DNA from: Trichocoleus sp. FACHB-40
Lineage (GTDB): Bacteria; Cyanobacteriota; Cyanobacteriia; Cyanobacteriales; FACHB-T130
Assembly (NCBI RefSeq): GCF_014695915.1
Contig: NZ_JACJPF010000024.1
Span: forward strand, 1-64,000
Direction: 5' to 3'
Length of the DNA: 64,000 nt
Made by a program: the position numbers and the translations under genes. This document shows, in pieces, positions 1 through 64,000 of the stretch. The first letter of the stretch is position 1, and each line of letters starts with the position of its first letter. Under the pieces are notes generated by a model that was not told the DNA's origin, did not search any database, and saw nothing but the letters and a program-made list of their open reading frames with translations.

Positions 1-2
1 TA

Positions 3-98
3 GAGTATTTATTACATCGGCTTTTAAATGAAGGAGAGCTGGTTATTAAGTGGGGACGAAAGCTCAAAAACAAAGGTAATGCTTTTATCACAATTTAA
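3..98 (+). CDS. C-terminal end of a reading frame entering from the left edge (partial)
   Basis: This frame is open from the first bases of the window and ends in TAA at 96-98. The visible 31 residues (EYLLHRLLNEGELVIKWGRK and on) are basic and look like real coding sequence. It overlaps the start of the DndB-like frame, so it is either the tail of an upstream gene or the N-terminal half of the same DndB-like gene broken by a frameshift. The family cannot be named from so short a piece. Confidence 0.35.
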   Translation, partial: EYLLHRLLNEGELVIKWGRKLKNKGNAFITI

Positions 99-1044
99 AT
101 GCACAACAGCTTATCAAGTCGAACCTGCTTATCTGCAAAGCTTACCCAAGGAAAAAATTGGTATTGAGTTCATCTGCGCGATCGCTGCTGGGGAAACCCG
201 CGAACAAGCAAGGCGACGGGTGAGATCGATCTTTGTTCATGTCAACCTGATGGCTACACCTTTGAGCAAAGGCCAGTTAGCACAGCTGAATGAGGATGAT
301 GGTTTTTCGATTGTTGCTAGAAAAATTGCTGTCACCCATCCGCTTTTGCAACAGTACACAGATCGCAAGCCTCGCGTTAATTGGAATAGTGCGACTGTTG
401 CAGCAAAGTCAACAGTTTTGACGACGTTGCAAGCTCTCAAAGATATGTCTGAGCGATATTTGGGGCAAAAGTTTCCTCACTGGAAACCCTTGGAAAAAGG
501 TCTAATTGCCATGCGGCCAGAGGATGAGGAACTGAAGGAGGGGATAGAGGATTTTCAGGAGCTTTTCGATAATTTGGCAAACCTTCCAAGTTATCAGATA
601 CTCGAAGACATGGATACGCCACAATTACGAAGGTTCAGTTTTGAAAAGGATGGCGGCGAAGGAAATATGCTTTTCCGTCCTGTTGGTCAAGTGGCTTTAG
701 TTCAAGCTCTGGGAATTTTGGTATTTAGGAAAGGATTATTGCTGGAAGACATTTTTAAGAAGCTGCGGAAGTTCGACCTGGAAGGCGGATTTAGTGGTAT
801 GGAGTACCCGCAATCTCTGTGGTATGGGGTTTTGTATGACCCAAATAAAAAGCGGGTGCAGGTTGCTGGACGGGAGCTGGCGGCGAGGTTAGTGATTTAT
901 ATCCTGGGTGGAATTCAGGATCAGATGGAACGTGCGGAACTTCGCAAGGTTCTAGCTGATGCAAGAACTATTGAAAACAAAACAATAAGTTTTGATGGTA
1001 AGTTTGTTGAACCCAAAGCAGTAGGTTTGCCACCTATTCTGTAA
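28..1044 (+). CDS. DndB/DGQHR-family-like protein, C-terminal part
   Basis: The centre matches the region that follows the DGQHR motif in DndB-type proteins: a segment reading IFVHVNLMATPLSKGQL (about residues 68-84) and then LNEDDGF, as in the family's N-x-x-x-T-P-L-x-x-x-Q and DEDD blocks. DndB proteins act as regulators in DNA phosphorothioation systems. The DGQHR motif itself is absent from this frame and would lie just upstream, so the visible protein is probably the C-terminal two thirds. ATG at 28 follows an in-frame stop at 25-27; ATG at 79, preceded by AAAGG, is an alternative start. Convergent with the HNH nuclease, the stop codons almost touching. Family placement rests on the neighbouring Dnd-type genes as well as on sequence. 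Confidence 0.55.
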   Translation: MKESWLLSGDESSKTKVMLLSQFKCTTAYQVEPAYLQSLPKEKIGIEFICAIAAGETREQARRRVRSIFVHVNLMATPLSKGQLAQLNEDDGFSIVARKIAVTHPLLQQYTDRKPRVNWNSATVAAKSTVLTTLQALKDMSERYLGQKFPHWKPLEKGLIAMRPEDEELKEGIEDFQELFDNLANLPSYQILEDMDTPQLRRFSFEKDGGEGNMLFRPVGQVALVQALGILVFRKGLLLEDIFKKLRKFDLEGGFSGMEYPQSLWYGVLYDPNKKRVQVAGRELAARLVIYILGGIQDQMERAELRKVLADARTIENKTISFDGKFVEPKAVGLPPIL

Positions 1045-1986
1045 CTATACTTGAAATACATTTTCGCGATGCCACTCAAAAGCTTTCTTATCTGGCAAAC
1101 ATTCTTTTTCATTTGGCAGTAGGAGTTTTTGCCCATGAAAATATTTTATAGGTTTAGCGTGAGGAGATTCCTCCACCAAATTATTGCTAACTATAATTTT
1201 GTATTCTTCATCAATAGTAAACCAACCAATATCAAATGCCCAATGATGATTTTTACAAAATGATATTCCATTGTTGATGCTACTATCATAAAATCTGGCA
1301 AAAGGTTTTATGTGTGCGCCATCTACAACATTTTGATTTATTGAATTAGTAACTTTAAGTTTACAAAACGCGCATCTGTAATCATAAATATGTACAACGG
1401 CTTTTCTGAAAAAAGCATCTCTAATTAGCGATTTTTTTAATGTCGCTTTCGGTATATTATTTATGCTTTCTGATTTACCGAATAATTGTGTTTCTATGGT
1501 TGAAATATGAAAGTTTTGATTGATTTGTAAAATTTCTATAGTCTTATTTTCTTTAAAAGAAAACCAAGCTCCCACAAGTGCATCAAGTAATTGTTTTCTA
1601 TAAATTTCATCTTGCAGAAAATCAAATAATTCACTGTCCAAATATGCGTAATCAACAGCCGCTTTTAGCTTGTTAATTGTTTTAGGTTGTATACCATTGA
1701 ATTCAGGCTTAAATTTTAAATGCCAAAATTCATCTCCTTGTAGATGCAGAAAGGGATAATGTAAACCACCTTTGTAAGTCGTAGAGCCTAATATATTCCA
1801 ATATCTCTCAAATGTTTCAATCAATTCATTGTCAACTGGAATCTGATTATTAGTAATCAAATTCCGCCCAATTAAATCAATTACAGATAAAACTAATATC
1901 GGCTTGTAGTGAGCATCACCACGTTTACGACTACTACTTACATTAAGTTTAGAAAAACGTTGGCAATAGTAGATAACATTTTTCAT
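1045..1986 (-). CDS. HNH endonuclease with N-terminal sulfur-binding domain (phosphorothioate-dependent restriction type)
   Basis: 313 residues. The N-terminal half has the pattern of ScoMcrA-like sulfur-binding domains: HYKPILVLSVIDLI (about 27-40), an aromatic GLHYPFLHLQGDEFWHL stretch (about 94-110) and a YAYLDSELF helix. The C-terminal half is an HNH nuclease: CAFC (about 204-207), DGAHIKPF (about 222-229), then NGISFCKNHHWAFDIGWF with the HH pair and the metal-binding context. Such proteins recognise phosphorothioated DNA and cut it, so they act as a restriction partner or attack foreign modified DNA. The gene is AT-rich compared with its surroundings. It lies downstream of the Dnd-associated protein 4-like gene on the same strand, with a perfect palindrome between them. 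Confidence 0.75.
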   Translation of the reverse strand: MKNVIYYCQRFSKLNVSSSRKRGDAHYKPILVLSVIDLIGRNLITNNQIPVDNELIETFERYWNILGSTTYKGGLHYPFLHLQGDEFWHLKFKPEFNGIQPKTINKLKAAVDYAYLDSELFDFLQDEIYRKQLLDALVGAWFSFKENKTIEILQINQNFHISTIETQLFGKSESINNIPKATLKKSLIRDAFFRKAVVHIYDYRCAFCKLKVTNSINQNVVDGAHIKPFARFYDSSINNGISFCKNHHWAFDIGWFTIDEEYKIIVSNNLVEESPHAKPIKYFHGQKLLLPNEKECLPDKKAFEWHRENVFQV

Positions 1987-2040
1987 ATATAAAATAAAAA
2001 TAAATCGATAAAAAAGCTAAAACAAAAATTCATAATGAAT

Positions 2041-2077
2041 ATCATAAATAATGTTAAAATTTAACATTATTTATGAT
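2041..2077. promoter_or_regulatory. 37-bp perfect palindrome between two dnd-type genes
   Basis: Two 18-bp arms (2041-2058 and 2060-2077) are exact reverse complements around one central base. The repeat covers the last codons and stop of the upstream gene on the minus strand and ends 55 bp before the start of the HNH nuclease. It is almost pure A/T (core ATAATGTTAAA), without a GC stem or strong U-tract. An operator or a weak hairpin controlling the nuclease fits better than a standard terminator; this role is inferred. Confidence 0.5.
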
Positions 2078-2541
2078 AAAAATTTAGTAATATCAAATTC
2101 TTCTACTAGCTGTTCCTTTTTCATCCGCTCAGAACTTAAAAATAATAAAATTCGCTCTGAGTAGTCAACTGCTCCCCGCAACTCGTTTTGCAAAATTTCA
2201 AGTCCTCCATTAGCATACTCTTCAAATATATGGGTGCGTTTATCTTCATGTTCTTCGTTTTTAGAAGAGAGAATTTTGATATCTTCAGTTTCATTAACTG
2301 CTAATAATTTTATTACTATGTCATGTCCTATTGATATAAAATGTTCTTGTGGTATCGGAGAAAGCTCTTTTTTTGAAGGTTCCCCCAAAGGAACTCGTTT
2401 TTTATGCTTTGCACCCAACGCTGCTGCAAAGGCGATCACTTCTACATAAGTTTGGAAAGCTCCAGTTGTGTCATCCGATGCAACTAAGGCTTTAACTAAA
2501 TCAGCTTTATCTTTAGCAACTTTGATTCTATTGGTAGCCAT
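2071..2541 (-). CDS. Dnd system-associated protein 4-like
   Basis: 156 residues, starting MATNRIKVAKDKADLVKALV. The length, the motif FAAALGAKHKKRVP (about 52-65) and the central AKDKADL/YANGGLEIL pattern resemble the small protein called dnd system-associated protein 4, which occurs beside DndBCDE genes and whose molecular role is unknown. No signal peptide or membrane segment is visible. It sits upstream of the sulfur-binding HNH nuclease on the same strand. DndE, also small, is shorter and has a different start pattern, so I do not call it that. Assignment is from remembered family features and context. Confidence 0.6.
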   Translation of the reverse strand: MATNRIKVAKDKADLVKALVASDDTTGAFQTYVEVIAFAAALGAKHKKRVPLGEPSKKELSPIPQEHFISIGHDIVIKLLAVNETEDIKILSSKNEEHEDKRTHIFEEYANGGLEILQNELRGAVDYSERILLFLSSERMKKEQLVEEFDITKFLS

Positions 2542-2585
2542 TTTATTAATATAGGTTTTGTTGCCATTTTAACTGAAAGCTGGAA

Positions 2586-2691
2586 GCGATCGCACTCTCC
2601 CAGATTACGTGATCGCATCCATCCCCCAAATTATGCGATCGCACTCTCCCAGATTACGCGATCGCATCCATCCCCCAAATTATGCGATCGC
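2586..2691. repeat. 49-bp tandem repeat built on HIP1
   Basis: A 49-bp unit beginning GCGATCGCACTCTCCC is present twice in tandem (2586-2634 and 2635-2683) with one visible difference (ACGTGATCGC versus ACGCGATCGC), followed by a third HIP1 octamer at 2684-2691. It fills the spacer between the SLH/DUF3370 gene and the Dnd-associated gene. No open frame is evident. Confidence 0.85.
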
Positions 2692-2762
2692 TATCCCCAA
2701 GCCGTATTTAAACTTTTATGACAAATGTCTCAGATGATTTTGAGGATGCGATCGCATTTGAA

Positions 2763-4676
2763 TCATCCTGCCGTTTTCACAGTCAAAACCTGCGGTGGAG
2801 TAGAATCTGGGGGATAAAGAAAGTCTACCCGTACTTGCCTTTTTTCGCCTGGTGGCATCTTCAGCGTTACCAGTGGTTCACCAGGTTGTCCGCGTCGCTG
2901 TACCAGATGAACATAGCGCGTTTTTTCAACTTTATTATCATCAGTGTAACTGACCCTAACTGTACCTCTAAAAAACACTTGATTAACTCGTGGATTTAAG
3001 AACAGAAGCCTGTCTGTACCCCCTTCATCTTTCAATGGTGTTTGTACCGATACAGTAACAGTTTGGGGTTGATTGGTAGAGTTATTCAACGGTAAAATAA
3101 GATTGTATTCTACTCCATAGTTACTATGAGCAAAGTATGCCGTATCCGAATATCTAGCTAACATGGGGGCGCTTTGAATTTGCCCAGTAGCAAGAGTAAT
3201 TAAATGTAGAGTACCCAAAGGATAAGAAATTGCTTTTCCGGGCGAAGGAATGCTCAAATCTGAACTATTATTATCAGTAATTTGAGCCTGCCACTGCGCC
3301 CCTTGAGAGACACCCGCGACGCGACTGAAAATAGTTGGTTCTCTGGGAGGATCTAAAGGCGTGGGAACTGGATCGCGCTTTCCTGCTAAACTGCCTGTAT
3401 CGAGTAACTTTTGCCACTCTGCTAACGTGGGCGGACGGCTGGAATTTTTGGCTAAGTTGGCGACATAGACAGCGCGATCGCTCGACAACCGCATCATCGT
3501 CGAGCGACCATTTGATGAGGGAGCCTGAACTGGAATTGCCCGATTCATCAACATTGCCGATTGTCCAGGCGGTATTACCAACTTTTCGGGAAAATTCGAC
3601 TGTCTAATTCCCCGCAACACATCATTCATAGTACGACTGCCAGGGCCAGAATAGACTGTTCCGTTGGGATTTTCTACGATGTCGGGTAAAGTTATAAACG
3701 GCGCTTCTGGAGTGGAGAGATAACTAGCAGCTTGCAACACTTCCACAGTAGCGGGTTGAGCGCCTGGGTTGTGGACAATTATGCCTTGATATAAAGTGCT
3801 ATTTTGGGTTTCCGATCTGGCGATGTGGTGAGAAAATATATCAAATCGCCCTTGAAAGGGAAAGTTTAAATGTGCTTGCGGTACTTGCTTGCCAGTTGGG
3901 GGAAAGGTAGAAAGCAAAATGCCTTCAGTTGTCACAAGTTCGGGGCTATTACTATTAAACGTGGGAACAGTATCGAGTTTTCCCGGTAAAGTCCGCACTT
4001 CCATCGGTTGCACTTCCACGCCAGCAATGTATTGAGGTGGTACAGCGTAGATATTTAACGCCCGACACATCAACGCTGCGACTTCGCCACGAGTGGCAGT
4101 TTGATTGGGTTTTAGCTGTTTGACGTTAGGATAGTTGACGACGATGCTGTTAACTGCGGCGGATGCGATCGCATTCTTGGCATATTCTGGAATCTGTGCC
4201 GCATCGTTAAAATACTGCCCAAGAGTTTGAGTCGGATTTTCCGGGATACCATAATTTTTAGCACCAGCCACAACGCCTACAGCTTGCGATCGCGGGATAG
4301 CTTGGTTGGGTTGAAAAACTCCCCCTGGATACCCGGAAAAAAAGCCTCGTCTGTAAGCATCTTGAATTGCCTTATGCGCCCAGTAACTCGTAGGCACATC
4401 TTTAAAACTCGTGCCATTGCGCTTTATTGGTGCATCGGGAAAAGCATTCAGCATCAACACGGCAAATTCAGCGCGAGTGATAGTAGCGTTGGGGCGAAAA
4501 GTGCCATCTGGGTAGCCACTGACTAGCTTTCGCGGTGCCATCTGGCTGATACATTCTTTCGCCCAATGGCTGTTAATGTCACTAAAGGCGGCTTGATTGG
4601 GGGTTGCAATCAATAGGGAAGCAAAAAACAGGGAACCAACGAAAGGATGTGTCAGGACTTTTAGACTTTTACTCAT
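2763..4676 (-). CDS. SLH-domain protein with C-terminal DUF3370
   Basis: 637 residues. An N-terminal signal peptide (hydrophobic stretch about 11-28, ending NQAAFSD) is followed by three S-layer homology repeats (about 30-210): each has the D-x-x-x-H/Y-WA start and the GYPDGTFRPN/GYPGGVFQPN-type turn, the third being divergent. The remaining 400 residues match the cyanobacterial DUF3370 type, with HHIARSETQNSTLYQGI and repeated IPPGQSAMLMNRAIP-like turns. SLH domains tether proteins to the cell wall, so this is a surface protein; DUF3370 function is unknown. It interrupts the dnd-type run but shares its strand. Confidence 0.85.
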   Translation of the reverse strand: MSKSLKVLTHPFVGSLFFASLLIATPNQAAFSDINSHWAKECISQMAPRKLVSGYPDGTFRPNATITRAEFAVLMLNAFPDAPIKRNGTSFKDVPTSYWAHKAIQDAYRRGFFSGYPGGVFQPNQAIPRSQAVGVVAGAKNYGIPENPTQTLGQYFNDAAQIPEYAKNAIASAAVNSIVVNYPNVKQLKPNQTATRGEVAALMCRALNIYAVPPQYIAGVEVQPMEVRTLPGKLDTVPTFNSNSPELVTTEGILLSTFPPTGKQVPQAHLNFPFQGRFDIFSHHIARSETQNSTLYQGIIVHNPGAQPATVEVLQAASYLSTPEAPFITLPDIVENPNGTVYSGPGSRTMNDVLRGIRQSNFPEKLVIPPGQSAMLMNRAIPVQAPSSNGRSTMMRLSSDRAVYVANLAKNSSRPPTLAEWQKLLDTGSLAGKRDPVPTPLDPPREPTIFSRVAGVSQGAQWQAQITDNNSSDLSIPSPGKAISYPLGTLHLITLATGQIQSAPMLARYSDTAYFAHSNYGVEYNLILPLNNSTNQPQTVTVSVQTPLKDEGGTDRLLFLNPRVNQVFFRGTVRVSYTDDNKVEKTRYVHLVQRRGQPGEPLVTLKMPPGEKRQVRVDFLYPPDSTPPQVLTVKTAG

Positions 4677-4777
4677 GAAAATGTTTTTATGTCAACTGAA
4701 ATAAGAGAAGTATTTTTACGCTTTCTCGTTCCCTTACTTCAGCCTGATAACGAGGGAAGGAATGCGATCTCACTGTT

Positions 4778-5434
4778 TTAACTTTTGCTAAATCTTTGGA
4801 GTAACCAGCGAGTAATTGCCCCATCATCCTCTGTTTGACTGCGTTGCAGTGCTTCTTTAACTAAAGCTATTTGTAATCCCGGTAACACCAGCGACTCGTG
4901 TATTTCACCGCTGCGCCCTTCAGAGATAGAGAATGCGATCGCGTCCCTTAAATTAGCATCAACAACCCAATATTCTCCTACTCCCGAACGTTCGTATAAT
5001 AACCGCTTTCGCCCCAAATCATCACTAATAGTAGATGCACCAATTTCTACCGCCAACGTAGGCGGATTGTACTCATTCAAATCAACAGGTGAATTAGTTT
5101 CAGGAGGTATATTCAACTCCAAACCGATGTAGAAAGCCAAGTCAGGTTGAAATTCATCTAAACCTGCTTTCCTAAAACTGGTATTGGTAAAAACAACAAT
5201 CGGAATATTTTTAATAGTTGCATAAACAAGAATAATGTACGAAACAATTGAATTGTGACGTCCGTGTCGAGTCCCTACTGCTGCCATTTCAATCCTCATG
5301 TACCCTTTATGGTAATAGAACCTTCCTTTTTCATAATTTGGGCTATTAGCAAATGCTACAAACTCATCCCAACTGGCTTTTACCCAGGTATCCGTCACCA
5401 AATTCTGCACATTGGGCGCTGAACTAGAAACCAT
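4778..5434 (-). CDS. Uma2-family (DUF820) putative endonuclease
   Basis: 218 residues with the Uma2 restriction-like fold pattern: FQPDLAFYI (the PD acid), LAVEIGAST (the E-x-G/S element), then RKRLLYERSGVGEYWVVD with the conserved lysine and the Y-x-x-x-GV-x-EYW block. Uma2 proteins are abundant in cyanobacteria and are predicted PD-(D/E)XK nucleases of unknown role. The start overlaps the end of dndD by 11 bp, so the two are probably translated together. That coupling is unusual for these normally scattered genes and may mean a role in the Dnd system. Confidence 0.85.
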   Translation of the reverse strand: MVSSSAPNVQNLVTDTWVKASWDEFVAFANSPNYEKGRFYYHKGYMRIEMAAVGTRHGRHNSIVSYIILVYATIKNIPIVVFTNTSFRKAGLDEFQPDLAFYIGLELNIPPETNSPVDLNEYNPPTLAVEIGASTISDDLGRKRLLYERSGVGEYWVVDANLRDAIAFSISEGRSGEIHESLVLPGLQIALVKEALQRSQTEDDGAITRWLLQRFSKS

Positions 5435-7493
5435 AATCGACCTCTACAATTTCCGTATATTCAAACTCATTCGGGCTTTGCCTCACCAAAGGATAGATAT
5501 TTCCATTTATCTCAATTGAATCTTGTTCGCATTCAGGCTTAGAAGAATAATAAATCAACACATACTCTCTACCTATTCTATCGGCTATTTCTTCGGCAAC
5601 TTCACCCCGCCACTGAGTTTTCGTCACCAAAACCACCAATTGATTTGCTAATTTTGGAATTATCTTAGCAATTTGCCGCCGATAAATTTCATCCAAACTG
5701 CCAAACGGAGAATCCATCACAATCGGGAAGGTGTTGCTGTCTGGAACCATCAGCATTTTGTTTTGGCTCCATTCTCGCACCTTGTCAATAATGCTACCGA
5801 TAAACGATAGACTGAGAATTTGATTTTCGCCCGTAGAAGCCGCAACAGGAGCCTCTAAACCTGCGGTATTTTCCACTAGAGTCAGCTCGTATTTTTCGCT
5901 AATTCTGGGGATGTAAGGCGTAAAAGAAATGTCCGTAAATAGTTGTTGTACCCTTTTCTCTAACTCTAAGCGAAACTGTTGTTCTTGCAATATCTTCACT
6001 TTCGTTAAACGTTCAATCGCCTCTTGAGTTGCAGCAATGCGTCGCTGAGCTAAGGCTTGCTTTTCCTCATTCATTTTATGCTTAGCAATTTGTTTTCCTA
6101 AGTCTTCAATTTCAGCTTTTAAGTTTATAACTTGCTGCTGATTTCCTCCTTGATCTAGCGTTAGCTCTAAAATTCTGGATTCAATTTCATCCAATCGCTT
6201 TTGTAGGTTCCGAATATCATCACTCGGATCTTTTCTCAATTTTTCTTGAATTTTATCTAATTCCGCTTCTATCTGAGAAATATCTTGTCTAAATCTACTA
6301 ATATTAGCTTGCTCTTTGTCAATTTCTTCCCAAAAAGCCGGAGCTTGCTTATCAATTTCATCTACCTGAGCTATCATGCGAATTGCTGTTTCTTCTACAG
6401 CCGCAATTCCCGCTTTATCTAACCAACCGCTCACATTTGCATGAGCATGATTTCCATCGTGCAATTCTCCACCACAAATACAGCGTTTAGAGTTCAGTAA
6501 ATCTTTAACAAATTCTCGCGAAATTCCAGTCGTTAACTCGCCTCGCTGCTTCAAATCATCCACAATTGTCCGAAATTGAGCGGTGGTTTCCGATAGCAGT
6601 ACCGTATAACCCCGCGTAGAAATTGCTTTTTTCAGTGCTTCCTTACTTCTTTGAAGATTTTCTAGGTTGGATGCTTTCAGATTTTCTAATTCTTGGCGTC
6701 TTTCTTGCAACTGTTTTGCTGCACTGAGTTCGCGCAAACGGTGACTGGTTTCTTTTTTTAAGGTTTGTTGATTTGACAATTCTTGGATAATTTCATGCTG
6801 ACGCTGGGCGAGTTGTTCGCTTTCCTTTTCGAGTTTTTGTTGCTGTTTTAATAGTTGTTTGGTTTCGGAGTCGCCAATTGCTTCTAACTCACTTCTAAGA
6901 GTTTTCTCAGCTTCTTTCAAGTGCTTAATGGAATTATTTAAAACTTCCACACCCAGAAGCTTTTTAGTAGCTTCGGCAATTTCGGCTTTTTTATCAGAGC
7001 GAACTATTTGTTCAATTCGCTCTCCGTCAAAGAAAAAATACTGATGCAAACTACCTGGTAAAATTTGATTAATTATATCTTCTGGATGTTCTCGCGGCAG
7101 TAACCAGCGCCCATCATCTTCAGCTACATACATCAGTAATTGACTTTTGCCAGCCTCAAAGTCAGTTTCATTTTTATAAACACGGCAGAGGCGTTGAGCT
7201 TGATAGCGTCTACTGTCATGTTCCCAGCCAATTTTTACCCAGCATTCGACAGCTTCGCCCGATTTCGCTTCTGCGATCGCTCTCTTATTCACTAACTGCT
7301 CAACTGATGCAAAAGCCGCGCTAAATTTCTCGTACAGCACCCAAGAAAACGCATTTAATAAACTGGTTTTTCCTGCGCCGTTATTGCCATGAATAATAGT
7401 AGTATTCTGAACATCTCCACTAGCCAACAAAATTTCTGGGGTTTTGCCATAAAATGAGCGAAAGTTGCAAAGTTTTATTGAAGTAAGCTTCAT
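5424..7493 (-). CDS. dndD: DndD-like SMC/Rad50-type ATPase of the phosphorothioation system
   Basis: 689 residues. Walker A is GNNGAGKT (about 36-43) after a typical NFRSFYGKTPE start. Long coiled-coil arms (about 180-320 and 370-500) flank a hinge with CICGG (about 336-340). The ABC signature region is STGENQILSLSF (about 553) and Walker B is VMDSPFGSLDE (about 593-603), followed by LVTKTQWRGEV. This architecture and the GSLDE version of Walker B are typical of DndD, which supports sulfur insertion by the DndC-DndE machinery. The ATG overlaps the stop of the upstream 59-aa gene (ATGA). dndC and dndE are not visible in the window. Confidence 0.8.
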   Translation of the reverse strand: MKLTSIKLCNFRSFYGKTPEILLASGDVQNTTIIHGNNGAGKTSLLNAFSWVLYEKFSAAFASVEQLVNKRAIAEAKSGEAVECWVKIGWEHDSRRYQAQRLCRVYKNETDFEAGKSQLLMYVAEDDGRWLLPREHPEDIINQILPGSLHQYFFFDGERIEQIVRSDKKAEIAEATKKLLGVEVLNNSIKHLKEAEKTLRSELEAIGDSETKQLLKQQQKLEKESEQLAQRQHEIIQELSNQQTLKKETSHRLRELSAAKQLQERRQELENLKASNLENLQRSKEALKKAISTRGYTVLLSETTAQFRTIVDDLKQRGELTTGISREFVKDLLNSKRCICGGELHDGNHAHANVSGWLDKAGIAAVEETAIRMIAQVDEIDKQAPAFWEEIDKEQANISRFRQDISQIEAELDKIQEKLRKDPSDDIRNLQKRLDEIESRILELTLDQGGNQQQVINLKAEIEDLGKQIAKHKMNEEKQALAQRRIAATQEAIERLTKVKILQEQQFRLELEKRVQQLFTDISFTPYIPRISEKYELTLVENTAGLEAPVAASTGENQILSLSFIGSIIDKVREWSQNKMLMVPDSNTFPIVMDSPFGSLDEIYRRQIAKIIPKLANQLVVLVTKTQWRGEVAEEIADRIGREYVLIYYSSKPECEQDSIEINGNIYPLVRQSPNEFEYTEIVEVDYGF

Positions 7494-7669
7494 TTCACAA
7501 CTTCCTTTACAATTGCTAAAATATCATTATTAATATGTCCGAGACTTTTCTTATCTAGCCTGCCTTTTTCTAGCTGGCACACTCGTTCGATAATTTGTTG
7601 CACTTCCGGTGAAGCTGACTTTATTGGCTCTTGCACATCATTTATATTCGCTTCGTTTGTCATTTTCAT
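7490..7669 (-). CDS. 59-aa protein translationally coupled to DndD
   Basis: The frame runs from ATG at 7669 to TGA at 7490-7492 and overlaps the dndD start as ATGA, the classic sign of coupled translation. An AGGG sequence lies 5' of the ATG; a second ATG at 7663 would give 57 residues. The protein is mostly helical and charged (SPEVQQIIERVCQLEKGRLD in the middle) with no cysteine pair, signal or membrane segment. I do not recognise it and it does not resemble DndE. By position it is a candidate accessory subunit or regulator of DndD. Confidence 0.65.
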   Translation of the reverse strand: MKMTNEANINDVQEPIKSASPEVQQIIERVCQLEKGRLDKKSLGHINNDILAIVKEVVK

Positions 7670-7724
7670 GCCACCCTGAAAGATTACTTAATTTTAGCTT
7701 AAATTTATAAAAGCATAAAGTGGT

Positions 7725-7850
7725 GAGAGGAATGAACCGCAAAGACACTGCATAGCGCCAACGAAAGAGGAAACAAAAGAAAAGAAACCAGAAGCAAAAT
7801 AATCTTCTCTCTTCCTCTGCGTTCTCAGCGCCTCCGCGGTTCGTTTCTCA
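7725..7850. repeat. imperfect inverted repeat of the genomic spacer type
   Basis: The left arm, around GAATGAACCGCAAAGAC (7730-7746) and on to AAAGAGGAA, pairs imperfectly with the right arm, CTTCCTCTGCG...CCGCGGTTCGTTTC (about 7811-7847). The text resembles a spacer repeat common in cyanobacteria (CCTCTGCG...CTCCGCGGTTCG). It lies between the stop of the helicase gene and the start of the 59-aa gene, and could form a hairpin separating the two transcripts. Confidence 0.5.
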
Positions 7851-7863
7851 TTTCTGAGATAAT

Positions 7864-9399
7864 TTACAAATCCAACAATTCATAGCGCTTTTGCAAAGCC
7901 AATAATTTCATTCTGGCTTCTCCTGCATTGTCAGCTAAATCGGCAAATTCTACAAAGCGCCGCAACTCCTTTCGCAGCAAATTTCTCTCTACTTCAAAAG
8001 TGTCTCTATCTAAAGTTGGAGGCAGTACAATTGTGTCAAATAGAGTAGCACGTTCCTTGCCTGGATGAGGGCGCAAAATTCGCCCTCGACGCTGAATAAA
8101 TTGGCGTGGATTGCTACTACTCGCCAAAATTACCGCGTTTTGAATTGCTGGAATATCGACACCTTCATCTAAACAGCGAATAGCAACTAAACCCTGTAAT
8201 TCGCCATTTTCAAATTGTTGCCGCAAATTCTCTCTTTCTGACAAAGGTGTTTCGGCAGTGTAGGTATTAACGCGATAACCCAGTTCTTCTCCCAGAATTT
8301 TAACAACAGCTTTGAATTGGCGTGAAACGAAATTATTCGAGTTAGCAAAATCGCTATGTACGGAACCATCACCGCAATAAAATAAGGTGTGGGAAGTATC
8401 CAGGCGTTGACTCATTAACTCGCGCAAAGCTTCTAACTTATTAGCAGCAGCGCCAATTAACCTCGCCCGCTTCATCAACAACGGCTTCAATTCTTCATTG
8501 TCTTCAAAATTTGCCGCAATATTATCCCGTTGTTTAAACAGAAGATGTCTGCCAATACTGGCACTTAGTTTGGTATAAGTACGCGCTTCCGCTTCTGTTA
8601 GTTCTACGAGTATGGGATAATAAAGATAATGTACCAGCGCCCCCTGTTGAATTGCATCTTTCAGGGTAAACTCTGGTTTTATAACTGTGCCAAAGTAATC
8701 AAATAAAGATTGCGTACCTGCATCATCAAAATAGCGTTCTGGTGTTGCCGAAAGTCCTAAACGCAACCCAATACTAGAAGGTAAACTTTCCTCTAAACGT
8801 CGTGCGCCGAGGTTATGGGCTTCGTCTCCCACAATTAAAGTTTTTGGGGGAAAATACTTTAATTGCGACTGCAACCCCTCACCGATCAGCGTGGAATTTG
8901 TAGTAATGACTGTGAGAAAATGTTGGTTGCCAGAACGCAAGTTGTAAAGTTGCGTCGATAGCTGACTTTGCCAGCTGCGGAGATTCTCAAAAGCTAAGAC
9001 TGGTTCTAATCCAAATTTTTCGCATTCTCGCGCCCATTGCGTCACCAAATGCCGATATGGGCAGACTATAAGCAACACTTGCAAGCCGATTTGTTGATAC
9101 AGTTCAGTTGCGATCGCTAATGCCGCAATAGTCTTGCCGCTACCAGTCGCCATCTTCAGCGTACCACGCCCTTTGTTGGCAAACCAATTAGTAACAGCTT
9201 CCCGCTGATACTGTCGCAGCTGAATAGATGGTGGCATTCGGGGACATCCCTTTCGCGGTGGATTTCCCTCGGTTGAGTAGCTGCCCTTATTTTCGCCCGC
9301 TACAGGTAATCTTAATCTGAACTGAAGTCCTTCAAATCGGGGAGTTGCCTTGGGAGGAATCGTAGGCGTTAGTTTCGGGGCATTGTAGGCGGCATTCAT
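7864..9399 (-). CDS. Superfamily 2 helicase-like DNA phosphorothioation system restriction protein
   Basis: 511 residues. Motifs: RQYQREAVTNWF (Q-like, about 62-73), MATGSGKT (motif I, about 82-89), DEAH (about 190), GLSATPER (motif III, about 215), LDEGVDIPAI (motif V) and QRRGRILRP (motif VI, about 436). The order and the text around IQNAVILASSSNPRQFIQRR match the helicase-like protein annotated in cyanobacterial dnd loci as the phosphorothioation system restriction enzyme. No separate nuclease domain is obvious, so the cutting activity is not shown by sequence. The first 55 residues are low-complexity and proline-rich; translation may begin further in, at MPPSIQLRQY. Confidence 0.75.
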   Translation of the reverse strand: MNAAYNAPKLTPTIPPKATPRFEGLQFRLRLPVAGENKGSYSTEGNPPRKGCPRMPPSIQLRQYQREAVTNWFANKGRGTLKMATGSGKTIAALAIATELYQQIGLQVLLIVCPYRHLVTQWARECEKFGLEPVLAFENLRSWQSQLSTQLYNLRSGNQHFLTVITTNSTLIGEGLQSQLKYFPPKTLIVGDEAHNLGARRLEESLPSSIGLRLGLSATPERYFDDAGTQSLFDYFGTVIKPEFTLKDAIQQGALVHYLYYPILVELTEAEARTYTKLSASIGRHLLFKQRDNIAANFEDNEELKPLLMKRARLIGAAANKLEALRELMSQRLDTSHTLFYCGDGSVHSDFANSNNFVSRQFKAVVKILGEELGYRVNTYTAETPLSERENLRQQFENGELQGLVAIRCLDEGVDIPAIQNAVILASSSNPRQFIQRRGRILRPHPGKERATLFDTIVLPPTLDRDTFEVERNLLRKELRRFVEFADLADNAGEARMKLLALQKRYELLDL

Positions 9400-9591
9400 G
9401 GCAGATACAGGGCAGCATATAATCTAATGAATTATACATCTAGTGTTTATGGGGTTCCCTTCACAGTAACTTCACACTATATGCGTAAATTTCATTATCA
9501 AAACTCATATTTATTGACAAAATGCCTTTCCTAAGACCATTTTTATCCCCATTCCGCATCCTCATTTTGGCATATGAAACTTGAGGGCGCG

Positions 9592-9750
9592 GAATGTGGA
9601 CTAAGACATTATTCGGCTCAACTTAAAGGAAAGATACTTTGCTATTCCAAGTCGGAAGAGATGCTGAAATTATCAGTTTGCTTGTTACATTACCTAAAGT
9701 ATAAAACTGTCCCCGTACCTCCCGGTATTATCCCCTGATTGTGCAACGCC
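9592..9750 (+). mobile_element. 3' relic of an IS1-family insertion sequence
   Basis: Translation gives LRHYSAQLKGKILCYSKSEE, then MLKLSVCLLLHYLKYKTVPV and PGIIP with a stop at 9736-9738. This is the C-terminal part of the same IS1-type transposase family as the complete element at 25662-26418 (LHRKTLCYSKS, LLLHYLKFWDVPVP). It is followed by GCAACGCC (9743-9750), the same right terminal octamer. The upstream four fifths of the element are missing. Confidence 0.85.
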
Positions 9751-9770
9751 AAAAATCCAAAACTTACAAC

Positions 9771-12700
9771 TTATACCTTCTCAATACAAGCTTTTAGCTG
9801 TTCGCTGAGAACCTGAACATGAGGTTTCTTTAGCATAGTTAGATGATTGCCAGGAATATTATGAATTTCCACCCCTCCAACAGCTAGATTGCTCCAGCCC
9901 ATACTTGTATCTTGCTCCGTTTTTAACTGAACGCTAGTCTTAAAAAGAGTAATTCGATTCGGGTAGACTTGTGGAGTATAGTTGAGAGTTGCTTCGCTGT
10001 TAGCATGGAAAACGCGAAGCATAGGTTGAATTGTTAACTCTCTTAAAATCTGCGACCTAGACTCCTCAGACATGAGATTACCTATAGCCTCCTCGCCCAA
10101 TATCGAGCGCCAGAACAGATTTTTCTCCAGCAGCAGAACCAACTTATTTAAAATAGGAAAACGACATAGAAAACTCTGATACTCGTTTTTACTATCAGTA
10201 AGTAAATAAAAATAATCTATAATAAATGACCATATATATCGCGTCGCTATGGTAAAAAGAAACCTGAAACCATCTCTAAAAGAAGGTTGATTATCAGAAC
10301 CTGGGGCTAAAGTATCAAGCATAGCAACTAGACCGACTTCATACCCGGATTTTTGCAATTGTTGAGCCATTTCAAAAGCAACCAAACCTCCAAAAGACCA
10401 CCCTCCTAAAAAATAAGGGCCTTTTGGCTGCACCACGCGCAACGCTTCAATATAATAAGCTGCCATATCCTCAATGCGAGTTATTGGGGGCTGTTCTCCG
10501 TCAATACCTCGCGGTTGTAACCCATAAAAAGGCTGATTTTTGCCCAAATGATACGCTAATTCGTAATAAGGGAAAACTACACCAAAAATAGGATGCACGC
10601 AGAAAAAAGGTGGATTTGAACCTTTAGGTTGAATTGCAACTAAAGGCGACCAAGACCGAGAATTATTTTCTACAAATAAAGTGCTTGCTAAACTTTCAAC
10701 TGTCGGATTTAAGAAGAGGGTAGATAGCGGTAACTCGCGTTTAAACTGCTTGTATACCTCATCCATGAGGCGTATAGCCAGCAGGGAATTTCCACCTAAG
10801 TCAAAGAAGTTATCGCCAATACCTACACGCTCAATGTTAAGAACTTCAGCCCAAATTTTTGCTAAAGTTGATTCTGTAGAAGTACGAGGAGCAACGTGTA
10901 AGGTTAAATTCAAGATTTCAGATTTTAAATTGAATGGTGTAGGTAATGCTAGACGATCTACTTTTCCATTAACAGTCAGTGGTAGAGAATCTATCAATAC
11001 AAAAAATGAAGGTACCATGTAATTTGGTAACTTCTTCTTCAGGAAATCGCGAATTTCAATGGTGGTTAACGCCTGATTTTGCTGCGGTACAATATAAGCT
11101 ACTAAACGCTTATCATCAGGTCTATCTTCACGCACAATTACCACCGCTTCTTTAACTGCTGGGTACTGCCTCAGAACCGCCTCACTTTCTCCTAATTCGA
11201 TGCGAAAACCGCGAATTTTAACCTGTTCGTCAATGCGTCCTAAAAACTCAATGTTTCCATCTGGTTTAAACGTCGCTAAGTCACCTGTTTTATAAAGACG
11301 CTCGGTTCTACTCTCCTCTTTAAGGGGGTAGAAAGAAGAATTTACCTGTATTTGTGCTTCATTTTCTATTTTTACTGCCTTTATAAAAGGGCTAGGAATA
11401 AACCGTTCAGCAGTTAATTCCGGACGGTTTAGATAGCCGCGTGCTAGTCCATCACCGCTGATGTACAATTCGCCAGTAATACCGATAGGTACTGGCTGTA
11501 AATATCTATCTAATATATAAATTTGAGTATTAGCAATTGGGCGACCGATGGGCGGCTTTTCGCTATTGTCATTAATTTCTGCAATCGTAGCCCAAACAGT
11601 TGCTTCAGTTGGCCCATAAGCGTTAAAAAATCTGCGATCAGAAGCCCATTTGTTGACAATATCTTTAGAACAAGATTCACCTGCACAAATTATAGTATGC
11701 AGTGCGGGAAGTTCTTCTTTCGGTAATACCGCAAGTACAGCAGGCGGAAGGGTAACGCAAGTAATATTATTGTCTTTGCATAGCTTTATTAAAGCTTGTC
11801 CAGGCAAAAGAGGTTCTTTTTTAGCTATGTAAAGCGTTGCTCCTATTCGCAATGCCATGATAATTTCAAAGATTGAGGCATCAAAACTCAAGGAGGCAAA
11901 TTGTAAGATGCGATCGCTTGGCTGTAACTTGAAAACTTCGATCTGAGCTTCTCCTAAGTTAGACAGTCCTCTGTGCTGTACTAAAACACCTTTTGGTTTT
12001 CCGGTTGAGCCAGAGGTGTAGATGACATAAGCTAGATTATTAAGTGTTACGTTACTGGTTGGGTTGTGTTGGGGATGGTAAGCGATCGCATCCCAGTCCG
12101 TATCCAAACATACAGACAAACCGTGTTGGCGATCCCCCCAACAGTCTTTCCAAAGGGGAGCTAATATAGATTGCGTTAATAAGATGGATATTTGAGCGTC
12201 TTCCAGCATGAAATTAAGACGTTCTTGCGGATAGCTTGGATCTAAAGGTAGGTATGCTCCACCTGCTTTGAGGATGCCCAATAGTCCCACTATCATATCT
12301 ACAGAACGTTCTACACAAATGCCCACTAAAACGTCTGGAACTACACCCAGTTGTTGCAGGTGGTGTGCAAGTTGATTGGCTCTGATATTCAATTCGCGGT
12401 AGGTTAATTGCTGATTTTGAAAAATGAGCGCGATCGCATCCGGACTTTGCTCTACCTGCGCTTCAAATAACTGATAGAAACACTGCTCTATTTTAGATGC
12501 TAAATCTTGGGGTTTCGATTTATCCTGGTTAAATATTAATAGTTGTTTCTGCTCTGCATCGGTCAAAATTGTTAATTCAGAAAGGCGCTTTTGTGGATTT
12601 GCAACAATACTTTCCAGCAGCGTTTGGTAATGTCCCAGCATCCGAGTAATAGTAGCGTCATCAAATAAATCAGTGCTGTATATTACTTGCCCTTTAAAAC

Positions 12701-13910
12701 TTTCCGGCGATTCCCACAAGTGAAACTCTAAATCGAACTTGGCGCTTGGGCTGTCAAACTCCAACTGCGAGAGCGTTAAACCCGGCAATTCTAACGCCTC
12801 AATGGGAGTATTTTGCAAACTAAATGCAACTTGAAACAAGGGATGTTGGCTGAGGTTTCGCTCTGGATGCAGTTCCTCTACTAGCTTCTCAAAGGGTAAG
12901 TCTTGATGGGCATAAGCTCCTAGCGTAACCTCCCGGACTCTGCTCAGCAATTCCAGAAATGTTGGATTGCCTGATAAGTTAGTACGCAGCACCAAACTAT
13001 TGACAAAAAAACCAATTAATCCCTCAATTTCGCGACGGTTGCGGTTAGCAATTGGTGAGCCGACAACAATATCTGATTGCTGAGTGTAGCGATAGAGTAA
13101 GGTTTGAAATGCCGCCAAGAGAGTCATGAACACAGTTACCCCTTGGCGCTGCGAAAGTGCCTCTAGTTCGTTACTCAGGCTTTTCGGTAACTCTAGAAAT
13201 TGCGTCGCGCCTCGGTAGGTTGGAGCGGTTGGGCGAGGTTTGTCAGTGGGCAAGTTCAGTGAGGGAATATTGTCCAGCTGCTGCTTCCAGTAGGCTAACT
13301 GAGTCTCTAGAACCTCACCCTGTAGCCATTCGCGCTGCCAGTCGGCAAAGTCTGCATATTGGATCGGCAGTTCTGGCAAGGGCGATCGCGTGTTGTTGGC
13401 AGCTGCATACAGCGTTCCTAGTTCCCGAATTAGCACCCCAATCGACCAACCATCACAGATAATGTGGTGCAGATTCAGCAGGAGTACATATTCTGAAGAG
13501 TCTAACTGTAGCAGCATCACTCGCAGTAACGAGTCCTGAGATAAATTGAAAGGACGCGATCGCTCCTCGGTAGCTATTCGTCGAGTTTCCGCTTCCCGTT
13601 CGGTTGCTGGTAGCGAACGCAAATCTACTACTGGCAGAGGAATGGTTAAGCTGGGAGCAATTACCTGGACGGGTTGCCCATCAAGCATCCTAAAAGTGGT
13701 ACGCAAAGCTTCGTGGCGACGCACGATTTCGTTGAACGTCTCTTCCAGCGCCGAAGTGTTGAGCGAACCTTTTAGGCGAAGTGCAGCCGCTACATTGTAA
13801 AAGGTATTGCCTGGGAAGAGTTGGTCGAGAAACCACAATCGCTGTTGAGCAAAAGATGCTGGAAATACAAAAACTTCCGTTTCTTCAGCTTTCATTTTGT
13901 TGTTGTTCAC
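9771..13910 (-). CDS. Single-module nonribosomal peptide synthetase (C-A-PCP-TE)
   Basis: 1379 residues. Condensation domain with SFAQQRLWFLDQL (about 18-30) and HHIICDGWS (about 147-155); adenylation domain with YTSGSTGKPKG (about 628), FDASIFE and NAYGPTEA (about 763); carrier domain with LGGNSLLA (about 1040), the serine carrying phosphopantetheine; thioesterase with GWSFGG (about 1170) and late histidine in GNHLTM (about 1352). Aligning the binding pocket by eye to GrsA gives D-A-F-T-I-A-A-V-W, most like aromatic or large hydrophobic codes, but this is tentative. A condensation domain with no upstream module implies that a partner or a preloaded acyl donor comes from elsewhere. The first codon is GTG at 13910; ATG at 13895 is an alternative. 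Confidence 0.9.
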   Translation of the reverse strand: MNNNKMKAEETEVFVFPASFAQQRLWFLDQLFPGNTFYNVAAALRLKGSLNTSALEETFNEIVRRHEALRTTFRMLDGQPVQVIAPSLTIPLPVVDLRSLPATEREAETRRIATEERSRPFNLSQDSLLRVMLLQLDSSEYVLLLNLHHIICDGWSIGVLIRELGTLYAAANNTRSPLPELPIQYADFADWQREWLQGEVLETQLAYWKQQLDNIPSLNLPTDKPRPTAPTYRGATQFLELPKSLSNELEALSQRQGVTVFMTLLAAFQTLLYRYTQQSDIVVGSPIANRNRREIEGLIGFFVNSLVLRTNLSGNPTFLELLSRVREVTLGAYAHQDLPFEKLVEELHPERNLSQHPLFQVAFSLQNTPIEALELPGLTLSQLEFDSPSAKFDLEFHLWESPESFKGQVIYSTDLFDDATITRMLGHYQTLLESIVANPQKRLSELTILTDAEQKQLLIFNQDKSKPQDLASKIEQCFYQLFEAQVEQSPDAIALIFQNQQLTYRELNIRANQLAHHLQQLGVVPDVLVGICVERSVDMIVGLLGILKAGGAYLPLDPSYPQERLNFMLEDAQISILLTQSILAPLWKDCWGDRQHGLSVCLDTDWDAIAYHPQHNPTSNVTLNNLAYVIYTSGSTGKPKGVLVQHRGLSNLGEAQIEVFKLQPSDRILQFASLSFDASIFEIIMALRIGATLYIAKKEPLLPGQALIKLCKDNNITCVTLPPAVLAVLPKEELPALHTIICAGESCSKDIVNKWASDRRFFNAYGPTEATVWATIAEINDNSEKPPIGRPIANTQIYILDRYLQPVPIGITGELYISGDGLARGYLNRPELTAERFIPSPFIKAVKIENEAQIQVNSSFYPLKEESRTERLYKTGDLATFKPDGNIEFLGRIDEQVKIRGFRIELGESEAVLRQYPAVKEAVVIVREDRPDDKRLVAYIVPQQNQALTTIEIRDFLKKKLPNYMVPSFFVLIDSLPLTVNGKVDRLALPTPFNLKSEILNLTLHVAPRTSTESTLAKIWAEVLNIERVGIGDNFFDLGGNSLLAIRLMDEVYKQFKRELPLSTLFLNPTVESLASTLFVENNSRSWSPLVAIQPKGSNPPFFCVHPIFGVVFPYYELAYHLGKNQPFYGLQPRGIDGEQPPITRIEDMAAYYIEALRVVQPKGPYFLGGWSFGGLVAFEMAQQLQKSGYEVGLVAMLDTLAPGSDNQPSFRDGFRFLFTIATRYIWSFIIDYFYLLTDSKNEYQSFLCRFPILNKLVLLLEKNLFWRSILGEEAIGNLMSEESRSQILRELTIQPMLRVFHANSEATLNYTPQVYPNRITLFKTSVQLKTEQDTSMGWSNLAVGGVEIHNIPGNHLTMLKKPHVQVLSEQLKACIEKV

Positions 13911-14028
13911 TCAGCACTCCCATCTTAAAAATCTGAATCACCCCGTTATGCAGTTCATAGCGTCCAATTTGGGGCTTCCACTCTAGAAAGTCTTCCAATG
14001 CGATCGCTTTGGGTAAGGCTTGAGTCAT
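13885..14028 (-). pseudogene. N-terminal relic of a Uma2-family gene
   Basis: From ATG at 14028 the frame reads MTQALPKAIALEDFLEWKPQ and IGRYELHNGV, the usual start of Uma2 proteins, then diverges after about 33 residues into IQIFKMGVLSEQQQNES and stops at 13885. The nuclease core is absent. The broken end runs into the start region of the NRPS gene, whose first codons overlap it in another frame, so the NRPS promoter region was probably built over this relic. Confidence 0.6.
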
Positions 14029-14559
14029 GGCTTGCTGCTTTCCCAGAATCAATATAGGTGCATTTTAATCAATGGTGCGATCGCGCTGATTTCGGCACTC
14101 ACTTCTTTTTCTACTTCTTCCCACCCCAGTAAAGGCGAATCTCCCACAGTTTGCATCCAAGGGGTGTTTTAGCCTCGAACAGTTTATCCTGCATGGCAGT
14201 TTTTATCGATTCGGTTCCCATTGAATTTACCTTGGCTCTATTAGGATAGGATAACCAGTATCCAAGCGAAAGCGATCGCCTGCACGAGTTCCCTTCACCA
14301 AGACAAACATAGTGCATTTTTGTAGCGATCGCACGCTGAACGATCGCCCAAATGCTCAAAGAAAATTCTCAGCAGATGGAAGCGATCGCAATCTAGAAAG
14401 GGACATTACCTGGTACGGCTGCACCGTAAAACGAAAGTGCTACTCCTGCGTCAGCCCTTGATGTTGAAGTGTTCCCTCCGCTTGCTGCTCCACTATTTGA
14501 AATATCGGACAGTTCCTGTTCAAGCTTAGTTCATTAGACTTTCAGAAAAACCCCAGTTA
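14029..14559. other. decayed intergenic region with HIP1 sites and a possible small frame
   Basis: No confident gene. A 35-residue frame on the minus strand (14156 to 14049, MQTVGDSPLLGWEEVEKEVS and on) looks coding and stands just upstream of the Uma2 relic, but I cannot name it. Several HIP1 octamers are present. A copy of a dispersed repeat with a conserved short coding tail is listed separately at 14340-14396. The remainder up to 14559 shows nothing I recognise. Confidence 0.4.
14340..14396 (+). repeat. dispersed repeat with conserved coding tail, copy 1
   Basis: On the plus strand this reads TIAQMLKENSQQMEAIAI and then a TAG stop. Two further copies, at 31669-31758 and 33422-33505 on the minus strand, encode nearly the same tail and also stop at once. 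The upstream part of this copy is broken by an in-frame stop. Confidence 0.6.
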
Positions 14560-15723
14560 CTAATTCCCAGCTTGCCAAATCGGAATTCCTCCTACCGTTG
14601 GAACAGCCAACATCTGACCATCTGGACTAAATAATCCTGTACTAGCACCACTACTCACATCAAAACCACTAAGAGGCCATTGCTTGCGAATTTCGGCATT
14701 AATAATACGTGAACCAGCTACCTGACCAGCAACCAGATAAGTTTTAGCATCAGGACTGAGTGATAACTGGTCATCCGTTCTGTCTACCGAAGCCGAAACA
14801 GTACGCACAGTTCCACCCGTTTTCACGTCCCAAGTGCGGAGGTGAGCTTCATATATCGCGTCTTTTGACAGACTGGTTAAGGTTTGACCATCCGGGCTAA
14901 AGGCCATGCTCTGGGGAAGTAACTCATTTTTTTCTTTTAGGGTATGGAGGAGTTGACCTGTGTTAGGATTCCAAAGTTGAATTAAGCCTTGCCAGTGATA
15001 AGTTCCTCCCTTGAGGATAGATTCATTGGAACCGAGGCTGGCTAACACTTGGCTATCAGGGCTAAAACTCATCCTTCGTAAAGATTTGATATTACTCCTG
15101 AGTACAAAACGCTTTTCGCCGGTTGCTACATCCCATAGCTGAATCTGCGGATTTTCGGAACCAAAATATTTTCGGGCGCTACTGGCAATAAATTGTCCGT
15201 TTGGGCTAAATTCCAGGCTGGAAATAATGCTAGCCGGGAAATTTTCGCCAGAATCATTAGGGGAGCGAAACTCTGCACTATTGGTGACAATCGGTTTTTT
15301 CCAGATCGCTTCTCCGGTTTTGCTATTCCACAGACCAACTGCTATTGATTTATCAATTTGCGAGTAGACGATGCTGGCAACAAACTGTCCATCAGAGCTG
15401 ATGGAAACATCTCCAAAGGAAGTGGTATCGTCGGCTTTGATAGATGAGAGTAATTCCCCTTTCCTTACATCCCACAATTGAATGGCTTTACCCTGTTCAC
15501 CATTACACACGAGTAGAAGCCCATTAGAACTAAACTTGGCATAGTTGGCGACAGTGGGCAACTTGTGAACTAGCTTGGAGTTTTCCCAAGATGGTTTAGC
15601 TTGAGCCACGGAAGGGGTTGGTGCTTGAGTGAAGAAGCCAGCCGATTTTGCCACAGATGTCCCCACAAGTGTAGCGATCGCGAGGACGGTTACTGTTAAG
15701 ACAGTTGTTTTCTTCATACTCAA
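14560..15723 (-). CDS. Secreted WD40-like beta-propeller repeat protein
   Basis: 387 residues. An N-terminal signal peptide (TVLTVTVLAIATLVGTSVA, about 7-25) is followed by at least six propeller blades with FSPNGQ/FSPDSQ/LSPDAK turns and IQLWDV/IQLWNP ends, the hallmark of WD40 repeats. It is probably a periplasmic or extracellular scaffold; no catalytic residues are seen. It is of the same general type as the tandem pair at 41-43 kb but is not a close copy. It stands alone, followed by a long spacer on the NRPS side. Confidence 0.8.
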   Translation of the reverse strand: MSMKKTTVLTVTVLAIATLVGTSVAKSAGFFTQAPTPSVAQAKPSWENSKLVHKLPTVANYAKFSSNGLLLVCNGEQGKAIQLWDVRKGELLSSIKADDTTSFGDVSISSDGQFVASIVYSQIDKSIAVGLWNSKTGEAIWKKPIVTNSAEFRSPNDSGENFPASIISSLEFSPNGQFIASSARKYFGSENPQIQLWDVATGEKRFVLRSNIKSLRRMSFSPDSQVLASLGSNESILKGGTYHWQGLIQLWNPNTGQLLHTLKEKNELLPQSMAFSPDGQTLTSLSKDAIYEAHLRTWDVKTGGTVRTVSASVDRTDDQLSLSPDAKTYLVAGQVAGSRIINAEIRKQWPLSGFDVSSGASTGLFSPDGQMLAVPTVGGIPIWQAGN

Positions 15724-15874
15724 GCCAAAAGTAGTAGTGATGAACTACTTACTAATGACTCTCGATGAATGATTCTGTTTCCCTTGGCTTGGCAACACTT
15801 CGCCCAAGATAGAGGCATGAATGGATGAGGCTTTGTTTGCGATCGCCTTCTTTTAGAATTGCTTATAAGTTGGG

Positions 15875-16081
15875 CGGTTTGCCTCGCTTCCTTTTGGGGA
15901 TGAGGTTGCGATCGCGTCTGGTCAAATTCGTGCGCGTCTTGCCAGTGAGGTAACTCCGATTGGTGCCTATGATTTGCAAATTGCAGCGTTAGCGAAACTT
16001 TCCGAAGGAATCGCTCTGGCAAATAATTTAACGCTGGTGACATATAGCGGAGTTATAGGGAATTTTGCAAGAATTGGGTGA
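15875..16081 (+). pseudogene. C-terminal relic of a VapC-type PIN toxin
   Basis: Translation RFASLPFGDEVAIASGQIRA followed by TPIGAYDLQIAA matches the two intact PIN toxins at 16335-16742 and 33522-33929. A stop precedes the fragment at 15866-15868. A 21-bp in-frame insertion (15989-16009, adding LAKLSEG or its equivalent) interrupts the conserved QIAAIALANN block, and the last residues are replaced by unrelated sequence. The N-terminal half with the first catalytic acid is missing. Confidence 0.8.
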
Positions 16082-16113
16082 GGAAGTCAGTTTGTAGGTA
16101 AGGAGTGAGAACT

Positions 16114-16335
16114 ATGCACAGCATTACACTAAAATCCCATATCGGTAGCGATGGTCTTTTGAAGGTTCATTTACCTGATATGAGAGATACAGATATCGAG
16201 GTTGTCATTGTCTATCAAACTAGCCTGCCCAAAGGTGTTGAAGCTGCATCTGTTTCACAGTTTTACGGATGTATTCAGGATGACTCATTTATTAGGCATC
16301 CTCAAAACGAACAACCTGAACGCGAACCTTTGTAA
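16114..16335 (+). CDS. Antitoxin of a VapBC-type pair
   Basis: 73 residues when started at ATG 16114, chosen because AAGGAG (16100-16105) lies 8 bases before it; GTG at 16105 would give 76 residues but sits inside that site. The first half (GSDGLLKVHLPDMRDTDIEV) is related to the antitoxin at 33932-34174 (GQDGILYLEIPVGLREQDLEV). It is a small acidic protein of the kind that pairs with PIN toxins. The stop overlaps the toxin ATG (TAATG), so the two are coupled. Confidence 0.75.
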   Translation: MHSITLKSHIGSDGLLKVHLPDMRDTDIEVVIVYQTSLPKGVEAASVSQFYGCIQDDSFIRHPQNEQPEREPL

Positions 16336-16742
16336 TGAAATATCTTCTTGATACAAATGTCTGCATTATTTATCTAAAAGGCAGAAATTTGAACTTAAAG
16401 CAGAGGCTTGAGGCGGTTCCCATTCAAGAGATAGCTGTATGTTCGATCGTCAAGGCAGAACTTTGCTTTGGAGCGATGAAAAGCGCTAATCCAGAACGCA
16501 ACTTTGCCCTACAACAGGCATTCTTGGCGCAATTTGTCTCACTCCCTTTTGACGATCTCGCTGCTACTATCTTTGGGGTGATCCGGGTACAGTTAGAAAC
16601 TAAAGGGATACCCATTGGGGCTTACGACTTGCAAATTGCCGCGATCGCTCTGGCAAATAATTTGACTCTGGTGACACATAATACAAGAGAGTTTGGACGG
16701 ATTGAGGGGTTGCAGGTTAAGGATTGGGAAATTGAGGCGTAA
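16335..16742 (+). CDS. vapC: VapC-family PIN-domain toxin
   Basis: 135 residues. MKYLLDTNVC carries the first PIN acid (D6), VKAELCFG the conserved glutamate (about 42), and PIGAYDLQIAA the late acid (about 97-100). PIN toxins cut RNA, often tRNA, and are held by their antitoxin. The C-terminus (LTLVTHNTREFGRIEGLQVK) is nearly the same as in the toxin at 33522-33929, so the two are paralogues. Complete in length and preceded by its antitoxin with overlapping codons. Confidence 0.9.
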   Translation: MKYLLDTNVCIIYLKGRNLNLKQRLEAVPIQEIAVCSIVKAELCFGAMKSANPERNFALQQAFLAQFVSLPFDDLAATIFGVIRVQLETKGIPIGAYDLQIAAIALANNLTLVTHNTREFGRIEGLQVKDWEIEA

Positions 16743-16846
16743 GCGATCGCTTCAGTACCTTCAAAAGGTTGTATAGAATTGCTCACGGGAAACAGATACC
16801 GGAATTCTAGCAAGATGCTTTACGCTGACAGTTTCGTGTAATGGTC

Positions 16847-16920
16847 GCAGATAATACCTCTGGTAGTTCCTATGGCTACCGGATGTCGAAAGTAGCGTTG
16901 TCAATGGCAGGCAAATTGCT
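16847..16920 (+). pseudogene. short relic of a short-chain dehydrogenase gene
   Basis: The stretch encodes ADNTSGSSYGYRMSKVALSM and AGK, the active-site region of the SDR gene at 34284-34949 (Y-x-x-x-K motif). The DNA is over 90% identical by eye across about 70 bp. Nothing before or after it is recognisable as SDR. It lies just after a VapC gene, and the intact SDR also lies beside a VapBC pair, so the two loci share ancestry. Confidence 0.75.
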
Positions 16921-17053
16921 TCCTAGAGCCGATAGATATAATGTAGTGAGTGGAAAACGATGGTGATTTTCCTGTCGTAGGTAGCCACAAGATTAGCAAT
17001 CGTACTGTGTTAACAACTTAACTTACCTCTAGGCAATTAGTTTATCAACCAAT

Positions 17054-18712
17054 ATGCAAATTAAAATAACTTTAAAGAATTACAGGTGCTTCTCCGATTC
17101 CAAGCCCGCAAGAATTACCCTTCGTAAGGGTTTTACTGCACTTATAGGAATAAACAATTCTGGAAAAACTGCTTTACTCAAATTCTTTTATGAGTTCCGA
17201 TCCCTTTTATCGCCTCTTTCTGAGACAAGGACTTGGCTAGACTTCTCTGCTGGGCTGGAGCATACTTTTAATCCTCCCAAAGAGCTTTTAGACAATCAAG
17301 AGATTTTTTGCAATACCAATAATCGTCCATTAGTAATAGAACTAGATTTTTTGCGTGAAGATAAATCAGAGTTTGGAAAAACACTGATTCCTAAAAAACT
17401 GACAATTACAGTTCAAAGAAATTTAAAATACGTTGGTCATGTTTTTGGAAAAAATAAGCTTCTAATAAGCCACCCAAAACACTCTTTTGACGGGCAGAAA
17501 AATGCTTTTGTAATTGAGGGAAGTGGTACAATTTTAGCAGAAATATCCTCAGCATTTTTAGATTCACTTATATTTCTAGGTCAAACATTGTATATCGGCC
17601 CATTTAGAAATGTAATAAATCTTTTTCCAACTCAAGATATAAATCAAGTTAGGACTATACAATCCCTTCATACTAGCTATTTTGATATCAATGTTGGATT
17701 GTCTCTTATTCAACGGTGGCGTGAATCTAAAACAGGAAATAATAAGGAATTAGTAAAGAGAGCATATACATTACAGAACGACATAAAGCGAATTTTCGAT
17801 TTTGAGAGTATAGATATTAATTCATCAGTCAACGATCAAACAATTCAATTCGTTATCAATGGTGAGGTCTATAGCCTTTCAGAAATTGGCTCTGGGCTTT
17901 CTCAATTTTTCTTAATTCTTGCAAATGTTGCTGTAAATCAGCCATCTTATATTCTTATTGATGAACCTGAGCTTAACCTTCATCCTTCATTACAACTTGA
18001 CTTCTTAACTACACTTGGAAATTATGCTGAGCATGGAATCCTCTTCAGCACTCATAGTATGGGGCTAGCAAGAGCAAGCGCTGAACAAATTTATGTAGTT
18101 CACAAAGACAAAAAAAATGAAGGTAGTGAGATAAATGAGTTTGATAAAACAAAGAGTTCAAAGCATTTGTCGGAGTTTCTTGGTGAGTTGAGTTTTTCTG
18201 CTTACAGAGAGTTTGGCTTCAATAAAGTCTTGCTTGTTGAAGGACCAACAGAAGTCAAAACTATCCAACAATTCCTCCGCAAGTATGGAAAAGAACACGA
18301 AATTCTTCTTTTACCTTTGGGTGGTAGTAGTCTTATAAATGGAGCATTTAGAGATGAATTACAAGAAATTAAACGTATTTCTGACAATATATACGCACTA
18401 ATTGATAGTGAGCTAGAAGCACCTGATGAAGAATTAGCCATTGACAGAAAAGAATTTGTTGATACATGCAAACAAATTGGTATTATATACCATGTTCTTA
18501 AATATCGGGCTATTGAAAATTATTTTCCAGATCACGCAGTAAAAGCGATTAAAGGAGATAAATTTTCTGCACTTAACCCCTATGAAAGTCTTAAGATTAA
18601 GTCCCAATATGGGTGGAGCAAAGCAGATAATTGGCGAATGGCAAAAGAAATGACTCTTGAGGAACTATCAAAAACAGATATTGGAAAATTTATTGAGCAA
18701 TTAATCGCTTAA
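17054..18712 (+). CDS. OLD-family ATP-dependent nuclease (AAA + TOPRIM)
   Basis: 552 residues. ABC-type ATPase half: Walker A GINNSGKT (about 32-39), signature EIGSGLSQFFLIL (about 277-289), Walker B YILIDEPELNLHPS (about 299-312) and the LFSTHSMGL histidine. C-terminal TOPRIM half: VLLVEGPTEVK (about 391-401) and an acidic ALIDSELEAPDEE (about 447-459). This is the standard OLD layout. There is no UvrD-like helicase beside it, so it is not a Gabija-type pair. It is more AT-rich than its neighbours, consistent with transfer. A defence role is likely but not shown. Confidence 0.85.
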   Translation: MQIKITLKNYRCFSDSKPARITLRKGFTALIGINNSGKTALLKFFYEFRSLLSPLSETRTWLDFSAGLEHTFNPPKELLDNQEIFCNTNNRPLVIELDFLREDKSEFGKTLIPKKLTITVQRNLKYVGHVFGKNKLLISHPKHSFDGQKNAFVIEGSGTILAEISSAFLDSLIFLGQTLYIGPFRNVINLFPTQDINQVRTIQSLHTSYFDINVGLSLIQRWRESKTGNNKELVKRAYTLQNDIKRIFDFESIDINSSVNDQTIQFVINGEVYSLSEIGSGLSQFFLILANVAVNQPSYILIDEPELNLHPSLQLDFLTTLGNYAEHGILFSTHSMGLARASAEQIYVVHKDKKNEGSEINEFDKTKSSKHLSEFLGELSFSAYREFGFNKVLLVEGPTEVKTIQQFLRKYGKEHEILLLPLGGSSLINGAFRDELQEIKRISDNIYALIDSELEAPDEELAIDRKEFVDTCKQIGIIYHVLKYRAIENYFPDHAVKAIKGDKFSALNPYESLKIKSQYGWSKADNWRMAKEMTLEELSKTDIGKFIEQLIA

Positions 18713-18811
18713 TCTTACAAAGCAATAGAGTTAGACCAGCGCCCCCTTACTTTAGGTAAGCCTCTGGTTTCATAGTGCGATCGCGCTTTCCCTGACAACC
18801 CAAGGAAAACA

Positions 18812-19078
18812 CTATTTCGACTTTCGTTTCGACTTGGGCGGCGTTCGGTGTGCGCCAAAGTATTTTTCACTGCGGTAGCGAAGCCACACCCGCAACTGCT
18901 GCGGAATCTGGTCTTTTTGTTCTTTGGTCAGCGTGTTGTAAAGGGCTAACGCGCGATCGCGTTCTCCCCGACAAGCAGCATTATTATGAGCATCCCAGTA
19001 GCTACGGGCAACCCGAATCCGCCGACAGACTTCCTTGATGAGAGCTTCTCCCGTGAGGGGATTTTCCGGCTTTGCCAT
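18812..19078 (-). CDS. Conserved small basic protein
   Basis: 88 residues, starting MAKPENPLTGEALIKEVCRR and ending in a lysine/arginine-rich tail (PPKSKRKSK). The PLTGEALIKEV start resembles the beginning of cyanobacterial AbrB-like regulators, but the rest does not follow that family. It looks helical and soluble and may bind nucleic acid. I do not assign a function. Confidence 0.55.
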   Translation of the reverse strand: MAKPENPLTGEALIKEVCRRIRVARSYWDAHNNAACRGERDRALALYNTLTKEQKDQIPQQLRVWLRYRSEKYFGAHRTPPKSKRKSK

Positions 19079-19202
19079 ACTTCAATCAGAACGCCTTACA
19101 GTGAGAATATTAAGTAAGAAAGGAACCAGCAATTCCTTGTCGAAGTACACGCGAATCGCTGGCTGCGCTTATAAAGTAACCATGCTAGGTGAATCGCCGC
19201 TG

Positions 19203-19478
19203 CTAATCCTTATCTTCTCCATCCTTCTCCTCATCGTCCTCATTTTCAGAGGGTTGAGTTTTCTCTTGGCCCTCTTCATCGTCATCATCAGCCTTATTAA
19301 CGTTCTGGGATTCTTTTTCCGATTCTTCTACAGGTTCGGAATTTTTAGCGGCTTCACTACAACCAACCAGAACGATATTACCTGCGAACATCACAAGCAG
19401 ACCCAAGCAAAAAGCACTAAAAGATTTAGTCCACAACGGTATCATTTGGGATTTGGGTTCTCCATCAATACTATTCAT
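19203..19478 (-). CDS. Small acidic lipoprotein
   Basis: 91 residues. A hydrophobic segment (FCLGLLVMFAGNIVLVG) ends in a lipobox-like LVGC (cysteine about 40), followed by a very acidic, low-complexity tail rich in E and D (ADDDDEEGQEK). This suggests a membrane-anchored lipoprotein with a disordered acidic extension. No partner is evident; it lies between a small basic protein gene and an ABC transporter gene, all on the minus strand. Confidence 0.55.
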   Translation of the reverse strand: MNSIDGEPKSQMIPLWTKSFSAFCLGLLVMFAGNIVLVGCSEAAKNSEPVEESEKESQNVNKADDDDEEGQEKTQPSENEDDEEKDGEDKD

Positions 19479-19651
19479 ATCTTTTTAAACTTTAGCGAAC
19501 TGCACTGCATTTAAACCAACGATTTGATTTGTCTACCGTCATAAATTGGGTTATGGCTGGACTTGTGCTTGCCAGCCTCCATTGAATTGGCTATTTCAAT
19601 GACCAGGTATTTTTGCACAAATGGGATGCTTCCGCCGAGCGCCTTAAAATA

Positions 19652-21379
19652 TCAGGTGGTTGATGGAAGTTCCAACAACTCCGGTTGTTCTTCGACAAGA
19701 GCCAAAGGTTGTTTAAGCTGCCAAGTCCTATCCTGGGATTCCAGCAAAGACTGATGATAATTCGCCAAAGTAGCGCGATGTCCCACACTTAAGAAAGTAG
19801 TCCCTTTCGCCTGCAAATGTTTATACAACCGCTCCTCGTTGTCCAAATCTAGGGCGCTGGTTGCTTCATCTAAGATGGCGTACTTGGGTTTGTTCAGCAG
19901 CAACCGGGCGAAGGTTAGCCGTTGTTGTTCACCCAAAGAGAGGACATCTGCCCAATCCTCCTGGGCATCAAAACCGCCAAATCTTTCCTCTAAACCTGCT
20001 AAATTCACCTGTTCCAGCACTTGCTTTAAGTGTTCGTCGTCAACCTCAAGGTGCGTGTTCGGATAGAGCAATTGATCGCGCAGAGTACCCAGCACCATAT
20101 AGGGACGTTGCGGCAAAAATAGGATCTGGTTGGATTCAGGACGAATAATGGTTCCTGTACCAGAATCCCATAGTCCCGCGATCGCTCTCAGCAGGGAACT
20201 CTTACCACAACCACTTGGCCCCATCACCAAAAGTCCCTCTCCCGCAGCTAACTCTATCGACAAATCTTCTACTAATGTGCGTTGATAGTTGGGCGTTTGC
20301 AGGTTGAGATGTTCGACAGCGAGGCGTTCCGCTTCCACCGTTTGAATTTTAGGCTGTTCCTGATTCGATTCCGTCCGCTCTAAAAATTCTGCAAAGGTAT
20401 AGAGACGGTTAATTCCAGCGCCAAACGTGGTTAATTGCTGGAAACGAGCAACGACAACATTCAGCGAGAAAAAGACTCTCACAAAAGCGCCTTGCGCCTC
20501 AGAAACTTTACCTACCTCCATTTCTCCGGCAAAAATCGCCGGTGCAACCACTAAAGCAGGCAAGATAAACGGGATAAACTCATAAGCATTTGTGAGAACA
20601 TTTAAGTTCAATTCCCAAACCAGCAGCCGTTTGACATTCTCAAATACATCGAAAAACCGCTGCTTAACTTGGTTTGACTCCCGTTCTTCACCTTGGTAAA
20701 AAGCGATCGCTTCTGCATTCTCCCGAATTCTCACCAGACCGAAACGTAAGTTGGCTTCCTTCTTCAGTTGCTCAAAATTCAGTCGGACAAGCGGCTTCCC
20801 AAATACAACCGTCGTCACCAGGGTGCCAATCAAGGCATACAGCACCAGAAACAACACCAGCGGTTTAGAAATACCCCAGAGTACGCTGCTGAAGGCAATC
20901 GTTGACAGCACCGACTCCACCAACCGCAGCAAAAAGGTGAGAGATTCTTGGGTAAAACTGCGAACATCTTCCGAGATTCGCTGATCTGGGTTATCGATTT
21001 CGGTGCCAGAGATATGCAGATTATAGTAGGAGCGATTCTGAAAGTAGCTATCTACGAATCGATGGGTTAGCCATTTGCGCCATTGCAAACTCAGGCGATC
21101 GCGCAAATAAGTATAGCCTGCTAAAAGGGGTGCATAAATTACCAACACACCGACGAAAATGATGACAGTTTGCCAAAAGCGTGGCTCATCACGGGCTGAG
21201 AGCGATGAAATCAGCACCCCTCGCTTATTGTTGAGTACCACACTCAACCCCGTATACGCCAGCAAACATAGCACAACGCCCAGCAGTAACCCTCTGGCTT
21301 GCCATTTCTCATCCCCTGACCAATAGGACTTGGCGATCGTCCAGAACTGCTGGACTACATTGAAGTTCAATCGATCCAT
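19652..21379 (-). CDS. SbmA/BacA-like ABC transporter (fused permease and ATPase)
   Basis: 575 residues. The N-terminal half has about six membrane segments (for example LLLGVVLCLLAYTGLSVVL at 29-47 and TVIIFVGVLVIYAPLLAGY) and RLSLQWRKWLTHRFVDSYF, typical of the SbmA/BacA/ABCD group. The C-terminal ATPase has GPSGCGKSS (about 387-395), SLGEQQR (about 481) and ILDEATSALD. Members transport peptides, vitamin B12 or acyl compounds; the substrate here is unknown. Complete, with no obvious operon partner. Confidence 0.85.
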   Translation of the reverse strand: MDRLNFNVVQQFWTIAKSYWSGDEKWQARGLLLGVVLCLLAYTGLSVVLNNKRGVLISSLSARDEPRFWQTVIIFVGVLVIYAPLLAGYTYLRDRLSLQWRKWLTHRFVDSYFQNRSYYNLHISGTEIDNPDQRISEDVRSFTQESLTFLLRLVESVLSTIAFSSVLWGISKPLVLFLVLYALIGTLVTTVVFGKPLVRLNFEQLKKEANLRFGLVRIRENAEAIAFYQGEERESNQVKQRFFDVFENVKRLLVWELNLNVLTNAYEFIPFILPALVVAPAIFAGEMEVGKVSEAQGAFVRVFFSLNVVVARFQQLTTFGAGINRLYTFAEFLERTESNQEQPKIQTVEAERLAVEHLNLQTPNYQRTLVEDLSIELAAGEGLLVMGPSGCGKSSLLRAIAGLWDSGTGTIIRPESNQILFLPQRPYMVLGTLRDQLLYPNTHLEVDDEHLKQVLEQVNLAGLEERFGGFDAQEDWADVLSLGEQQRLTFARLLLNKPKYAILDEATSALDLDNEERLYKHLQAKGTTFLSVGHRATLANYHQSLLESQDRTWQLKQPLALVEEQPELLELPSTT

Positions 21380-21489
21380 CGGCTTGCTTTCCTTACAACC
21401 AGGTTTGCCAGGAGATAATCTGTAAAGGTGAATCAGAGCAAAATTTGCTCAAATATTGGTGCGGCTCATCTCTGAGCAATTGTTAAATT

Positions 21490-21594
21490 ATGCTACAAAT
21501 TTCTAACACGGTGAGTATCCCAGAGTATGAGATTGAGATGAGTGCAATGCCCTCTCAAGGGGCAGGCGGGCAAAACCTCAATAAGGTAGAAACT
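21490..21594 (+). pseudogene. N-terminal relic of arfB
   Basis: The first 35 residues (MLQISNTVSIPEYEIEMSAM, then PSQGAGGQNLNKVET) match the intact arfB at 23574-23990 closely and include the GGQ motif. After that the frame continues to 21738 with unrelated residues. It is therefore a truncated copy, about 2 kb from the intact gene and in the same orientation. Confidence 0.8.
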
Positions 21595-21812
21595 TCTAAG
21601 CGCCGTTGCAGCCAATCAATACAAACTTCTGCCAAATCTTCAGATATAAAGGTGCGGAGTGCGGTGCCAATTGCAGAAGCTAACTATACAAAGGCGCGAA
21701 TAATAAGTGATGAAGGGGCAATTTTAGGAGAAAACTAACTTGTTTATAGTCAGCTTGATTTAGGAACAAAGAGCATTACCGCGATCGCAGAAAACACAAC
21801 CACGTCAATACA

Positions 21813-22559
21813 TTAATCAACAACCGTTACTTTGGTACCTAACTTCACCCAACCCTTCTCAATTAACTGCTGCAATGTGTTGGAGTCGAGATGGATGCAG
21901 CCACCTGAGTTAGCTTGACCAATATTCTCCGGATTGGGTGTACCATGAAGTGCAATTGAGAACCAGTAGGGCGTTCCCTGGAATGTACTCATTTTAGGAC
22001 CCGTGATGCTTGCCGTTGAAGTGAGTCCGATATAGCCATTGCCATAGGCACTGTCTGGGCTACCGTTCCCATCAAAGTCAAGAGAACTCATGTTCTTGAA
22101 TAGCTGAGCTAATCCTTGCCGAGGGTTAACTAAGCTGCGATACTGAGTAACTTTGACAAAACGCTTAACGTTATCTTGGGAAATCTGGTTGTACTCAGAT
22201 TTTTTGTAGAGAATCAAGTCTACCCTCATCTCGCCTGTGGGAGTAACAAAGTCATTCATATTTTGTTTGTCTTTGAGTCCGCCCTTACCAATACCAATAC
22301 TTGCCTTGTAAATCGGAACGCTTTGGTTATTGAGTACCTCTAAGCGCTTGTCTACTCGATGAATGAGCAGCGAGTAACGTTCTTCTTGAATGCTGTTGAG
22401 TTTATCAGCATTATTTACGGATGGTGGCAAGGATTGTGGCTTAGCTTCAATTACGTTTTTTGGAGTTGGAACGACAGCATCAGATGATGTACAAGCGCAT
22501 AGCGCTATTGGTAGTGCAACTAAGAGCCAGTTTGAGATGAGACGAGATGTTGTAAACAC
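21813..22559 (-). CDS. L,D-transpeptidase (YkuD) lipoprotein
   Basis: 248 residues. A signal sequence with lipobox ALCAC (cysteine about 23) anchors the protein in a membrane. The YkuD catalytic region has IALHGTPNPENIGQ (histidine about 206) and the SGGCIHLD motif (catalytic cysteine about 222). Such enzymes form 3-3 cross-links in peptidoglycan or attach proteins to it. The order and spacing of H and S-x-G-C are standard, so activity is expected. Confidence 0.85.
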   Translation of the reverse strand: MFTTSRLISNWLLVALPIALCACTSSDAVVPTPKNVIEAKPQSLPPSVNNADKLNSIQEERYSLLIHRVDKRLEVLNNQSVPIYKASIGIGKGGLKDKQNMNDFVTPTGEMRVDLILYKKSEYNQISQDNVKRFVKVTQYRSLVNPRQGLAQLFKNMSSLDFDGNGSPDSAYGNGYIGLTSTASITGPKMSTFQGTPYWFSIALHGTPNPENIGQANSGGCIHLDSNTLQQLIEKGWVKLGTKVTVVD

Positions 22560-22595
22560 AACTAACCTAACTGGGGCTTGCTCAACTATTTCTCA

Positions 22596-23303
22596 TCATA
22601 ATAAGGGAGATCCTCTAAATTGTTCTTCTACGCAGGACACGAGAATAAGCGATAGAGGATGCTGCGTTGTTGGCTCAAGTGGTTCAATACATTGGCGTAT
22701 CTGCAACTTTGCTTGGTTAAAAGCTGTCAGCCACGAACTGAGAGTCCGAAAATACCAAGGCATTGGCTCCCACTCGTCCTCGCCAAAGCTCGTGAAGCGC
22801 TCGGTTCGCCAGCCCTCTTTGTAGGCGGTGTCGCCACAGGCACTCCACGGGTGAACCGTTTGCACAACTAGGTGTCCATTAGGTACTAGAACTGTACCCA
22901 GCGCAGCCAGCAGCGGTACAATGGTTTCCCCTAACAGCGAGAAGTTACAGACTACGAGATCGTATAGTCCATCGAGTTGATTTGGGTCGTTGACGATCCG
23001 ATCGTAAGAGAGGGTGCGAAACCTACCACCACCTGCTGCGTGAGCTTGTTGAACTAAAGCAGGACTCCCATCTACCCCAAAGGCTTCGATACCGCGTTCG
23101 TTTAATGCGCGTACCAGCCAACCTTCACCGCATCCAACATCTAGCACGCGGCGAGGTTGCAGCGCCACCAAAACCTCCACAATGGCGGCATCAGTCACAA
23201 CGCGGCGACTGGATATTAGTTGCTCGCGGACTGCTTTTGTCCAAGCACGAGCATTCGCATTCCAACTTAAATGCAAGCGGTATTCCAAATCAGATTGGGA
23301 CAT
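22596..23303 (-). CDS. Class I SAM-dependent methyltransferase
   Basis: 235 residues. Motif I is VLDVGCGEGWLV (about 54-65), followed by GIEAFGVDGSP, the acidic end of the second strand, and DLVVCNFSLL. It is of the Methyltransf_11/23 type acting on small molecules; the substrate cannot be told. It is not the same family as the relics at 23983, 25418 and 47459. A 36-bp gap separates its end from the transpeptidase start on the same strand, so co-transcription is possible. Confidence 0.85.
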   Translation of the reverse strand: MSQSDLEYRLHLSWNANARAWTKAVREQLISSRRVVTDAAIVEVLVALQPRRVLDVGCGEGWLVRALNERGIEAFGVDGSPALVQQAHAAGGGRFRTLSYDRIVNDPNQLDGLYDLVVCNFSLLGETIVPLLAALGTVLVPNGHLVVQTVHPWSACGDTAYKEGWRTERFTSFGEDEWEPMPWYFRTLSSWLTAFNQAKLQIRQCIEPLEPTTQHPLSLILVSCVEEQFRGSPLL

Positions 23304-23573
23304 AAAAGCCTCCAGTTGTGCAAATTATACGTGCAGCGATCGCCAATGGCATGAACAGTATGAAAGCACTCAAGCGTTGTCGAGGAAATACTTGCAGTAC
23401 AAAGCGAACGTTTCTAGGCGTAGTGAAAGAAAAACTCCGTGTTTGATATATTGCAGCTAGAGAGGGAGCTAGAGGCGAGGCTGCTACTTTATGCTGGAAT
23501 CAGCACCAATAGAGCGAAACGGGGCAACAATTTCTGTGCAATGCTGCACTGTCTATAATCAAGCGAATCAATC

Positions 23574-23990
23574 ATGCTGCAAATTTCTAACACCGTAAGT
23601 ATTCCAGAGCATGAGATTGAGATGAGTGCGGTGCGATCGCAAGGGGCAGGGGGACAAAATGTAAATAAGGTGGCGACTGCCATTCACCTACGCTTTGATA
23701 TCATCGCTTCCTCGCTGCCCGATCGCTACAAAGAGCGGCTGTTGAAGCTTTCCGACCAACGCATTACTAAAGAAGGTGTCATTGTCATCAAGGCTCAAGA
23801 ACACCGCAGCCAAGAGCAAAATCGAGAAGAAGCATTGCAACGATTGCAAGACTTGATTAAAAGTGCGATCGCAGTTGCCAAACCACGCAAAAGGAGCAAG
23901 CCGACCCGTAGCTCTCAAAGAAAGCGTCTGGATAGCAAAACTAAGCGATCGCAACTTAAGACGATGCGAGGAAAAGTTACAGATGAATGA
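23574..23990 (+). CDS. arfB: Peptidyl-tRNA hydrolase ArfB (ribosome rescue)
   Basis: 138 residues, the normal ArfB (YaeJ) length. The GGQ motif is at 26-28 within SQGAGGQNVNKV; the C-terminal tail is long, basic and flexible (KPRKRSKPTRSSQRKR) and enters the mRNA channel. ArfB frees ribosomes stalled without a stop codon. The stop overlaps the start of a methyltransferase relic (23983), showing that the two genes once formed a coupled pair. Truncated relatives lie at 21490 and 25597. Confidence 0.9.
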   Translation: MLQISNTVSIPEHEIEMSAVRSQGAGGQNVNKVATAIHLRFDIIASSLPDRYKERLLKLSDQRITKEGVIVIKAQEHRSQEQNREEALQRLQDLIKSAIAVAKPRKRSKPTRSSQRKRLDSKTKRSQLKTMRGKVTDE

Positions 23991-24090
23991 GTGGTACAGA
24001 AAAGACCTCGTTTACATTCATGATGTCGGTTTCAGGAGTTACGTTCTGCAAGCGATGCCAGGAATTCTGGCAATTCTCAAACAGCATGGC
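23983..24090 (+). pseudogene. N-terminal relic of a SAM-dependent methyltransferase
   Basis: Starting at the ATG that overlaps the arfB stop, the frame reads MNEWYRKDLVYIHDVGFRSY and VLQAMPGILAILKQHG, matching the N-terminus of the methyltransferase at 47459-47938 (MTEWYKEDLAFIHNVGF). Similarity ends before the glycine-rich SAM motif, and the frame stops at 24144. The C-terminal end of the same family reappears at 25418-25561, with the PARG-like gene lying between. Confidence 0.75.
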
Positions 24091-24127
24091 ACCGAGGAGT
24101 ATGGGCGATCGCGCTGGATTACAACTC

Positions 24128-25141
24128 TCAATTTCCATCGCTGACACCCCATTGAAACTTCATTGCATGGATCTTTGCTACTAAAGTAGAAACTTCAACA
24201 CTTGAACCAATGGGTGCTAAATCCTGATTGAGAATTTGTTGAGCAGTTGCAAAAGCCTGAGAACCTGTAGTATCACCTGTATGGAAAACCAAGCGATTTA
24301 CCTGTGCAAGACGAGCCGCCAAAAGTTGCAAAAGAGCCATCAATACACGATTACCTCCGTAGGCTCCGCATCCCCAGAAACCAGTATGAATTATCACAAT
24401 CGGTTCTTTCAATTGTGAGTATGATTCAATCCTTGCCGCCGAAAATCCAGTAAACGCTGTCGCAAGAATATATTCAATATCTTCTTGGGAGTAAGAGCCA
24501 TAGCCACCTGAAGGGGCTTCCATAGCGATAATGTTGGTAATTGTGGGTGGATTGAGTGGTTTTGTTGCCAGTTCAATGGCTTTTGCTGTAGCACGTCCGA
24601 AATTGTTACCATAAAGCCCAAAAGGTCTTCCCTCTTCTGCATTTGGATTAGTAGCGATCTCACATCGCCGTTCAACTCCACAAATCAGGACAGGTGTGGG
24701 TTCTCCTGCCTCTACGGTTAGCGGCTGAATGCCTGCATCTAACAATGCTTCTCGAAGCGAACCAAGAGCAGGATGTTCAGCTACCTGCATCTCATCCTGA
24801 GCGAATAGCGAACCACCGTATGCACAGAAAAGGTCAGAATGGGCGAAATTGAGATACCACTCAACCTGGTTACTGTTCTGATTTGATGGCTCGTAACCAA
24901 AGTAACTTGGTTGCTGATGAAACTCAGTTTGAGACTCTGAAAAGGAAAGAATATTTGGAAATGGCATTGCACGCCATCGTGAGAACACTAACTGACCACT
25001 AAACTTAGAGGCAGGGGGACAAGCGCACTGGTAAACAATTTTCTTGTTTGTGTCATACAGTTTTGGTGGATAAGAATCTACCAGGTGTTGGGCGTTGAAC
25101 GTATGACGACAAATCAGATTTTCGTTCATAAACTTTTTCAC
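24128..25141 (-). CDS. PARG-like poly(ADP-ribose) glycohydrolase family protein
   Basis: 337 residues. Two blocks recall the PARG catalytic domain: DLFCAYGGSLFAQDEMQV (about 102-119), in the place of the family's GGG...QEE signature, and HTGFWGCGAYGGNRVLMALL (about 258-277), close to TGNWGCGAFGG of PARG. PARG removes ADP-ribose chains. Here the signature reads GGS and QDE rather than GGG and QEE, so activity is plausible but the active-site spelling is altered. No signal peptide. The gene stands between the two ends of a broken methyltransferase gene and in the opposite orientation, as if inserted there. Confidence 0.65.
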   Translation of the reverse strand: MKKFMNENLICRHTFNAQHLVDSYPPKLYDTNKKIVYQCACPPASKFSGQLVFSRWRAMPFPNILSFSESQTEFHQQPSYFGYEPSNQNSNQVEWYLNFAHSDLFCAYGGSLFAQDEMQVAEHPALGSLREALLDAGIQPLTVEAGEPTPVLICGVERRCEIATNPNAEEGRPFGLYGNNFGRATAKAIELATKPLNPPTITNIIAMEAPSGGYGSYSQEDIEYILATAFTGFSAARIESYSQLKEPIVIIHTGFWGCGAYGGNRVLMALLQLLAARLAQVNRLVFHTGDTTGSQAFATAQQILNQDLAPIGSSVEVSTLVAKIHAMKFQWGVSDGN

Positions 25142-25417
25142 TTACAGATAGATCGCGCCGCATGGCACAGAGGTGTGAAACGACAAAACCCCAAATGGCT
25201 TATCCTGCAACTTTAAACTATGTGCAGCCTCGCTTGACGCTGGCTGCCAACAGATAACCTTGTAACCATGCCCCCATCAATAACTAAAGCGGCATAACTA
25301 TTTATTCAACCGCACAAGACCTGTATAACACGCTTATCTGTAATGTTATCCTGCACTTTTGCGGTCTGACACCCGCTAAATTGTACTTTTTTGACTTTTA
25401 ACTTTTGGCTTGCTTAA
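25142..25417. other. spacer upstream of the PARG-like gene
   Basis: No frame or structured RNA is recognisable. It would hold the promoter of the minus-strand PARG-like gene at its left end and the junction with the methyltransferase relic at its right end. Confidence 0.4.
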
Positions 25418-25561
25418 TGGGTTCTATATGCAGCAGCAGAAATTGCCACGATGCTGCAACAGGTGGGCTACCAAGTCGAAATTCAGCGTTGTTATGGTCA
25501 GTTTGCTTTACCCAATGCAGCATGGGCATTGATTGCCAGAAAGTCTAAGAGCAACCCTTGA
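25418..25561 (+). pseudogene. C-terminal relic of a SAM-dependent methyltransferase
   Basis: The frame reads WVLYAAAEIATMLQQVGYQV, then EIQRCYGQFALPNAAWALIA and a stop at 25559. The A-x-x-L-x-x-x-G-F/Y-x-V...YGQ-x-x-LP pattern is the usual end of the methyltransferase family whose start lies at 23983. A stop codon precedes it (25415-25417), so it is only a fragment. Confidence 0.65.
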
Positions 25562-25596
25562 CTCTTCGCGGTTATTCCGGCAGCCATCAAGATTTT

Positions 25597-25641
25597 AAGC
25601 CGCAGATTAAGTCGATGCGAGGGAAGGTTACGGATGAATGA
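25597..25641 (+). pseudogene. C-terminal relic resembling the end of arfB
   Basis: The last 14 residues (KPQIKSMRGKVTDE) and stop match the end of intact arfB (RSQLKTMRGKVTDE), and the DNA around ATGAATGA is also shared. It follows the methyltransferase relic, implying a former tandem of arfB-methyltransferase units. Confidence 0.55.
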
Positions 25642-25661
25642 CGGTGCTGAATTGAATTTTT

Positions 25662-26418
25662 GGCGTTGCATAATGGAAGTATGAATAGAGGTCAATTGAG
25701 GATGCAATGCCCTGAATGCGGTTCCACCCATATCCGTAAAAATGGGAAGAAACAAGGTAAACAAAATCACATTTGTGTTGTTTGTGGTCGCCAGTTCATC
25801 GAGCGCTACGAACCACCGAAAGGCTACTCAGATGAAGTCAAACGAGAATGTCTGAAAATGTATGTTAACGGCATGGGCTTTCGGGGTATCGAACGAGTCA
25901 AAGGTGTGCATCATACGACGGTGATTACTTGGGTCAAGCGCGTGGGACAACTGCTGCCTGATGCTTACGAGCCAGAGACTGTTCCCCTGGTGGGTGAGCT
26001 AGATGAATTAGAAACCTTTGTCGGTTCAAAAAAAACAAAATCTGGCTGTGGACAGCAGTTGACCACTTCAAGCAAGGGATCTTAGGGTGGGTCTTAGGTG
26101 ACCACAGTGCAGAAACATTTCGACCGTTGTGGCCAATTGTGCAGGCATGGCAGTGCTATTTCTATGTCACTGATGGATGGTCGGTTTATCCAAGCTTTAT
26201 TCCAGACGGCGACCAGATTGTCAGCAAGACATACATGACACGGGTTGAGGGGGAAAACACAAGGCTTAGACACTCCGCGAGCTCGACTGCATCGCAAGAC
26301 ACTGTGCTATTCCAAATCTGAAGAACTACTGAGACACTCAATTAGATTGTTACTACATTATCTGAAATTCTGGGATGTTCCGGTTCCTCAATAATTCATA
26401 CCGCTATTCAGCAACGCC
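25662..26418 (+). mobile_element. IS1-family insertion sequence with 8-bp target duplication
   Basis: The 757-bp element starts GGCGTTGC (25662) and ends GCAACGCC (26418). Perfect 8-bp direct repeats GAATTTTT flank it (25654-25661 and 26419-26426), showing a recent and precise insertion. The right target copy overlaps the stop codon of the GH1-like gene. The right end continues inward as TATTCAGCAACGCC, shared with the miniature elements at 39601 and 40629. Confidence 0.9.
25681..26394 (+). pseudogene. IS1-family transposase, two-frame with an additional C-terminal frameshift
   Basis: The first frame (MQCPECGSTHIRKNGKKQGK) is an InsA-like zinc-binding HTH part; the second (VDHFKQGILGWVLGDHSAET) is the InsB catalytic part with VTDGWSVY and RVEGENTRLRH. 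They join at an A-rich slippery run (TTCAAAAAAAACAAAATC, 26025-26046 region) of the kind used for programmed frameshifting in IS1 elements. Near 26272 a second shift, best explained by loss of two bases after RLRH, sends the ending into SASSTASQ instead of LARLHRKTLCYSKS, so the C-terminal 35-40 residues are lost. This copy is probably inactive unless that base call is wrong. Confidence 0.8.
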
Positions 26419-26424
26419 GAATTT

Positions 26425-27669
26425 TTAACTCCAATTGCGATCAGCTTCTGGCTGCAATCGTTTAGCCGCGTCAATCACATCTTGCAGTTCTACTGGATCA
26501 CTCAACGGATCAGTATCAAGTGTCATGACCCGATTGAATTCCTTCTGCCAGCGTCGCAGTTCTGCAATATAGGGTTCGTAAGGCACACGTCTGAGATTAT
26601 CCCCTTCCTCCACCAGGTCACAAATTCCGTTGTGTAGCCACTCACCCGTATGCCAATCCGGCATATCAACAGCGGGAAATAAACAGATTCCATGCAGATC
26701 CATGCCAGAATTAACCGCCGCCAGAGACTCTTCCACTACGTCCTTTAGCCACTCATCTCTTCCTTCTTCCAACCCACTGGTTTCGCCAATGATCATCGGT
26801 CTGTGATACCGCTCCCAGACGCGCTGCATTAAGTCATGGAGCGGTTTGATGCGATCGTCGTGGGGTTCGAGCGCTTGATGGGGCCCCTGTTCCCGGTATT
26901 CCATCTGACCAAAGGAATAGTTATTTGCACCAACGATATCGAGAATTTCCGGGGAACCGCCGAGTTCCGGGTGTTCTTTTCCGTAAAGGATGTCCCATGC
27001 GAGGAATGTGTCCACATAGGTTTCGTGATGCGCTGCCTCGACTAAATCCGGGTGATCGCGCGGTGCGACCACCTGAACCAAGGGATCAATGTGAACCATC
27101 CTTGAGGCGGGTTCCACTTCTCGAATTGCCTTAACTCCTGCGATCGCTGCCTTACACAACGCCAATCGCAAGCGAAAACGGTCTTCTTTTGTGGTTTTAT
27201 AAGGAGCCACCCAACCCCACTCGCCACCGCAGAACGAGAAAAAGGTAATCTCATTAATCGGCGTGAAAAAATAGGGGCCTGGTAAGCGGGGAATTACATA
27301 CTCTGCTGCTGCGCGACAGTAACGGGCAAAGCGATCGCTAAACTCATCAGAAAATGGATCGAGATCGTCTGGATATCCGTAGTGGCACAGATCCCAGATG
27401 GGAAGAATCTGCGTCTCCTGCATCGCTTCAATCATGGGGTCAAGGCTAGAGAAGTCGTAGCAGCCACCGCGATCGACTAACGGCCAAGGAATCGCTTCGC
27501 GTGCCACATCAATCCCCAGCGATCGCAATATGTTGTAGTCTTCCTGCGCGTGGCGATCGTGCTGTGTCTCCTTAATCAGATTCCGCCGCTGCTTGTCCTT
27601 CCAGAGAAACGTCGAACACTCAAAGCCAGAGATGAAGAAGGTGGGGAAAATTCCAGATCGTTGAGCCAT
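26425..27669 (-). CDS. Glycoside hydrolase family 1-like enzyme
   Basis: 414 residues of the GH-A barrel type. FISGFECSTF at the start, the acid/base region FTPINEITFF (glutamate about 139) and a nucleophile-like MIIGETSGLEEG (glutamate about 291) follow the GH1 order. LGIDVAREAIPWPLVD resembles the strand-2 block of beta-glucosidases. No signal peptide, so cytoplasmic. The substrate is not known; bacterial relatives are often annotated as family 1-like or beta-glucosidase-like. An IS1-family element has inserted directly at its stop codon without changing the protein. Confidence 0.75.
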   Translation of the reverse strand: MAQRSGIFPTFFISGFECSTFLWKDKQRRNLIKETQHDRHAQEDYNILRSLGIDVAREAIPWPLVDRGGCYDFSSLDPMIEAMQETQILPIWDLCHYGYPDDLDPFSDEFSDRFARYCRAAAEYVIPRLPGPYFFTPINEITFFSFCGGEWGWVAPYKTTKEDRFRLRLALCKAAIAGVKAIREVEPASRMVHIDPLVQVVAPRDHPDLVEAAHHETYVDTFLAWDILYGKEHPELGGSPEILDIVGANNYSFGQMEYREQGPHQALEPHDDRIKPLHDLMQRVWERYHRPMIIGETSGLEEGRDEWLKDVVEESLAAVNSGMDLHGICLFPAVDMPDWHTGEWLHNGICDLVEEGDNLRRVPYEPYIAELRRWQKEFNRVMTLDTDPLSDPVELQDVIDAAKRLQPEADRNWS

Positions 27670-27768
27670 GCGTTTGCTCTGTAAGTTTACTCGTCATGGT
27701 AGGCACTCTTGCTCATTTGAGACACTATCTAACGCGAGATAAATCCGTTGAGTTCTTTGGAGAAGTGT

Positions 27769-28614
27769 TTACAGCATTTCTAAGGAAACAGGTTTAGTAG
27801 GTGCTGGAAAAGCAGCATCTAAGGAAGCCAATTCATCAGCACTCAATTTCAAATTCAGGGCAGCATAATTCTGCTCTACATGGTCAATGCGGCTGGATTT
27901 GGGGATTACAATTACATTTTCCTGATGCAACAACCAGGCGATTGCTACTTGAGCCGTAGTGACTCCTCGTTCCCCTGCGATCGCCTTGAGTGCTTGATTG
28001 TTCAGCAAACGCCCTTGCTCAATCGGGGAATACGCCATGATAGGGATACCTCGTTGCTGACACCAGGGCAGTAAATTCCACTCAATTCCCCGTCGCATCA
28101 GGTTGTAGAGGACTTGATTGGTAGCAATTGCTTTCCCACCCTTCAACCCAATGACTTCTTCCATATCCTCGACATCAAAGTTACTCACCCCATAGCTGCG
28201 AATTTTGCCTGCTTGTTGCAGCGTTTGAAATGCTTCCAAAGTCTCTACCAGTGGCACAGAACCGCGCCAGTGGAGCAGGTAAAGGTCAAGATAGTCGGTT
28301 TTCAAGCGTTGGAGACTTCTTTCGCAGGCAGCAATTGTTCCTCGCTTCGAGGCGTTATGAGGGTAGACTTTGCTAACTAGAAAGACGGATGCACGACGAT
28401 TTGCGATCGCGTGGGCGATTACTTCCTCTGCACCGCCTTCGCCATACATTTCGGCAGTGTCAATCAAAGATAAACCCAAATCGAGTCCGTGGCGTAAGGC
28501 ATCAATTTCGCTCTGGCGATTTCTGGCATTCTCCCCCATCTGCCAGGTGCCCATACCAAGAATCGGAATTAATTGTCCAGAAGGTAGTTTAAGAGTTCGC
28601 ACGGCAGTTTCCAT
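27769..28614 (-). CDS. Aldo/keto reductase
   Basis: 281 residues, complete. The catalytic tetrad is visible: D and Y in DTAEMYGEGGAEE (about 50-62), K in LVSKVYP (about 81) and H in LYLLHWRG (about 114). NADPH-binding residues lie in VIVIPKSSRIDHV. It resembles the 2,5-diketo-gluconate reductase-like group with broad substrate range. It follows the GH1-like gene on the same strand with a 99-bp spacer. Confidence 0.9.
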   Translation of the reverse strand: METAVRTLKLPSGQLIPILGMGTWQMGENARNRQSEIDALRHGLDLGLSLIDTAEMYGEGGAEEVIAHAIANRRASVFLVSKVYPHNASKRGTIAACERSLQRLKTDYLDLYLLHWRGSVPLVETLEAFQTLQQAGKIRSYGVSNFDVEDMEEVIGLKGGKAIATNQVLYNLMRRGIEWNLLPWCQQRGIPIMAYSPIEQGRLLNNQALKAIAGERGVTTAQVAIAWLLHQENVIVIPKSSRIDHVEQNYAALNLKLSADELASLDAAFPAPTKPVSLEML

Positions 28615-28907
28615 CCATTCAACCTATTGCCCTTGAGCGCATTTTTGGCTGACGCATGGGCATGGCATCAATTCTAGAGAAAAGCACTGTTAGAGCGGTA
28701 GGTGCTTCCGTTGTTTCTGAGTAGAGTTTTTTTCAACCAAAACTACGGTAGTCTTCCGGCTTACAACAAAGTTATTGTCTGAGATGGTTAGCAGAAGCCT
28801 TAGAGAGTAAATATAAGTACCAGGAATTACGCAACTGTTAGCCGCGAGCTAACCCGATGAAGTAATAATGAAACTGATTTCTTGCCTCCCTCAGTTGTGT
28901 TTGTCTT

Positions 28908-29528
28908 ATGCTCAGTGTCCCTCTGCAACTACCTGACGCAGATATCGTGTTCTACCCGTCTCTGCTGGATGGGCAGGAAAGCGATCGCTTGCTCACACAA
29001 CTGACTGAAACAATCGACTGGCGACAGGACTGGATTACCATTTACGGGCGTTCAATGCCTCAACCGAGGCTGACGGCTTGGTATGCCGATCCCGGTAAAT
29101 CCTACACTTACTCTGGCATCACGATGCACCCCTCTCCCTGGACAGGCACACTACTCGACCTCAAGGCAAAGGCTGAAGCGGTTTCTGGTGTGGTGTTCAA
29201 CAGTGTGTTGCTCAATCTCTACCGAGATGGCAACGACAGCATGGGGTGGCACAGCGATGATGAACCAGAGCTAGGACACAATCCAGTTATTGGTTCTCTG
29301 AGTTTGGGAGGAACACGGCGGTTCATACTGCGGCACCGAGCCGAAAAAGGCTTGAAGCATCAACTTGAGTTAACTTCTGGTAGTTTTCTACTGATGCAAG
29401 GGACAACGCAGCATTACTGGCAGCATCAAATTCCTAAGACTAAACGTCCGGTTCCTCCCCGGATTAATTTGACCTTTCGAGTCATTGACTTGTCAGTTCG
29501 CCTTACTAGCGAACTTGACACTGATTGA
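28908..29528 (+). CDS. AlkB-like 2-oxoglutarate/Fe(II) dioxygenase
   Basis: 206 residues. The iron ligands are H and D in GWHSDDEPELG (about 113-123) and a histidine in QHYWQHQIP; PRINLTFR carries the 2-oxoglutarate arginines. VFNSVLLNLYRDGNDSMG is the typical lead-in of AlkB/ALKBH2-type enzymes, which repair alkylated bases in DNA or RNA. The 3' end overlaps that of the convergent lipoprotein gene by 23 bp. Confidence 0.9.
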   Translation: MLSVPLQLPDADIVFYPSLLDGQESDRLLTQLTETIDWRQDWITIYGRSMPQPRLTAWYADPGKSYTYSGITMHPSPWTGTLLDLKAKAEAVSGVVFNSVLLNLYRDGNDSMGWHSDDEPELGHNPVIGSLSLGGTRRFILRHRAEKGLKHQLELTSGSFLLMQGTTQHYWQHQIPKTKRPVPPRINLTFRVIDLSVRLTSELDTD

Positions 29529-30699
29529 GCTTGGTAAACAAAGCAGGCACGTAGTCATAATAGCGATCGCTAGCAAGATAAATGGCATCCGTGGTACAAC
29601 TGCCACAACCGGGTTCGCTGAGCATGTCACTCAGCAAGTTGGAGGAAATTCCTCCCCAAGGAAACTGTCCGATTGGTGCCGTAGCAGTAGAGTTCAGTTC
29701 CGAATCGAATCGCCATTTGGTTCCAGCTAACACGACCCCAAAAGGATTGTTTTCCGGTAATGGTTGGCTTCTGCGCCATCCCACTGCCTGTCCAAACTGC
29801 TCAACTCGTGCTTTCGGATTTTTCGTCTGGGAGGCTGTCTGCTGCCAGATGCGCTTTTGAGCGCTATAGCCAAAGCGTCCCTTACTGGCTTGCGACCAGA
29901 GAGTGTCTATGCTACGAAAGTCTTCGCAGGGAAGACTATTGAGCAGGGTTTTGCTGCCGTAGAGTAAGTCTGCACCCTGTCCTTGGAGCTTCTGCAATCG
30001 CTGGAAGATGGCGCGAGTCTCTACATCCGCACCCCGCCAGTCACCGGCTGCTAAAAGGCTTTTGAGGCGGCTGTAGTTGATGCGCCATTTATTAGGAGAG
30101 GTGCTAGCGATCGCATCGAAGGTGAAGCTTTTAACGATGTCCTGAAATACCTGCCGGATGGAATCGTTCTTTTGCAGGTAAGCGCCTTGTAGCCGAAATA
30201 CATAGCGACCATCAGCGCTGCTGAACAGCACGTTATCAGACTCGTAGAGTCCAGTCGAAGTGTAAGCGATCGCTTTCTGTCCCGCAACGGTGAGGGGGCG
30301 ATCGTCATTTTGGCTGAGTTCGCCTTTCCAGCTGGTTAGGGGCAACCGCTTGGAGTTGTCGTAAATGGTGATGCTGACGATCGGAGGAGTTTCAGGTAAA
30401 TTCCCCCGGTTCAAAAAATCTTTCTGCTGCCAGACTTCTAGGACTTCCAGAGGCGGACTTGGCTTCGTCGATTGAGTGGTTTCGGTAGGCGTAATCACAT
30501 AGGCCTTTGGGGATACGAAGCGAAACCCAAAGAGATCGCTCAGGTAAAAGACATCCCGACTTTGGACGGTTGCAGAGTTGGGAGTAGGTTTGGCAGCAAT
30601 TGCCACAGGCGCGGGAGATTGAGTGGAGGATGTTGGAAGATTTGTACTACAGCCAATAGCCAGAAATGTTAGTAACCCAACTACAATAGAGCGCTTCAT
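29506..30699 (-). CDS. Lipoprotein of unknown function
   Basis: 397 residues. The signal sequence ends in a lipobox, LAIGCS (cysteine about 17), then a proline/threonine-rich linker (to about 45). The body contains a domain starting VFYLSDLFGFRFVSPKAYVI and a later region with paired cysteines (LPCEDFRS, EPGCGSC). I do not recognise the family; it may be cyanobacterial. Convergent with the AlkB-like gene. Confidence 0.6.
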   Translation of the reverse strand: MKRSIVVGLLTFLAIGCSTNLPTSSTQSPAPVAIAAKPTPNSATVQSRDVFYLSDLFGFRFVSPKAYVITPTETTQSTKPSPPLEVLEVWQQKDFLNRGNLPETPPIVSITIYDNSKRLPLTSWKGELSQNDDRPLTVAGQKAIAYTSTGLYESDNVLFSSADGRYVFRLQGAYLQKNDSIRQVFQDIVKSFTFDAIASTSPNKWRINYSRLKSLLAAGDWRGADVETRAIFQRLQKLQGQGADLLYGSKTLLNSLPCEDFRSIDTLWSQASKGRFGYSAQKRIWQQTASQTKNPKARVEQFGQAVGWRRSQPLPENNPFGVVLAGTKWRFDSELNSTATAPIGQFPWGGISSNLLSDMLSEPGCGSCTTDAIYLASDRYYDYVPALFTKLNQCQVR

Positions 30700-30905
30700 A
30701 TCGCTAGCTTAAGTATTCTTTAATCTCGATGTCGTCTCCAGTCTGGCAAGTTTGCGATTGAATCGGTTGGTTTGTTTCAGTTTGAGATACAAAGGCGATC
30801 TCTCTATTGGTTTGCACCGATCAACTCAGAAGACGAAAGGCAAACTTAAGCCGCCTTCGCTGCCGACACTCGGCTGAGCTTCGTTGTTGTGCAACACTTA
30901 CAAGC

Positions 30906-31349
30906 CTATGAGACTGGTAAACCAATTTGCGTGAACCAAGTGTACTTGTCTATGTAGCCACGCTGGAAACGAATTTTGCCATCAATGACCTGAAAGAAGC
31001 CACACCCGCGTAGTGTAAAACTCTTGCCGGTTGGTGGGTTGCCGCCAAGCTCACCCAAGAATGTGCCGCCACCGCTCCACTCAACGATCGCCCACTCGCC
31101 ATCCTCGAAGATATTTTCAGGATGCGTGTAGTTGTCTGGAAAGGCATTGAAGAAGGCGATGAAACTCTCAAGCAGTGCCTCCCGCCCTTGAAGTGGGGCA
31201 CCAAAGGCAACCTGATGGTTGATGGCATCATCGTGATAAAGCTCGATGAGTGCGTAAGGATCGCGAGCGTTATAGGCAGCAACCCAGTCGTGTAGAACTT
31301 CTTTGGGCAATTTCATATCGCTAATCATACCAAAGACAATTGCGACCAA
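30906..31349 (-). CDS. SnoaL-like / NTF2-fold protein
   Basis: 147 residues. The NTF2 pattern is clear: VAAYNARDPYALIELYHDDA (about 24-43), a middle FIAFFNAFPD helix and an ending with GCGFFQVIDGKI and YIDKYTWFTQIG. Members act as small cyclases, isomerases or carriers on polyketide-like or other small substrates. The true start may be M8 or M12, as the first residues (MVAIVFG) fall outside the domain. Confidence 0.75.
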   Translation of the reverse strand: MVAIVFGMISDMKLPKEVLHDWVAAYNARDPYALIELYHDDAINHQVAFGAPLQGREALLESFIAFFNAFPDNYTHPENIFEDGEWAIVEWSGGGTFLGELGGNPPTGKSFTLRGCGFFQVIDGKIRFQRGYIDKYTWFTQIGLPVS

Positions 31350-31668
31350 ATATTATTTGGCTGCACAACGATAATGCTAAGCGCTGGCAAACAACCGCAA
31401 TGCTGTCAAATCAATCACAGAAATAATGAGATGTTGGTTTTTCAAAGCCCGATTCAACCTACGGTGATGAGCGATCGCACTATCAACAGATGCAGCGTGG
31501 ACTAATACCATACTGTACTGGACTGCTGGTTTGATCGGCGGTGGTGCAAAGGTTATCGACTACGAGCAAAGACACCTCCTTGAAGATACGGATTGCACTC
31601 ACCCAACACTAAACAAGTGCGATCCCCAGAGATTAAGTGAGCCAGTCTAACAGCTGGTTAGATTTTTC
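31350..31668. other. intergenic region with a possible gene relic
   Basis: On the minus strand a 45-residue frame ending in TAG near 31378 (AIAHHRRLNRALKNQHLIIS and on) looks coding but cannot be named. The remaining sequence shows only HIP1 sites. Confidence 0.3.
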
Positions 31669-31758
31669 CTAGAATGCGATCGCTTCCATTTGCTGAGAAC
31701 TTTCTTTGAGCATTTGGGCGATCGCATTATTCGTGAAGGGAGAGCGATCGCTTAGCAT
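31669..31758 (-). repeat. dispersed repeat with conserved coding tail, copy 2
   Basis: From ATG at 31758 to TAG at 31669 this encodes 29 residues, MLSDRSPFTNNAIAQMLKES then SQQMEAIAF. Copy 3 at 33422-33505 encodes a near-identical tail in the same orientation; copy 1 is at 14340. The two copies here flank the chemoreceptor gene as direct repeats. It may be a small peptide gene or the tail of a lost gene. Confidence 0.55.
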
Positions 31759-31903
31759 AGTATACCGAAAGTGATCGCTCTCCTTATCAATAAATAACAC
31801 AGCAAATATTAAGAGGAAATCCTAATATTAGAGATATAGAGCAGGGACGAGTACTTATGTTGTTTAGGTGAACCTTGTCAATGACTAAATCTATATCTTT
31901 ATT

Positions 31904-33379
31904 GTGATAATACGCCTGAGTATGAAATCTAAAATATTATCTTCTGGGAGTCTCTCTCGTCTCCAGCTTCTAACAGTTCCCTTAGCACTTACTCTCACCT
32001 TGATTGGAGGGATTGGTTGGTATGTGTGGGATTCTTACCAAGCTTTCAAAAGAATCCAGACACAAGATATGCGGATTCAACAATTGAGCGCAGAGATTAC
32101 CTATCTTGATGAAGTGCTAACGATGTCAGCTCACATGGCTGTTGCAACAGGTGATTCTCAATGGATAGAGCGTTACCAAAAATATGACCCCCAAGTTATT
32201 GCAGCGCTGGCAGAAGCGACAAAGTTAATCCCGACTGTTTTTGAGGGCAAGGCTAGCGAGCAGATTAATGCTTCTGCTCAAAAGCTGCTGGCTATGGAAG
32301 AAGAGGCGTTTCAGTTGGTTCAACGGGGTCAGCGGCAACTAGCATCCGAGCTTTTGTTTGGTCAAGAATATGAAACACAAAAACAGATTTATACAGCAGC
32401 AATGGGGCAGGTTACATCTGCTATGCAACAGTATGCAGAAAACTCGCTCAAGACACAAACCCAAAAAGCATCGATCGCAATCTTGATCGTGATTGCAACC
32501 TTGATAATCTTAATACTGGTTTGGATTTTTGTGCTGCGGATGTTAGTAAACTCAATTCAATCAATTCGCGAGGTGAGTTCTACCATCTCTGCGGTAACTA
32601 ATCAAATCACATCCGCTATCCAAGAGCAAGAAGAGTTAGCAGTAGAACAAGCTTCCGCCGTTAGTCAAACAACCGCCACAATGAATGAGTTAGGCAGTTC
32701 GGCGCGTCAGTCAGCAGAGCAGGTTGAAGTAGCTCTAATAGAAGCAAAGCAAGCTCTAAACTTAGCAGACAATGGAACTCAGGTTGTTAGTCAAACCCTC
32801 AACAGTATGGATACTTTGAAAAATAAGGTAGGAGCGATCGCGGATCGGATTTCCTGCCTAAGTGAGCAAACCCGACAAATTGGTACTATTTCTAGCTTGG
32901 CTAGGGACTTAGCCAATCAAACCAATATGCTTTCACTTAATGCTGCTGTGGAAGCAGTTCGGGCAGGTGAAGCTGGAAGAGGATTTTCAGTCGTTGCTTC
33001 AGAAATTCGCAAATTGGCCGACCAAAGCAAAGGATCAGCCCAAAAGATTGCTAATCTGGTCAACGATATTCAATTAGCCATTACCTCAACGGCTATGGTA
33101 ACGGACGAAGGGACAAAAACCGTTAGTGAAGGCATGAATCTCAGCAACAGGAGCGCTCAGACATTTAATAATGTTGCTAACGCTGTGAATACGATTACCC
33201 TAAATAGCCAGCAAATTTCGTTGACTGCTCAACAGCAAGCTGTTGCCATACAACAAGTTTTTGAAGCGATGAACTCTCTAAACCAGGGGGCAAGCCGAAC
33301 AACTAATGTTATCAGTCAAACTAAAACCGCTGCTCAACAACTCAACGAAGCTGCCTCTAGCCTTAAAGAACTGGTCTAG
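31904..33379 (+). CDS. Methyl-accepting chemotaxis protein
   Basis: 491 residues (GTG start; ATG at 31922 is an alternative). Two membrane segments (about 21-43 and 196-217) bound a periplasmic helical domain of about 150 residues. A long cytoplasmic coiled coil carries the conserved hairpin tip, with [20 protein letters not shown] and [12 protein letters not shown] (about 346-380), where CheA and CheW bind. No typical HAMP motif is obvious. No che genes are in the window, so it is an orphan receptor, perhaps for phototaxis or another surface behaviour. Confidence 0.9.
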
Positions 33380-33421
33380 TGTGTGTATTTAGTTGAGTTG
33401 AGTGCGTAGATACTCCCTATG

Positions 33422-33505
33422 CTACGATCGCTTCCATGTGCTGAGAACTTCCTTCAAGCATTTTGGCGATCGCATTCTTGATGAAGAGAGAGCAATCGCA
33501 TATTG
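33422..33505 (-). repeat. dispersed repeat with conserved coding tail, copy 3
   Basis: The minus strand reads CDCSLFIKNAIAKMLEGSSQ then HMEAIVA and TAG (33422-33424). It aligns with the copy at 31669-31758 over about 28 codons, with changes that mostly preserve the frame. Confidence 0.55.
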
Positions 33506-33521
33506 TAGCGGAAGCGATCGC

Positions 33522-33929
33522 TTACGCCTCAATTTCCCAATCCTCAACCTGCAACCCCTCAATCCGCCTAAACTCTCGTGTATTATGTGTCACCAGAGTT
33601 AAATTATTTGCCAGAGCGATGGCTGCAATTTGCAAATCATAAGCACCAATCGGAGTTCCCACGCTGGCAAGACGCGCACGAATTTGACCACACGCGCTCG
33701 CAGCCTCATCTCCAAAAGGCAGCCAGACAAACCGCCTCAAAAATTCCTGTTGCCGTTCTAGCGTTCGAGTTGGGTTATTGCTTCGTAGCGCACCATAAAA
33801 TAGTTCAGCTTTGACCACCGAACACACAGCCATGTCTTCCGTAGGTGTAGAAAGCAAGCGATCACGCACCGAAGTTGAACGACTATTCAAATACGTCACA
33901 CAAACATTCGTATCCAACAGGTAACGCAT
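33522..33929 (-). CDS. vapC: VapC-family PIN-domain toxin
   Basis: 135 residues. MRYLLDTNVC (D6), VVKAELFYG (glutamate about 43) and TPIGAYDLQIAA (about 95-106) give the PIN acids. It is a close paralogue of the toxin at 16335-16742 and has the same final residues (DWEIEA). Its antitoxin gene lies immediately upstream, with 2 bases between. Confidence 0.9.
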   Translation of the reverse strand: MRYLLDTNVCVTYLNSRSTSVRDRLLSTPTEDMAVCSVVKAELFYGALRSNNPTRTLERQQEFLRRFVWLPFGDEAASACGQIRARLASVGTPIGAYDLQIAAIALANNLTLVTHNTREFRRIEGLQVEDWEIEA

Positions 33930-33931
33930 TC

Positions 33932-34174
33932 CTAGTCAAAAGCTCCGGCAAGGTCATCATCAAGAGCTTCTGCAATCCCCTCTTCATCCAGAATAATCGG
34001 GTCATCCGCACAGATACCATAGAGAGATTCTAATGAGGGTTCAATGGTTGTTAACGATGGAACAGGCTGATAAATCACCATTACTTCCAGATCCTGCTCT
34101 CTTAGCCCTACAGGAATTTCAAGATAGAGGATGCCATCTTGTCCAACACGTTGCCTTACTTTAATGCTCTCCAT
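33932..34174 (-). CDS. Antitoxin of a VapBC-type pair
   Basis: 80 residues, acidic, with GQDGILYLEIPVGLREQDLE and VMVIYQPV in the first half, as in the antitoxin at 16114-16335. The C-terminal half (LDEEGIAEALDDDLAGAFD) is the likely toxin-binding part. It has no classic ribbon-helix-helix or AbrB motif that I can point to, so the DNA-binding type is unknown. Confidence 0.75.
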   Translation of the reverse strand: MESIKVRQRVGQDGILYLEIPVGLREQDLEVMVIYQPVPSLTTIEPSLESLYGICADDPIILDEEGIAEALDDDLAGAFD

Positions 34175-34283
34175 CGTCCTTGGCTCCGTGCTTACAACCT
34201 AGAACCCCAACACACTGAAAAACAGAGGCAATACCTTGCATTCATCTACTATTACACCAAACTCAACGGCGATCCACCCATAC

Positions 34284-34949
34284 TTACCACGGCAGCACCT
34301 CTCCATTAGCGTGCCAAAAAGTACCTGTATTCTCCAACGTCAATTCATCAATCCGAGCCAACAAGCCCTTGACGGACTCTTCTGGAGTAATGCCACCAGA
34401 TGTAAAATTCGTCATGCGGGTTTGAACTAACCCAGGATGCAGAATTGCCACTGCGATCGCACGCGGTTTGAGATCGAGAGATAGCGACTTGCCAGCCATT
34501 GACAACGCTACTTTAGACATTCGGTAGCCATAGGAACTGCCAGAGGTATTATCTGTGATCGAACCCATCCGACTTGTCATCAAGGCGATTTTGGAGCCGG
34601 CTTTGAGAAGTGGCAATAGCGCGTGAGTCACTCGTAAAGGCCCCAGAGCATTCACCTCAAACTGCTCTCGAATGCTCTCAAAATCTAAGTCTTCCAGCGT
34701 CACGCGCTTGACAATTCCTGCATTGTTAATCAGGACATCAATAGTCGTACCATCAAGGCGATCGCGCAAAGAAGCAACCGAAGCATCAGAGGTAATATCA
34801 ACCCCCTCCTCAACCTGCACCCCTAGCTGCTTCAATTCCTCAGAAGCACTGCGACAGACGGCAATAACGCGATCGCCCCGCGCTTGCAGTTGGCGGCAAT
34901 ATTCGTAACCAATTCCCCGATTGGTACCCGTAATCAGATAAGTTGCCAT
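34284..34949 (-). CDS. Short-chain dehydrogenase/reductase
   Basis: 221 residues. The NAD(P)-binding motif is TGTNRGIG (about 7-14), NNAG stabilises the sheet (about 74-77), and the catalytic Y-x-x-x-K lies in SSYGYRMSKVA (about 136-146) with a preceding serine. The short length fits the C-factor/CsgA-like group of SDRs. The substrate is unknown. It is the third gene in the run after MAPEG and DUF4336. A relic of a close relative is at 16847. Confidence 0.85.
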   Translation of the reverse strand: MATYLITGTNRGIGYEYCRQLQARGDRVIAVCRSASEELKQLGVQVEEGVDITSDASVASLRDRLDGTTIDVLINNAGIVKRVTLEDLDFESIREQFEVNALGPLRVTHALLPLLKAGSKIALMTSRMGSITDNTSGSSYGYRMSKVALSMAGKSLSLDLKPRAIAVAILHPGLVQTRMTNFTSGGITPEESVKGLLARIDELTLENTGTFWHANGEVLPW

Positions 34950-34968
34950 GCGAACTCCAATGTCTTAA

Positions 34969-35685
34969 TTAGAGAGACGTTCCTAGAAACCACTCATAGC
35001 CTATTTGAAACTGTCGCTTACCATCCTGCTCCAGAATGCTGCCGTGTGCCACGATCGCTCGGTCAAAATCCCAGGAGAGGATCTGTTGAATGGACTGCTT
35101 TACCTGGGTTTTCTCCTGAGTTGCGATTTTTTCCAGTAATGATGGACGAAGTTGCTGGTAGCTACCGATCAGTTTGGCAACTAACTGTGTAGTAAGCGAA
35201 CTGTTTCCATCAAAATGAAATGCCAGGTCGGTCACAATCAAAGTGCGACTTTTGGCATGGAAGAAAACCCATTCATTCAGAGGAGAGTATCCTTTGATAT
35301 CCAGTGTGTTGAACCCTGTAACCATCGCAGCTTCAACGCCATCAAAAAGCTGGCTGGTGCGATCGCTAAGAATCTGGTCAATCACTAAATCGGGGCGCTT
35401 CTGTTCTAAACCCGATGTTGCCCAAAGTTCTGCATCAGGATAAATCTGCTTGAACTGGGCGACGAACAAGTGATGATACAAATTGGGAACAACGATGTAA
35501 CCAACGTCTCCTAATTGATTCAATTGATTAATCAGTGCCTCATCAATGCGAATTGGTGAGATGACCATTAATTTGTTATCGTTCAGACGAATCACCGTCA
35601 TTCTCGTCCCAACTTCTAACCCAAAATATTTCAGCGGTTGTTCAGCAACCCAAATGTCGGTATCAATCGCTCTCAGCATCGTCAT
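34969..35685 (-). CDS. DUF4336 metallo-beta-lactamase-like protein
   Basis: 238 residues. It begins TDIWVAEQPLKYFGLEVGTR and has NLYHHLFVAQFK (about 90-101), the altered metal-binding block of DUF4336, and later AIVAHGSIL with a single histidine. The full H-x-H-x-D-H zinc motif is missing, so it may not be a hydrolase. Found mainly in bacteria with unknown role. 19 bp separates it from the downstream SDR gene. Confidence 0.75.
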   Translation of the reverse strand: MTMLRAIDTDIWVAEQPLKYFGLEVGTRMTVIRLNDNKLMVISPIRIDEALINQLNQLGDVGYIVVPNLYHHLFVAQFKQIYPDAELWATSGLEQKRPDLVIDQILSDRTSQLFDGVEAAMVTGFNTLDIKGYSPLNEWVFFHAKSRTLIVTDLAFHFDGNSSLTTQLVAKLIGSYQQLRPSLLEKIATQEKTQVKQSIQQILSWDFDRAIVAHGSILEQDGKRQFQIGYEWFLGTSL

Positions 35686-35713
35686 GATTCAATTAGATTC
35701 GGTGGGTGAAGGA

Positions 35714-36217
35714 TTAGAATTGCCGCACGCTGTAGTAAAGACAGGCTACACTACCGACGATATAAACTAACCAGGTGCCAAAAAAGCCAATCGCCCGTCC
35801 CGGTGACGGCCCATAGGTTTGGATCAATCCCCAAGCATGAGCAATCCGCGCCAGAATCAGCGTTGCACCCAGCAGCCACAGCATTCCAGATGCGGCTTGC
35901 ATCCACTCCAAGGCAATCAGAAATAACAAGCCGAGAGGCAGATACTCGGTGAAATTGCCATGCGCCCGGATCGTCCGCTGCAACACCCCATCATCCACCT
36001 CTTTCGTGACAACGGATTGTTGCGTCAGTTTCTCTACAAATGCTGCCCAGGCGTTGGGATGCTTCAAGTAATTGGGCTGTGAGGCAATTTCTGCGGGGGT
36101 CGCACCATGCCAAATGCGAGTCCGGGTACGTTCCATCGCCACCCGATAGGACAAACCTAGAGCCAGTAACCCGTGACAGCCAATGAAGAAGGTTGAAATC
36201 GGAATCAGTGCAGACAT
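35714..36217 (-). CDS. MAPEG-family membrane protein
   Basis: 167 residues with four membrane helices and the MAPEG signature R-x-H-x-NF-x-E in RTIRAHGNFTEYLPLGLL (about 82-99). MAPEG proteins conjugate glutathione to lipophilic compounds or isomerise lipid mediators. It heads a minus-strand run with DUF4336 and SDR genes and faces the AraC regulator across a 201-bp spacer; a detoxification or stress role is likely. Confidence 0.85.
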   Translation of the reverse strand: MSALIPISTFFIGCHGLLALGLSYRVAMERTRTRIWHGATPAEIASQPNYLKHPNAWAAFVEKLTQQSVVTKEVDDGVLQRTIRAHGNFTEYLPLGLLFLIALEWMQAASGMLWLLGATLILARIAHAWGLIQTYGPSPGRAIGFFGTWLVYIVGSVACLYYSVRQF

Positions 36218-36418
36218 TGATACTCAACAATCGCAATTCTGGTACTGAGGTTATTTGATGTTGGCGATCGCAGTCTTTTAAATTCTTGCGGAATATCGCC
36301 ATCAGCTTTTTGGGACAATCAATTTTGAGTGAATGTCACCGAAATTGGATCTAGATGCCCGACTTCTTCAAGAAGTCTGGTATCTGAGTAGCAATTCAAT
36401 GATCCATCGCCCCTGCCT

Positions 36419-37321
36419 ATGAATCTCTTGCAAGAGTTTCTGTTCAACCCAAGCGATCGCACAATTCCCCTCGACCAGCCACCGGTGGAAACCCTACCAC
36501 AATGGGGACATTGGCTGGAAACGCCAGAAATGATGGTGGCAATCATCCCACCGGGACATTTGGAAGTGAATTTGCGATCGCCACTTCATCTGGTAGTCAC
36601 CAGTTTTGGCGTCACTCGTGGAGTTGCTGCCTTTGATAGCGATCGCCTGCGACCTTACGAAGCCCTGCCGGGAGGATTTGATATTGTGCCTCAAGGCAGC
36701 ACTTACCGTTCTGTCGAAGATGCCTCCTGTTTTGTGGTGTTTGGGTATTCGCAAGCGTTCCTGTCGCGCACAGCGGCAGGAGAGCAAAGAGTTGAGTTAC
36801 TGCCGGGGCAGATTCCAAAGACGCATTGGGGTTTAAGTACAGCGATCGCTATACAGGAGTTTTTTAACGACGGACAGGTTGGCGGTGCGTTCTACCTGGA
36901 ATCCGTGGCAACGGCAGTGCTAGGGCAAATTATCTACCGGAGATCGAATCTCTCTGGATTCAAACGTCCGCCAGAATTTTTGGAACCCAAGCTGTTAAAA
37001 ACTAGCCTGGAATACATCCAGGCACACCTGTCACAGGAATTGAACCTGAGCAATATTGCTGCCACGGTGGGGTTTAGCGCGTACCATTTTGCGCGGGCAT
37101 TCAAAGCTACCACGGGGCTGTCACCCTATCAATACGTCCTGCGGTGTCGGTTGAAATATGCCCAGAAACTTTTGCATGATCAAACCCGCAGACTAGCTGA
37201 GGTTGCAGTGGAGGCGGGATTTGGCAACCAGAGTCACATGACCACCGTGTTTCGGAGAATGTTGCAGACAACCCCAAGACGTTATCAACAGGAGAAGGGG
37301 TTACGGCTACCCATTCTGTGA
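36419..37321 (+). CDS. AraC-family transcriptional regulator
   Basis: 300 residues. The last 100 residues contain the two helix-turn-helix units: LNLSNIAATVGFSAYHFARA (about 203-222) and LAEVAVEAGFGNQSHMTTVF (about 254-273). The N-terminal part is a ligand-sensing region without a recognisable name. Divergent from the MAPEG-DUF4336-SDR run, so it is the likely regulator of that run. Confidence 0.9.
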   Translation: MNLLQEFLFNPSDRTIPLDQPPVETLPQWGHWLETPEMMVAIIPPGHLEVNLRSPLHLVVTSFGVTRGVAAFDSDRLRPYEALPGGFDIVPQGSTYRSVEDASCFVVFGYSQAFLSRTAAGEQRVELLPGQIPKTHWGLSTAIAIQEFFNDGQVGGAFYLESVATAVLGQIIYRRSNLSGFKRPPEFLEPKLLKTSLEYIQAHLSQELNLSNIAATVGFSAYHFARAFKATTGLSPYQYVLRCRLKYAQKLLHDQTRRLAEVAVEAGFGNQSHMTTVFRRMLQTTPRRYQQEKGLRLPIL

Positions 37322-37361
37322 CAATGCCAGCATTACTGATGACGGCGGCTTTATAGGGTCG

Positions 37362-39272
37362 TCAGGTCGAGGATGGCTTGTAGCCCAGCATTCGGAAGTA
37401 GAGCCCTTGTTGGGACAGAAGTTCGTCATGGGTGCCTTCTTCGACAATCTCGCCCTCCTGCATCACAAAAATGCGATCGCAGTCTACGGCGGTTTCGAGT
37501 CGGTGCGTCACTAAGATAATTGTTCTTTTGCGACGCAGACGCTGGAGGGTTTCTATAACCCATTGCTCGTGCTTCAAATCTAGCGAACTCGTGGGTTCGT
37601 CGAGGATAAGTATCGGAGCCTTCGTAGCTAGCGCCCGCGCGATCGCTAAACGCTGCCGCTGTCCGCCCGATAGGTTCTGTCCACCCTCAGTGAGCAGAGT
37701 ATCGTACTGATCCGGTAAGGCTTCGATGAACTCAGCCGCCCCGGATTCCACCGCCGCCTCCCGAATCTCTTGCAAGGTCGCTTCCGCGCAGCCGTAGGTA
37801 ATATTCTCCGCGATCGTTCCGGGGAAAAGTGGGCTGCCTTGCGTGACCAGCGCCATGTGTTTGCGGACATCGGCAACCTTAAGGGTGCGGATGTCGAAAC
37901 CGTCGAGTTGAACGCTCCCCTTTGTCGGATCGTAGAAGCGTGGAAGGAGATTGAGCAGCGTACTTTTTCCCGTCCCGCTAGGCCCCAAAAATGCCACCAT
38001 CTGACCCGGTTCGATAGTCGCATCGATCTCCTGTAACACGGGTCGCCCAGGGATGTACTCAAAGCTGACATCGGCAAGGGTTAGAGTGCGGGGATGGACG
38101 GGAAACGATCGCGCATCAGGCTCGTCCGCTATGGTGGGCGGCTCGTCAATGACCGTAAACACGCGATCGCATGAGGCTACGAATGTCTGGATCTTGGTCG
38201 TGAACCCCAACACCCAACCGATTGGGTCCCAGAACTGATTGAGGTACGCCAAGAATACGATCAGATCGCCGAGGGTCAGTCCGTTCGGCACCTGGCGCAA
38301 AAACTGGTCGCGATAGACCAGGTACCCGCCGTAGCCGAAGATTACCCCGCTTCCCAGAGCGAATACTACCTGAACCGTGAGTGGATAGAGGTTCTCCTGC
38401 CAATGAAGCCGCATAGAGGCACCAACGCTCCGCTCAACCACCCGCGTGAAGCGCCGCGACTCCGTTGCTTCTCGACGGAAAGACTGAATCAGTCCGATCA
38501 ACTCTATCGCTTGCTGCATGGTTGAGGTCATCACCGCATCCGTCTGCTTCGACTCGAACGCCCGACGCCGAATCCTTCCCTCAAAGTACCAATTCGCCAG
38601 TATTAGCAGCGGCGTGAACGAAAGTGCGAACACGGTGAGAAGGACGTGGCGCGACAGCATGATCCAGATCATCGCCGTCAGCGTCACCGATGCGGCGGTA
38701 GAGCCGATCAGCGTATCGATTACCCCCCAAGGGCCGAGGCTGTCGTAGCTCAATCGATAGATTGCGTCACCTTGCGATCGCGAACCGTGCCAGCCTAGAC
38801 TCAGCGCCTGCATTTTGTCGTATAATTCGGTGCGAACCCGCAAGGTGCCGTTGTACTGGATGCGGTAGTTCAACATCTTACGAAGCATGAAGACGGTATC
38901 GCTCATGATCCTGATGATCGTCGCGACGAACGCCATTCCGAAAATTCGGTTCAGCTTGCCTTCGCCGAAGGGGGCAAGAAACAGCGTATGTATCCAGTTG
39001 GGTTTCGGGTTTGGTGAGAGAACCGTATCAACTAGAATCGCCATAGGCCAAGCGTTGAGAAGGTTGAAAAGCACCGATGCCCCGATCAAAAATAAGAGCG
39101 TGACGATCAGCCAGAAGTCCTTGCGGAAGTAGGAAATAGACCGGAGGACGATCCGCAGCAACCAATGTTGGTTGATTGACGGCACCACCATTTTTGGTGA
39201 ATTTTTATGGGGTTTTAAACGTGCTTTGAGTGGAAAAGTCATGAATGTGCTGGGTGACTCTAAGCAGGACAA
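37362..39272 (-). CDS. ABC exporter with fused permease and ATPase
   Basis: 636 residues. Six membrane helices (about 45-350) are followed by an ATPase with GPSGTGKST (about 431), LSGGQRQR (about 534) and ILILDEPTSSLD (about 555). It belongs to the MsbA/HlyB-like exporters that act as dimers to move lipids or peptides. It has noticeably higher GC and different spelling from its neighbours, suggesting transfer. The annotated start has 30 extra residues; MVVPSINQHW is a possible start. Confidence 0.9.
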   Translation of the reverse strand: MSCLESPSTFMTFPLKARLKPHKNSPKMVVPSINQHWLLRIVLRSISYFRKDFWLIVTLLFLIGASVLFNLLNAWPMAILVDTVLSPNPKPNWIHTLFLAPFGEGKLNRIFGMAFVATIIRIMSDTVFMLRKMLNYRIQYNGTLRVRTELYDKMQALSLGWHGSRSQGDAIYRLSYDSLGPWGVIDTLIGSTAASVTLTAMIWIMLSRHVLLTVFALSFTPLLILANWYFEGRIRRRAFESKQTDAVMTSTMQQAIELIGLIQSFRREATESRRFTRVVERSVGASMRLHWQENLYPLTVQVVFALGSGVIFGYGGYLVYRDQFLRQVPNGLTLGDLIVFLAYLNQFWDPIGWVLGFTTKIQTFVASCDRVFTVIDEPPTIADEPDARSFPVHPRTLTLADVSFEYIPGRPVLQEIDATIEPGQMVAFLGPSGTGKSTLLNLLPRFYDPTKGSVQLDGFDIRTLKVADVRKHMALVTQGSPLFPGTIAENITYGCAEATLQEIREAAVESGAAEFIEALPDQYDTLLTEGGQNLSGGQRQRLAIARALATKAPILILDEPTSSLDLKHEQWVIETLQRLRRKRTIILVTHRLETAVDCDRIFVMQEGEIVEEGTHDELLSQQGLYFRMLGYKPSST

Positions 39273-39420
39273 TGCACCAATTGGGTGATGTCAGAGGACT
39301 GGGGAGGTCAGGAATCTACTTTGGGTTTTCACTCCTGTCCAAAAATCCTCAATCGAACCTCTGTAATATCCCCTGATCAACAGGACATTTTTGTAGTTAG
39401 GTGTAAGAAGTTAATTAAAA

Positions 39421-39519
39421 GTTATCAAGCTGGTGGTGCTGCGACAAAAAGAGCGTAAAGGGTTTGTCTTGTTGCCCAAGCGATGGGTAGTAGAACTGAC
39501 TGATGTGTTGACCCGTTGA
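39421..39519 (+). pseudogene. relic of an IS5-type transposase
   Basis: The frame reads VVLRQKERKGFVLLPKRWVV and then E, matching the late part of IS5-group transposases, where this block precedes RTFAWL and the rest of the active site. Here it runs into LTDVLTR and a stop. No ends of the element are visible. Confidence 0.7.
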
Positions 39520-39600
39520 CCATTTCAACCCTTTTAACGGGTTTGAGCTTTCAGCCGGAACTTAAGTTCGCTGCAAGGTGCAATTGAAGCTTACATAATT

Positions 39601-39690
39601 GACGTTGCTGAATATGGGAATGATTTTCCAAAATTTAGAGTGAGCCTTCGATGTTCCAGCGCTCGCTTCATATCTACATTCAGTAACACC
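39601..39690 (+). repeat. 90-bp miniature inverted-repeat element, left copy
   Basis: Begins GACGTTGCTGAATATGGG and ends ACATTCAGTAACACC. About 81% identical to the reverse complement of the copy at 40629-40718 (17 differences counted by eye over 90 bp, no gaps). Its own two ends are imperfect inverted repeats, so a single copy already has a mobile-element shape. Confidence 0.85.
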
Positions 39691-39782
39691 GATAATTCCA
39701 ACCCAGTTATGATTGAATTGTTTCTATCCTCTGTATCAAGACATTATATACTTGTTAAAACATTTAGATAAGGTACAAGACT

Positions 39783-40619
39783 GTGAATGAGAAATTTGCA
39801 GAGGTAGTCACCCAGTGTAGAAAACCGACTATCGAATTACTTAGGAAAGTGCTTGCAGCTAGACAAGGATTCTCTGAAATTGAAAGTAACTTCATTACAT
39901 ACATGGCTGGATTTTCTCATCATGAATTTGCAGAAAGTTTATTTTCGGATTTTAATTTATTTTTCTTAAAAGGAACTTCGATATTTTTTGATAAAGAAAA
40001 TAATAAGTTTCACTTCAAAATATTATTATACGACCAAAATCATTACTGTAGTAAGTTACATATGGGAAGGATAGAGCGTGATTACAACTCTCCAATGTTT
40101 TGGAGTAAAATGGAATTCAGAGATAAAGATGGTTTATACATTGATAGCCTTGGAAAGCAGCTACGCGGATGTTCTGGAGAACAGGTCAGAGCGTACATCG
40201 CACAAGGAACATCAGGTATATCTGAAAATGTGGTGTCTTATCAAAGAGATTTGCAAGGTTATTGCGTAGTTACTCATTTCGTTAGAGCGGCTGAACCTAA
40301 TACGGATATCAATGTAAAAACTGTTTTTAGCAGAGTCACAGCGTGCATTTTTATAAACACCTCCGAAAAATCTTTCTATAATCTGTCACTTTATCAATTT
40401 CAACACCGAACCGAGCTATACCCGTTACTAAAAAGTATATATTGGTATGTCATAGATGCCATACCGCCTGAAAAAGTTATAGATTTCCTACACAAAATTA
40501 AAGCCGATTTCAAGCTAATACAATATGCAGGTACAAAGCATGACTATCTTCAAGAAGTACTACCTGAGATTGAGCTGATGGTACTAGAGCGATGCAATCA
40601 ACTTTTGAGAACTCCTTAA
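39783..40619 (+). CDS. Unknown protein carried by the composite cassette
   Basis: 278 residues (GTG start, MNEKFAEVVTQCRKPTIELL). AT-rich compared with the surroundings. No signal peptide or membrane helix is evident; the protein is mixed alpha/beta with many aromatic residues (FNLFFLKGTSIFFDKE about 57-72) and a helical C-terminus. I see no nucleotide-binding, nuclease or HTH motif and do not recognise the family. Position inside a mobile cassette suggests a selectable or self-serving role such as defence or toxin-related, but this is speculation. Confidence 0.7.
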   Translation: MNEKFAEVVTQCRKPTIELLRKVLAARQGFSEIESNFITYMAGFSHHEFAESLFSDFNLFFLKGTSIFFDKENNKFHFKILLYDQNHYCSKLHMGRIERDYNSPMFWSKMEFRDKDGLYIDSLGKQLRGCSGEQVRAYIAQGTSGISENVVSYQRDLQGYCVVTHFVRAAEPNTDINVKTVFSRVTACIFINTSEKSFYNLSLYQFQHRTELYPLLKSIYWYVIDAIPPEKVIDFLHKIKADFKLIQYAGTKHDYLQEVLPEIELMVLERCNQLLRTP

Positions 40620-40628
40620 AGAGGAAAT

Positions 40629-40718
40629 GGCGTTGCTGAGTGCAGGTATAAAGCTATCGCTAGAACCTCGAAGGCTCGTTCTAAATTTTAGGAAATCATA
40701 CCCGTATTCAGCAACGCC
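40629..40718 (-). repeat. 90-bp miniature inverted-repeat element, right copy
   Basis: In plus orientation it begins GGCGTTGCTGAGTGCAGGTA and ends TACCCGTATTCAGCAACGCC; the two ends are 22-bp imperfect inverted repeats. It starts 9 bp after the stop of the cargo gene, so its sequence may also serve as the gene's transcription end. Confidence 0.85.
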
Positions 40719-40918
40719 ACATAATTCACTCCTGCCAGTTCAAAAAAGCATCAATCATTTAGGTAAATAAACTGGGTGATGTGCAGCACATTACTTCGTT
40801 AAGGTCGGGCTGTTGTAACTGTTATGACAGAAACATTGGCGTATACAACTGCCGTCTTATTGGATTGTATCGGCTAGTAATAGAGTTGTTGTCCTACTAG
40901 AGCTACATACCTATCTAT

Positions 40919-42078
40919 ATGAAAAATCTCAACCAGTTGTCTTGGAAAAACGCGATCGCGCGTAGCGCAGCGCCAAAAGCGATCGCTCTGGCTGTTATGG
41001 CAACACTTGCCACTGGAGCGATTGCGCGGAGCGCAGCGCTGGAAGCGATCGCTAAACTCCCATCAACAGCCCAACCCTCAACCCAACCCAACCCAACTCA
41101 ACAACACCAACCTCTAACTCCAAAAAAGACTTTGAGCAAATCTACGATTTAAGCGGGCATAAATACGATGTTAATTTCCTTGCCTTCAATCCGAATAGTC
41201 AAATCCTGGTTAGCCATAGCGCTGGTACGGCAATCAAGCTGTGGAACCTCAAGACAGGTAAGCTGCTGCGTACCCTGAATGAAAACGTATATGCCGCAGG
41301 TGTTGTTGCAATTACTCCCGATGCCCAAACCTTAGTGACTGTTGACCATAACCCACAGGCTAATAACAAAACGATTAAGGTGTGGAACCTGAAAACTAAT
41401 AAACTTCTCCGCACCTTGAACGGTCATTCACAACCAGTAAATCACCTTGAAATTAGTGCCGATGGGCAAACTTTAGTAAGTGCCAGTAATGACAAGAAAG
41501 TGTTGGTGTGGAACCTGAAAACAGGCAAACGTCTACAGACCATCAATCCCCAATCAACGCCGATTCTGGCGATTGCCCTCAGCCCAAACGGTCAGCTGCT
41601 TGCGACTGGCGGTGGAGAGAGTGTGGATCAAAATACCAGTAAGGACACCAGCATTAAGCTATGGGATAGCAAGACGGGAAAACTACTGGGTACTCTCGAA
41701 GGACATACTAGCCCAATTGGTTCTATTGCGATCGCTCCCGATGGGCAGACTCTGGTCAGTGTTGCAGATTCCATCAAGATATGGAACCTGACAACAAAGC
41801 AGCTTTTGCACACATTACCCGGAGGTTCTGCTTCCATTTCAATTAGCCCTGATGGGCAGAAGCTGGTTACGGCTGCTTGGGATCATTCAGTCAAATTGTG
41901 GAATTTGCGGACTGGAACGTTAGTGAAAACCCTGTTTGAGCCTTCCATGAACGATCAATACGTTGGTCGCATATACGCAACCAGCATTGCCTTTAGCCCG
42001 GATGGAAAAACTATTGCCATCGGTTCTGGGGGTGTTTTGTCCACTTTTGGAATCAGGGTTTTGCGGGGGTCTTTTTGA
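40919..42078 (+). pseudogene. WD40-like secreted repeat protein, frameshifted copy
   Basis: A tandem paralogue of 42155-43261. The first frame (MKNLNQLSWKNAIA) stops at 41152; the propeller continues in another frame from about 41120 (DFEQIYDLSGHK) to 42078. The shift coincides with one extra AACCC unit in CAACCCAACCCAACCC (about 41077-41095), where the intact copy has two. Two 27-bp in-frame insertions also lengthen the signal peptide region. With one repeat unit removed the frame would be restored, so this could be reversible. Confidence 0.8.
40960..41052 (+). repeat. two 27-bp HIP1-associated in-frame insertions
   Basis: Relative to the intact paralogue, insertions lie at 40960-40986 and 41026-41052. 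Each has the shape HIP1 + GCGNAGCGCAGCGC + four or five bases + HIP1 (GCGTAGCGCAGCGC in the first, GCGGAGCGCAGCGC in the second). They add ARSAAPKAI and ARSAALEAI. Both occur exactly at a GCGATCGC or GCGATTGC in the parent sequence. Confidence 0.85.
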
Positions 42079-42154
42079 AGTACCAGCCACCTTTTGGGAA
42101 GTTACCGTCATTTAGAGCAATCTGGTTAAAACGGCAGCGATATACCTATCTATA

Positions 42155-43261
42155 ATGAAAAATCTCAACCAATTATCTTGGAAAAATGCGATCGCTCTGG
42201 CTGTTATGGCAACAATTGCCACTGGCGCGATTGCTAAACTCCCATCAACAGCGCAACCCTCAACCCAACCCAGCTCAACAACTCCAACAACCTCTAACTC
42301 CCAAAGAGACTTTGAGCAAATCTACGATTTATCCGGGCATAAAAACGATGTTACTTTTCTAACATTCAGCCGTGATGGTCAAATACTGGTCAGCCATAGT
42401 CCTGGTGAGACAATTAAACTGTGGAACCTCAAAACAGGTAAGCTGCTGCGTACCCTGAATGAAAAAGTATATGCCGCCGGTGTCGTTGCAATTACTCCCG
42501 ATGTCCAAACCTTGGTGACGGTTGACCAGAAAGCACCCTTTAATAATGACAAAACGATTAAGGTGTGGAACCTGAAAACTAACAAACTTCTCCGCACCTT
42601 GAACGGGCATTCCCAACAGGTCAATCGCCTTGCGATCGCTGCGGATGGGCAAACTTTGGTAAGTGCCAGCGATGACAAGAAAGTATTGGTGTGGAACCTG
42701 AAAACAGGCAAACGGCTACAGACTATTAATCCACAATCAACTCCAATTCTGTCGATTGCCCTCAGCCCAAACGGTCAGATACTTGCGACTGGCGGTGGAG
42801 AGAGTGTGGATCAAAATACCAGTAAGGACACCAGCATTAAGCTATGGGATAGCAAGACGGGAAAACTGCTGGGTACTCTCGAAGGACATACTAGCCCAAT
42901 TGGTTCTATTGCGATCGCCCCCGATGGGCAGACTCTGGTCAGTGTTACAGATTCCATCAAGATATGGAACCTGAGAACAAAGCAGCTTCTCCACACGATA
43001 CCCGGAGGTTCCGGTTCCATTGCAATTAGCGCCGATGGGCAGAAGCTGCTTATTTCTTCTTGGGATTATTCAATGAAGTTGTGGAATTTGCGGACTGGAG
43101 GGCTACTTAAAACGCTGGTTGAGGCTTCGATTAACGACCAAACGCTTGGTCGCGTATACCCAAGCAGCATTGCTTTCAGTCCGGATGGCAAAACGATTGC
43201 AATTGGTATGGGGGGTGGTTTGTCCGATTTTGGAATCAGTGTTTTGCGGGGGTCTTTTTGA
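42155..43261 (+). CDS. Secreted WD40-like beta-propeller repeat protein
   Basis: 368 residues. A signal peptide (AIALAVMATIATGAIA, about 12-27) and a short proline/serine/threonine-rich linker precede about seven blades with IKLWNLKTGKLL, IKVWNLKTNKLL and VLVWNLKTGKRL endings. Intact copy of the tandem pair; most blades are nearly identical to those of the upstream frameshifted copy, and the promoter-proximal sequence (ACCTATCTATA) is duplicated too. Confidence 0.9.
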   Translation: MKNLNQLSWKNAIALAVMATIATGAIAKLPSTAQPSTQPSSTTPTTSNSQRDFEQIYDLSGHKNDVTFLTFSRDGQILVSHSPGETIKLWNLKTGKLLRTLNEKVYAAGVVAITPDVQTLVTVDQKAPFNNDKTIKVWNLKTNKLLRTLNGHSQQVNRLAIAADGQTLVSASDDKKVLVWNLKTGKRLQTINPQSTPILSIALSPNGQILATGGGESVDQNTSKDTSIKLWDSKTGKLLGTLEGHTSPIGSIAIAPDGQTLVSVTDSIKIWNLRTKQLLHTIPGGSGSIAISADGQKLLISSWDYSMKLWNLRTGGLLKTLVEASINDQTLGRVYPSSIAFSPDGKTIAIGMGGGLSDFGISVLRGSF

Positions 43262-43449
43262 AGCGCCGATCGGCTTTTGATTAAGTTACCGTCATCTAGC
43301 GCAATAGAGTTAAAACGGCGTTTTAACTTGGAGATGGAGAGTTTCTCCCGATTGCGGATGCACAAAGCGAAGTTCCCTAGCGTACAGATGTAACCGACTG
43401 GCAGTTGCACGACATTCGTAAGATAGCCCAATATCGTTACAAATAATTT

Positions 43450-44157
43450 CTATGTAACCGCTGCAACCTGGGCAGTATCACTTATTAAGTGTCCATCTTC
43501 CATGTGAACAATGCGATCGGCAATATCCAAAATGCGGTTGTCGTGAGTGACCAGTAGAATGGTGCAACCTTGTTCTTTTGCCAGTGTTTGCATCAGGCTA
43601 ACGACTTCACGACCGGATTTGCTATCGAGAGCAGCAGTCGGTTCGTCAGCAAGAATTAGTTTGGGATGACTGACCAAGGCGCGGGCGATCGCTACTCGCT
43701 GCTTTTGTCCACCCGACAGATCGGCGGGATAGTAATTGATCCGATTTCCCAATCCTACCTGTTCTAGTATTTCGGCTGAGCGCTGGCGCATCTGGTGCAA
43801 AGAAATATCCTTGTGCAACTCTAAGCCCATCTTGACGTTCTGGAGTGCCGTTAAGCTACCGTGCAAGTTGTGCGCCTGAAAGATATAACCATTGTGCCGT
43901 CGTGCTTGTACCAGTGCTGTCGGATTTGCACCACAAAGTTCTTGTCCTAACACCTTGAGACTACCGGATTGGGCAGATCGCAATCCACCCACTAAAGTTA
44001 GCAGCGTGGTTTTGCCGGAACCAGAAGGGCCGGTCATGATGATAATCTCACCAGCATTAATTTCTAAACTGATGTCAAATAAAACTTGTTTGCGGAGTTG
44101 ACCTTGACCAAAATAGTGATCGAGGTTGTGGATACAGATGACAGGTTGAAGAGACAT
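43450..44157 (-). CDS. devA: DevA-family ABC exporter ATPase
   Basis: 235 residues. Walker A GPSGSGKTT (about 41-49), signature LSGGQKQRVAIARAL (about 147-161), Walker B LILADEPTAALD. It matches the DevA subunit of DevBCA exporters, which with TolC export glycolipids in heterocyst-forming cyanobacteria and other compounds elsewhere. Last gene of a three-gene minus-strand unit; 10 bp separates it from devC. Confidence 0.9.
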   Translation of the reverse strand: MSLQPVICIHNLDHYFGQGQLRKQVLFDISLEINAGEIIIMTGPSGSGKTTLLTLVGGLRSAQSGSLKVLGQELCGANPTALVQARRHNGYIFQAHNLHGSLTALQNVKMGLELHKDISLHQMRQRSAEILEQVGLGNRINYYPADLSGGQKQRVAIARALVSHPKLILADEPTAALDSKSGREVVSLMQTLAKEQGCTILLVTHDNRILDIADRIVHMEDGHLISDTAQVAAVT

Positions 44158-44167
44158 AAATATAAAC

Positions 44168-45340
44168 CTAAAACATATCAGCCGGGTCAGCCGATTGCAA
44201 TTTGCGGGTAGCGATCGCTCCTGACAAGGTACACATCACCATCGTCAACATCAACACGAAAATTCCTCGTGCCACAGTCATGTACAGAGGCAAATTCGTC
44301 GCATTACGAGTCAGGCGGTACAGTCCTGCGGAAATGGCAATACTAGGGATAAAACCGATGATTGCCAAGATAACGGCTTCTTCAAACACCACCATGAGTA
44401 GGTAGCGATTGCGATAGCCCATTGCCTTGAAAGTGGCGTATTCTCCCATGTGAGCGTTCACATCTGTTGAGAGAACTTGGTAGACAATGATGACGCCAAC
44501 AATGAAGCCCATTGTCACGCCCAAGTTAAAAATAAATCCAATCGGTGTATTCTTTGCCCAGTAGCTTCTTTCAAACTCGATAAATTCCTGCCGAGTCAAA
44601 ACCTGAACATCATTTGGCAAGTGTGCTTTCAAAGCTTGTACCGTTTGCACTGGATCGGTTCCGGGTTGCAGTTGCAATAAGCCGACACTGACGCTGCTTG
44701 CCTGTCTGCGGGGAAACAACCGCAGAAAGTTTTGGTCGCTGGTAATCAGGTGTCCGTCTGCACCAAAGGAAGATCCGATGCGGATTTTGCCAGCAACGGT
44801 AACACTATGGCGCTCAATTTCTGTCTTCAGTGGCTGGTTTTGTTCGAGTTGCGCGATCGCTGCTTTGTAGTCTCCACGGCTACCGCTGTCAAACAAAACT
44901 GTGTTAGGCAGCTTAATCAGGTTTAATTGTTGGTTAATGTCTGGTTGCTCAAAGACTGAGCTGTTAGGGTCAAATCCCAACATCAGCATACTCGTTTCGC
45001 GCTGGGTGGTCGGATGCTTCCAGTTCACCATGTTGGCGTAGAGCGCTTCCGCAGACTGAACGCCGGGAATATCCATCGACTGGTACAAACGCCGTCGCGG
45101 GAAGGACGACATATTTGATAGATTGCGAGCTTGAGGGCTGAGCAGAACGACATCGGCGCGAACGCTATTGTGGACAAGAACGGCACTGTTGAATAGCGCA
45201 CTCTGAAACCCTAACTGCATCAACATCAAGACATCTGCAAACACAACACCCGCACACGCTACGACCAGTTTTCCTTTTTGATGACTCAGTTGCAGCCATC
45301 CTAAAGGTGTCCGGCGTTGGAGTTGTTGGAAGCCAATCAT
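44168..45340 (-). CDS. devC: DevC-family ABC exporter permease
   Basis: 390 residues with one N-terminal membrane helix, a large periplasmic domain (about 45-265) and three C-terminal helices, the MacB/FtsX layout. TPLGWLQLSHQKGKLVVACA at the start and YATFKAMGYRNRYLL in the coupling loop are typical of DevC. It overlaps devB by 4 bp, so the pair is translationally coupled. Confidence 0.9.
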   Translation of the reverse strand: MIGFQQLQRRTPLGWLQLSHQKGKLVVACAGVVFADVLMLMQLGFQSALFNSAVLVHNSVRADVVLLSPQARNLSNMSSFPRRRLYQSMDIPGVQSAEALYANMVNWKHPTTQRETSMLMLGFDPNSSVFEQPDINQQLNLIKLPNTVLFDSGSRGDYKAAIAQLEQNQPLKTEIERHSVTVAGKIRIGSSFGADGHLITSDQNFLRLFPRRQASSVSVGLLQLQPGTDPVQTVQALKAHLPNDVQVLTRQEFIEFERSYWAKNTPIGFIFNLGVTMGFIVGVIIVYQVLSTDVNAHMGEYATFKAMGYRNRYLLMVVFEEAVILAIIGFIPSIAISAGLYRLTRNATNLPLYMTVARGIFVLMLTMVMCTLSGAIATRKLQSADPADMF

Positions 45341-46533
45341 AATTCAATGACCACCTTAACTTGCTGATTCGTTAGTCGGGCAGCCTTGCTACTTGAGCCT
45401 GCATCCAGACGGATTTTGACTTCTACAATGCGCCCATCAATATTGGCGGATGGATCGCTATTCACAATGTCTTGGCGCAGCACTTTGTAGCCAACCTGTT
45501 CGACAGTACCGTTGAGTTCGCTGTCAATGGAGTCACTACTCACCCGCGCAGTTTGCCCTGGACGGATGTTCTTGATGTCACTCTGATAAACTTCTGCAAT
45601 CGCAAACATCTGTTGCGTTCGCCCAATTTCGGCAATCCCGTCATTGCTAATTAGTTCGCCGGGACGGGTGTAGATTTTGAGGATTTGACCATCTTGAGGC
45701 GATCGCACGGATGCCTGCTCTAAGTTTGCCTTGGCTTGCTCAACGGCTGCTAAGGCTTGTCTGACATCAGCTTGAGCTACCTGCACGTCTACTGGACGCA
45801 CCTCTGCAATTCGATCCAGGGTGGCGCGGGCTTCATTCAGTTGCTGTTGGCGAGAATTGCGAGTGCGATCGCGGGCGGCTTGCGCTTCTTGGAGTTGTTT
45901 TTGGGCAGTTGTAAGTGTCAGTCGCTTACTATCGCGCTGGGATGCCGAAACCGCTCCGTTCTGGTAAAGCAATGCGTAGCGGTGGTACTCCACCTGTGCA
46001 TTTTGGACTTCCGCTTCCAGACGGGCAACGGTAGCGGCTTGCGCGTTCAAGTCCCCAACCCGTTCAGCTTCCAGTTGGGCAATCTGGGAGCGTTGCGCCT
46101 GGATTTCGCCCGTCTTCGCTCCTGCACGCACCTGATCCAGTTTGGCTTGGGCAACTCGTACCTGTTCTTGTGCCTGCATCACAGATGCCTGGAGGCGATC
46201 GCGACTGTTGAGTATCGCGATAACTTGTCCTTTACGAACGCGATCGCCTTCCTTGACTAACAGTTGATCCACTCGATTCCCCTCAGCAGATGTGGGTGCA
46301 GAAAGCGCGATCGCTTCACCCTCTGGCTCTAGCCGTCCCAACGCCGTCACGGTTTTGATTTGGGGCGTACTGATCACTGTGGATTCGATGGGACTGGATT
46401 GCTGGATACGCCCTTGCCAAACGGTATAGGCCATCACTCCACCTGTTGCCAGCGTTGCAGCGATCGCCAGCAGAGTCAGTGGTCGAGAAAGACGTTTAGA
46501 GGATGGATTACCTGCTGCTACTTCTTGCATCAT
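45337..46533 (-). CDS. devB: DevB-family membrane fusion protein
   Basis: 398 residues. An N-terminal membrane helix (LLAIAATLATGGVMAYTVW, about 22-40), lipoyl halves around VKEGDRVRKGQVIAIL (about 93-108) and SPQDGQILKIY, and a long coiled-coil hairpin between them rich in Q, A and R mark an HlyD-type adaptor. It links the DevCA pump to an outer membrane channel. First gene of the operon, under the TetR-type operators at 46565-46610. Confidence 0.9.
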   Translation of the reverse strand: MMQEVAAGNPSSKRLSRPLTLLAIAATLATGGVMAYTVWQGRIQQSSPIESTVISTPQIKTVTALGRLEPEGEAIALSAPTSAEGNRVDQLLVKEGDRVRKGQVIAILNSRDRLQASVMQAQEQVRVAQAKLDQVRAGAKTGEIQAQRSQIAQLEAERVGDLNAQAATVARLEAEVQNAQVEYHRYALLYQNGAVSASQRDSKRLTLTTAQKQLQEAQAARDRTRNSRQQQLNEARATLDRIAEVRPVDVQVAQADVRQALAAVEQAKANLEQASVRSPQDGQILKIYTRPGELISNDGIAEIGRTQQMFAIAEVYQSDIKNIRPGQTARVSSDSIDSELNGTVEQVGYKVLRQDIVNSDPSANIDGRIVEVKIRLDAGSSSKAARLTNQQVKVVIEL

Positions 46534-46564
46534 CTGTCAGATTCCCCAGTTCTAGGAAGGGACT

Positions 46565-46610
46565 AAACTAAACGGTTTAGTTTTCATACAACTAAACTAA
46601 ACCGTTTAGT
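46565..46610. promoter_or_regulatory. two palindromic TetR-type operators
   Basis: AAACTAAACGGTTTAGTTT (46565-46583) and ACTAAACCGTTTAGT (46596-46610) are perfect palindromes around a central G or C, with the same half-site CTAAAC. Centres are 29 bp apart, about three helix turns. They lie between the divergent devB (start 46533) and tetR (start 46700), so one regulator could control both. Confidence 0.8.
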
Positions 46611-46699
46611 ACAATAACGTCAAGGGAGTCCTGAAAATTCTCTAGAACTCCTCAAAGCGAATACCTCTAGAATGACTGTGGCAATCAGATCAGGAATGA

Positions 46700-47317
46700 A
46701 TGAGACGGACGAAGATGACGGAACCGAAGCAGGATGGGTTAGCAGAGAAAGCCGAACAGATATTGGCAGGCGCAATGCAAGAGTTTCTGGTGCATGGCTA
46801 TGCCGCGACTAGCATGGATCGGGTGGCGAAGACGGCTGGCGTATCCAAACCAACGGTTTACACCTACTTTCAAGATAAAGAAGGACTGTTCACTGCCCTC
46901 GTCCAACGGTTTGCTCAGAGAAAGTTTTCCATCATCCAACGTTTTCTGCCGTCGGAAGGAGATGCTTTCGTGGTGCTGCGGCAGCTATTAACGAAGGCAC
47001 TGAATGAGATCATTTGCGATAGTGAAGAAATTGCCCTGTTGCGGCTAATTATTGGCGAGTCTGGACGTTTTCCCGAACTGGCGCAAATATTTGTTCGGAC
47101 GTTGGTAAAACCGGGCGTTGAAACCTTGAGCCAGTATCTGGCATCGAGCCCAAACTTAAAGATTGCCGATCCTGAAGCAACCGCACGCATTTTTTTAGGT
47201 GCATTAGTTCATTTCATGATGGTACAGAAAATGCTTCACGGTCAGGATATTCTGCCGATGGAGAGCGATCGCCTGATCGATAGCTTAATGAATCTTCTCA
47301 AGGAATCCGAAGCTTGA
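46700..47317 (+). CDS. TetR-family repressor
   Basis: 205 residues. The HTH is in ATSMDRVAKTAGVSKPTVYT and YFQDKEGLF (about 36-64), the standard TetR pattern. The C-terminal region is helical and ligand binding, with no name assigned. Divergent from devBCA; the palindromes in the spacer are the probable target, making this a local switch for the exporter. Confidence 0.9.
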   Translation: MRRTKMTEPKQDGLAEKAEQILAGAMQEFLVHGYAATSMDRVAKTAGVSKPTVYTYFQDKEGLFTALVQRFAQRKFSIIQRFLPSEGDAFVVLRQLLTKALNEIICDSEEIALLRLIIGESGRFPELAQIFVRTLVKPGVETLSQYLASSPNLKIADPEATARIFLGALVHFMMVQKMLHGQDILPMESDRLIDSLMNLLKESEA

Positions 47318-47458
47318 GCGGAGTTGATATTAGCAACGGTTTGCACATCCTTGTCACCCCGAACAGTTGATGACAGTTCGGGGACTACCGATTGAGTTGT
47401 GGGCAAATATCTAGATATGCGATCGCATAAGCTGTTTCCAGTGCTGGAATAATTCTTT

Positions 47459-47938
47459 TTAGCGGGACTTAAACCCCTTCGTTGTCTCCGCCCCTACCTG
47501 TCCCGGTTCTGCAATGTCGAAGACAAAGACACCCGGAGGAATTAATGCCCGATAGATGCGACGGAAGAGTTGATTTAACGTTTGGCGATCGTTGTCTGGA
47601 TCGAACAGGTAGTGAAGGCATTCACTGATAGAGGTAACAGCGCTACACGGCGGGATGTCAGTTTTGAACAGGGACTCGACCCGAAACTCCGCATTCGGTA
47701 CTCGTGTTCGAGCGATCGCGATCGCAGAGTCAGAGATATCAACTCCCAAAACCCGATAGTGAGTCTTTTCAAGTTCTTGTGTCCACAACCCAGTTCCGCA
47801 ACCCAAATCCACCACTAAACCTTTTCGTATATTGCTCCGATCCAAAATTTCTAATATACCGGGAGCAGATTTAAGAGCGTAGTCACTAAAACCAACGTTG
47901 TGAATAAACGCGAGGTCTTCTTTGTACCACTCTGTCAT
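47459..47938 (-). pseudogene. SAM-dependent methyltransferase, C-terminally truncated
   Basis: 159 residues start normally (MTEWYKEDLAFIHNVGF) and contain motif I (VVDLGCGTGLW, about 42-52), VLGVDIS and later FVFDIAEPGQVG, but end at TTKGFKSR, where relatives continue for 70-90 more residues. The catalytic fold is incomplete. It belongs to the same family as the relics at 23983-24090 and 25418-25561. It could still be translated, but is probably not functional. Confidence 0.7.
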
Positions 47939-48049
47939 ATTGTCACCTTCGCACCAGTAGTCTGACTCATGAATTTACAGTTGGCACTGATGAGCAAAAC
48001 CATATCTGATTGAGGCATTGATTAATCTGATGTACCTCTAGAGACTAGA

Positions 48050-49366
48050 TTACACAATCGGAAGCGCGATCGCAAACTCTGTGCCTCCTCCCCATTCAGA
48101 ATTTACTTCTATCGTTCCTCCGTGCTTTTCAACAATAATTTGATGAGCGATCGTCAGTCCTAAACCTGTTCCTTTTCCAACGGGTTTAGTCGTGAATAGA
48201 TGGTCAAAGATACGTTGTTTGACATCTTTCGTCATTCCCATCCCATTATCTACAATTCGGATTGCAACCTGCTGTTCATTCTTCATTTCTGTTTCAACGA
48301 TAATTTGGTTTGGACTTGCTTTAATCGCTTCATAACTGCGCCCCAGGTTCGCTTCTTCCAAGGCGTCGATCGCATTTGCCAAAATATTCATAAATACCTG
48401 ATTGAGTTGTCCTAAATAACACTCGACTTTAGGAATTTCAGCGTATTTTTTGATTACTTGAATTGCCGGACGATAATCCTGAGCTTTCAAACGATGTTGC
48501 AAAATCATCAGGGTACTTTCAAGTCCCTCATGGATGTTAACTGATACCTTGCAATCTACATCAGCACGCGAGAATGTTCTAAGTGATGTACTAATGTTGC
48601 GAATTCGCTCAATTCCTGTCTGCATAGACAAGAACATTTTAGGTAAATCTTCTAGAAGATATTCAATATCAATCTCTTCAGCTTTTTGTTCTATTTGTAT
48701 GCCAGGATTAGGAAATGTGGTTTGATAAAGACGGATATAATCGACTGCATCTTTAACAGCAAGATTAGCTTGCTCTAAATTGCCAGTAATACAACCTACT
48801 GGATTATTAATTTCATGAGCGATACCGGCAACTAACTGACCAATTGTAGATAGTTTTTCATTCTGAATTAGCTGCAATTGTGTTTTTTTAAGTTCTTGTA
48901 GGGTGTAGGTTAATTCAGATGTACGTTTTTCAACAACTTGCTCAAGTTCTTGTTTTTGTTGTTCGAGTTCCAAACTTAAACGTCGAATTTTTAAGTGGGT
49001 TTGAATCCGCGCAAGTGCTTCTTCTTGGCGAAACGGTTTGGTAATATAGTCTACGGCACCTAAATTTAACCCTTTTACTTTATCTGTCGTATCAGTCATT
49101 GCCGTCATGAAAATTACTGGAATGTTTTTTGTAGACGGATCGAACTGCAATTTACGGCAGGTTTCAAATCCATCTATTCCTGGCATCTGGACATCCAGTA
49201 AAATCAAGTCTGGCTGATAACTCTTGGCTTGCTCCATTCCACCAAAACCATCCATTTCTACCAAGACTTCATAGCCAGAAGAAGCCAAAGTATTATATAA
49301 GACTTCTAGATTGGTTGGATTATCATCAATTACTAAAATAATTTCATGACTGGAATTTAATAACAT
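48050..49366 (-). CDS. Response regulator-histidine kinase hybrid
   Basis: 438 residues. A receiver domain first (VIDDNP at 13-18, phosphorylated aspartate D58 in LLDVQMPG, YITKPF about 110), then a coiled coil and a kinase with GIAHEINNPVG (histidine about 181), and ATPase boxes IVDNGMGM and GKGTGLGLTIA. No sensor or membrane part, so input comes from a partner. It lies 49 bp downstream of the MASE1 kinase gene on the same strand and is the obvious partner. Confidence 0.9.
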   Translation of the reverse strand: MLLNSSHEIILVIDDNPTNLEVLYNTLASSGYEVLVEMDGFGGMEQAKSYQPDLILLDVQMPGIDGFETCRKLQFDPSTKNIPVIFMTAMTDTTDKVKGLNLGAVDYITKPFRQEEALARIQTHLKIRRLSLELEQQKQELEQVVEKRTSELTYTLQELKKTQLQLIQNEKLSTIGQLVAGIAHEINNPVGCITGNLEQANLAVKDAVDYIRLYQTTFPNPGIQIEQKAEEIDIEYLLEDLPKMFLSMQTGIERIRNISTSLRTFSRADVDCKVSVNIHEGLESTLMILQHRLKAQDYRPAIQVIKKYAEIPKVECYLGQLNQVFMNILANAIDALEEANLGRSYEAIKASPNQIIVETEMKNEQQVAIRIVDNGMGMTKDVKQRIFDHLFTTKPVGKGTGLGLTIAHQIIVEKHGGTIEVNSEWGGGTEFAIALPIV

Positions 49367-49415
49367 AGTTTAATGGCTCCTGCGGTTAAATATTGGTGTA
49401 TTTATAGATGGGCAG

Positions 49416-51851
49416 TCACCCGACTTTTTCCTGAAGAAATTGGCGAATTTTCCGAATATTAAATTCTTTAACTAAAGAACTTAATTTGCTTACAAATGGC
49501 TGATAGCTTTCATCTAGTTTGGAAAGTCGTTCCAGTTCGTTTTGAATGCCTTTGATTTGTCCTCGCTTGGCAAATTCCAGTAGGCTCGACAGTTCAGATA
49601 AGGGTGGCACAACGAGTTCGGTTGGTCTTGTGTCTACGAAGCGGGTTGCGATCGCTGATTCAATAGGGTTTGGCTCCGCATAGATCCAGTCTAGTTGTAG
49701 ATGTTTTGCCAAGATGTGATATAAATCCTCGGCTTGCAAGGGTTTAGCTAGAAAATCGTTGCCGCCTGCTGCTAGGCTTTTCTGGCGATCGGTATCGTAA
49801 ACGCTTGCCGATGACACAATGACTGGCACATCCTTGAACGTTTCTGACTGGCGCAGAAGCGCGAGAAAATCCCAACCGTTCATGTTGGGCATGAGTAGGT
49901 CAGTAATAATCAAATCTGGTTGAACTTGATGCGCCTTCTCCAAGCCTTCCCGTCCATCACTGGCTTCAATGACGGTGAATCCCAACGGTTGCAGCAAGTT
50001 AACAAAGACCGAGCGATTTTCCCATCGATCGTCCAGAATTAAGATGCTTCTGCGATCGCCTGTATAACCCGTAATGCGTCCTGCTTTGTTCAGTGTGTTG
50101 GTTGCTATCGAGTTTGTTACTAAAGCACACTCGATCTCAAACTCAAACGTACTACCGACATTTAGTAAGCTCTTAACGTGGATGTCTCCTCCCATTATCT
50201 CGACAATTTTTTTGCTGATGGCAAGTCCTAATCCAGTCCCCTCCGCTTGTCGCTTGAGATCACCAACCTGCTCGAAGGGGAGGAAAATTTGTTCTAGTTG
50301 CTCTGGTGACATTCCAATGCCAGTGTCCTCTACAACAAAGCGAAGTCGAGTCAACGAGGGTTGCAGCGAATTTTCAGTCACCTCTACTCGTAATGTGACG
50401 CTACCGGAGTCTGTAAACTTGATAGCATTGCCCAAGAGGTTCAGCAGCACTTGTCGCAAGCGTTTATGATCGGTGGCGATCGCTGTGGGCAGATTATCGG
50501 GTGGCTGATAAATGAACTGAATGCCTTTTTGCTCGGCGCGAATGCGGCAAATTTCCTCGACTCCTTGCAGGAAGGCAGACAGATGTACATCGCTCAGATG
50601 CAGTTCCATCTTCCGGGCTTCGATTTTGGAGAGATCGAGAACGTCTTCGATTAGCGTTAGCAAATGAGAGCCGCAATTATAGATAATTTCGATGCCGTGT
50701 TGTTGCTGTTCGGTAAGATTGGGGGCAGCAGAAAGAACTTGAGCATACCCCAGGACACCGTTGAGAGGGGTGCGTAGTTCGTGGCTCATGTTAGCAAGAA
50801 ATTCACTTTTAGCTTGGTTGGCAATTTCGGCAGAATTTTTCGCCTCATTGAGTTCAGTCGTCCGTTCTTCGACTCGTTGCTCCAATTCATCATTCGCTTG
50901 CCGGAGTTTTCTTTCTGCCTTACGGTTTTCACTCGTCACCGCAGAGATGACAAATGTGATGATTGCGATGACGCAAATAAACGATTGCAGCAAGATGAGC
51001 GATTCATTGGGCGAGGCTTGTTTGGCAAACGAACCGAAACCGCGAACGGTGCCAAAAACTGCGATCGCTGACACAATTAGCACGAGTAGCGTTGATATCC
51101 GCGCTTCAAACCGAAACGCCGACCAAATCAGTGGGGGAATTACCATGTATTCGATTGGATATCCTCCCGAAAAAGCTATATGGTCGAGCGCGATTACCCA
51201 GACTAATACAAATACAAACTCTATAATTTCTTGCTTGTTAAATTTTCTGGGATGTTCAGATTTTTGCCACCATGCCAGCAATAGGGGTGTAACGACCAAA
51301 ATGCCCGTGCTATCTGATGCCAACCAGGTACGAAACACTTCTGCAAAGGCTGTCCAGGGAGCAATCCCACTTGTGCAAAGCGTGACGGCGGCTAGGAGAG
51401 AACTGAGCAGGGGGGTGGGGATGGTCAGGATGATAAATTTAAAAACATCTTGCGATCGCTCTAAAAAATTGTGGCGTTTGATGAAGCGATTAATTAGAAA
51501 AGTCCCGCTGAATGGAGTGAGCAGGTTGACAGCGGGAATAATCAGACTGATTAAAAGATTGTTTGGGAAAAAAAGAATATGACTAACAATGTAATCACTC
51601 ACAAATAAAATCGGCCAGACGCGATAGCCCAGTATCAGCATTGCTGCCAAAAAGACACCGAGTGAAGGCCAAAATACGGAGGCACCATTGACAAATGTCG
51701 TGGATAATCCTACGTATCCTAAATAGAGGTGAACAGCCGGAATTACCAGTGCTGCTATCAAGAAAGTGCGGTCGAGTTTAACTGGGAATTTCTGCTTTAT
51801 TGCCATTGGCTGCATTTCCGGTCTCCGCGCACATACCATAAGAGCAGCCAA
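49416..51851 (-). CDS. MASE1 membrane sensor hybrid histidine kinase
   Basis: 811 residues. An N-terminal MASE1 region of eight or so membrane helices (about 28-310), HisKA with [15 protein letters not shown] (histidine about 358), HATPase with GTGLGLAIS, and a receiver with D in [14 protein letters not shown] (about 649), followed by a 100-residue helical tail resembling a histidine phosphotransfer-like end without a clear histidine. Ligand unknown. The start may be M13 or M16 (MQPMAIKQK), since the first residues ([12 protein letters not shown]) are atypical. Confidence 0.85.
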
Positions 51852-52034
51852 TCTCTAGAAAGGCTGCTACCCTTATAGTTCCCAAATTAAATTTGAAGTT
51901 AACAGCGGGTGAGATTGAGATAGGTTAAGCCACAGAAATCTTAATTGGGGCTAAGGCAAGGACTCCTGCGTTTCAGATCATTTTGAAACTTACTCAGCTT
52001 GCCGAGGAGTCCTGCCCTCTTAATTTATTGATAA

Positions 52035-52421
52035 GTTTGCGCGGATGTTGGACGCGATCGCGTCCAAGCCATTACCGACCCGGCTCAATCTCCGAATCTG
52101 ACTCCTGCCGAGAAAGACATCTTAACCCAGGCTGGGGGAGACATTTTGCTATTCCAATTGGGCGGCCCCTTGAGCTTTGGAGCCGCCAAGATTATCTCTC
52201 AACGAATGGCAATCGTCAAAGACTATCTAGCACTGGTGGTGGATTTGAGCGAAGTCCCATCGATTGGTGTTACGGCTGCCTTAGCAATCGAAACAATGGT
52301 GGAGGATGCAGTAAAACAGCAACGTCATGTATGGATTGTCGTCACACCCGGACAAGTTCAGCGACGCATTGAGAAACTGAAATTACAACGATTTTCCGCA
52401 GCAGTGCAGCCAACAGCTTAA
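52035..52421 (+). pseudogene. C-terminal STAS-domain relic of a SulP transporter
   Basis: Translation after a TAA stop reads DRVQAITDPAQSPNLTPAEK, then GPLSFGAAKIISQRMAIVKD and DLSEVPSIGVTAALAIETMV, matching the STAS domain at the end of SulP sulfate/bicarbonate transporters of cyanobacteria. The 10-12 membrane helices are missing. A separate short frame follows (about 52425-52547, QIYQLENRFQALQSALAIAQ) whose origin is unclear. Confidence 0.75.
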
Positions 52422-52569
52422 ATGGACAAACTGGTTCCATACCGCCACAAATTTACCAACTAGAAAACCGCTTCCAAGCGTTGCAATCTGCATTGGCGAT
52501 CGCTCAACCCGAAATTCCTTTCACCACCACAACGATCGACCCTTGAATGGCATTCCTCTGATTCCATTT

Positions 52570-52977
52570 TCAACCTTGATTTATTGCACTAGGTTCCATG
52601 TAGACAAGTTCCCAAATGTGGCTATCTAAATCTTGAAACCCATGTCCGTACATAAAACCGTGGTCTTGTGGTTCCTTGTAAGTTGATCCACCAGCGGCGA
52701 CTGCCTTGCGAACCATTTCATCGACTTGTTCTCGGCTGTCAGAAGATAAGCAAACCAGCACTTCAGTGCTTTTGGTTGCATCACAAATTTCTTTCGGAGT
52801 AAACGTCTTAAACTTGTCGTGAGTCAATAGCATCACGAAGATGTCATCGCTGACAATCATGCAGGTAGCCGTTTCATCAGTAAATTGAGCGTTAAAACTG
52901 AAGCCAAGTTTCGTAAAAAACTCGACAGACTGATTGAGGTCTTTTACAGGCAGATTCACGAAAATTTTAGTAGTCAT
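52570..52977 (-). CDS. VOC-family (glyoxalase-like) protein
   Basis: 135 residues. MTTKIFVNLPVKDLNQSVEF and FFTKLGFSF at the start and HGFQDLDSHIWELVY at the end are the paired beta-alpha-beta-beta-beta units of the VOC fold, close to PhnB/lactoylglutathione lyase-like proteins. Metal-binding positions include the final glutamate of HIWELV. Probably a small-molecule enzyme; the substrate is unknown. Downstream of the ArsR-SRPBCC pair on the same strand. Confidence 0.85.
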   Translation of the reverse strand: MTTKIFVNLPVKDLNQSVEFFTKLGFSFNAQFTDETATCMIVSDDIFVMLLTHDKFKTFTPKEICDATKSTEVLVCLSSDSREQVDEMVRKAVAAGGSTYKEPQDHGFMYGHGFQDLDSHIWELVYMEPSAINQG

Positions 52978-53098
52978 GTTTTCTCCTTTTGAGAGTTCAT
53001 TGCATATATGGAAGTATCGGTAAGGCGACGCTAATGTTCCGCTTGAGTCGTTTCACAAAAGACCACCAGTTGACCGTCTCATGGGTGGCAAGGGAGAC

Positions 53099-53599
53099 TC
53101 AAGCCGTCACCAAAAACTCATCAAGACAGTCAAAGCTGGAGTTCCACCCTCCAATAACCCCCATCTCCTCATGCTTCCGGCGGTCTTCGGCAGACTCATG
53201 CACAATGCGGAGTGTGAGCTTGGTCTTGCCGTCCAAATCCTCGAAAAGCGCTGTCATCACGATTCCCTTTGGCAGATCGGCGTTCACGACCTTTTCAAAG
53301 CCTTCATCAAATTCATCACTGCTAACAATCCGTTCAAGAGGCACAATTTCGCGGAAGACACCTTTAACCGGATACTCTGTGCCGTCTGGGCCAATCATGA
53401 CGTAGCGCGATTTACCCCCTGGACGCAGATCCAGGGGGTAAATCACCTTGGTCGTGAAGCCTTTGGGCCCCCACCACTGCGCTACGTGTTTTGGGTCAGT
53501 CCACGCCTTGAACACCAGTTCACGGGGTGCGTTGAAGACGCGAGTGATGACGATCTCGCGATCGCTTTGAGCATCAATGGAATCATTTTTATTGCCCAT
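53099..53599 (-). CDS. SRPBCC (AHSA1-like) domain protein
   Basis: 166 residues when started at MGNKNDS (53599), which overlaps the stop of the ArsR gene by 11 bp; the open frame extends further upstream but into that gene. EIVITRVFNAPRELVFKAWT and WWGPKGFTTKVI are the typical AHSA1 start, and GWNSSFDCLDEFL the end. The fold binds hydrophobic ligands. The ArsR-SRPBCC pair is a common two-gene unit of unknown purpose. Confidence 0.9.
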   Translation of the reverse strand: MGNKNDSIDAQSDREIVITRVFNAPRELVFKAWTDPKHVAQWWGPKGFTTKVIYPLDLRPGGKSRYVMIGPDGTEYPVKGVFREIVPLERIVSSDEFDEGFEKVVNADLPKGIVMTALFEDLDGKTKLTLRIVHESAEDRRKHEEMGVIGGWNSSFDCLDEFLVTA

Positions 53600-53933
53600 C
53601 TTGTTTCTCCTGGGTTTGTAACTCGTGCAGGTAATCATCCAGCCGATTAAGTCTCTCTTCCCAAAATTGGCGATATTGCTCGATCCAATCCGCCGCATCC
53701 TTAAGTGGCTCCGCTTTGAGCTGGCAGGGTCGCCATTGAGCCTCCCGACCCCGCGTGATCAGTCCAGCACGCTCCAGCACCTTGAGATGCTTGGAAATGG
53801 CAGGAAGGCTCATCTCAAAGGGTTTAGCTAATTCAGTAACCGATGCCTCACCCTTGGCAAGGTGGGCCAGGATGGCACGCCGGGTGGGATCAGCAAGGGC
53901 GGCAAAGGTGACGCTCAGTTGATCGGAAGACAC
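53589..53933 (-). CDS. ArsR-family transcriptional regulator
   Basis: 114 residues. The winged HTH is FAALADPTRRAILAHLAKGE followed by ELAKPFEMSLPAISKHLKVL. It lacks the metal-binding cysteine pair of ArsR/SmtB sensors, as is normal for regulators paired with SRPBCC proteins. Its stop overlaps the SRPBCC start. It probably controls its own operon, including the downstream VOC gene. Confidence 0.9.
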   Translation of the reverse strand: MSSDQLSVTFAALADPTRRAILAHLAKGEASVTELAKPFEMSLPAISKHLKVLERAGLITRGREAQWRPCQLKAEPLKDAADWIEQYRQFWEERLNRLDDYLHELQTQEKQDGQ

Positions 53934-53955
53934 TTTTATTTAACCATGCAGCTAA

Positions 53956-53971
53956 TTAACTACAAAGTTAA
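53956..53971. promoter_or_regulatory. candidate ArsR operator
   Basis: TTAAC-N6-GTTAA lies 23 bp upstream of the ArsR start, in the position of an autoregulatory operator. The motif is short, so the call is weak. Confidence 0.35.
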
Positions 53972-53979
53972 ATAAAGTA

Positions 53980-54335
53980 TCCAAGAATGTCAAGTGCTGA
54001 TTTAAGCGATCGCTTGAACTCTTACATTGCAGTAGGGTATCCCTTGACAGTCACTGCCACGCCGGGATAGAAGCAGGGCTGGATTTGCAAGATGCCCAAG
54101 GTCAACGCAACGGCGGCAGATAACTTTAGCAACACTACTAGCAATCTACATCCGTCCCCTGCCGTGAAGGGTTAGGCTGTCTAACATTAGAACCATTCAT
54201 ATATGCCTAAAGGAATGGTACTTAGTTAAGGCTGTGGTCACACACCAGTCAGTAGACAACTGGAATGTTCTCTTCGTGGTGAGAAGAGTCAGTTCTGATT
54301 TGATAATGCTATGAATTGAGTAACTGGCTCAACCG
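53980..54335. other. spacer with no recognisable gene
   Basis: Apart from a HIP1 site at about 54006-54013, nothing is identified. The sequence separates the ArsR promoter from the convergent end of the HPF1-like gene. Confidence 0.4.
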
Positions 54336-55199
54336 TTAGACGGTGTCATTCCCAGGACTAATACGTGCCAGATGGTTTTCAAGTAAATCTACCCAACCAT
54401 TTGAGCGATTCTGATAATGAATATCGAGTAGGCGAATGAGTTCGTATCTTTCCAAGGTAAGGTAAGCTCCTCTGAGCAACTTGTAGGCTCTCGATGAGTG
54501 TTCTTCTCCATACCAGTACCATAGGGATCTCCCCTTAGCGAGAGCTGCTATAGCTTCTCCCTGAGTATCAGGATTGAAATTCTCTGGTTTTATTACACTA
54601 AGACCTGTATCAGAAAACAAGCCTTCTGGTCTGTCTTCATCAACCAATAATGAGCTTTTTGCTAAGAACTTTTCAAACTCAAAGCGAAACTGGAGAATAT
54701 CTTCTATTTGTCTTTGATAGTCTGCTATTTCTTCAGAATCATCACTTTCTGAGATCCATTCTTGGCAAGACGAGGTTCGTTCATCACATCTCGAAAGAAT
54801 AGCATCGAAGAGACTCTTGTATACTACAATTTCATCCCCATCATTGTTGTAGTAGGACGCTACACCACGGAACCCCCGTGTTGGTTCATCCAGCAGCATT
54901 CCCCAATGTTCACCATCACACTCACCTGTTAGGCAAGTAAAAAACTCAGGAACATCTCGATAGTATCGATAATGTAGTAAGACATGAGCGATAAACTTGG
55001 CATCTAATAAATCATCAAATTCTAAAATAAGTTCAAGTGGCCCGGCTGGGTAAAGCCCGATAACGCTCAATGCCATTGATTTGTCATCACTTTGTGTGCG
55101 ACTAATCATGAACTCATGTACGCCAAAAAGCGCATCAGGAAATTCAACATCGTACAACTCTTTTAGTTTCTGCTGATACTGCTCTTTCGACCAACTCAT
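54336..55199 (-). CDS. HPF1-like (DUF2228-type) protein
   Basis: 287 residues. Regions resemble HPF1, the factor that directs ADP-ribosylation to serine in animals: LYDVEFPDALFGVHEFM near the start (about 15-31), then HYRYYRDVPEFFTC (about 76-89), matching the HPF1 block HxRxYYDPPEFQT, and HWGMLLDEPT (about 97-106), where HPF1 has HMGYFRDSP. Bacterial homologues are labelled ADP-ribosylation family proteins; their role is not established. No signal peptide. The C-terminal 80 residues are helical and unassigned. Together with the PARG-like gene it hints at ADP-ribose metabolism. Confidence 0.5.
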   Translation of the reverse strand: MSWSKEQYQQKLKELYDVEFPDALFGVHEFMISRTQSDDKSMALSVIGLYPAGPLELILEFDDLLDAKFIAHVLLHYRYYRDVPEFFTCLTGECDGEHWGMLLDEPTRGFRGVASYYNNDGDEIVVYKSLFDAILSRCDERTSSCQEWISESDDSEEIADYQRQIEDILQFRFEFEKFLAKSSLLVDEDRPEGLFSDTGLSVIKPENFNPDTQGEAIAALAKGRSLWYWYGEEHSSRAYKLLRGAYLTLERYELIRLLDIHYQNRSNGWVDLLENHLARISPGNDTV

Positions 55200-55617
55200 A
55201 AGTGTTGCAACTATATTCCTTACAAGTAGTGCAGTCTAACTTACTATTGAGCCGCATATCACATTATGGGCTGTAATATGCTGCACCAGGGCGGTCTAAC
55301 TCTAGGAATTTAGGGTCAATGGCTGCATTGAAAGCGGGATAACTCCAATATGTAAATTTTTGAATCTATAGAATTTCAACCCATCAAAGAAAATCTCTTC
55401 TAGTTTGCCTACAATGGGTTACAGACGTATTTGCAAGTCCTTTCTTGCCCTTCGCTTCTATGATTTTTCCTCCCTGGTAAGCTTCTAGAACCCAATCCAA
55501 CCAGCGATTCGCCTTACAACTAAGGTGGAGAAGTTGTTCGTGGATTCCCCCTCCCCTCGCCAACGCCGTGAAGATGCTGCGCTGGTGTTCAAATTTTGAG
55601 GATGGGAGAATTTCACG
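55200..55617. other. spacer with no recognisable gene
   Basis: Contains the divergent promoters of the HPF1-like and MFS genes. No convincing frame, repeat or RNA is seen. Confidence 0.4.
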
Positions 55618-56796
55618 ATGTCATTGGATGGTAAAAACAAAACGACCAGGACTGTCATTCTATTAACGATGATCTTCCTGGTGATAGAATTATTAGACGA
55701 ACTGGTGGATGGAGTCCGGGGTGCTGCGTATCCATTGATTCGCAATGACCTGCATCTTTCCTATGTGCAAGTTGGACTGTTACTGACGATACCCAATACA
55801 ATCAGCAGCCTGATAGAGCCAATTCTGGGAATTTGGGCAGATATCGGTCAGCGACGGCAATTAATTTTGGGGGGAGGCGTTGGTTTTGCGATCGCATTAC
55901 TCCTCATTTCCCTCAGCTATAACTTTTCCTGGCTGTTAGCAGCCTTTGTGCTGTTTTATCCAGCATCCGGTGCCTTTGTCAGTCTTTCCCAGGCGACGCT
56001 GATGGACATGGAACCGACTCGCCACGAACAAAATATGGCACGCTGGGCATTGGCGGGTTCTGTCGGCAATGTCCTTGGGCCTTTGGCTTTAGCGGGTGCG
56101 ATCGCATTCCATCAAAGTTGGCGGAGTGTATTTTTAATATTGGTGGTACTAACGGTATTACTTGTAGGGATGTTGTGGAAGTATCCGTTTGCAACTCCAA
56201 CAACATCTTCTCAAGTTGATGAACGTGTACTTAGTTTCAAAGATGGCGTCTGTAATGCCATCAACGCATTAAAACGACGCAAGGTGCTACGTTGGCTAAC
56301 CTTGTTGCAATTTTGCGATTTGATGTTGGATGTTCTGCGTGGCTTTTTGGCACTGTATTTTGTTGATGTAGTGGGTGTAAACAACACTCAGGCAAGTTTT
56401 GCTCTCACGGTCTGGTTAGGGTTTGGCTTGCTAGGAGATTTTCTTCTCATTCCCTTACTAGAGCGGGTGCGAGGATTAGATTATTTGAGGATTAGCGCCA
56501 TCCTTGTTTTGTGTCTTTATCCAGCTTTTTTGGTTGTACCCAATATCAATATCAAGTTGGTCATTCTTGGCTTCCTGGGCCTCCTTAATTCGGGTTGGTA
56601 CTCAATTCTCCAAGGGCAATTGTACACAGCGATGCCGGGTCAGAGTGGTACCGTCATGACGCTGGATAACCTGGCGGGTTTCGTGGGTGGTTTAGCTCCG
56701 TTGGCGCTGGGTTTGGTTGCTCAACAGTATGGTTTGCAACCGACGATGTGGATGTTGCTTGCAGCACCCATCGCCTTACTGATTGGGCTTTTTTGA
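55618..56796 (+). CDS. MFS transporter
   Basis: 392 residues with twelve predicted membrane helices. PILGIWADIGQRRQLILGGG (about 63-82) is the loop 2-3 signature of the major facilitator superfamily. It is of the drug or metabolite exporter size; the substrate is unknown. Convergent with the MerR/TipAS gene, 65 bp apart. Confidence 0.9.
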   Translation: MSLDGKNKTTRTVILLTMIFLVIELLDELVDGVRGAAYPLIRNDLHLSYVQVGLLLTIPNTISSLIEPILGIWADIGQRRQLILGGGVGFAIALLLISLSYNFSWLLAAFVLFYPASGAFVSLSQATLMDMEPTRHEQNMARWALAGSVGNVLGPLALAGAIAFHQSWRSVFLILVVLTVLLVGMLWKYPFATPTTSSQVDERVLSFKDGVCNAINALKRRKVLRWLTLLQFCDLMLDVLRGFLALYFVDVVGVNNTQASFALTVWLGFGLLGDFLLIPLLERVRGLDYLRISAILVLCLYPAFLVVPNINIKLVILGFLGLLNSGWYSILQGQLYTAMPGQSGTVMTLDNLAGFVGGLAPLALGLVAQQYGLQPTMWMLLAAPIALLIGLF

Positions 56797-56861
56797 ATTC
56801 TTTACCACTGGCAGGCGTTGCATTCATTTCGCAGTCTTGCTAGTGGTAATTTGATATTCGG

Positions 56862-57602
56862 CTATTCGGGTTGCTTCAGGGCTGATCTTGCTTTGTTCAT
56901 ATATTCCATCAAAGCTGAATCCATCGCGCCTCGACTGACAACTTCGACGCCTTCTTGCTGATACATCTGGCTAAGCGATCGCTCAATTCCGGCATCGCCT
57001 CCGGTAAATTCTTGAATCAGTTCTTGTGAGCGTCGAGCTAATGCCTGCACTGCTTCACTGCTTGGGTCAATGCCGTTTTGCATTGCAGTTCGAGCTTGAT
57101 CGATCAATTCTTGCCATTGAGCTTCAACCTGCCGAATCCGTTCTTCACCCAGCATTTCCCGCCGTTCTTTGAGATAGTCTAGCTGTTCTGGGGTGTAGTA
57201 GTTTTCTACCATCATCGTGACCTCGATTAATTGAATAAATTCTTGGATAGAGATTGTTTCTGCGGATTGCAGATGAGCAGCGATCGCTTCCAGTCGCGCA
57301 TAAAGCTGCTGCTGTAACTCCATCTGCTCCTTCAACCGGGAGAGGTGCAGTTGCACCACATGCTGAGGCGAAAACTGACTTTGCTCCAGACACTCTCGGA
57401 TTTGTTCCAAGGAGAAGCCAATTTGCCGTAACGACACAATTTGCTGTAACCGGATGATGTCATCTTCGATATACAATCGGTAGCCTGTTTCCGTCCTTCG
57501 AGAAGGCGAGAGCAATCCAATCTCGTCGTAATAGTGCAATGTCCGAACGGAAACTCCTGTCTGTTTTGCCAGATCACCGACTTTCATTGCAACGGGTTGC
57601 AT
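56862..57602 (-). CDS. MerR-family regulator with TipAS domain
   Basis: 246 residues. MerR HTH: VGDLAKQTGVSVRTLHYYDE (about 7-26) and GLLSPSRRTETGYRLY. The C-terminal half has WQELIDQARTAMQNGIDPSS and FTGGDAGIERSL, as in TipAS multidrug-sensing domains. Such regulators bind many hydrophobic drugs and switch on resistance or transport genes. A textbook MerR operator lies upstream of its start; the neighbouring MFS gene is a possible second target but has no such site. Confidence 0.85.
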   Translation of the reverse strand: MQPVAMKVGDLAKQTGVSVRTLHYYDEIGLLSPSRRTETGYRLYIEDDIIRLQQIVSLRQIGFSLEQIRECLEQSQFSPQHVVQLHLSRLKEQMELQQQLYARLEAIAAHLQSAETISIQEFIQLIEVTMMVENYYTPEQLDYLKERREMLGEERIRQVEAQWQELIDQARTAMQNGIDPSSEAVQALARRSQELIQEFTGGDAGIERSLSQMYQQEGVEVVSRGAMDSALMEYMNKARSALKQPE

Positions 57603-57648
57603 TTCTTTCCTCCTTGCCGCTCCGAGACAATTCCAATTGATAAATTCA

Positions 57649-57679
57649 TGGTAAGAGCCTCACGTTGCGTGAGAGTCAA
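57649..57679 (-). promoter_or_regulatory. MerR-type promoter with long spacer
   Basis: On the minus strand, -35 TTGACT (57679-57674) and -10 TTACCA (57654-57649) are 19 bp apart. The spacer holds the 15-bp dyad CTCACGCAACGTGAG (57673-57659). A 19-20 bp spacer with a CTCACG dyad is the hallmark of promoters activated by MerR proteins, so the regulator controls itself. Confidence 0.75.
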
Positions 57680-58257
57680 GGGGAAAAGCAAACAAATTAG
57701 CTATTGCATTCGTTACCCTGAAGAATGTACAGTGCCTCTTTATTCGTTAAGATGCCAAATTAGTGTGATTGGGGGTGTGAAACTTGGCTTTTCTAGCGTT
57801 TAACTCCAAGTGAGTACAGGTAACTTACAAGCAGAGCATCAACCTAAATTGCTGTAAGCGTGCAGCGATCCGGCTTGCGTGATGACACGAACTTGTCCCG
57901 ATTTCATTTAATTCGGCACTGTACAGTCATGACTTATCTGCCGCTTCAAGATTATATTTTGCTCAACTATTACTAAGTTATAAATAAGTTTTGGATGTCA
58001 ACCCTACAAATGTTTTAACGCTACTCTTTTAGGCTTTTATTCCCCTTCATCTACCTAGCGAACTACTTTTTATCATGCTAGGTACTGAAAAGCCATAATA
58101 TAAATTTTAATTTTGGCAAAATATGCTTTAATTTGTAAAGGTTGCGCGAAACCGTTGCTCTATCAGTAGAACAAGCCTGGTAAGCTCATAGAGACAATGT
58201 TTAAGCTGCGGATCAAAAACCTGAAAGCGTTGTTAAAGGACAATTTTTTGACAAAAT
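57680..58257. other. long spacer upstream of a small membrane protein
   Basis: AT-rich, with no frame above 30 residues that I trust and no clear tRNA, riboswitch or repeat. It may hold a long leader of the 58258 gene. Confidence 0.35.
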
Positions 58258-58506
58258 ATGATGATGAAAGATAAACTCCTCAATTGGCTAAACCTGATTT
58301 TAGTAGCTGATGTATTCTTAGTATTCCTAAGCTTTGGATGGTTAGCGATCGCAGTCTTCGGTCACTCGGTCGGAGTTCCCCTTGGACTCGATTTATGGTA
58401 CAAGCTTTGGCAACCATTGTTTACCCCAGCGCTTGGCGTTCTCATGGGAGGAGCAATTCTCAGTGCGTTGGTTAGCCAAATTTCCAAGCGACTGAACTCC
58501 AACTGA
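58258..58506 (+). CDS. Small membrane protein
   Basis: 82 residues with two membrane helices (LNLILVADVFLVFLSFGWLA about 10-29 and FTPALGVLMGGAILSALVS about 55-73), joined by a loop with GVPLGLDLWYKLW. It looks conserved among cyanobacteria but I cannot name it. Orientation and function are unknown. Confidence 0.65.
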   Translation: MMMKDKLLNWLNLILVADVFLVFLSFGWLAIAVFGHSVGVPLGLDLWYKLWQPLFTPALGVLMGGAILSALVSQISKRLNSN

Positions 58507-58510
58507 AGAC

Positions 58511-58531
58511 GGGGAATGGGGAATGGGGAAT
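58511..58531. repeat. heptanucleotide tandem repeat
   Basis: Three copies of GGGGAAT in tandem, directly after the stop of the small membrane protein. Short tandem heptamers of this kind are common in cyanobacterial spacers. Confidence 0.85.
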
Positions 58532-58664
58532 AATTACCCATTATCAGATTAAAAAAATCACCCAATCGGGCGATCCTATCGTGCGAAGTCATCAAAAGGT
58601 CAGAGAAGCGAAGCTAGAGACAACAGAGGATTTACTTGTTTCTAGCCTCTAAAAGCCGCGAACT

Positions 58665-59132
58665 ATGAAACGCGCAATTCTAGCGATCGCAACCTTGCTT
58701 CTGACCTCCAGTATTATCGCACCAGTGCAGGCGCAAACAGTTGAAACCCAATCTTCCAGGGAAATTGCTGCTGGTTTAACTCTAGCGCGTGCCGAAAGCG
58801 TACTGCAAAAATATTTTCAAGCGATCGCACTCCGAAACTATCAAGAAGCTTACAATCTGCTTTCTCCCCGCTATCGGGCGCAGATATCCTACGAGCAGTT
58901 CGTGAAGATGTATCGAGACTACATCATCAAAGGTGTCAGTATCAAGTCTGTGCAGCTAATGCCGGAGTTCTCGGCTAACAACGGCCACAAATTTGCTGTG
59001 GAGTACAGCGCCTCCTATATCCAGCCAGTTTTCTCTGCCAGTGATCAGGAGTTGCCCGAAGTTTACACCTTAGTTGCCCCGAACAGTTCAATTGGTGAAT
59101 GGCTGATTGATGGTATTGGTACAGCCCCATAA
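58665..59132 (+). CDS. Secreted NTF2-like protein
   Basis: 155 residues. Signal peptide (AILAIATLLLTSSIIAPVQA, about 4-23). The mature part has YFQAIALRNYQEAYNLLSPR and YEQFVKMYRDY (about 49-87), the pattern of small NTF2/DUF4864-like domains, ending in EWLIDGIGTAP. Probably a periplasmic ligand-binding protein; no catalytic residues are evident. Confidence 0.65.
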   Translation: MKRAILAIATLLLTSSIIAPVQAQTVETQSSREIAAGLTLARAESVLQKYFQAIALRNYQEAYNLLSPRYRAQISYEQFVKMYRDYIIKGVSIKSVQLMPEFSANNGHKFAVEYSASYIQPVFSASDQELPEVYTLVAPNSSIGEWLIDGIGTAP

Positions 59133-59188
59133 TCGATTTTAAATAAACGTAGGCTGGTTTGAGGGGAGTATTACTTGCTATATAACAC

Positions 59189-59680
59189 TTAATACTCTTC
59201 ATCAATTTGCATTTCTAAAACCCCCAGTTCGGCACGTCGCTGACTCAGTTCAAATTCCAAAGATTGAATTATTCTCAACAATTCCTGGCGACGAATTTCT
59301 GCACTTGTTTCCTGTATTTGCATATAAGCTTCAATATCAGGCCACAACTGCACTGCCCAATCTTTAGTAGCTGTTTTCAGTTCCCTAAAAACTTTAACTT
59401 CGGCATTCGGCTCAAGTGCAAAAAGGGCATATAATTGCACCTGATTTCCCTGCTTGCGTCCCTTCTTTTCGCAGAACAGATAAAGTCCTGGTTGTTGATA
59501 AGTTACCAAGTCGATTTGACTTACAAACGACCCTTCAATGGAATAGCCATCAGTCCGCGTCTTATCAATACCATCAATAATTTTGCACCAATTACCTTGG
59601 CGTGGCTTTAGGGTACTTTCCCATAAACCGGGCGCATTAAGAAAAGCACTTCTTATGCTAACTAGAACAGCTTCACTCAT
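59189..59680 (-). CDS. Unknown protein with C-terminal coiled coil
   Basis: 163 residues. The N-terminal 105 residues form an alpha/beta domain (WCKIIDGIDKTRTDGYSIEG, LYLFCEKKGRK); the last 45 (RRQELLRIIQSLEFELSQRR) are a coiled coil ending in acidic residues. I do not recognise the family. Soluble and probably dimeric. Confidence 0.6.
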   Translation of the reverse strand: MSEAVLVSIRSAFLNAPGLWESTLKPRQGNWCKIIDGIDKTRTDGYSIEGSFVSQIDLVTYQQPGLYLFCEKKGRKQGNQVQLYALFALEPNAEVKVFRELKTATKDWAVQLWPDIEAYMQIQETSAEIRRQELLRIIQSLEFELSQRRAELGVLEMQIDEEY

Positions 59681-59693
59681 GGGGTTTGTATGT

Positions 59694-59765
59694 CAATACT
59701 TCTCGGTTAGAAAAAATTGTAGGTTGGACTCGTGTGCCAGCAAAACCCAACAAACCTAATATTAG
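59694..59765 (+). repeat. dispersed spacer repeat, left copy
   Basis: CAATACTTCTCGGTTAG, then AAATTGTAGGTTGG and further on AACCCAACAAACCTAATATT. The same words recur on both strands in 60638-60811, on the other side of the alpha/beta hydrolase gene. Confidence 0.8.
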
Positions 59766-59802
59766 TGTTGTGTTTCATTACCTCAATTCAACCTACTTGC
59801 TA

Positions 59803-60585
59803 TTAGTTGAGATTTTCAATTTTATCAATAAATTTGAGAATCATAGATGCAAATTTTTCGGGGAAAAAGAGTACCCATTCGTGATATACTTCATCCACGA
59901 CAATTAATTGCGAATCTTTGATATTTTGATAAAATTCGTGAGCAAATGAAACGGGAGTAAGCAAATCGTTCTTACCCCACAAAATTAGACAGGGTGATTC
60001 AATACTTGCCAACAGTGGTCTTAGGTCTTTTTCTATACCAATAAATCCCATATTTATAAGATTTTGAGTATTGGTAAAGCTGTTATAAAACAAGTTTTTA
60101 AAAACCTCAATCACAGGTTCAACCTTCATTTGCCACATTTGTGCAGGCATCTCAATTGCCCTTTTTGCAACAACTTCCAGCACGGAACCCAGAGGAATTC
60201 CCGTACTATCTGCTATTGTGAGACTGCGAACCATAGATGGCATTACGGCTGCCAATGCCATGCCTATTGCTCCGCCTTCGGAATGCCCAAGTACATGAAC
60301 CTTTTTCAGATTCAGCGCCATTAAAAAATCAATTAATACCCGCCCATAATCTGTGTAATCTTGGATAATTTCAGGCGCGGTTGATTGTCCTAAACCTGGT
60401 AGTATAGGCGCGATAACGTGATAACGCTCCGATAAAATATTTAAGCTGGCTTGATAAGGTTCAACTAATAAACCCCAGCCGTGGATAAATAGTATAGGAG
60501 ATAATCCTGATGCTACCCCTTTTTCAAAGTAGGTAATGCAACATTCCCCTAAATTAACTTGTTTTTCGATAAATTGTTGCTCCAT
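59803..60585 (-). CDS. Alpha/beta hydrolase
   Basis: 260 residues from MEQQFIEKQV (60585), chosen because upstream sequence is repeat-derived though open to 60726. HGWG (oxyanion region, about 31-34), VLGHSEGGAIG (nucleophile serine about 102) and a late HEWVLFFPE histidine (about 243) make the triad, with the acid in LWGKNDLLTPVS (about 215). Esterase- or lipase-like; the substrate is unknown. Confidence 0.85.
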   Translation of the reverse strand: MEQQFIEKQVNLGECCITYFEKGVASGLSPILFIHGWGLLVEPYQASLNILSERYHVIAPILPGLGQSTAPEIIQDYTDYGRVLIDFLMALNLKKVHVLGHSEGGAIGMALAAVMPSMVRSLTIADSTGIPLGSVLEVVAKRAIEMPAQMWQMKVEPVIEVFKNLFYNSFTNTQNLINMGFIGIEKDLRPLLASIESPCLILWGKNDLLTPVSFAHEFYQNIKDSQLIVVDEVYHEWVLFFPEKFASMILKFIDKIENLN

Positions 60586-60637
60586 TGAATTATCCTTTAA
60601 CTTGTTGAGATGATTTTTAGGTAAATAGGTCGAGAAG

Positions 60638-60811
60638 CAATACTTCTCGGATAAGCGACAATTTGAGATCAAGTAGGTTGGGCCTGTGGGATAGCGAAAC
60701 CCAACAAACCTAATATTATTTAGCATTGGGTAACTCTCACCTCAAACGCCACGCACCCCCGCGCACGGGGCTGGCTCCCCAACCTACAATTTTTCCTAAC
60801 CGAGAAGTATT
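60638..60811. repeat. dispersed spacer repeat, right cluster
   Basis: CAATACTTCTCGG (60638-60650), AACCCAACAAACCTAATATT (about 60699-60718) and, inverted, ACCTACAATTTTTCCTAACC with GAGAAGTATTG (60783-60811). The inverted part matches 59694-59731 almost exactly. Confidence 0.8.
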
Positions 60812-60910
60812 GGGTGAGAAGCAGATTTTATATAAGTTAACATAGTTGCCTAGATTTCTATTCTGTCTGAAGTTTGAATACCCAAGAATATGCAGTGTTC
60901 TCAATAAATG

Positions 60911-60989
60911 GAGGCACCTCTTTATCCTCATTCCCAGACCGCAGTCTGGGAATGAAAATAACATAACCATTTGTCGGGTGAGGTGCCTC
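60911..60989. repeat. compound hairpin with nested inverted repeats
   Basis: Outer arms GAGGCACCTC (60911-60920) and GAGGTGCCTC (60980-60989) are perfect complements, each itself nearly palindromic. Inside, CATTCCCAGAC (60929-60939) and GTCTGGGAATG (60944-60954) form an 11-bp perfect stem with loop CGCA. It lies 26 bp after the stop of the SLH-hydrolase gene and may end its transcript or be a small mobile unit. Confidence 0.75.
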
Positions 60990-61014
60990 AAACAAAGCTA
61001 TAAACTACAAGTTC

Positions 61015-63027
61015 TTAAGTGACGGAAACGAGAACCCCTCCACTTTCATTTGCCATTTTGTCCACTGCGCTTAAGGCATATTTTCCTGGTTCCAGAGTGG
61101 CAAATGTGGTTCCTGCTGGAAGGATTCTTTGTAGCGTCCAGGTAGAACCATTCTGTTTATAAAGTGTCCAAGAACGAATATCGGCATTGGCAGCATTCCA
61201 TGTTAGTTTGCCATCTTTCACCGCTACTCCGGCTGGGGGGGCTGGTGGTATTGTGTCTCGCCATGACATATTAGGAACGAGTGCTGGTTGGGTATAAGTT
61301 GAAGTTTTGAAGTTGTCGTAAATGCCCTGACGATTTTGGTTGAAAGCTTGCATACTGAAGAAGATATTCCCCAGTGACAAGTTATCACTCAAGTTGCGGG
61401 TAATTTGAACTTGCTTTTTAATCTCGTCAAGTGTCCAAGCTTTTCCGTCCAGCTGTCCTAAATTGTTACCTGCGTAAATGTGTCGGTCTTTGGGGTTGTT
61501 ATCAGTCCACCACTTGAGTAAGACGGGGTAACTCTGGGCGGTTTGGTCGGTGCGCCAGTAGAGTTGTGGGGCTAGATAATCTATCCAACCTTGTTCTAGC
61601 CATTTTTTTGAGTCGGCATAAAGTACGCTGTAGGCATCTAGTCCTCTAATCTGCGGCGGTTGTCCGGGGCGATAAATACCAAAGGGACTAATACCAAATT
61701 TGACGTGGGATTTTGCTGCTTTAATGCCTGTGGAGAGGCGTTGAACCATTTGATTGACATTTTCTCGCCGCCAGTCGCCCAAGGATAGTTTTCCGCCACT
61801 CGCCTGATATGCGGCGTAGGTTTTGTTGTCGGGGAAGGATTTGCCTTCGATGGGATAGGGATAGAAGTAGTCATCTAAATGGACGCCATCTATGTCGTAG
61901 CGACGCACTACGTCGAGAATTACGTTGTATGCTCTGTCTTGAACTACTTTTAATCCGGGGTCCATCCACAGCTGATTTCCCCAGGGGTAAACGGCTTCGG
62001 GATTGGTGACAGAGATGTGAGGGCGGACGTTTGGCGGTAGCTTGGCGCTAACTTTGGCGCGGTAGGGGTTGAACCAAGCATGAAGTTCAATGTTGCGCTG
62101 GTGGCTTTGGGCGATCGCATACTCCAGAGGATCGTAAAATGGGTTTGGTGCCTTTCCCGGCGCTCCTGAGAGCCAATAGCTCCAAGGCTCTAATTGCGAA
62201 GCATAAAAGGCATCCCCTTCCGGTCGTACTTGCAAGATTAAAGCATTCAGCTTCATTGCTTGCATCCGGTCTAGAATTGCTCTTAATTCGGCTTTCTGTT
62301 GTTCAACGGGCAATCCCGGTTTGGAGGGCCAGTCACTGTTCCAGACTGTTGTTACCCACGCACCCCGAAATTCTCGCTGATGACTAACTTTAACTGTTTG
62401 CGGTAAAGTTCCCGGTCTTGGGGGAACGACGATATGGGGAGATGCAATTGCCGGAGCTTCATCTTGATACACTAAAGCTTGATAGATAAAAGCTGCAACA
62501 TCAGCGCGAGTTGCTGCACCATTGGGATTTAGTAATTTTATATTCGGGTAGTTAACTACCATTCCCGCACTGGTAGCTACGGCTATATCATCTGTTGCAT
62601 AGTTCGGAATTTGAGCAGCGTCTAAATATATTTGTGACAGTGATGTTTGGAGGTGAGGCTTTATATTGGCGGCAACTTCTAAGCCACTGGCTAGGGAAAC
62701 TAAAACTTCTAGCTTGGAGATTCTGTTTGTCGGACGAAAGGTATTATTAGGAAAACCGCTGATAAATCCTCTTTCGTAAGCATTTACAATTGCCGCCCCT
62801 GCCCAGTAGCCAGAGGGAACATCGGCAAAGCGGACATATTTTCGCTTTACAGGTCTTACAAAGGCCTTGCTAATGGTAGTAGCAAATTCAGCGCGGGTCA
62901 TTGATTGATTAGGGCGAAAAGTGCCATTGGGAAACCCGCTAATGATGCTACGTCTGGCGAGGGCTTCGATGAATAAACGCGCCCAATGATCTTGAATATC
63001 AGAGAATTGAGGAGGAGATGTAACCAT
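61015..63027 (-). CDS. SLH-anchored family 10-like glycoside hydrolase
   Basis: 670 residues. Three SLH repeats (about 8-185) with GFPNGTFRPN and GFPNNTFRPT turns; then a GHL10/DUF187 barrel from EFRGAWVTTVWNSDW (about 213) with ILQVRPEGDAFY, HAWFNPYRAKV and GVHLDDYFYPYP; a C-terminal beta domain (about 580-670) of fibronectin type. No signal peptide is seen at MVTSPPQFSDI, so either export uses another route or the true start lies upstream. It is expected to trim wall or surface polysaccharide. Confidence 0.85.
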   Translation of the reverse strand: MVTSPPQFSDIQDHWARLFIEALARRSIISGFPNGTFRPNQSMTRAEFATTISKAFVRPVKRKYVRFADVPSGYWAGAAIVNAYERGFISGFPNNTFRPTNRISKLEVLVSLASGLEVAANIKPHLQTSLSQIYLDAAQIPNYATDDIAVATSAGMVVNYPNIKLLNPNGAATRADVAAFIYQALVYQDEAPAIASPHIVVPPRPGTLPQTVKVSHQREFRGAWVTTVWNSDWPSKPGLPVEQQKAELRAILDRMQAMKLNALILQVRPEGDAFYASQLEPWSYWLSGAPGKAPNPFYDPLEYAIAQSHQRNIELHAWFNPYRAKVSAKLPPNVRPHISVTNPEAVYPWGNQLWMDPGLKVVQDRAYNVILDVVRRYDIDGVHLDDYFYPYPIEGKSFPDNKTYAAYQASGGKLSLGDWRRENVNQMVQRLSTGIKAAKSHVKFGISPFGIYRPGQPPQIRGLDAYSVLYADSKKWLEQGWIDYLAPQLYWRTDQTAQSYPVLLKWWTDNNPKDRHIYAGNNLGQLDGKAWTLDEIKKQVQITRNLSDNLSLGNIFFSMQAFNQNRQGIYDNFKTSTYTQPALVPNMSWRDTIPPAPPAGVAVKDGKLTWNAANADIRSWTLYKQNGSTWTLQRILPAGTTFATLEPGKYALSAVDKMANESGGVLVSVT

Positions 63028-63085
63028 AGTTTTTGCTAATTGCTAATGGCTAATTGCTAATTGTTTAAGATTTCTTAGCTGTTAG

Positions 63086-63625
63086 CTAGTTCAAAATTTG
63101 TTGCAATTCTTCGGAGATAACTTGCCGTTGTTCGGCATCATAACCCCATTTTGCTAAAAAAGGTTTGTATTCGCCTTCGCCAGTGATGGCACTTTCGAGC
63201 AAGCTTTGAGCCTGTTGGTACACTTGGGGAAGTTTAACCAGTTCTATGATACGGGCAGTACGCGATCGCACTCTATCGGAACCCTCAGCCATCTGGTGAT
63301 TATCATTGCGACGATGGGTAATTGCCATCGTCGCAGACATTGCCAGATTTTTCACTAATAATTCGGAAACTGTGTCTGGATTTGATTGCAATGCCTGCAC
63401 GACTTCCTGACTGGGATTGTCTGCAATTGTGCTTTCTGATGTTAGATAGTTGACAAAAAAGCCTCTGGCACCATTTTTAGTTTTCACTAATTCTGAGATT
63501 GCGGCGGCGATCGCGTCTGGCGATAATTCACCCGCTTGCATCCTATCGAGAATTGATTGGGTGAGGGCGATCGCTTCCTCAAATGTGACTGTTTCTGGAA
63601 CTGTAAACGCAAATTCGCTCATCAT
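63086..63625 (-). CDS. Conserved protein of unknown function
   Basis: 179 residues from MMSEFAFTVPE (63625); the frame extends to 63661 but the added residues are unlikely. Almost wholly helical with two similar-length halves (EEAIALTQSILDRMQAGELS, QVYQQAQSLLESAITGEGEY). Likely cyanobacterial; no function is assigned. Upstream of and on the same strand as the SLH-hydrolase gene. Confidence 0.6.
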   Translation of the reverse strand: MMSEFAFTVPETVTFEEAIALTQSILDRMQAGELSPDAIAAAISELVKTKNGARGFFVNYLTSESTIADNPSQEVVQALQSNPDTVSELLVKNLAMSATMAITHRRNDNHQMAEGSDRVRSRTARIIELVKLPQVYQQAQSLLESAITGEGEYKPFLAKWGYDAEQRQVISEELQQILN

Positions 63626-63767
63626 CGTGCCTGAAACTCTTTCTCCTGCGATGATAGCCAATTTCGGGTAGTGCTAGAGTACCCATTCAGTAATTCTCAA
63701 AGAACTGCTCCCCAACCGGGTTGGTTCAGGGTGGTTTCATACAACCCTTAGAAAATATCGAAAATTG

Positions 63768-63809
63768 TGACATTTTGTAGGGGCATGGCAATGCCCCTAC
63801 AAAATGTCA
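63768..63809. repeat. 19-bp perfect hairpin (dispersed type)
   Basis: Arms 63768-63786 and 63791-63809 (containing TTTTGTAGGGGCAT and ATGCCCCTACAAAA) are perfect complements with loop GGCA. This sequence is a common dispersed hairpin of cyanobacterial spacers. Confidence 0.85.
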
Positions 63810-64000
63810 ACTTAAGCCCTGGCGACTGGAAGTCACGGCTAAACAAACTCAGTGGGACTACCCTTTGGGAACGCTAAAGCGAACGCGGACTGACTACTTA
63901 TCAAGGTTCTTTTAACCCGCGCAGGCGGGTTTTGTTTGTGTAGCTGCGGTTTCAACCGCCAAGCTAACTATAAATATGAGCTGGCTCATATTCGCACTCT
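63810..64000. other. repeat-rich spacer at the right edge
   Basis: Contains GCGACTGGAAGTCACGGC and AACCCGCGCAGGCGGGTTTT, the second with a short hairpin (ACCCGC..GCGGGT). Both words belong to a dispersed spacer repeat common in filamentous cyanobacteria. No gene is visible. Confidence 0.6.

Follow-up and report, generated by a model that had tools for sequence, protein, structure and literature searches.

PbeABCD of the archaeon Haloterrigena jeotgali A29 includes a PbeB of 66 residues (PMC6459918). In the archaeal system, phosphorothioate-dependent protection against viruses depends strictly on pbeB, pbeC and pbeD, and only partly on pbeA (PMC6459918). Published work calls the protein encoded before pbeC either PbeB or simply a 'small protein' (PMC6459918 and PMC10853773), and PMC10853773 labels PbeB 'mostly disordered'. 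For cyanobacteria, PMC8569181 describes dnd genes in the Cyanobacteriales, states that Cyanobacteria lack phosphorothioate (PT) restriction systems and suggests that dnd began there as an antioxidant; the word 'pbe' is absent from the text of that paper.

A short frame in the pbeB slot of a cyanobacterial locus

The window analysed is a stretch of 64,000 nucleotides from Trichocoleus sp. FACHB-40, in which the earlier note had described a 59-residue frame as an overlooked gene, coupled to dndD by a start–stop overlap and preceded by an AGGG site. The features of the locus are as follows.

28–1044, plus strand: DGQHR-domain protein (TIGR03187, 99.7 bits; cut-off 58.85)
1045–1986, minus strand: HNH protein resembling PT-DNA-binding restriction endonucleases (NF045808, 116.8 bits, below the cut-off of 180)
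2071–2541, minus strand: 'DNA phosphorothioation-associated protein 4' (TIGR04062, 200.1 bits), 156 residues, putatively in the PbeD (DndE-cognate) role
4778–5434, minus strand: Uma2-family putative endonuclease (Pfam PF05685, 4.4e-19), with an 11-bp overlap with the pbeC 3' end
5424–7493, minus strand: pbeC, a CxC-type ABC-ATPase of 689 residues with a CIC zinc-hook motif (PADLOC PDLC02753, 1153.6 bits)
7490–7493, minus strand: ATGA overlap of the pbeB stop and the pbeC start, also found in 44 of the 49 loci examined in detail
7490–7669, minus strand: pbeB, 59 codons plus TGA; likelier start at 7663–7661 (57 residues)
7674–7677, minus strand: AGGG, a possible ribosome-binding site read from the sequence
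7864–9399, minus strand: pbeA-type SF2 helicase of 511 residues (TIGR04095, 665.6 bits, cut-off 600; PADLOC PbeA)

The frame thus occupies the place of pbeB in a pbeABCD locus, which includes Uma2-family, HNH and DGQHR genes as well. Because a PbeA-type helicase (TIGR04095) lies upstream, pbeC adjoins it and a TIGR04062 gene lies downstream, we identify the frame as pbeB; both its standing as a gene and this identity are well supported. The TGA stop codon of pbeB (7492–7490) overlaps the ATG of pbeC (7493–7491) to give ATGA at 7493–7490, and AGGG is present at 7677–7674, 4 nt ahead of the first pbeB ATG. Thus the overlap and the AGGG site were confirmed, whereas the neighbouring gene had to be renamed from dndD to pbeC. 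As a candidate dndD, the frame at 5424–7493 scored 150.8 bits with the DndD equivalog TIGR03185, below the cut-off of 245.85, and the true dndD of the genome (704.8 bits) lies on another contig (G000:C27) beside dndE and dndC.

The CxC clade to which PbeC belongs was reportedly defined in a 2020 paper. Residues C336, C338 and G339 of PbeC (first-row numbering) were invariant in a nine-row alignment (A2), and a sequence search of the PDB with PbeC gave nothing at E≤0.001. The window PbeA-type protein is without the first ~240 positions of the PADLOC PbeA models. From position and size we infer that the TIGR04062 protein is PbeD; a PADLOC scan of this protein gave no match, and its family lies directly 3' of PbeC in the plasmid loci L091, L092 and L096. 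Uma2 was found on the same strand in 13 of the 49 loci, and the DGQHR protein is DndB-like only below the Pfam cut-off (PF14072 DndB, 18.0 bits against 29.1).

pbeB is conserved and under purifying selection

A frame of this size is by itself unremarkable, as 91 frames of at least 40 residues overlap the first 20 kb of the window, and searches of NCBIfam, Pfam and PADLOC at E≤1 assigned the encoded protein to no known family. Homologues were found in 50 of the 60 genomes searched, its own included (E≤0.1), each of the 50 having a match at 4.1e-5 or better. TIGR04095 was present in exactly the same 50 genomes and absent from the same ten, and TIGR04062 was present in 49, all of them among the 50 with pbeB. 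The search that the earlier note proposed, for a conserved short frame directly upstream of the ATPase in other cyanobacteria, did not refute its claim of a gene.

The same picture was obtained across the phylum. pbeC (E≤1e-60) was detected in 94 of 386 genomes and strong pbeB matches (≥41 bits) in 92, all among the 94. Of the 120 genomes with a pbeB match at E≤0.01, the count of 92 excludes 28 in which even the best match did not reach 1e-4; these weak matches fall mostly in frames of 800–900 residues. One genome without pbeC (G295) has a 22.7-bit match in a 97-codon frame, which may be a pbeB remnant. Two pbeC genomes gave no pbeB match: in G104 pbeC is a fragment that contains a stop, and in G133 PbeC is distant and a frame of 63 codons occupies the pbeB position.

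Most pairs are tightly spaced. The gap between pbeB and pbeC is 0 (the ATGA overlap) in 61 of the 92 pairs and 3 in nine, in seven of which the match to the profile stops one residue early; the four gap-3 pairs examined in detail (L052, L057, L060 and L077) all proved to be ATGA. Gaps of 4–230 bp occur in 13 pairs, and the remaining nine pbeB genes lie apart from pbeC (more than 400 bp away, on the opposite strand or on a different contig). One genus accounts for four of the nine, and in the two of these examined pbeB follows pbeA. Among the 49 loci, within the stretches fetched, pbeA lies on the same strand in 29 and at most 400 bp upstream of pbeB in 22. This set leaves out L082–L084 (frames of 250–403 residues with weak matches) and the truncated second copy L078, and L080 and L081, with divergent PbeB, were considered apart.

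The product of 57 residues starting at the second ATG (7663–7661) is likelier than that of 59, since 27 of the 49 homologues start there and two genomes from the same family carry AGGGTGG 8 nt ahead of this codon; each homologue was taken to start at the ATG closest to the aligned start, and the count of 57-residue readings leans on that choice. Summed over the pairs with the window gene (last 48 codons, ungapped from the C-terminus), pN/pS was 0.37, and the nearest relative differs from the window pbeB by five synonymous and no non-synonymous changes. In all ten further pairs tried pN was below pS, although one of these (L070/L076) was misaligned, its ends being unequal and no gaps allowed, and says little.

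These results bear on whether the frame could be a chance one, or serve translational coupling only, with a functionless peptide. It is short, and the overlap would couple translation of pbeC, as such a reading expects, but its residues are conserved under purifying selection, nine genomes retain pbeB away from pbeC, and homologues occur in archaea and in other phyla, which together leave this explanation next to no credibility. The presence in 50 of 60 genomes, the recurrent ATGA and the pN/pS value instead bear out a real gene. 'Overlooked' holds only in part: a close relative, WP_181016079.1 of a Pseudanabaena galeata plasmid, the sole annotated one found, is already in RefSeq as a 'hypothetical protein', and the position itself has been named in print.

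PbeB follows PbeC more closely than DndC

The earlier note had seen in the frame a dedicated partner or regulator of DndD, that is, of the canonical modification complex. DndD and PbeC do co-occur: DndD was found in 95 of the 386 genomes, 91 of which are among the 94 bearing PbeC, and PbeC itself is concentrated in the order of the window (90 of 105 sampled genomes, its own included, against 4 of 281 others). However, the adjoining ATPase is PbeC, dndD, dndE and dndC being on another contig, and three of the 50 pbeB genomes have no dndC match at E≤1e-60. In 28 genomes with a DndC for comparison, the PbeB distance matrix correlated with that of PbeC (r 0.79) more than with that of DndC (r 0.43), with a partial r of 0.74 (0 of 2000 permutations). 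A role with canonical DndD is therefore very improbable, whereas the co-occurrence and co-variation with the adjoining ATPase fit a dedicated partner of PbeC. The co-variation would, however, equally be expected from joint inheritance of neighbouring genes.

Small proteins at the PbeB position beyond cyanobacteria

A tblastn search with PbeC matched 27 plasmid records, and 12 of the 13 plasmid loci fetched (one of them cyanobacterial) have a small frame within ~20 nt of PbeC; at a Halococcus locus a transposase lies between the small frame and PbeC. In Firmicutes, Actinobacteria, KSB1 and other groups, too, PbeC is preceded by a small frame (20 of 22 loci). With the cyanobacterial PbeB profile, seven of 25 other PbeB-position proteins outscored all 5,000 shuffled decoys (best decoy 16.4 bits), namely those of Firmicutes (52.5), Natrinema (38.6), KSB1 (33.7), Halorhabdus (27.9), Arthrobacter (24.8), Streptomyces (24.1) and a long-form cyanobacterial locus, L175 (22.7 bits). 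The other 18 did not exceed the best decoy, including three of the five haloarchaeal proteins: two scored 14.8 and 11.9 bits, and that of Haloprofundus was outside the best 30 rows. The PADLOC PbeB model PDLC02708 matched neither the window protein nor any of the ten plasmid PbeB-position proteins given to it; since it missed all ten, we grade it as narrow rather than decisive. The window frame is thus a gene that this model misses.

A predicted helical hairpin and its proposed role

The AlphaFold model of PbeB, built with 40 alignment rows, is a two-helix hairpin with helices at residues 19–34 and 44–55 (mean pLDDT 78.9, pTM 0.58), residues 21–57 reaching 83–89 by block and the first ten averaging 53. 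A hairpin predicted in this way does not fit the label 'mostly disordered', at least for the cyanobacterial branch. Foldseek of the model against the PDB gave no match at E≤0.001, its 15 matches at E≤10 being uninformative for a hairpin, and a PDB sequence search with PbeB found only two peptide deformylases at E ~0.1.

Taken together, we consider it probable that the frame is the pbeB of a cyanobacterial PbeABCD defence system of a kind that works with DNA phosphorothioation, and that its hairpin would dock on PbeC and so keep the ATPase/DndE-like scanner joined to the effector helicase. The predicted hairpin, the location of the gene, its co-occurrence and the parallel with DndC described below all suggest such a link between scanner and effector. 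The strict need for pbeB, pbeC and pbeD in the archaeal system (PMC6459918) would place PbeB in the core with the ATPase. PbeB would then act as a stand-alone docking hairpin for the ATPase: once bound to PbeC it would keep the scanning unit together with the helicase, and the start–stop overlap may couple translation of pbeB and pbeC and so match their amounts. The DndC C-terminal tail may dock likewise on DndD, so that the hairpin would be fused to the effector enzyme in Dnd and be a separate protein in Pbe.

A different role, that of a restrainer, is proposed for PbeB in PMC10853773. The N-terminal part of PbeB is variable and of low confidence in the model, and could be a sensing tail, as a restrainer might have. 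Its core, however, is conserved and predicted to be helical. Deletion of the archaeal pbeB abolished protection (PMC6459918), whereas losing the only restrainer would be expected to be harmful, and the window PbeA is without the N-terminal part of the full PbeA models, which the papers describe as the nuclease. In one long PbeA (L091), a Pfam scan at E≤0.1 found no nuclease domain in that part. We therefore regard restraint as an unlikely function, and docking on PbeC as the better account of this gene.

A possible relation to Sp-DndD and the DndC tail

In dnd operons on plasmids of Burkholderia, Rhizobium phaseoli and Aureimonas, a short dndC (375, 379 and 379 residues) is followed by a gene for 70–71 residues and then by dndD. 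The Burkholderia small protein is Sp-DndD of Pfam (PF20306, 3e-15) and aligned with positions 383–444 of the 447 of the DndC model (E 0.0053); as a profile, the three detached small proteins matched the DndC tail with 85.9% probability. A Moraxella protein from the same search also matched Sp-DndD (2.1e-11), its neighbours being annotated as hypothetical. When Sp-DndD was searched against the 60 genomes, the 15 best matches (E≤0.0054) were all to the C-terminal ends of DndC frames, over the cut-off in three genomes, with 30.5 bits in G018 and 23.6 bits in the genome of the window. A link from Sp-DndD to the DndC tail was not found in the part of PMC10853773 at hand, and a literature search found no paper for 'Sp-DndD' or for 'system-associated small protein' with 'dnd'. 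A dndD of Nonomuraea is preceded by a 44-residue frame that matched no NCBIfam family.

Some PbeB-position proteins resemble Sp-DndD as well. In the genome search Sp-DndD weakly matched two small frames directly flanked by a long-form pbeA and a pbeC-like gene (E 0.11 and 0.47), values that alone mean little as matches at E≤1 also occurred in six of 14 control genomes. As single proteins, these two long-form PbeB had Sp-DndD as their best Pfam match (E 0.0074 and 0.023), and so did a PbeB-position protein of Rhizobium (E 0.0052). These three were the only matches to Sp-DndD among the 23 proteins scanned of the 25 (L121 and L127 were left out), and at 15.3–17.3 bits none reached the gathering score of 27.2. 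Unrelated Pfam families reached E 0.0011–0.003 for other PbeB-position proteins in the same kind of scan; nevertheless, three matches to one family of 24,736 models are hard to put down to chance. The window PbeB itself gave no match to Sp-DndD at E≤1, and in a Pfam scan of 50 window-type PbeB, which matched 26 families, Sp-DndD was not among the 25 listed.

Profile comparisons gave a divided result. For a profile of all PbeB, the tail was the best place in the whole of DndC (21.5, against a mean of 12.0 and a maximum of 18.5 for 60 column shuffles), and its probability against the tail with the detached proteins was 51.8%, falling to 38.5% after four proteins were added. In a second column-shuffle control, the all-PbeB profile scored 19.3 against a shuffle maximum of 18.9, whereas a diverse PbeB set failed, with 19.5 against 23.4 for the best of 100 shuffles. 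The cyanobacterial set alone aligned best elsewhere in DndC and gave 7.5% against the tail; compared with the two long-form PbeB similar to Sp-DndD, it gave 0.6%, and all PbeB profile sets gave only 0.4–1.5% against the three detached proteins alone. In the AlphaFold model of the genome's own DndC the tail forms helices 448–468 and 471–483, but with pLDDT of 37–57 by ten-residue block, so a hairpin there is not proven; a PDB sequence search with DndC gave one chance-level match. The homology of window-type PbeB to Sp-DndD and the DndC tail is thus only suggestive.

We tentatively raise the idea, without favouring it, that PbeB, Sp-DndD and the DndC C-terminal tail might be one family of ATPase-docking hairpins, encoded just upstream of every DndD/PbeC-type ATPase, as a fused part of the effector in DndC and as a free protein in Sp-DndD and PbeB. 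If so, the hairpin would be the part through which effectors of sulfuration and of defence connect to a common scanning motor. Docking of PbeB, if true, would make it simple to test how a single ATPase family can work in DNA sulfuration as well as in defence.

Comparison with known systems

A widespread PbeABCD partner speaks against the premise that PT restriction is absent in Cyanobacteria (PMC8569181). The window system shares with the archaeal PbeABCD the position of pbeB before pbeC, a PbeA-type gene upstream and the size of PbeB; the sequence similarity is with the PbeB-position proteins of two haloarchaea (Natrinema and Halorhabdus), not with the H. jeotgali protein itself. It differs in that the window PbeA is helicase-only, two frames lie between pbeC and the gene in the pbeD role, and the window PbeB escapes the PADLOC model. 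Like Sp-DndD (PF20306), which NCBI names 'DNA modification system-associated small protein', PbeB is small and encoded directly before a DndD/PbeC-type ATPase, but in the systems seen Sp-DndD accompanies a short DndC and DndD rather than PbeA and PbeC. In the plasmid dnd operons examined, the stretch encoding the DndC tail (TIGR03183) likewise lies immediately before the ATPase gene, although the tail is fused to the sulfurtransferase whereas PbeB is free. In layout only, PbeB also resembles LmuC, the 'middle component' of Lamassu, a small protein encoded between the effector and a coiled-coil ATPase (PMC10586767).

Genes flanking pbeC and the TIGR04062 gene

The end of pbeC (5424-7493, minus strand) is overlapped by 11 bp by a gene on the same strand:

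4778-5434, minus strand: Uma2-family putative endonuclease gene

A same-strand Uma2 gene was present in 13 of the 49 pbeB loci read in detail, with an overlap of 11 or 14 bp in ten of the 13, and the Uma2 gene may be an additional member of the cyanobacterial Pbe operon. A second nuclease-like gene adjoins the TIGR04062 gene (2071-2541, minus strand; the PbeD role), and the same pair recurred in two further loci (L035 and L054):

1045-1986, minus strand: HNH protein resembling PT-DNA-binding restriction endonucleases, with a score under the cut-off

Forms of PbeA and pbeB

Compared with the full PbeA models, the window PbeA, a TIGR04095 helicase (7864-9399, minus strand), is missing approximately 240 positions at the N-terminus. 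Across 60 genomes, TIGR04095 frames spanned 457-551 codons, apart from one shorter frame (383 codons, G015) and three longer ones of 688-730 codons (G022, G031 and G054), the latter representing a second form accompanied by its own small frame and PbeC-like gene. Further upstream in the window, a 1379-residue frame (9771-13910, minus strand) was judged by reading its translation to be a putative non-ribosomal peptide synthetase module with a terminal thioesterase.

In four genomes of genus g13, a divergent pbeB lies inside a longer open frame of 117-182 codons, with pbeC more than 100 kb away or on another contig. Both g13 loci read, considered apart from the 49, showed pbeA followed by this pbeB:

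L080, about 5176-5550: divergent pbeB
L081, about 5044-5397: divergent pbeB

Comparison with Sp-DndD

The genome's own DndC, encoded on its dnd contig, was compared with Sp-DndD (Pfam PF20306), the small-protein family found before dndD:

L088:11351-12994 (G000:C27), minus strand: dndC, C-terminus matching Pfam Sp-DndD

The match covered C-terminal residues 438-482 (E 5.3e-4, under the cut-off).
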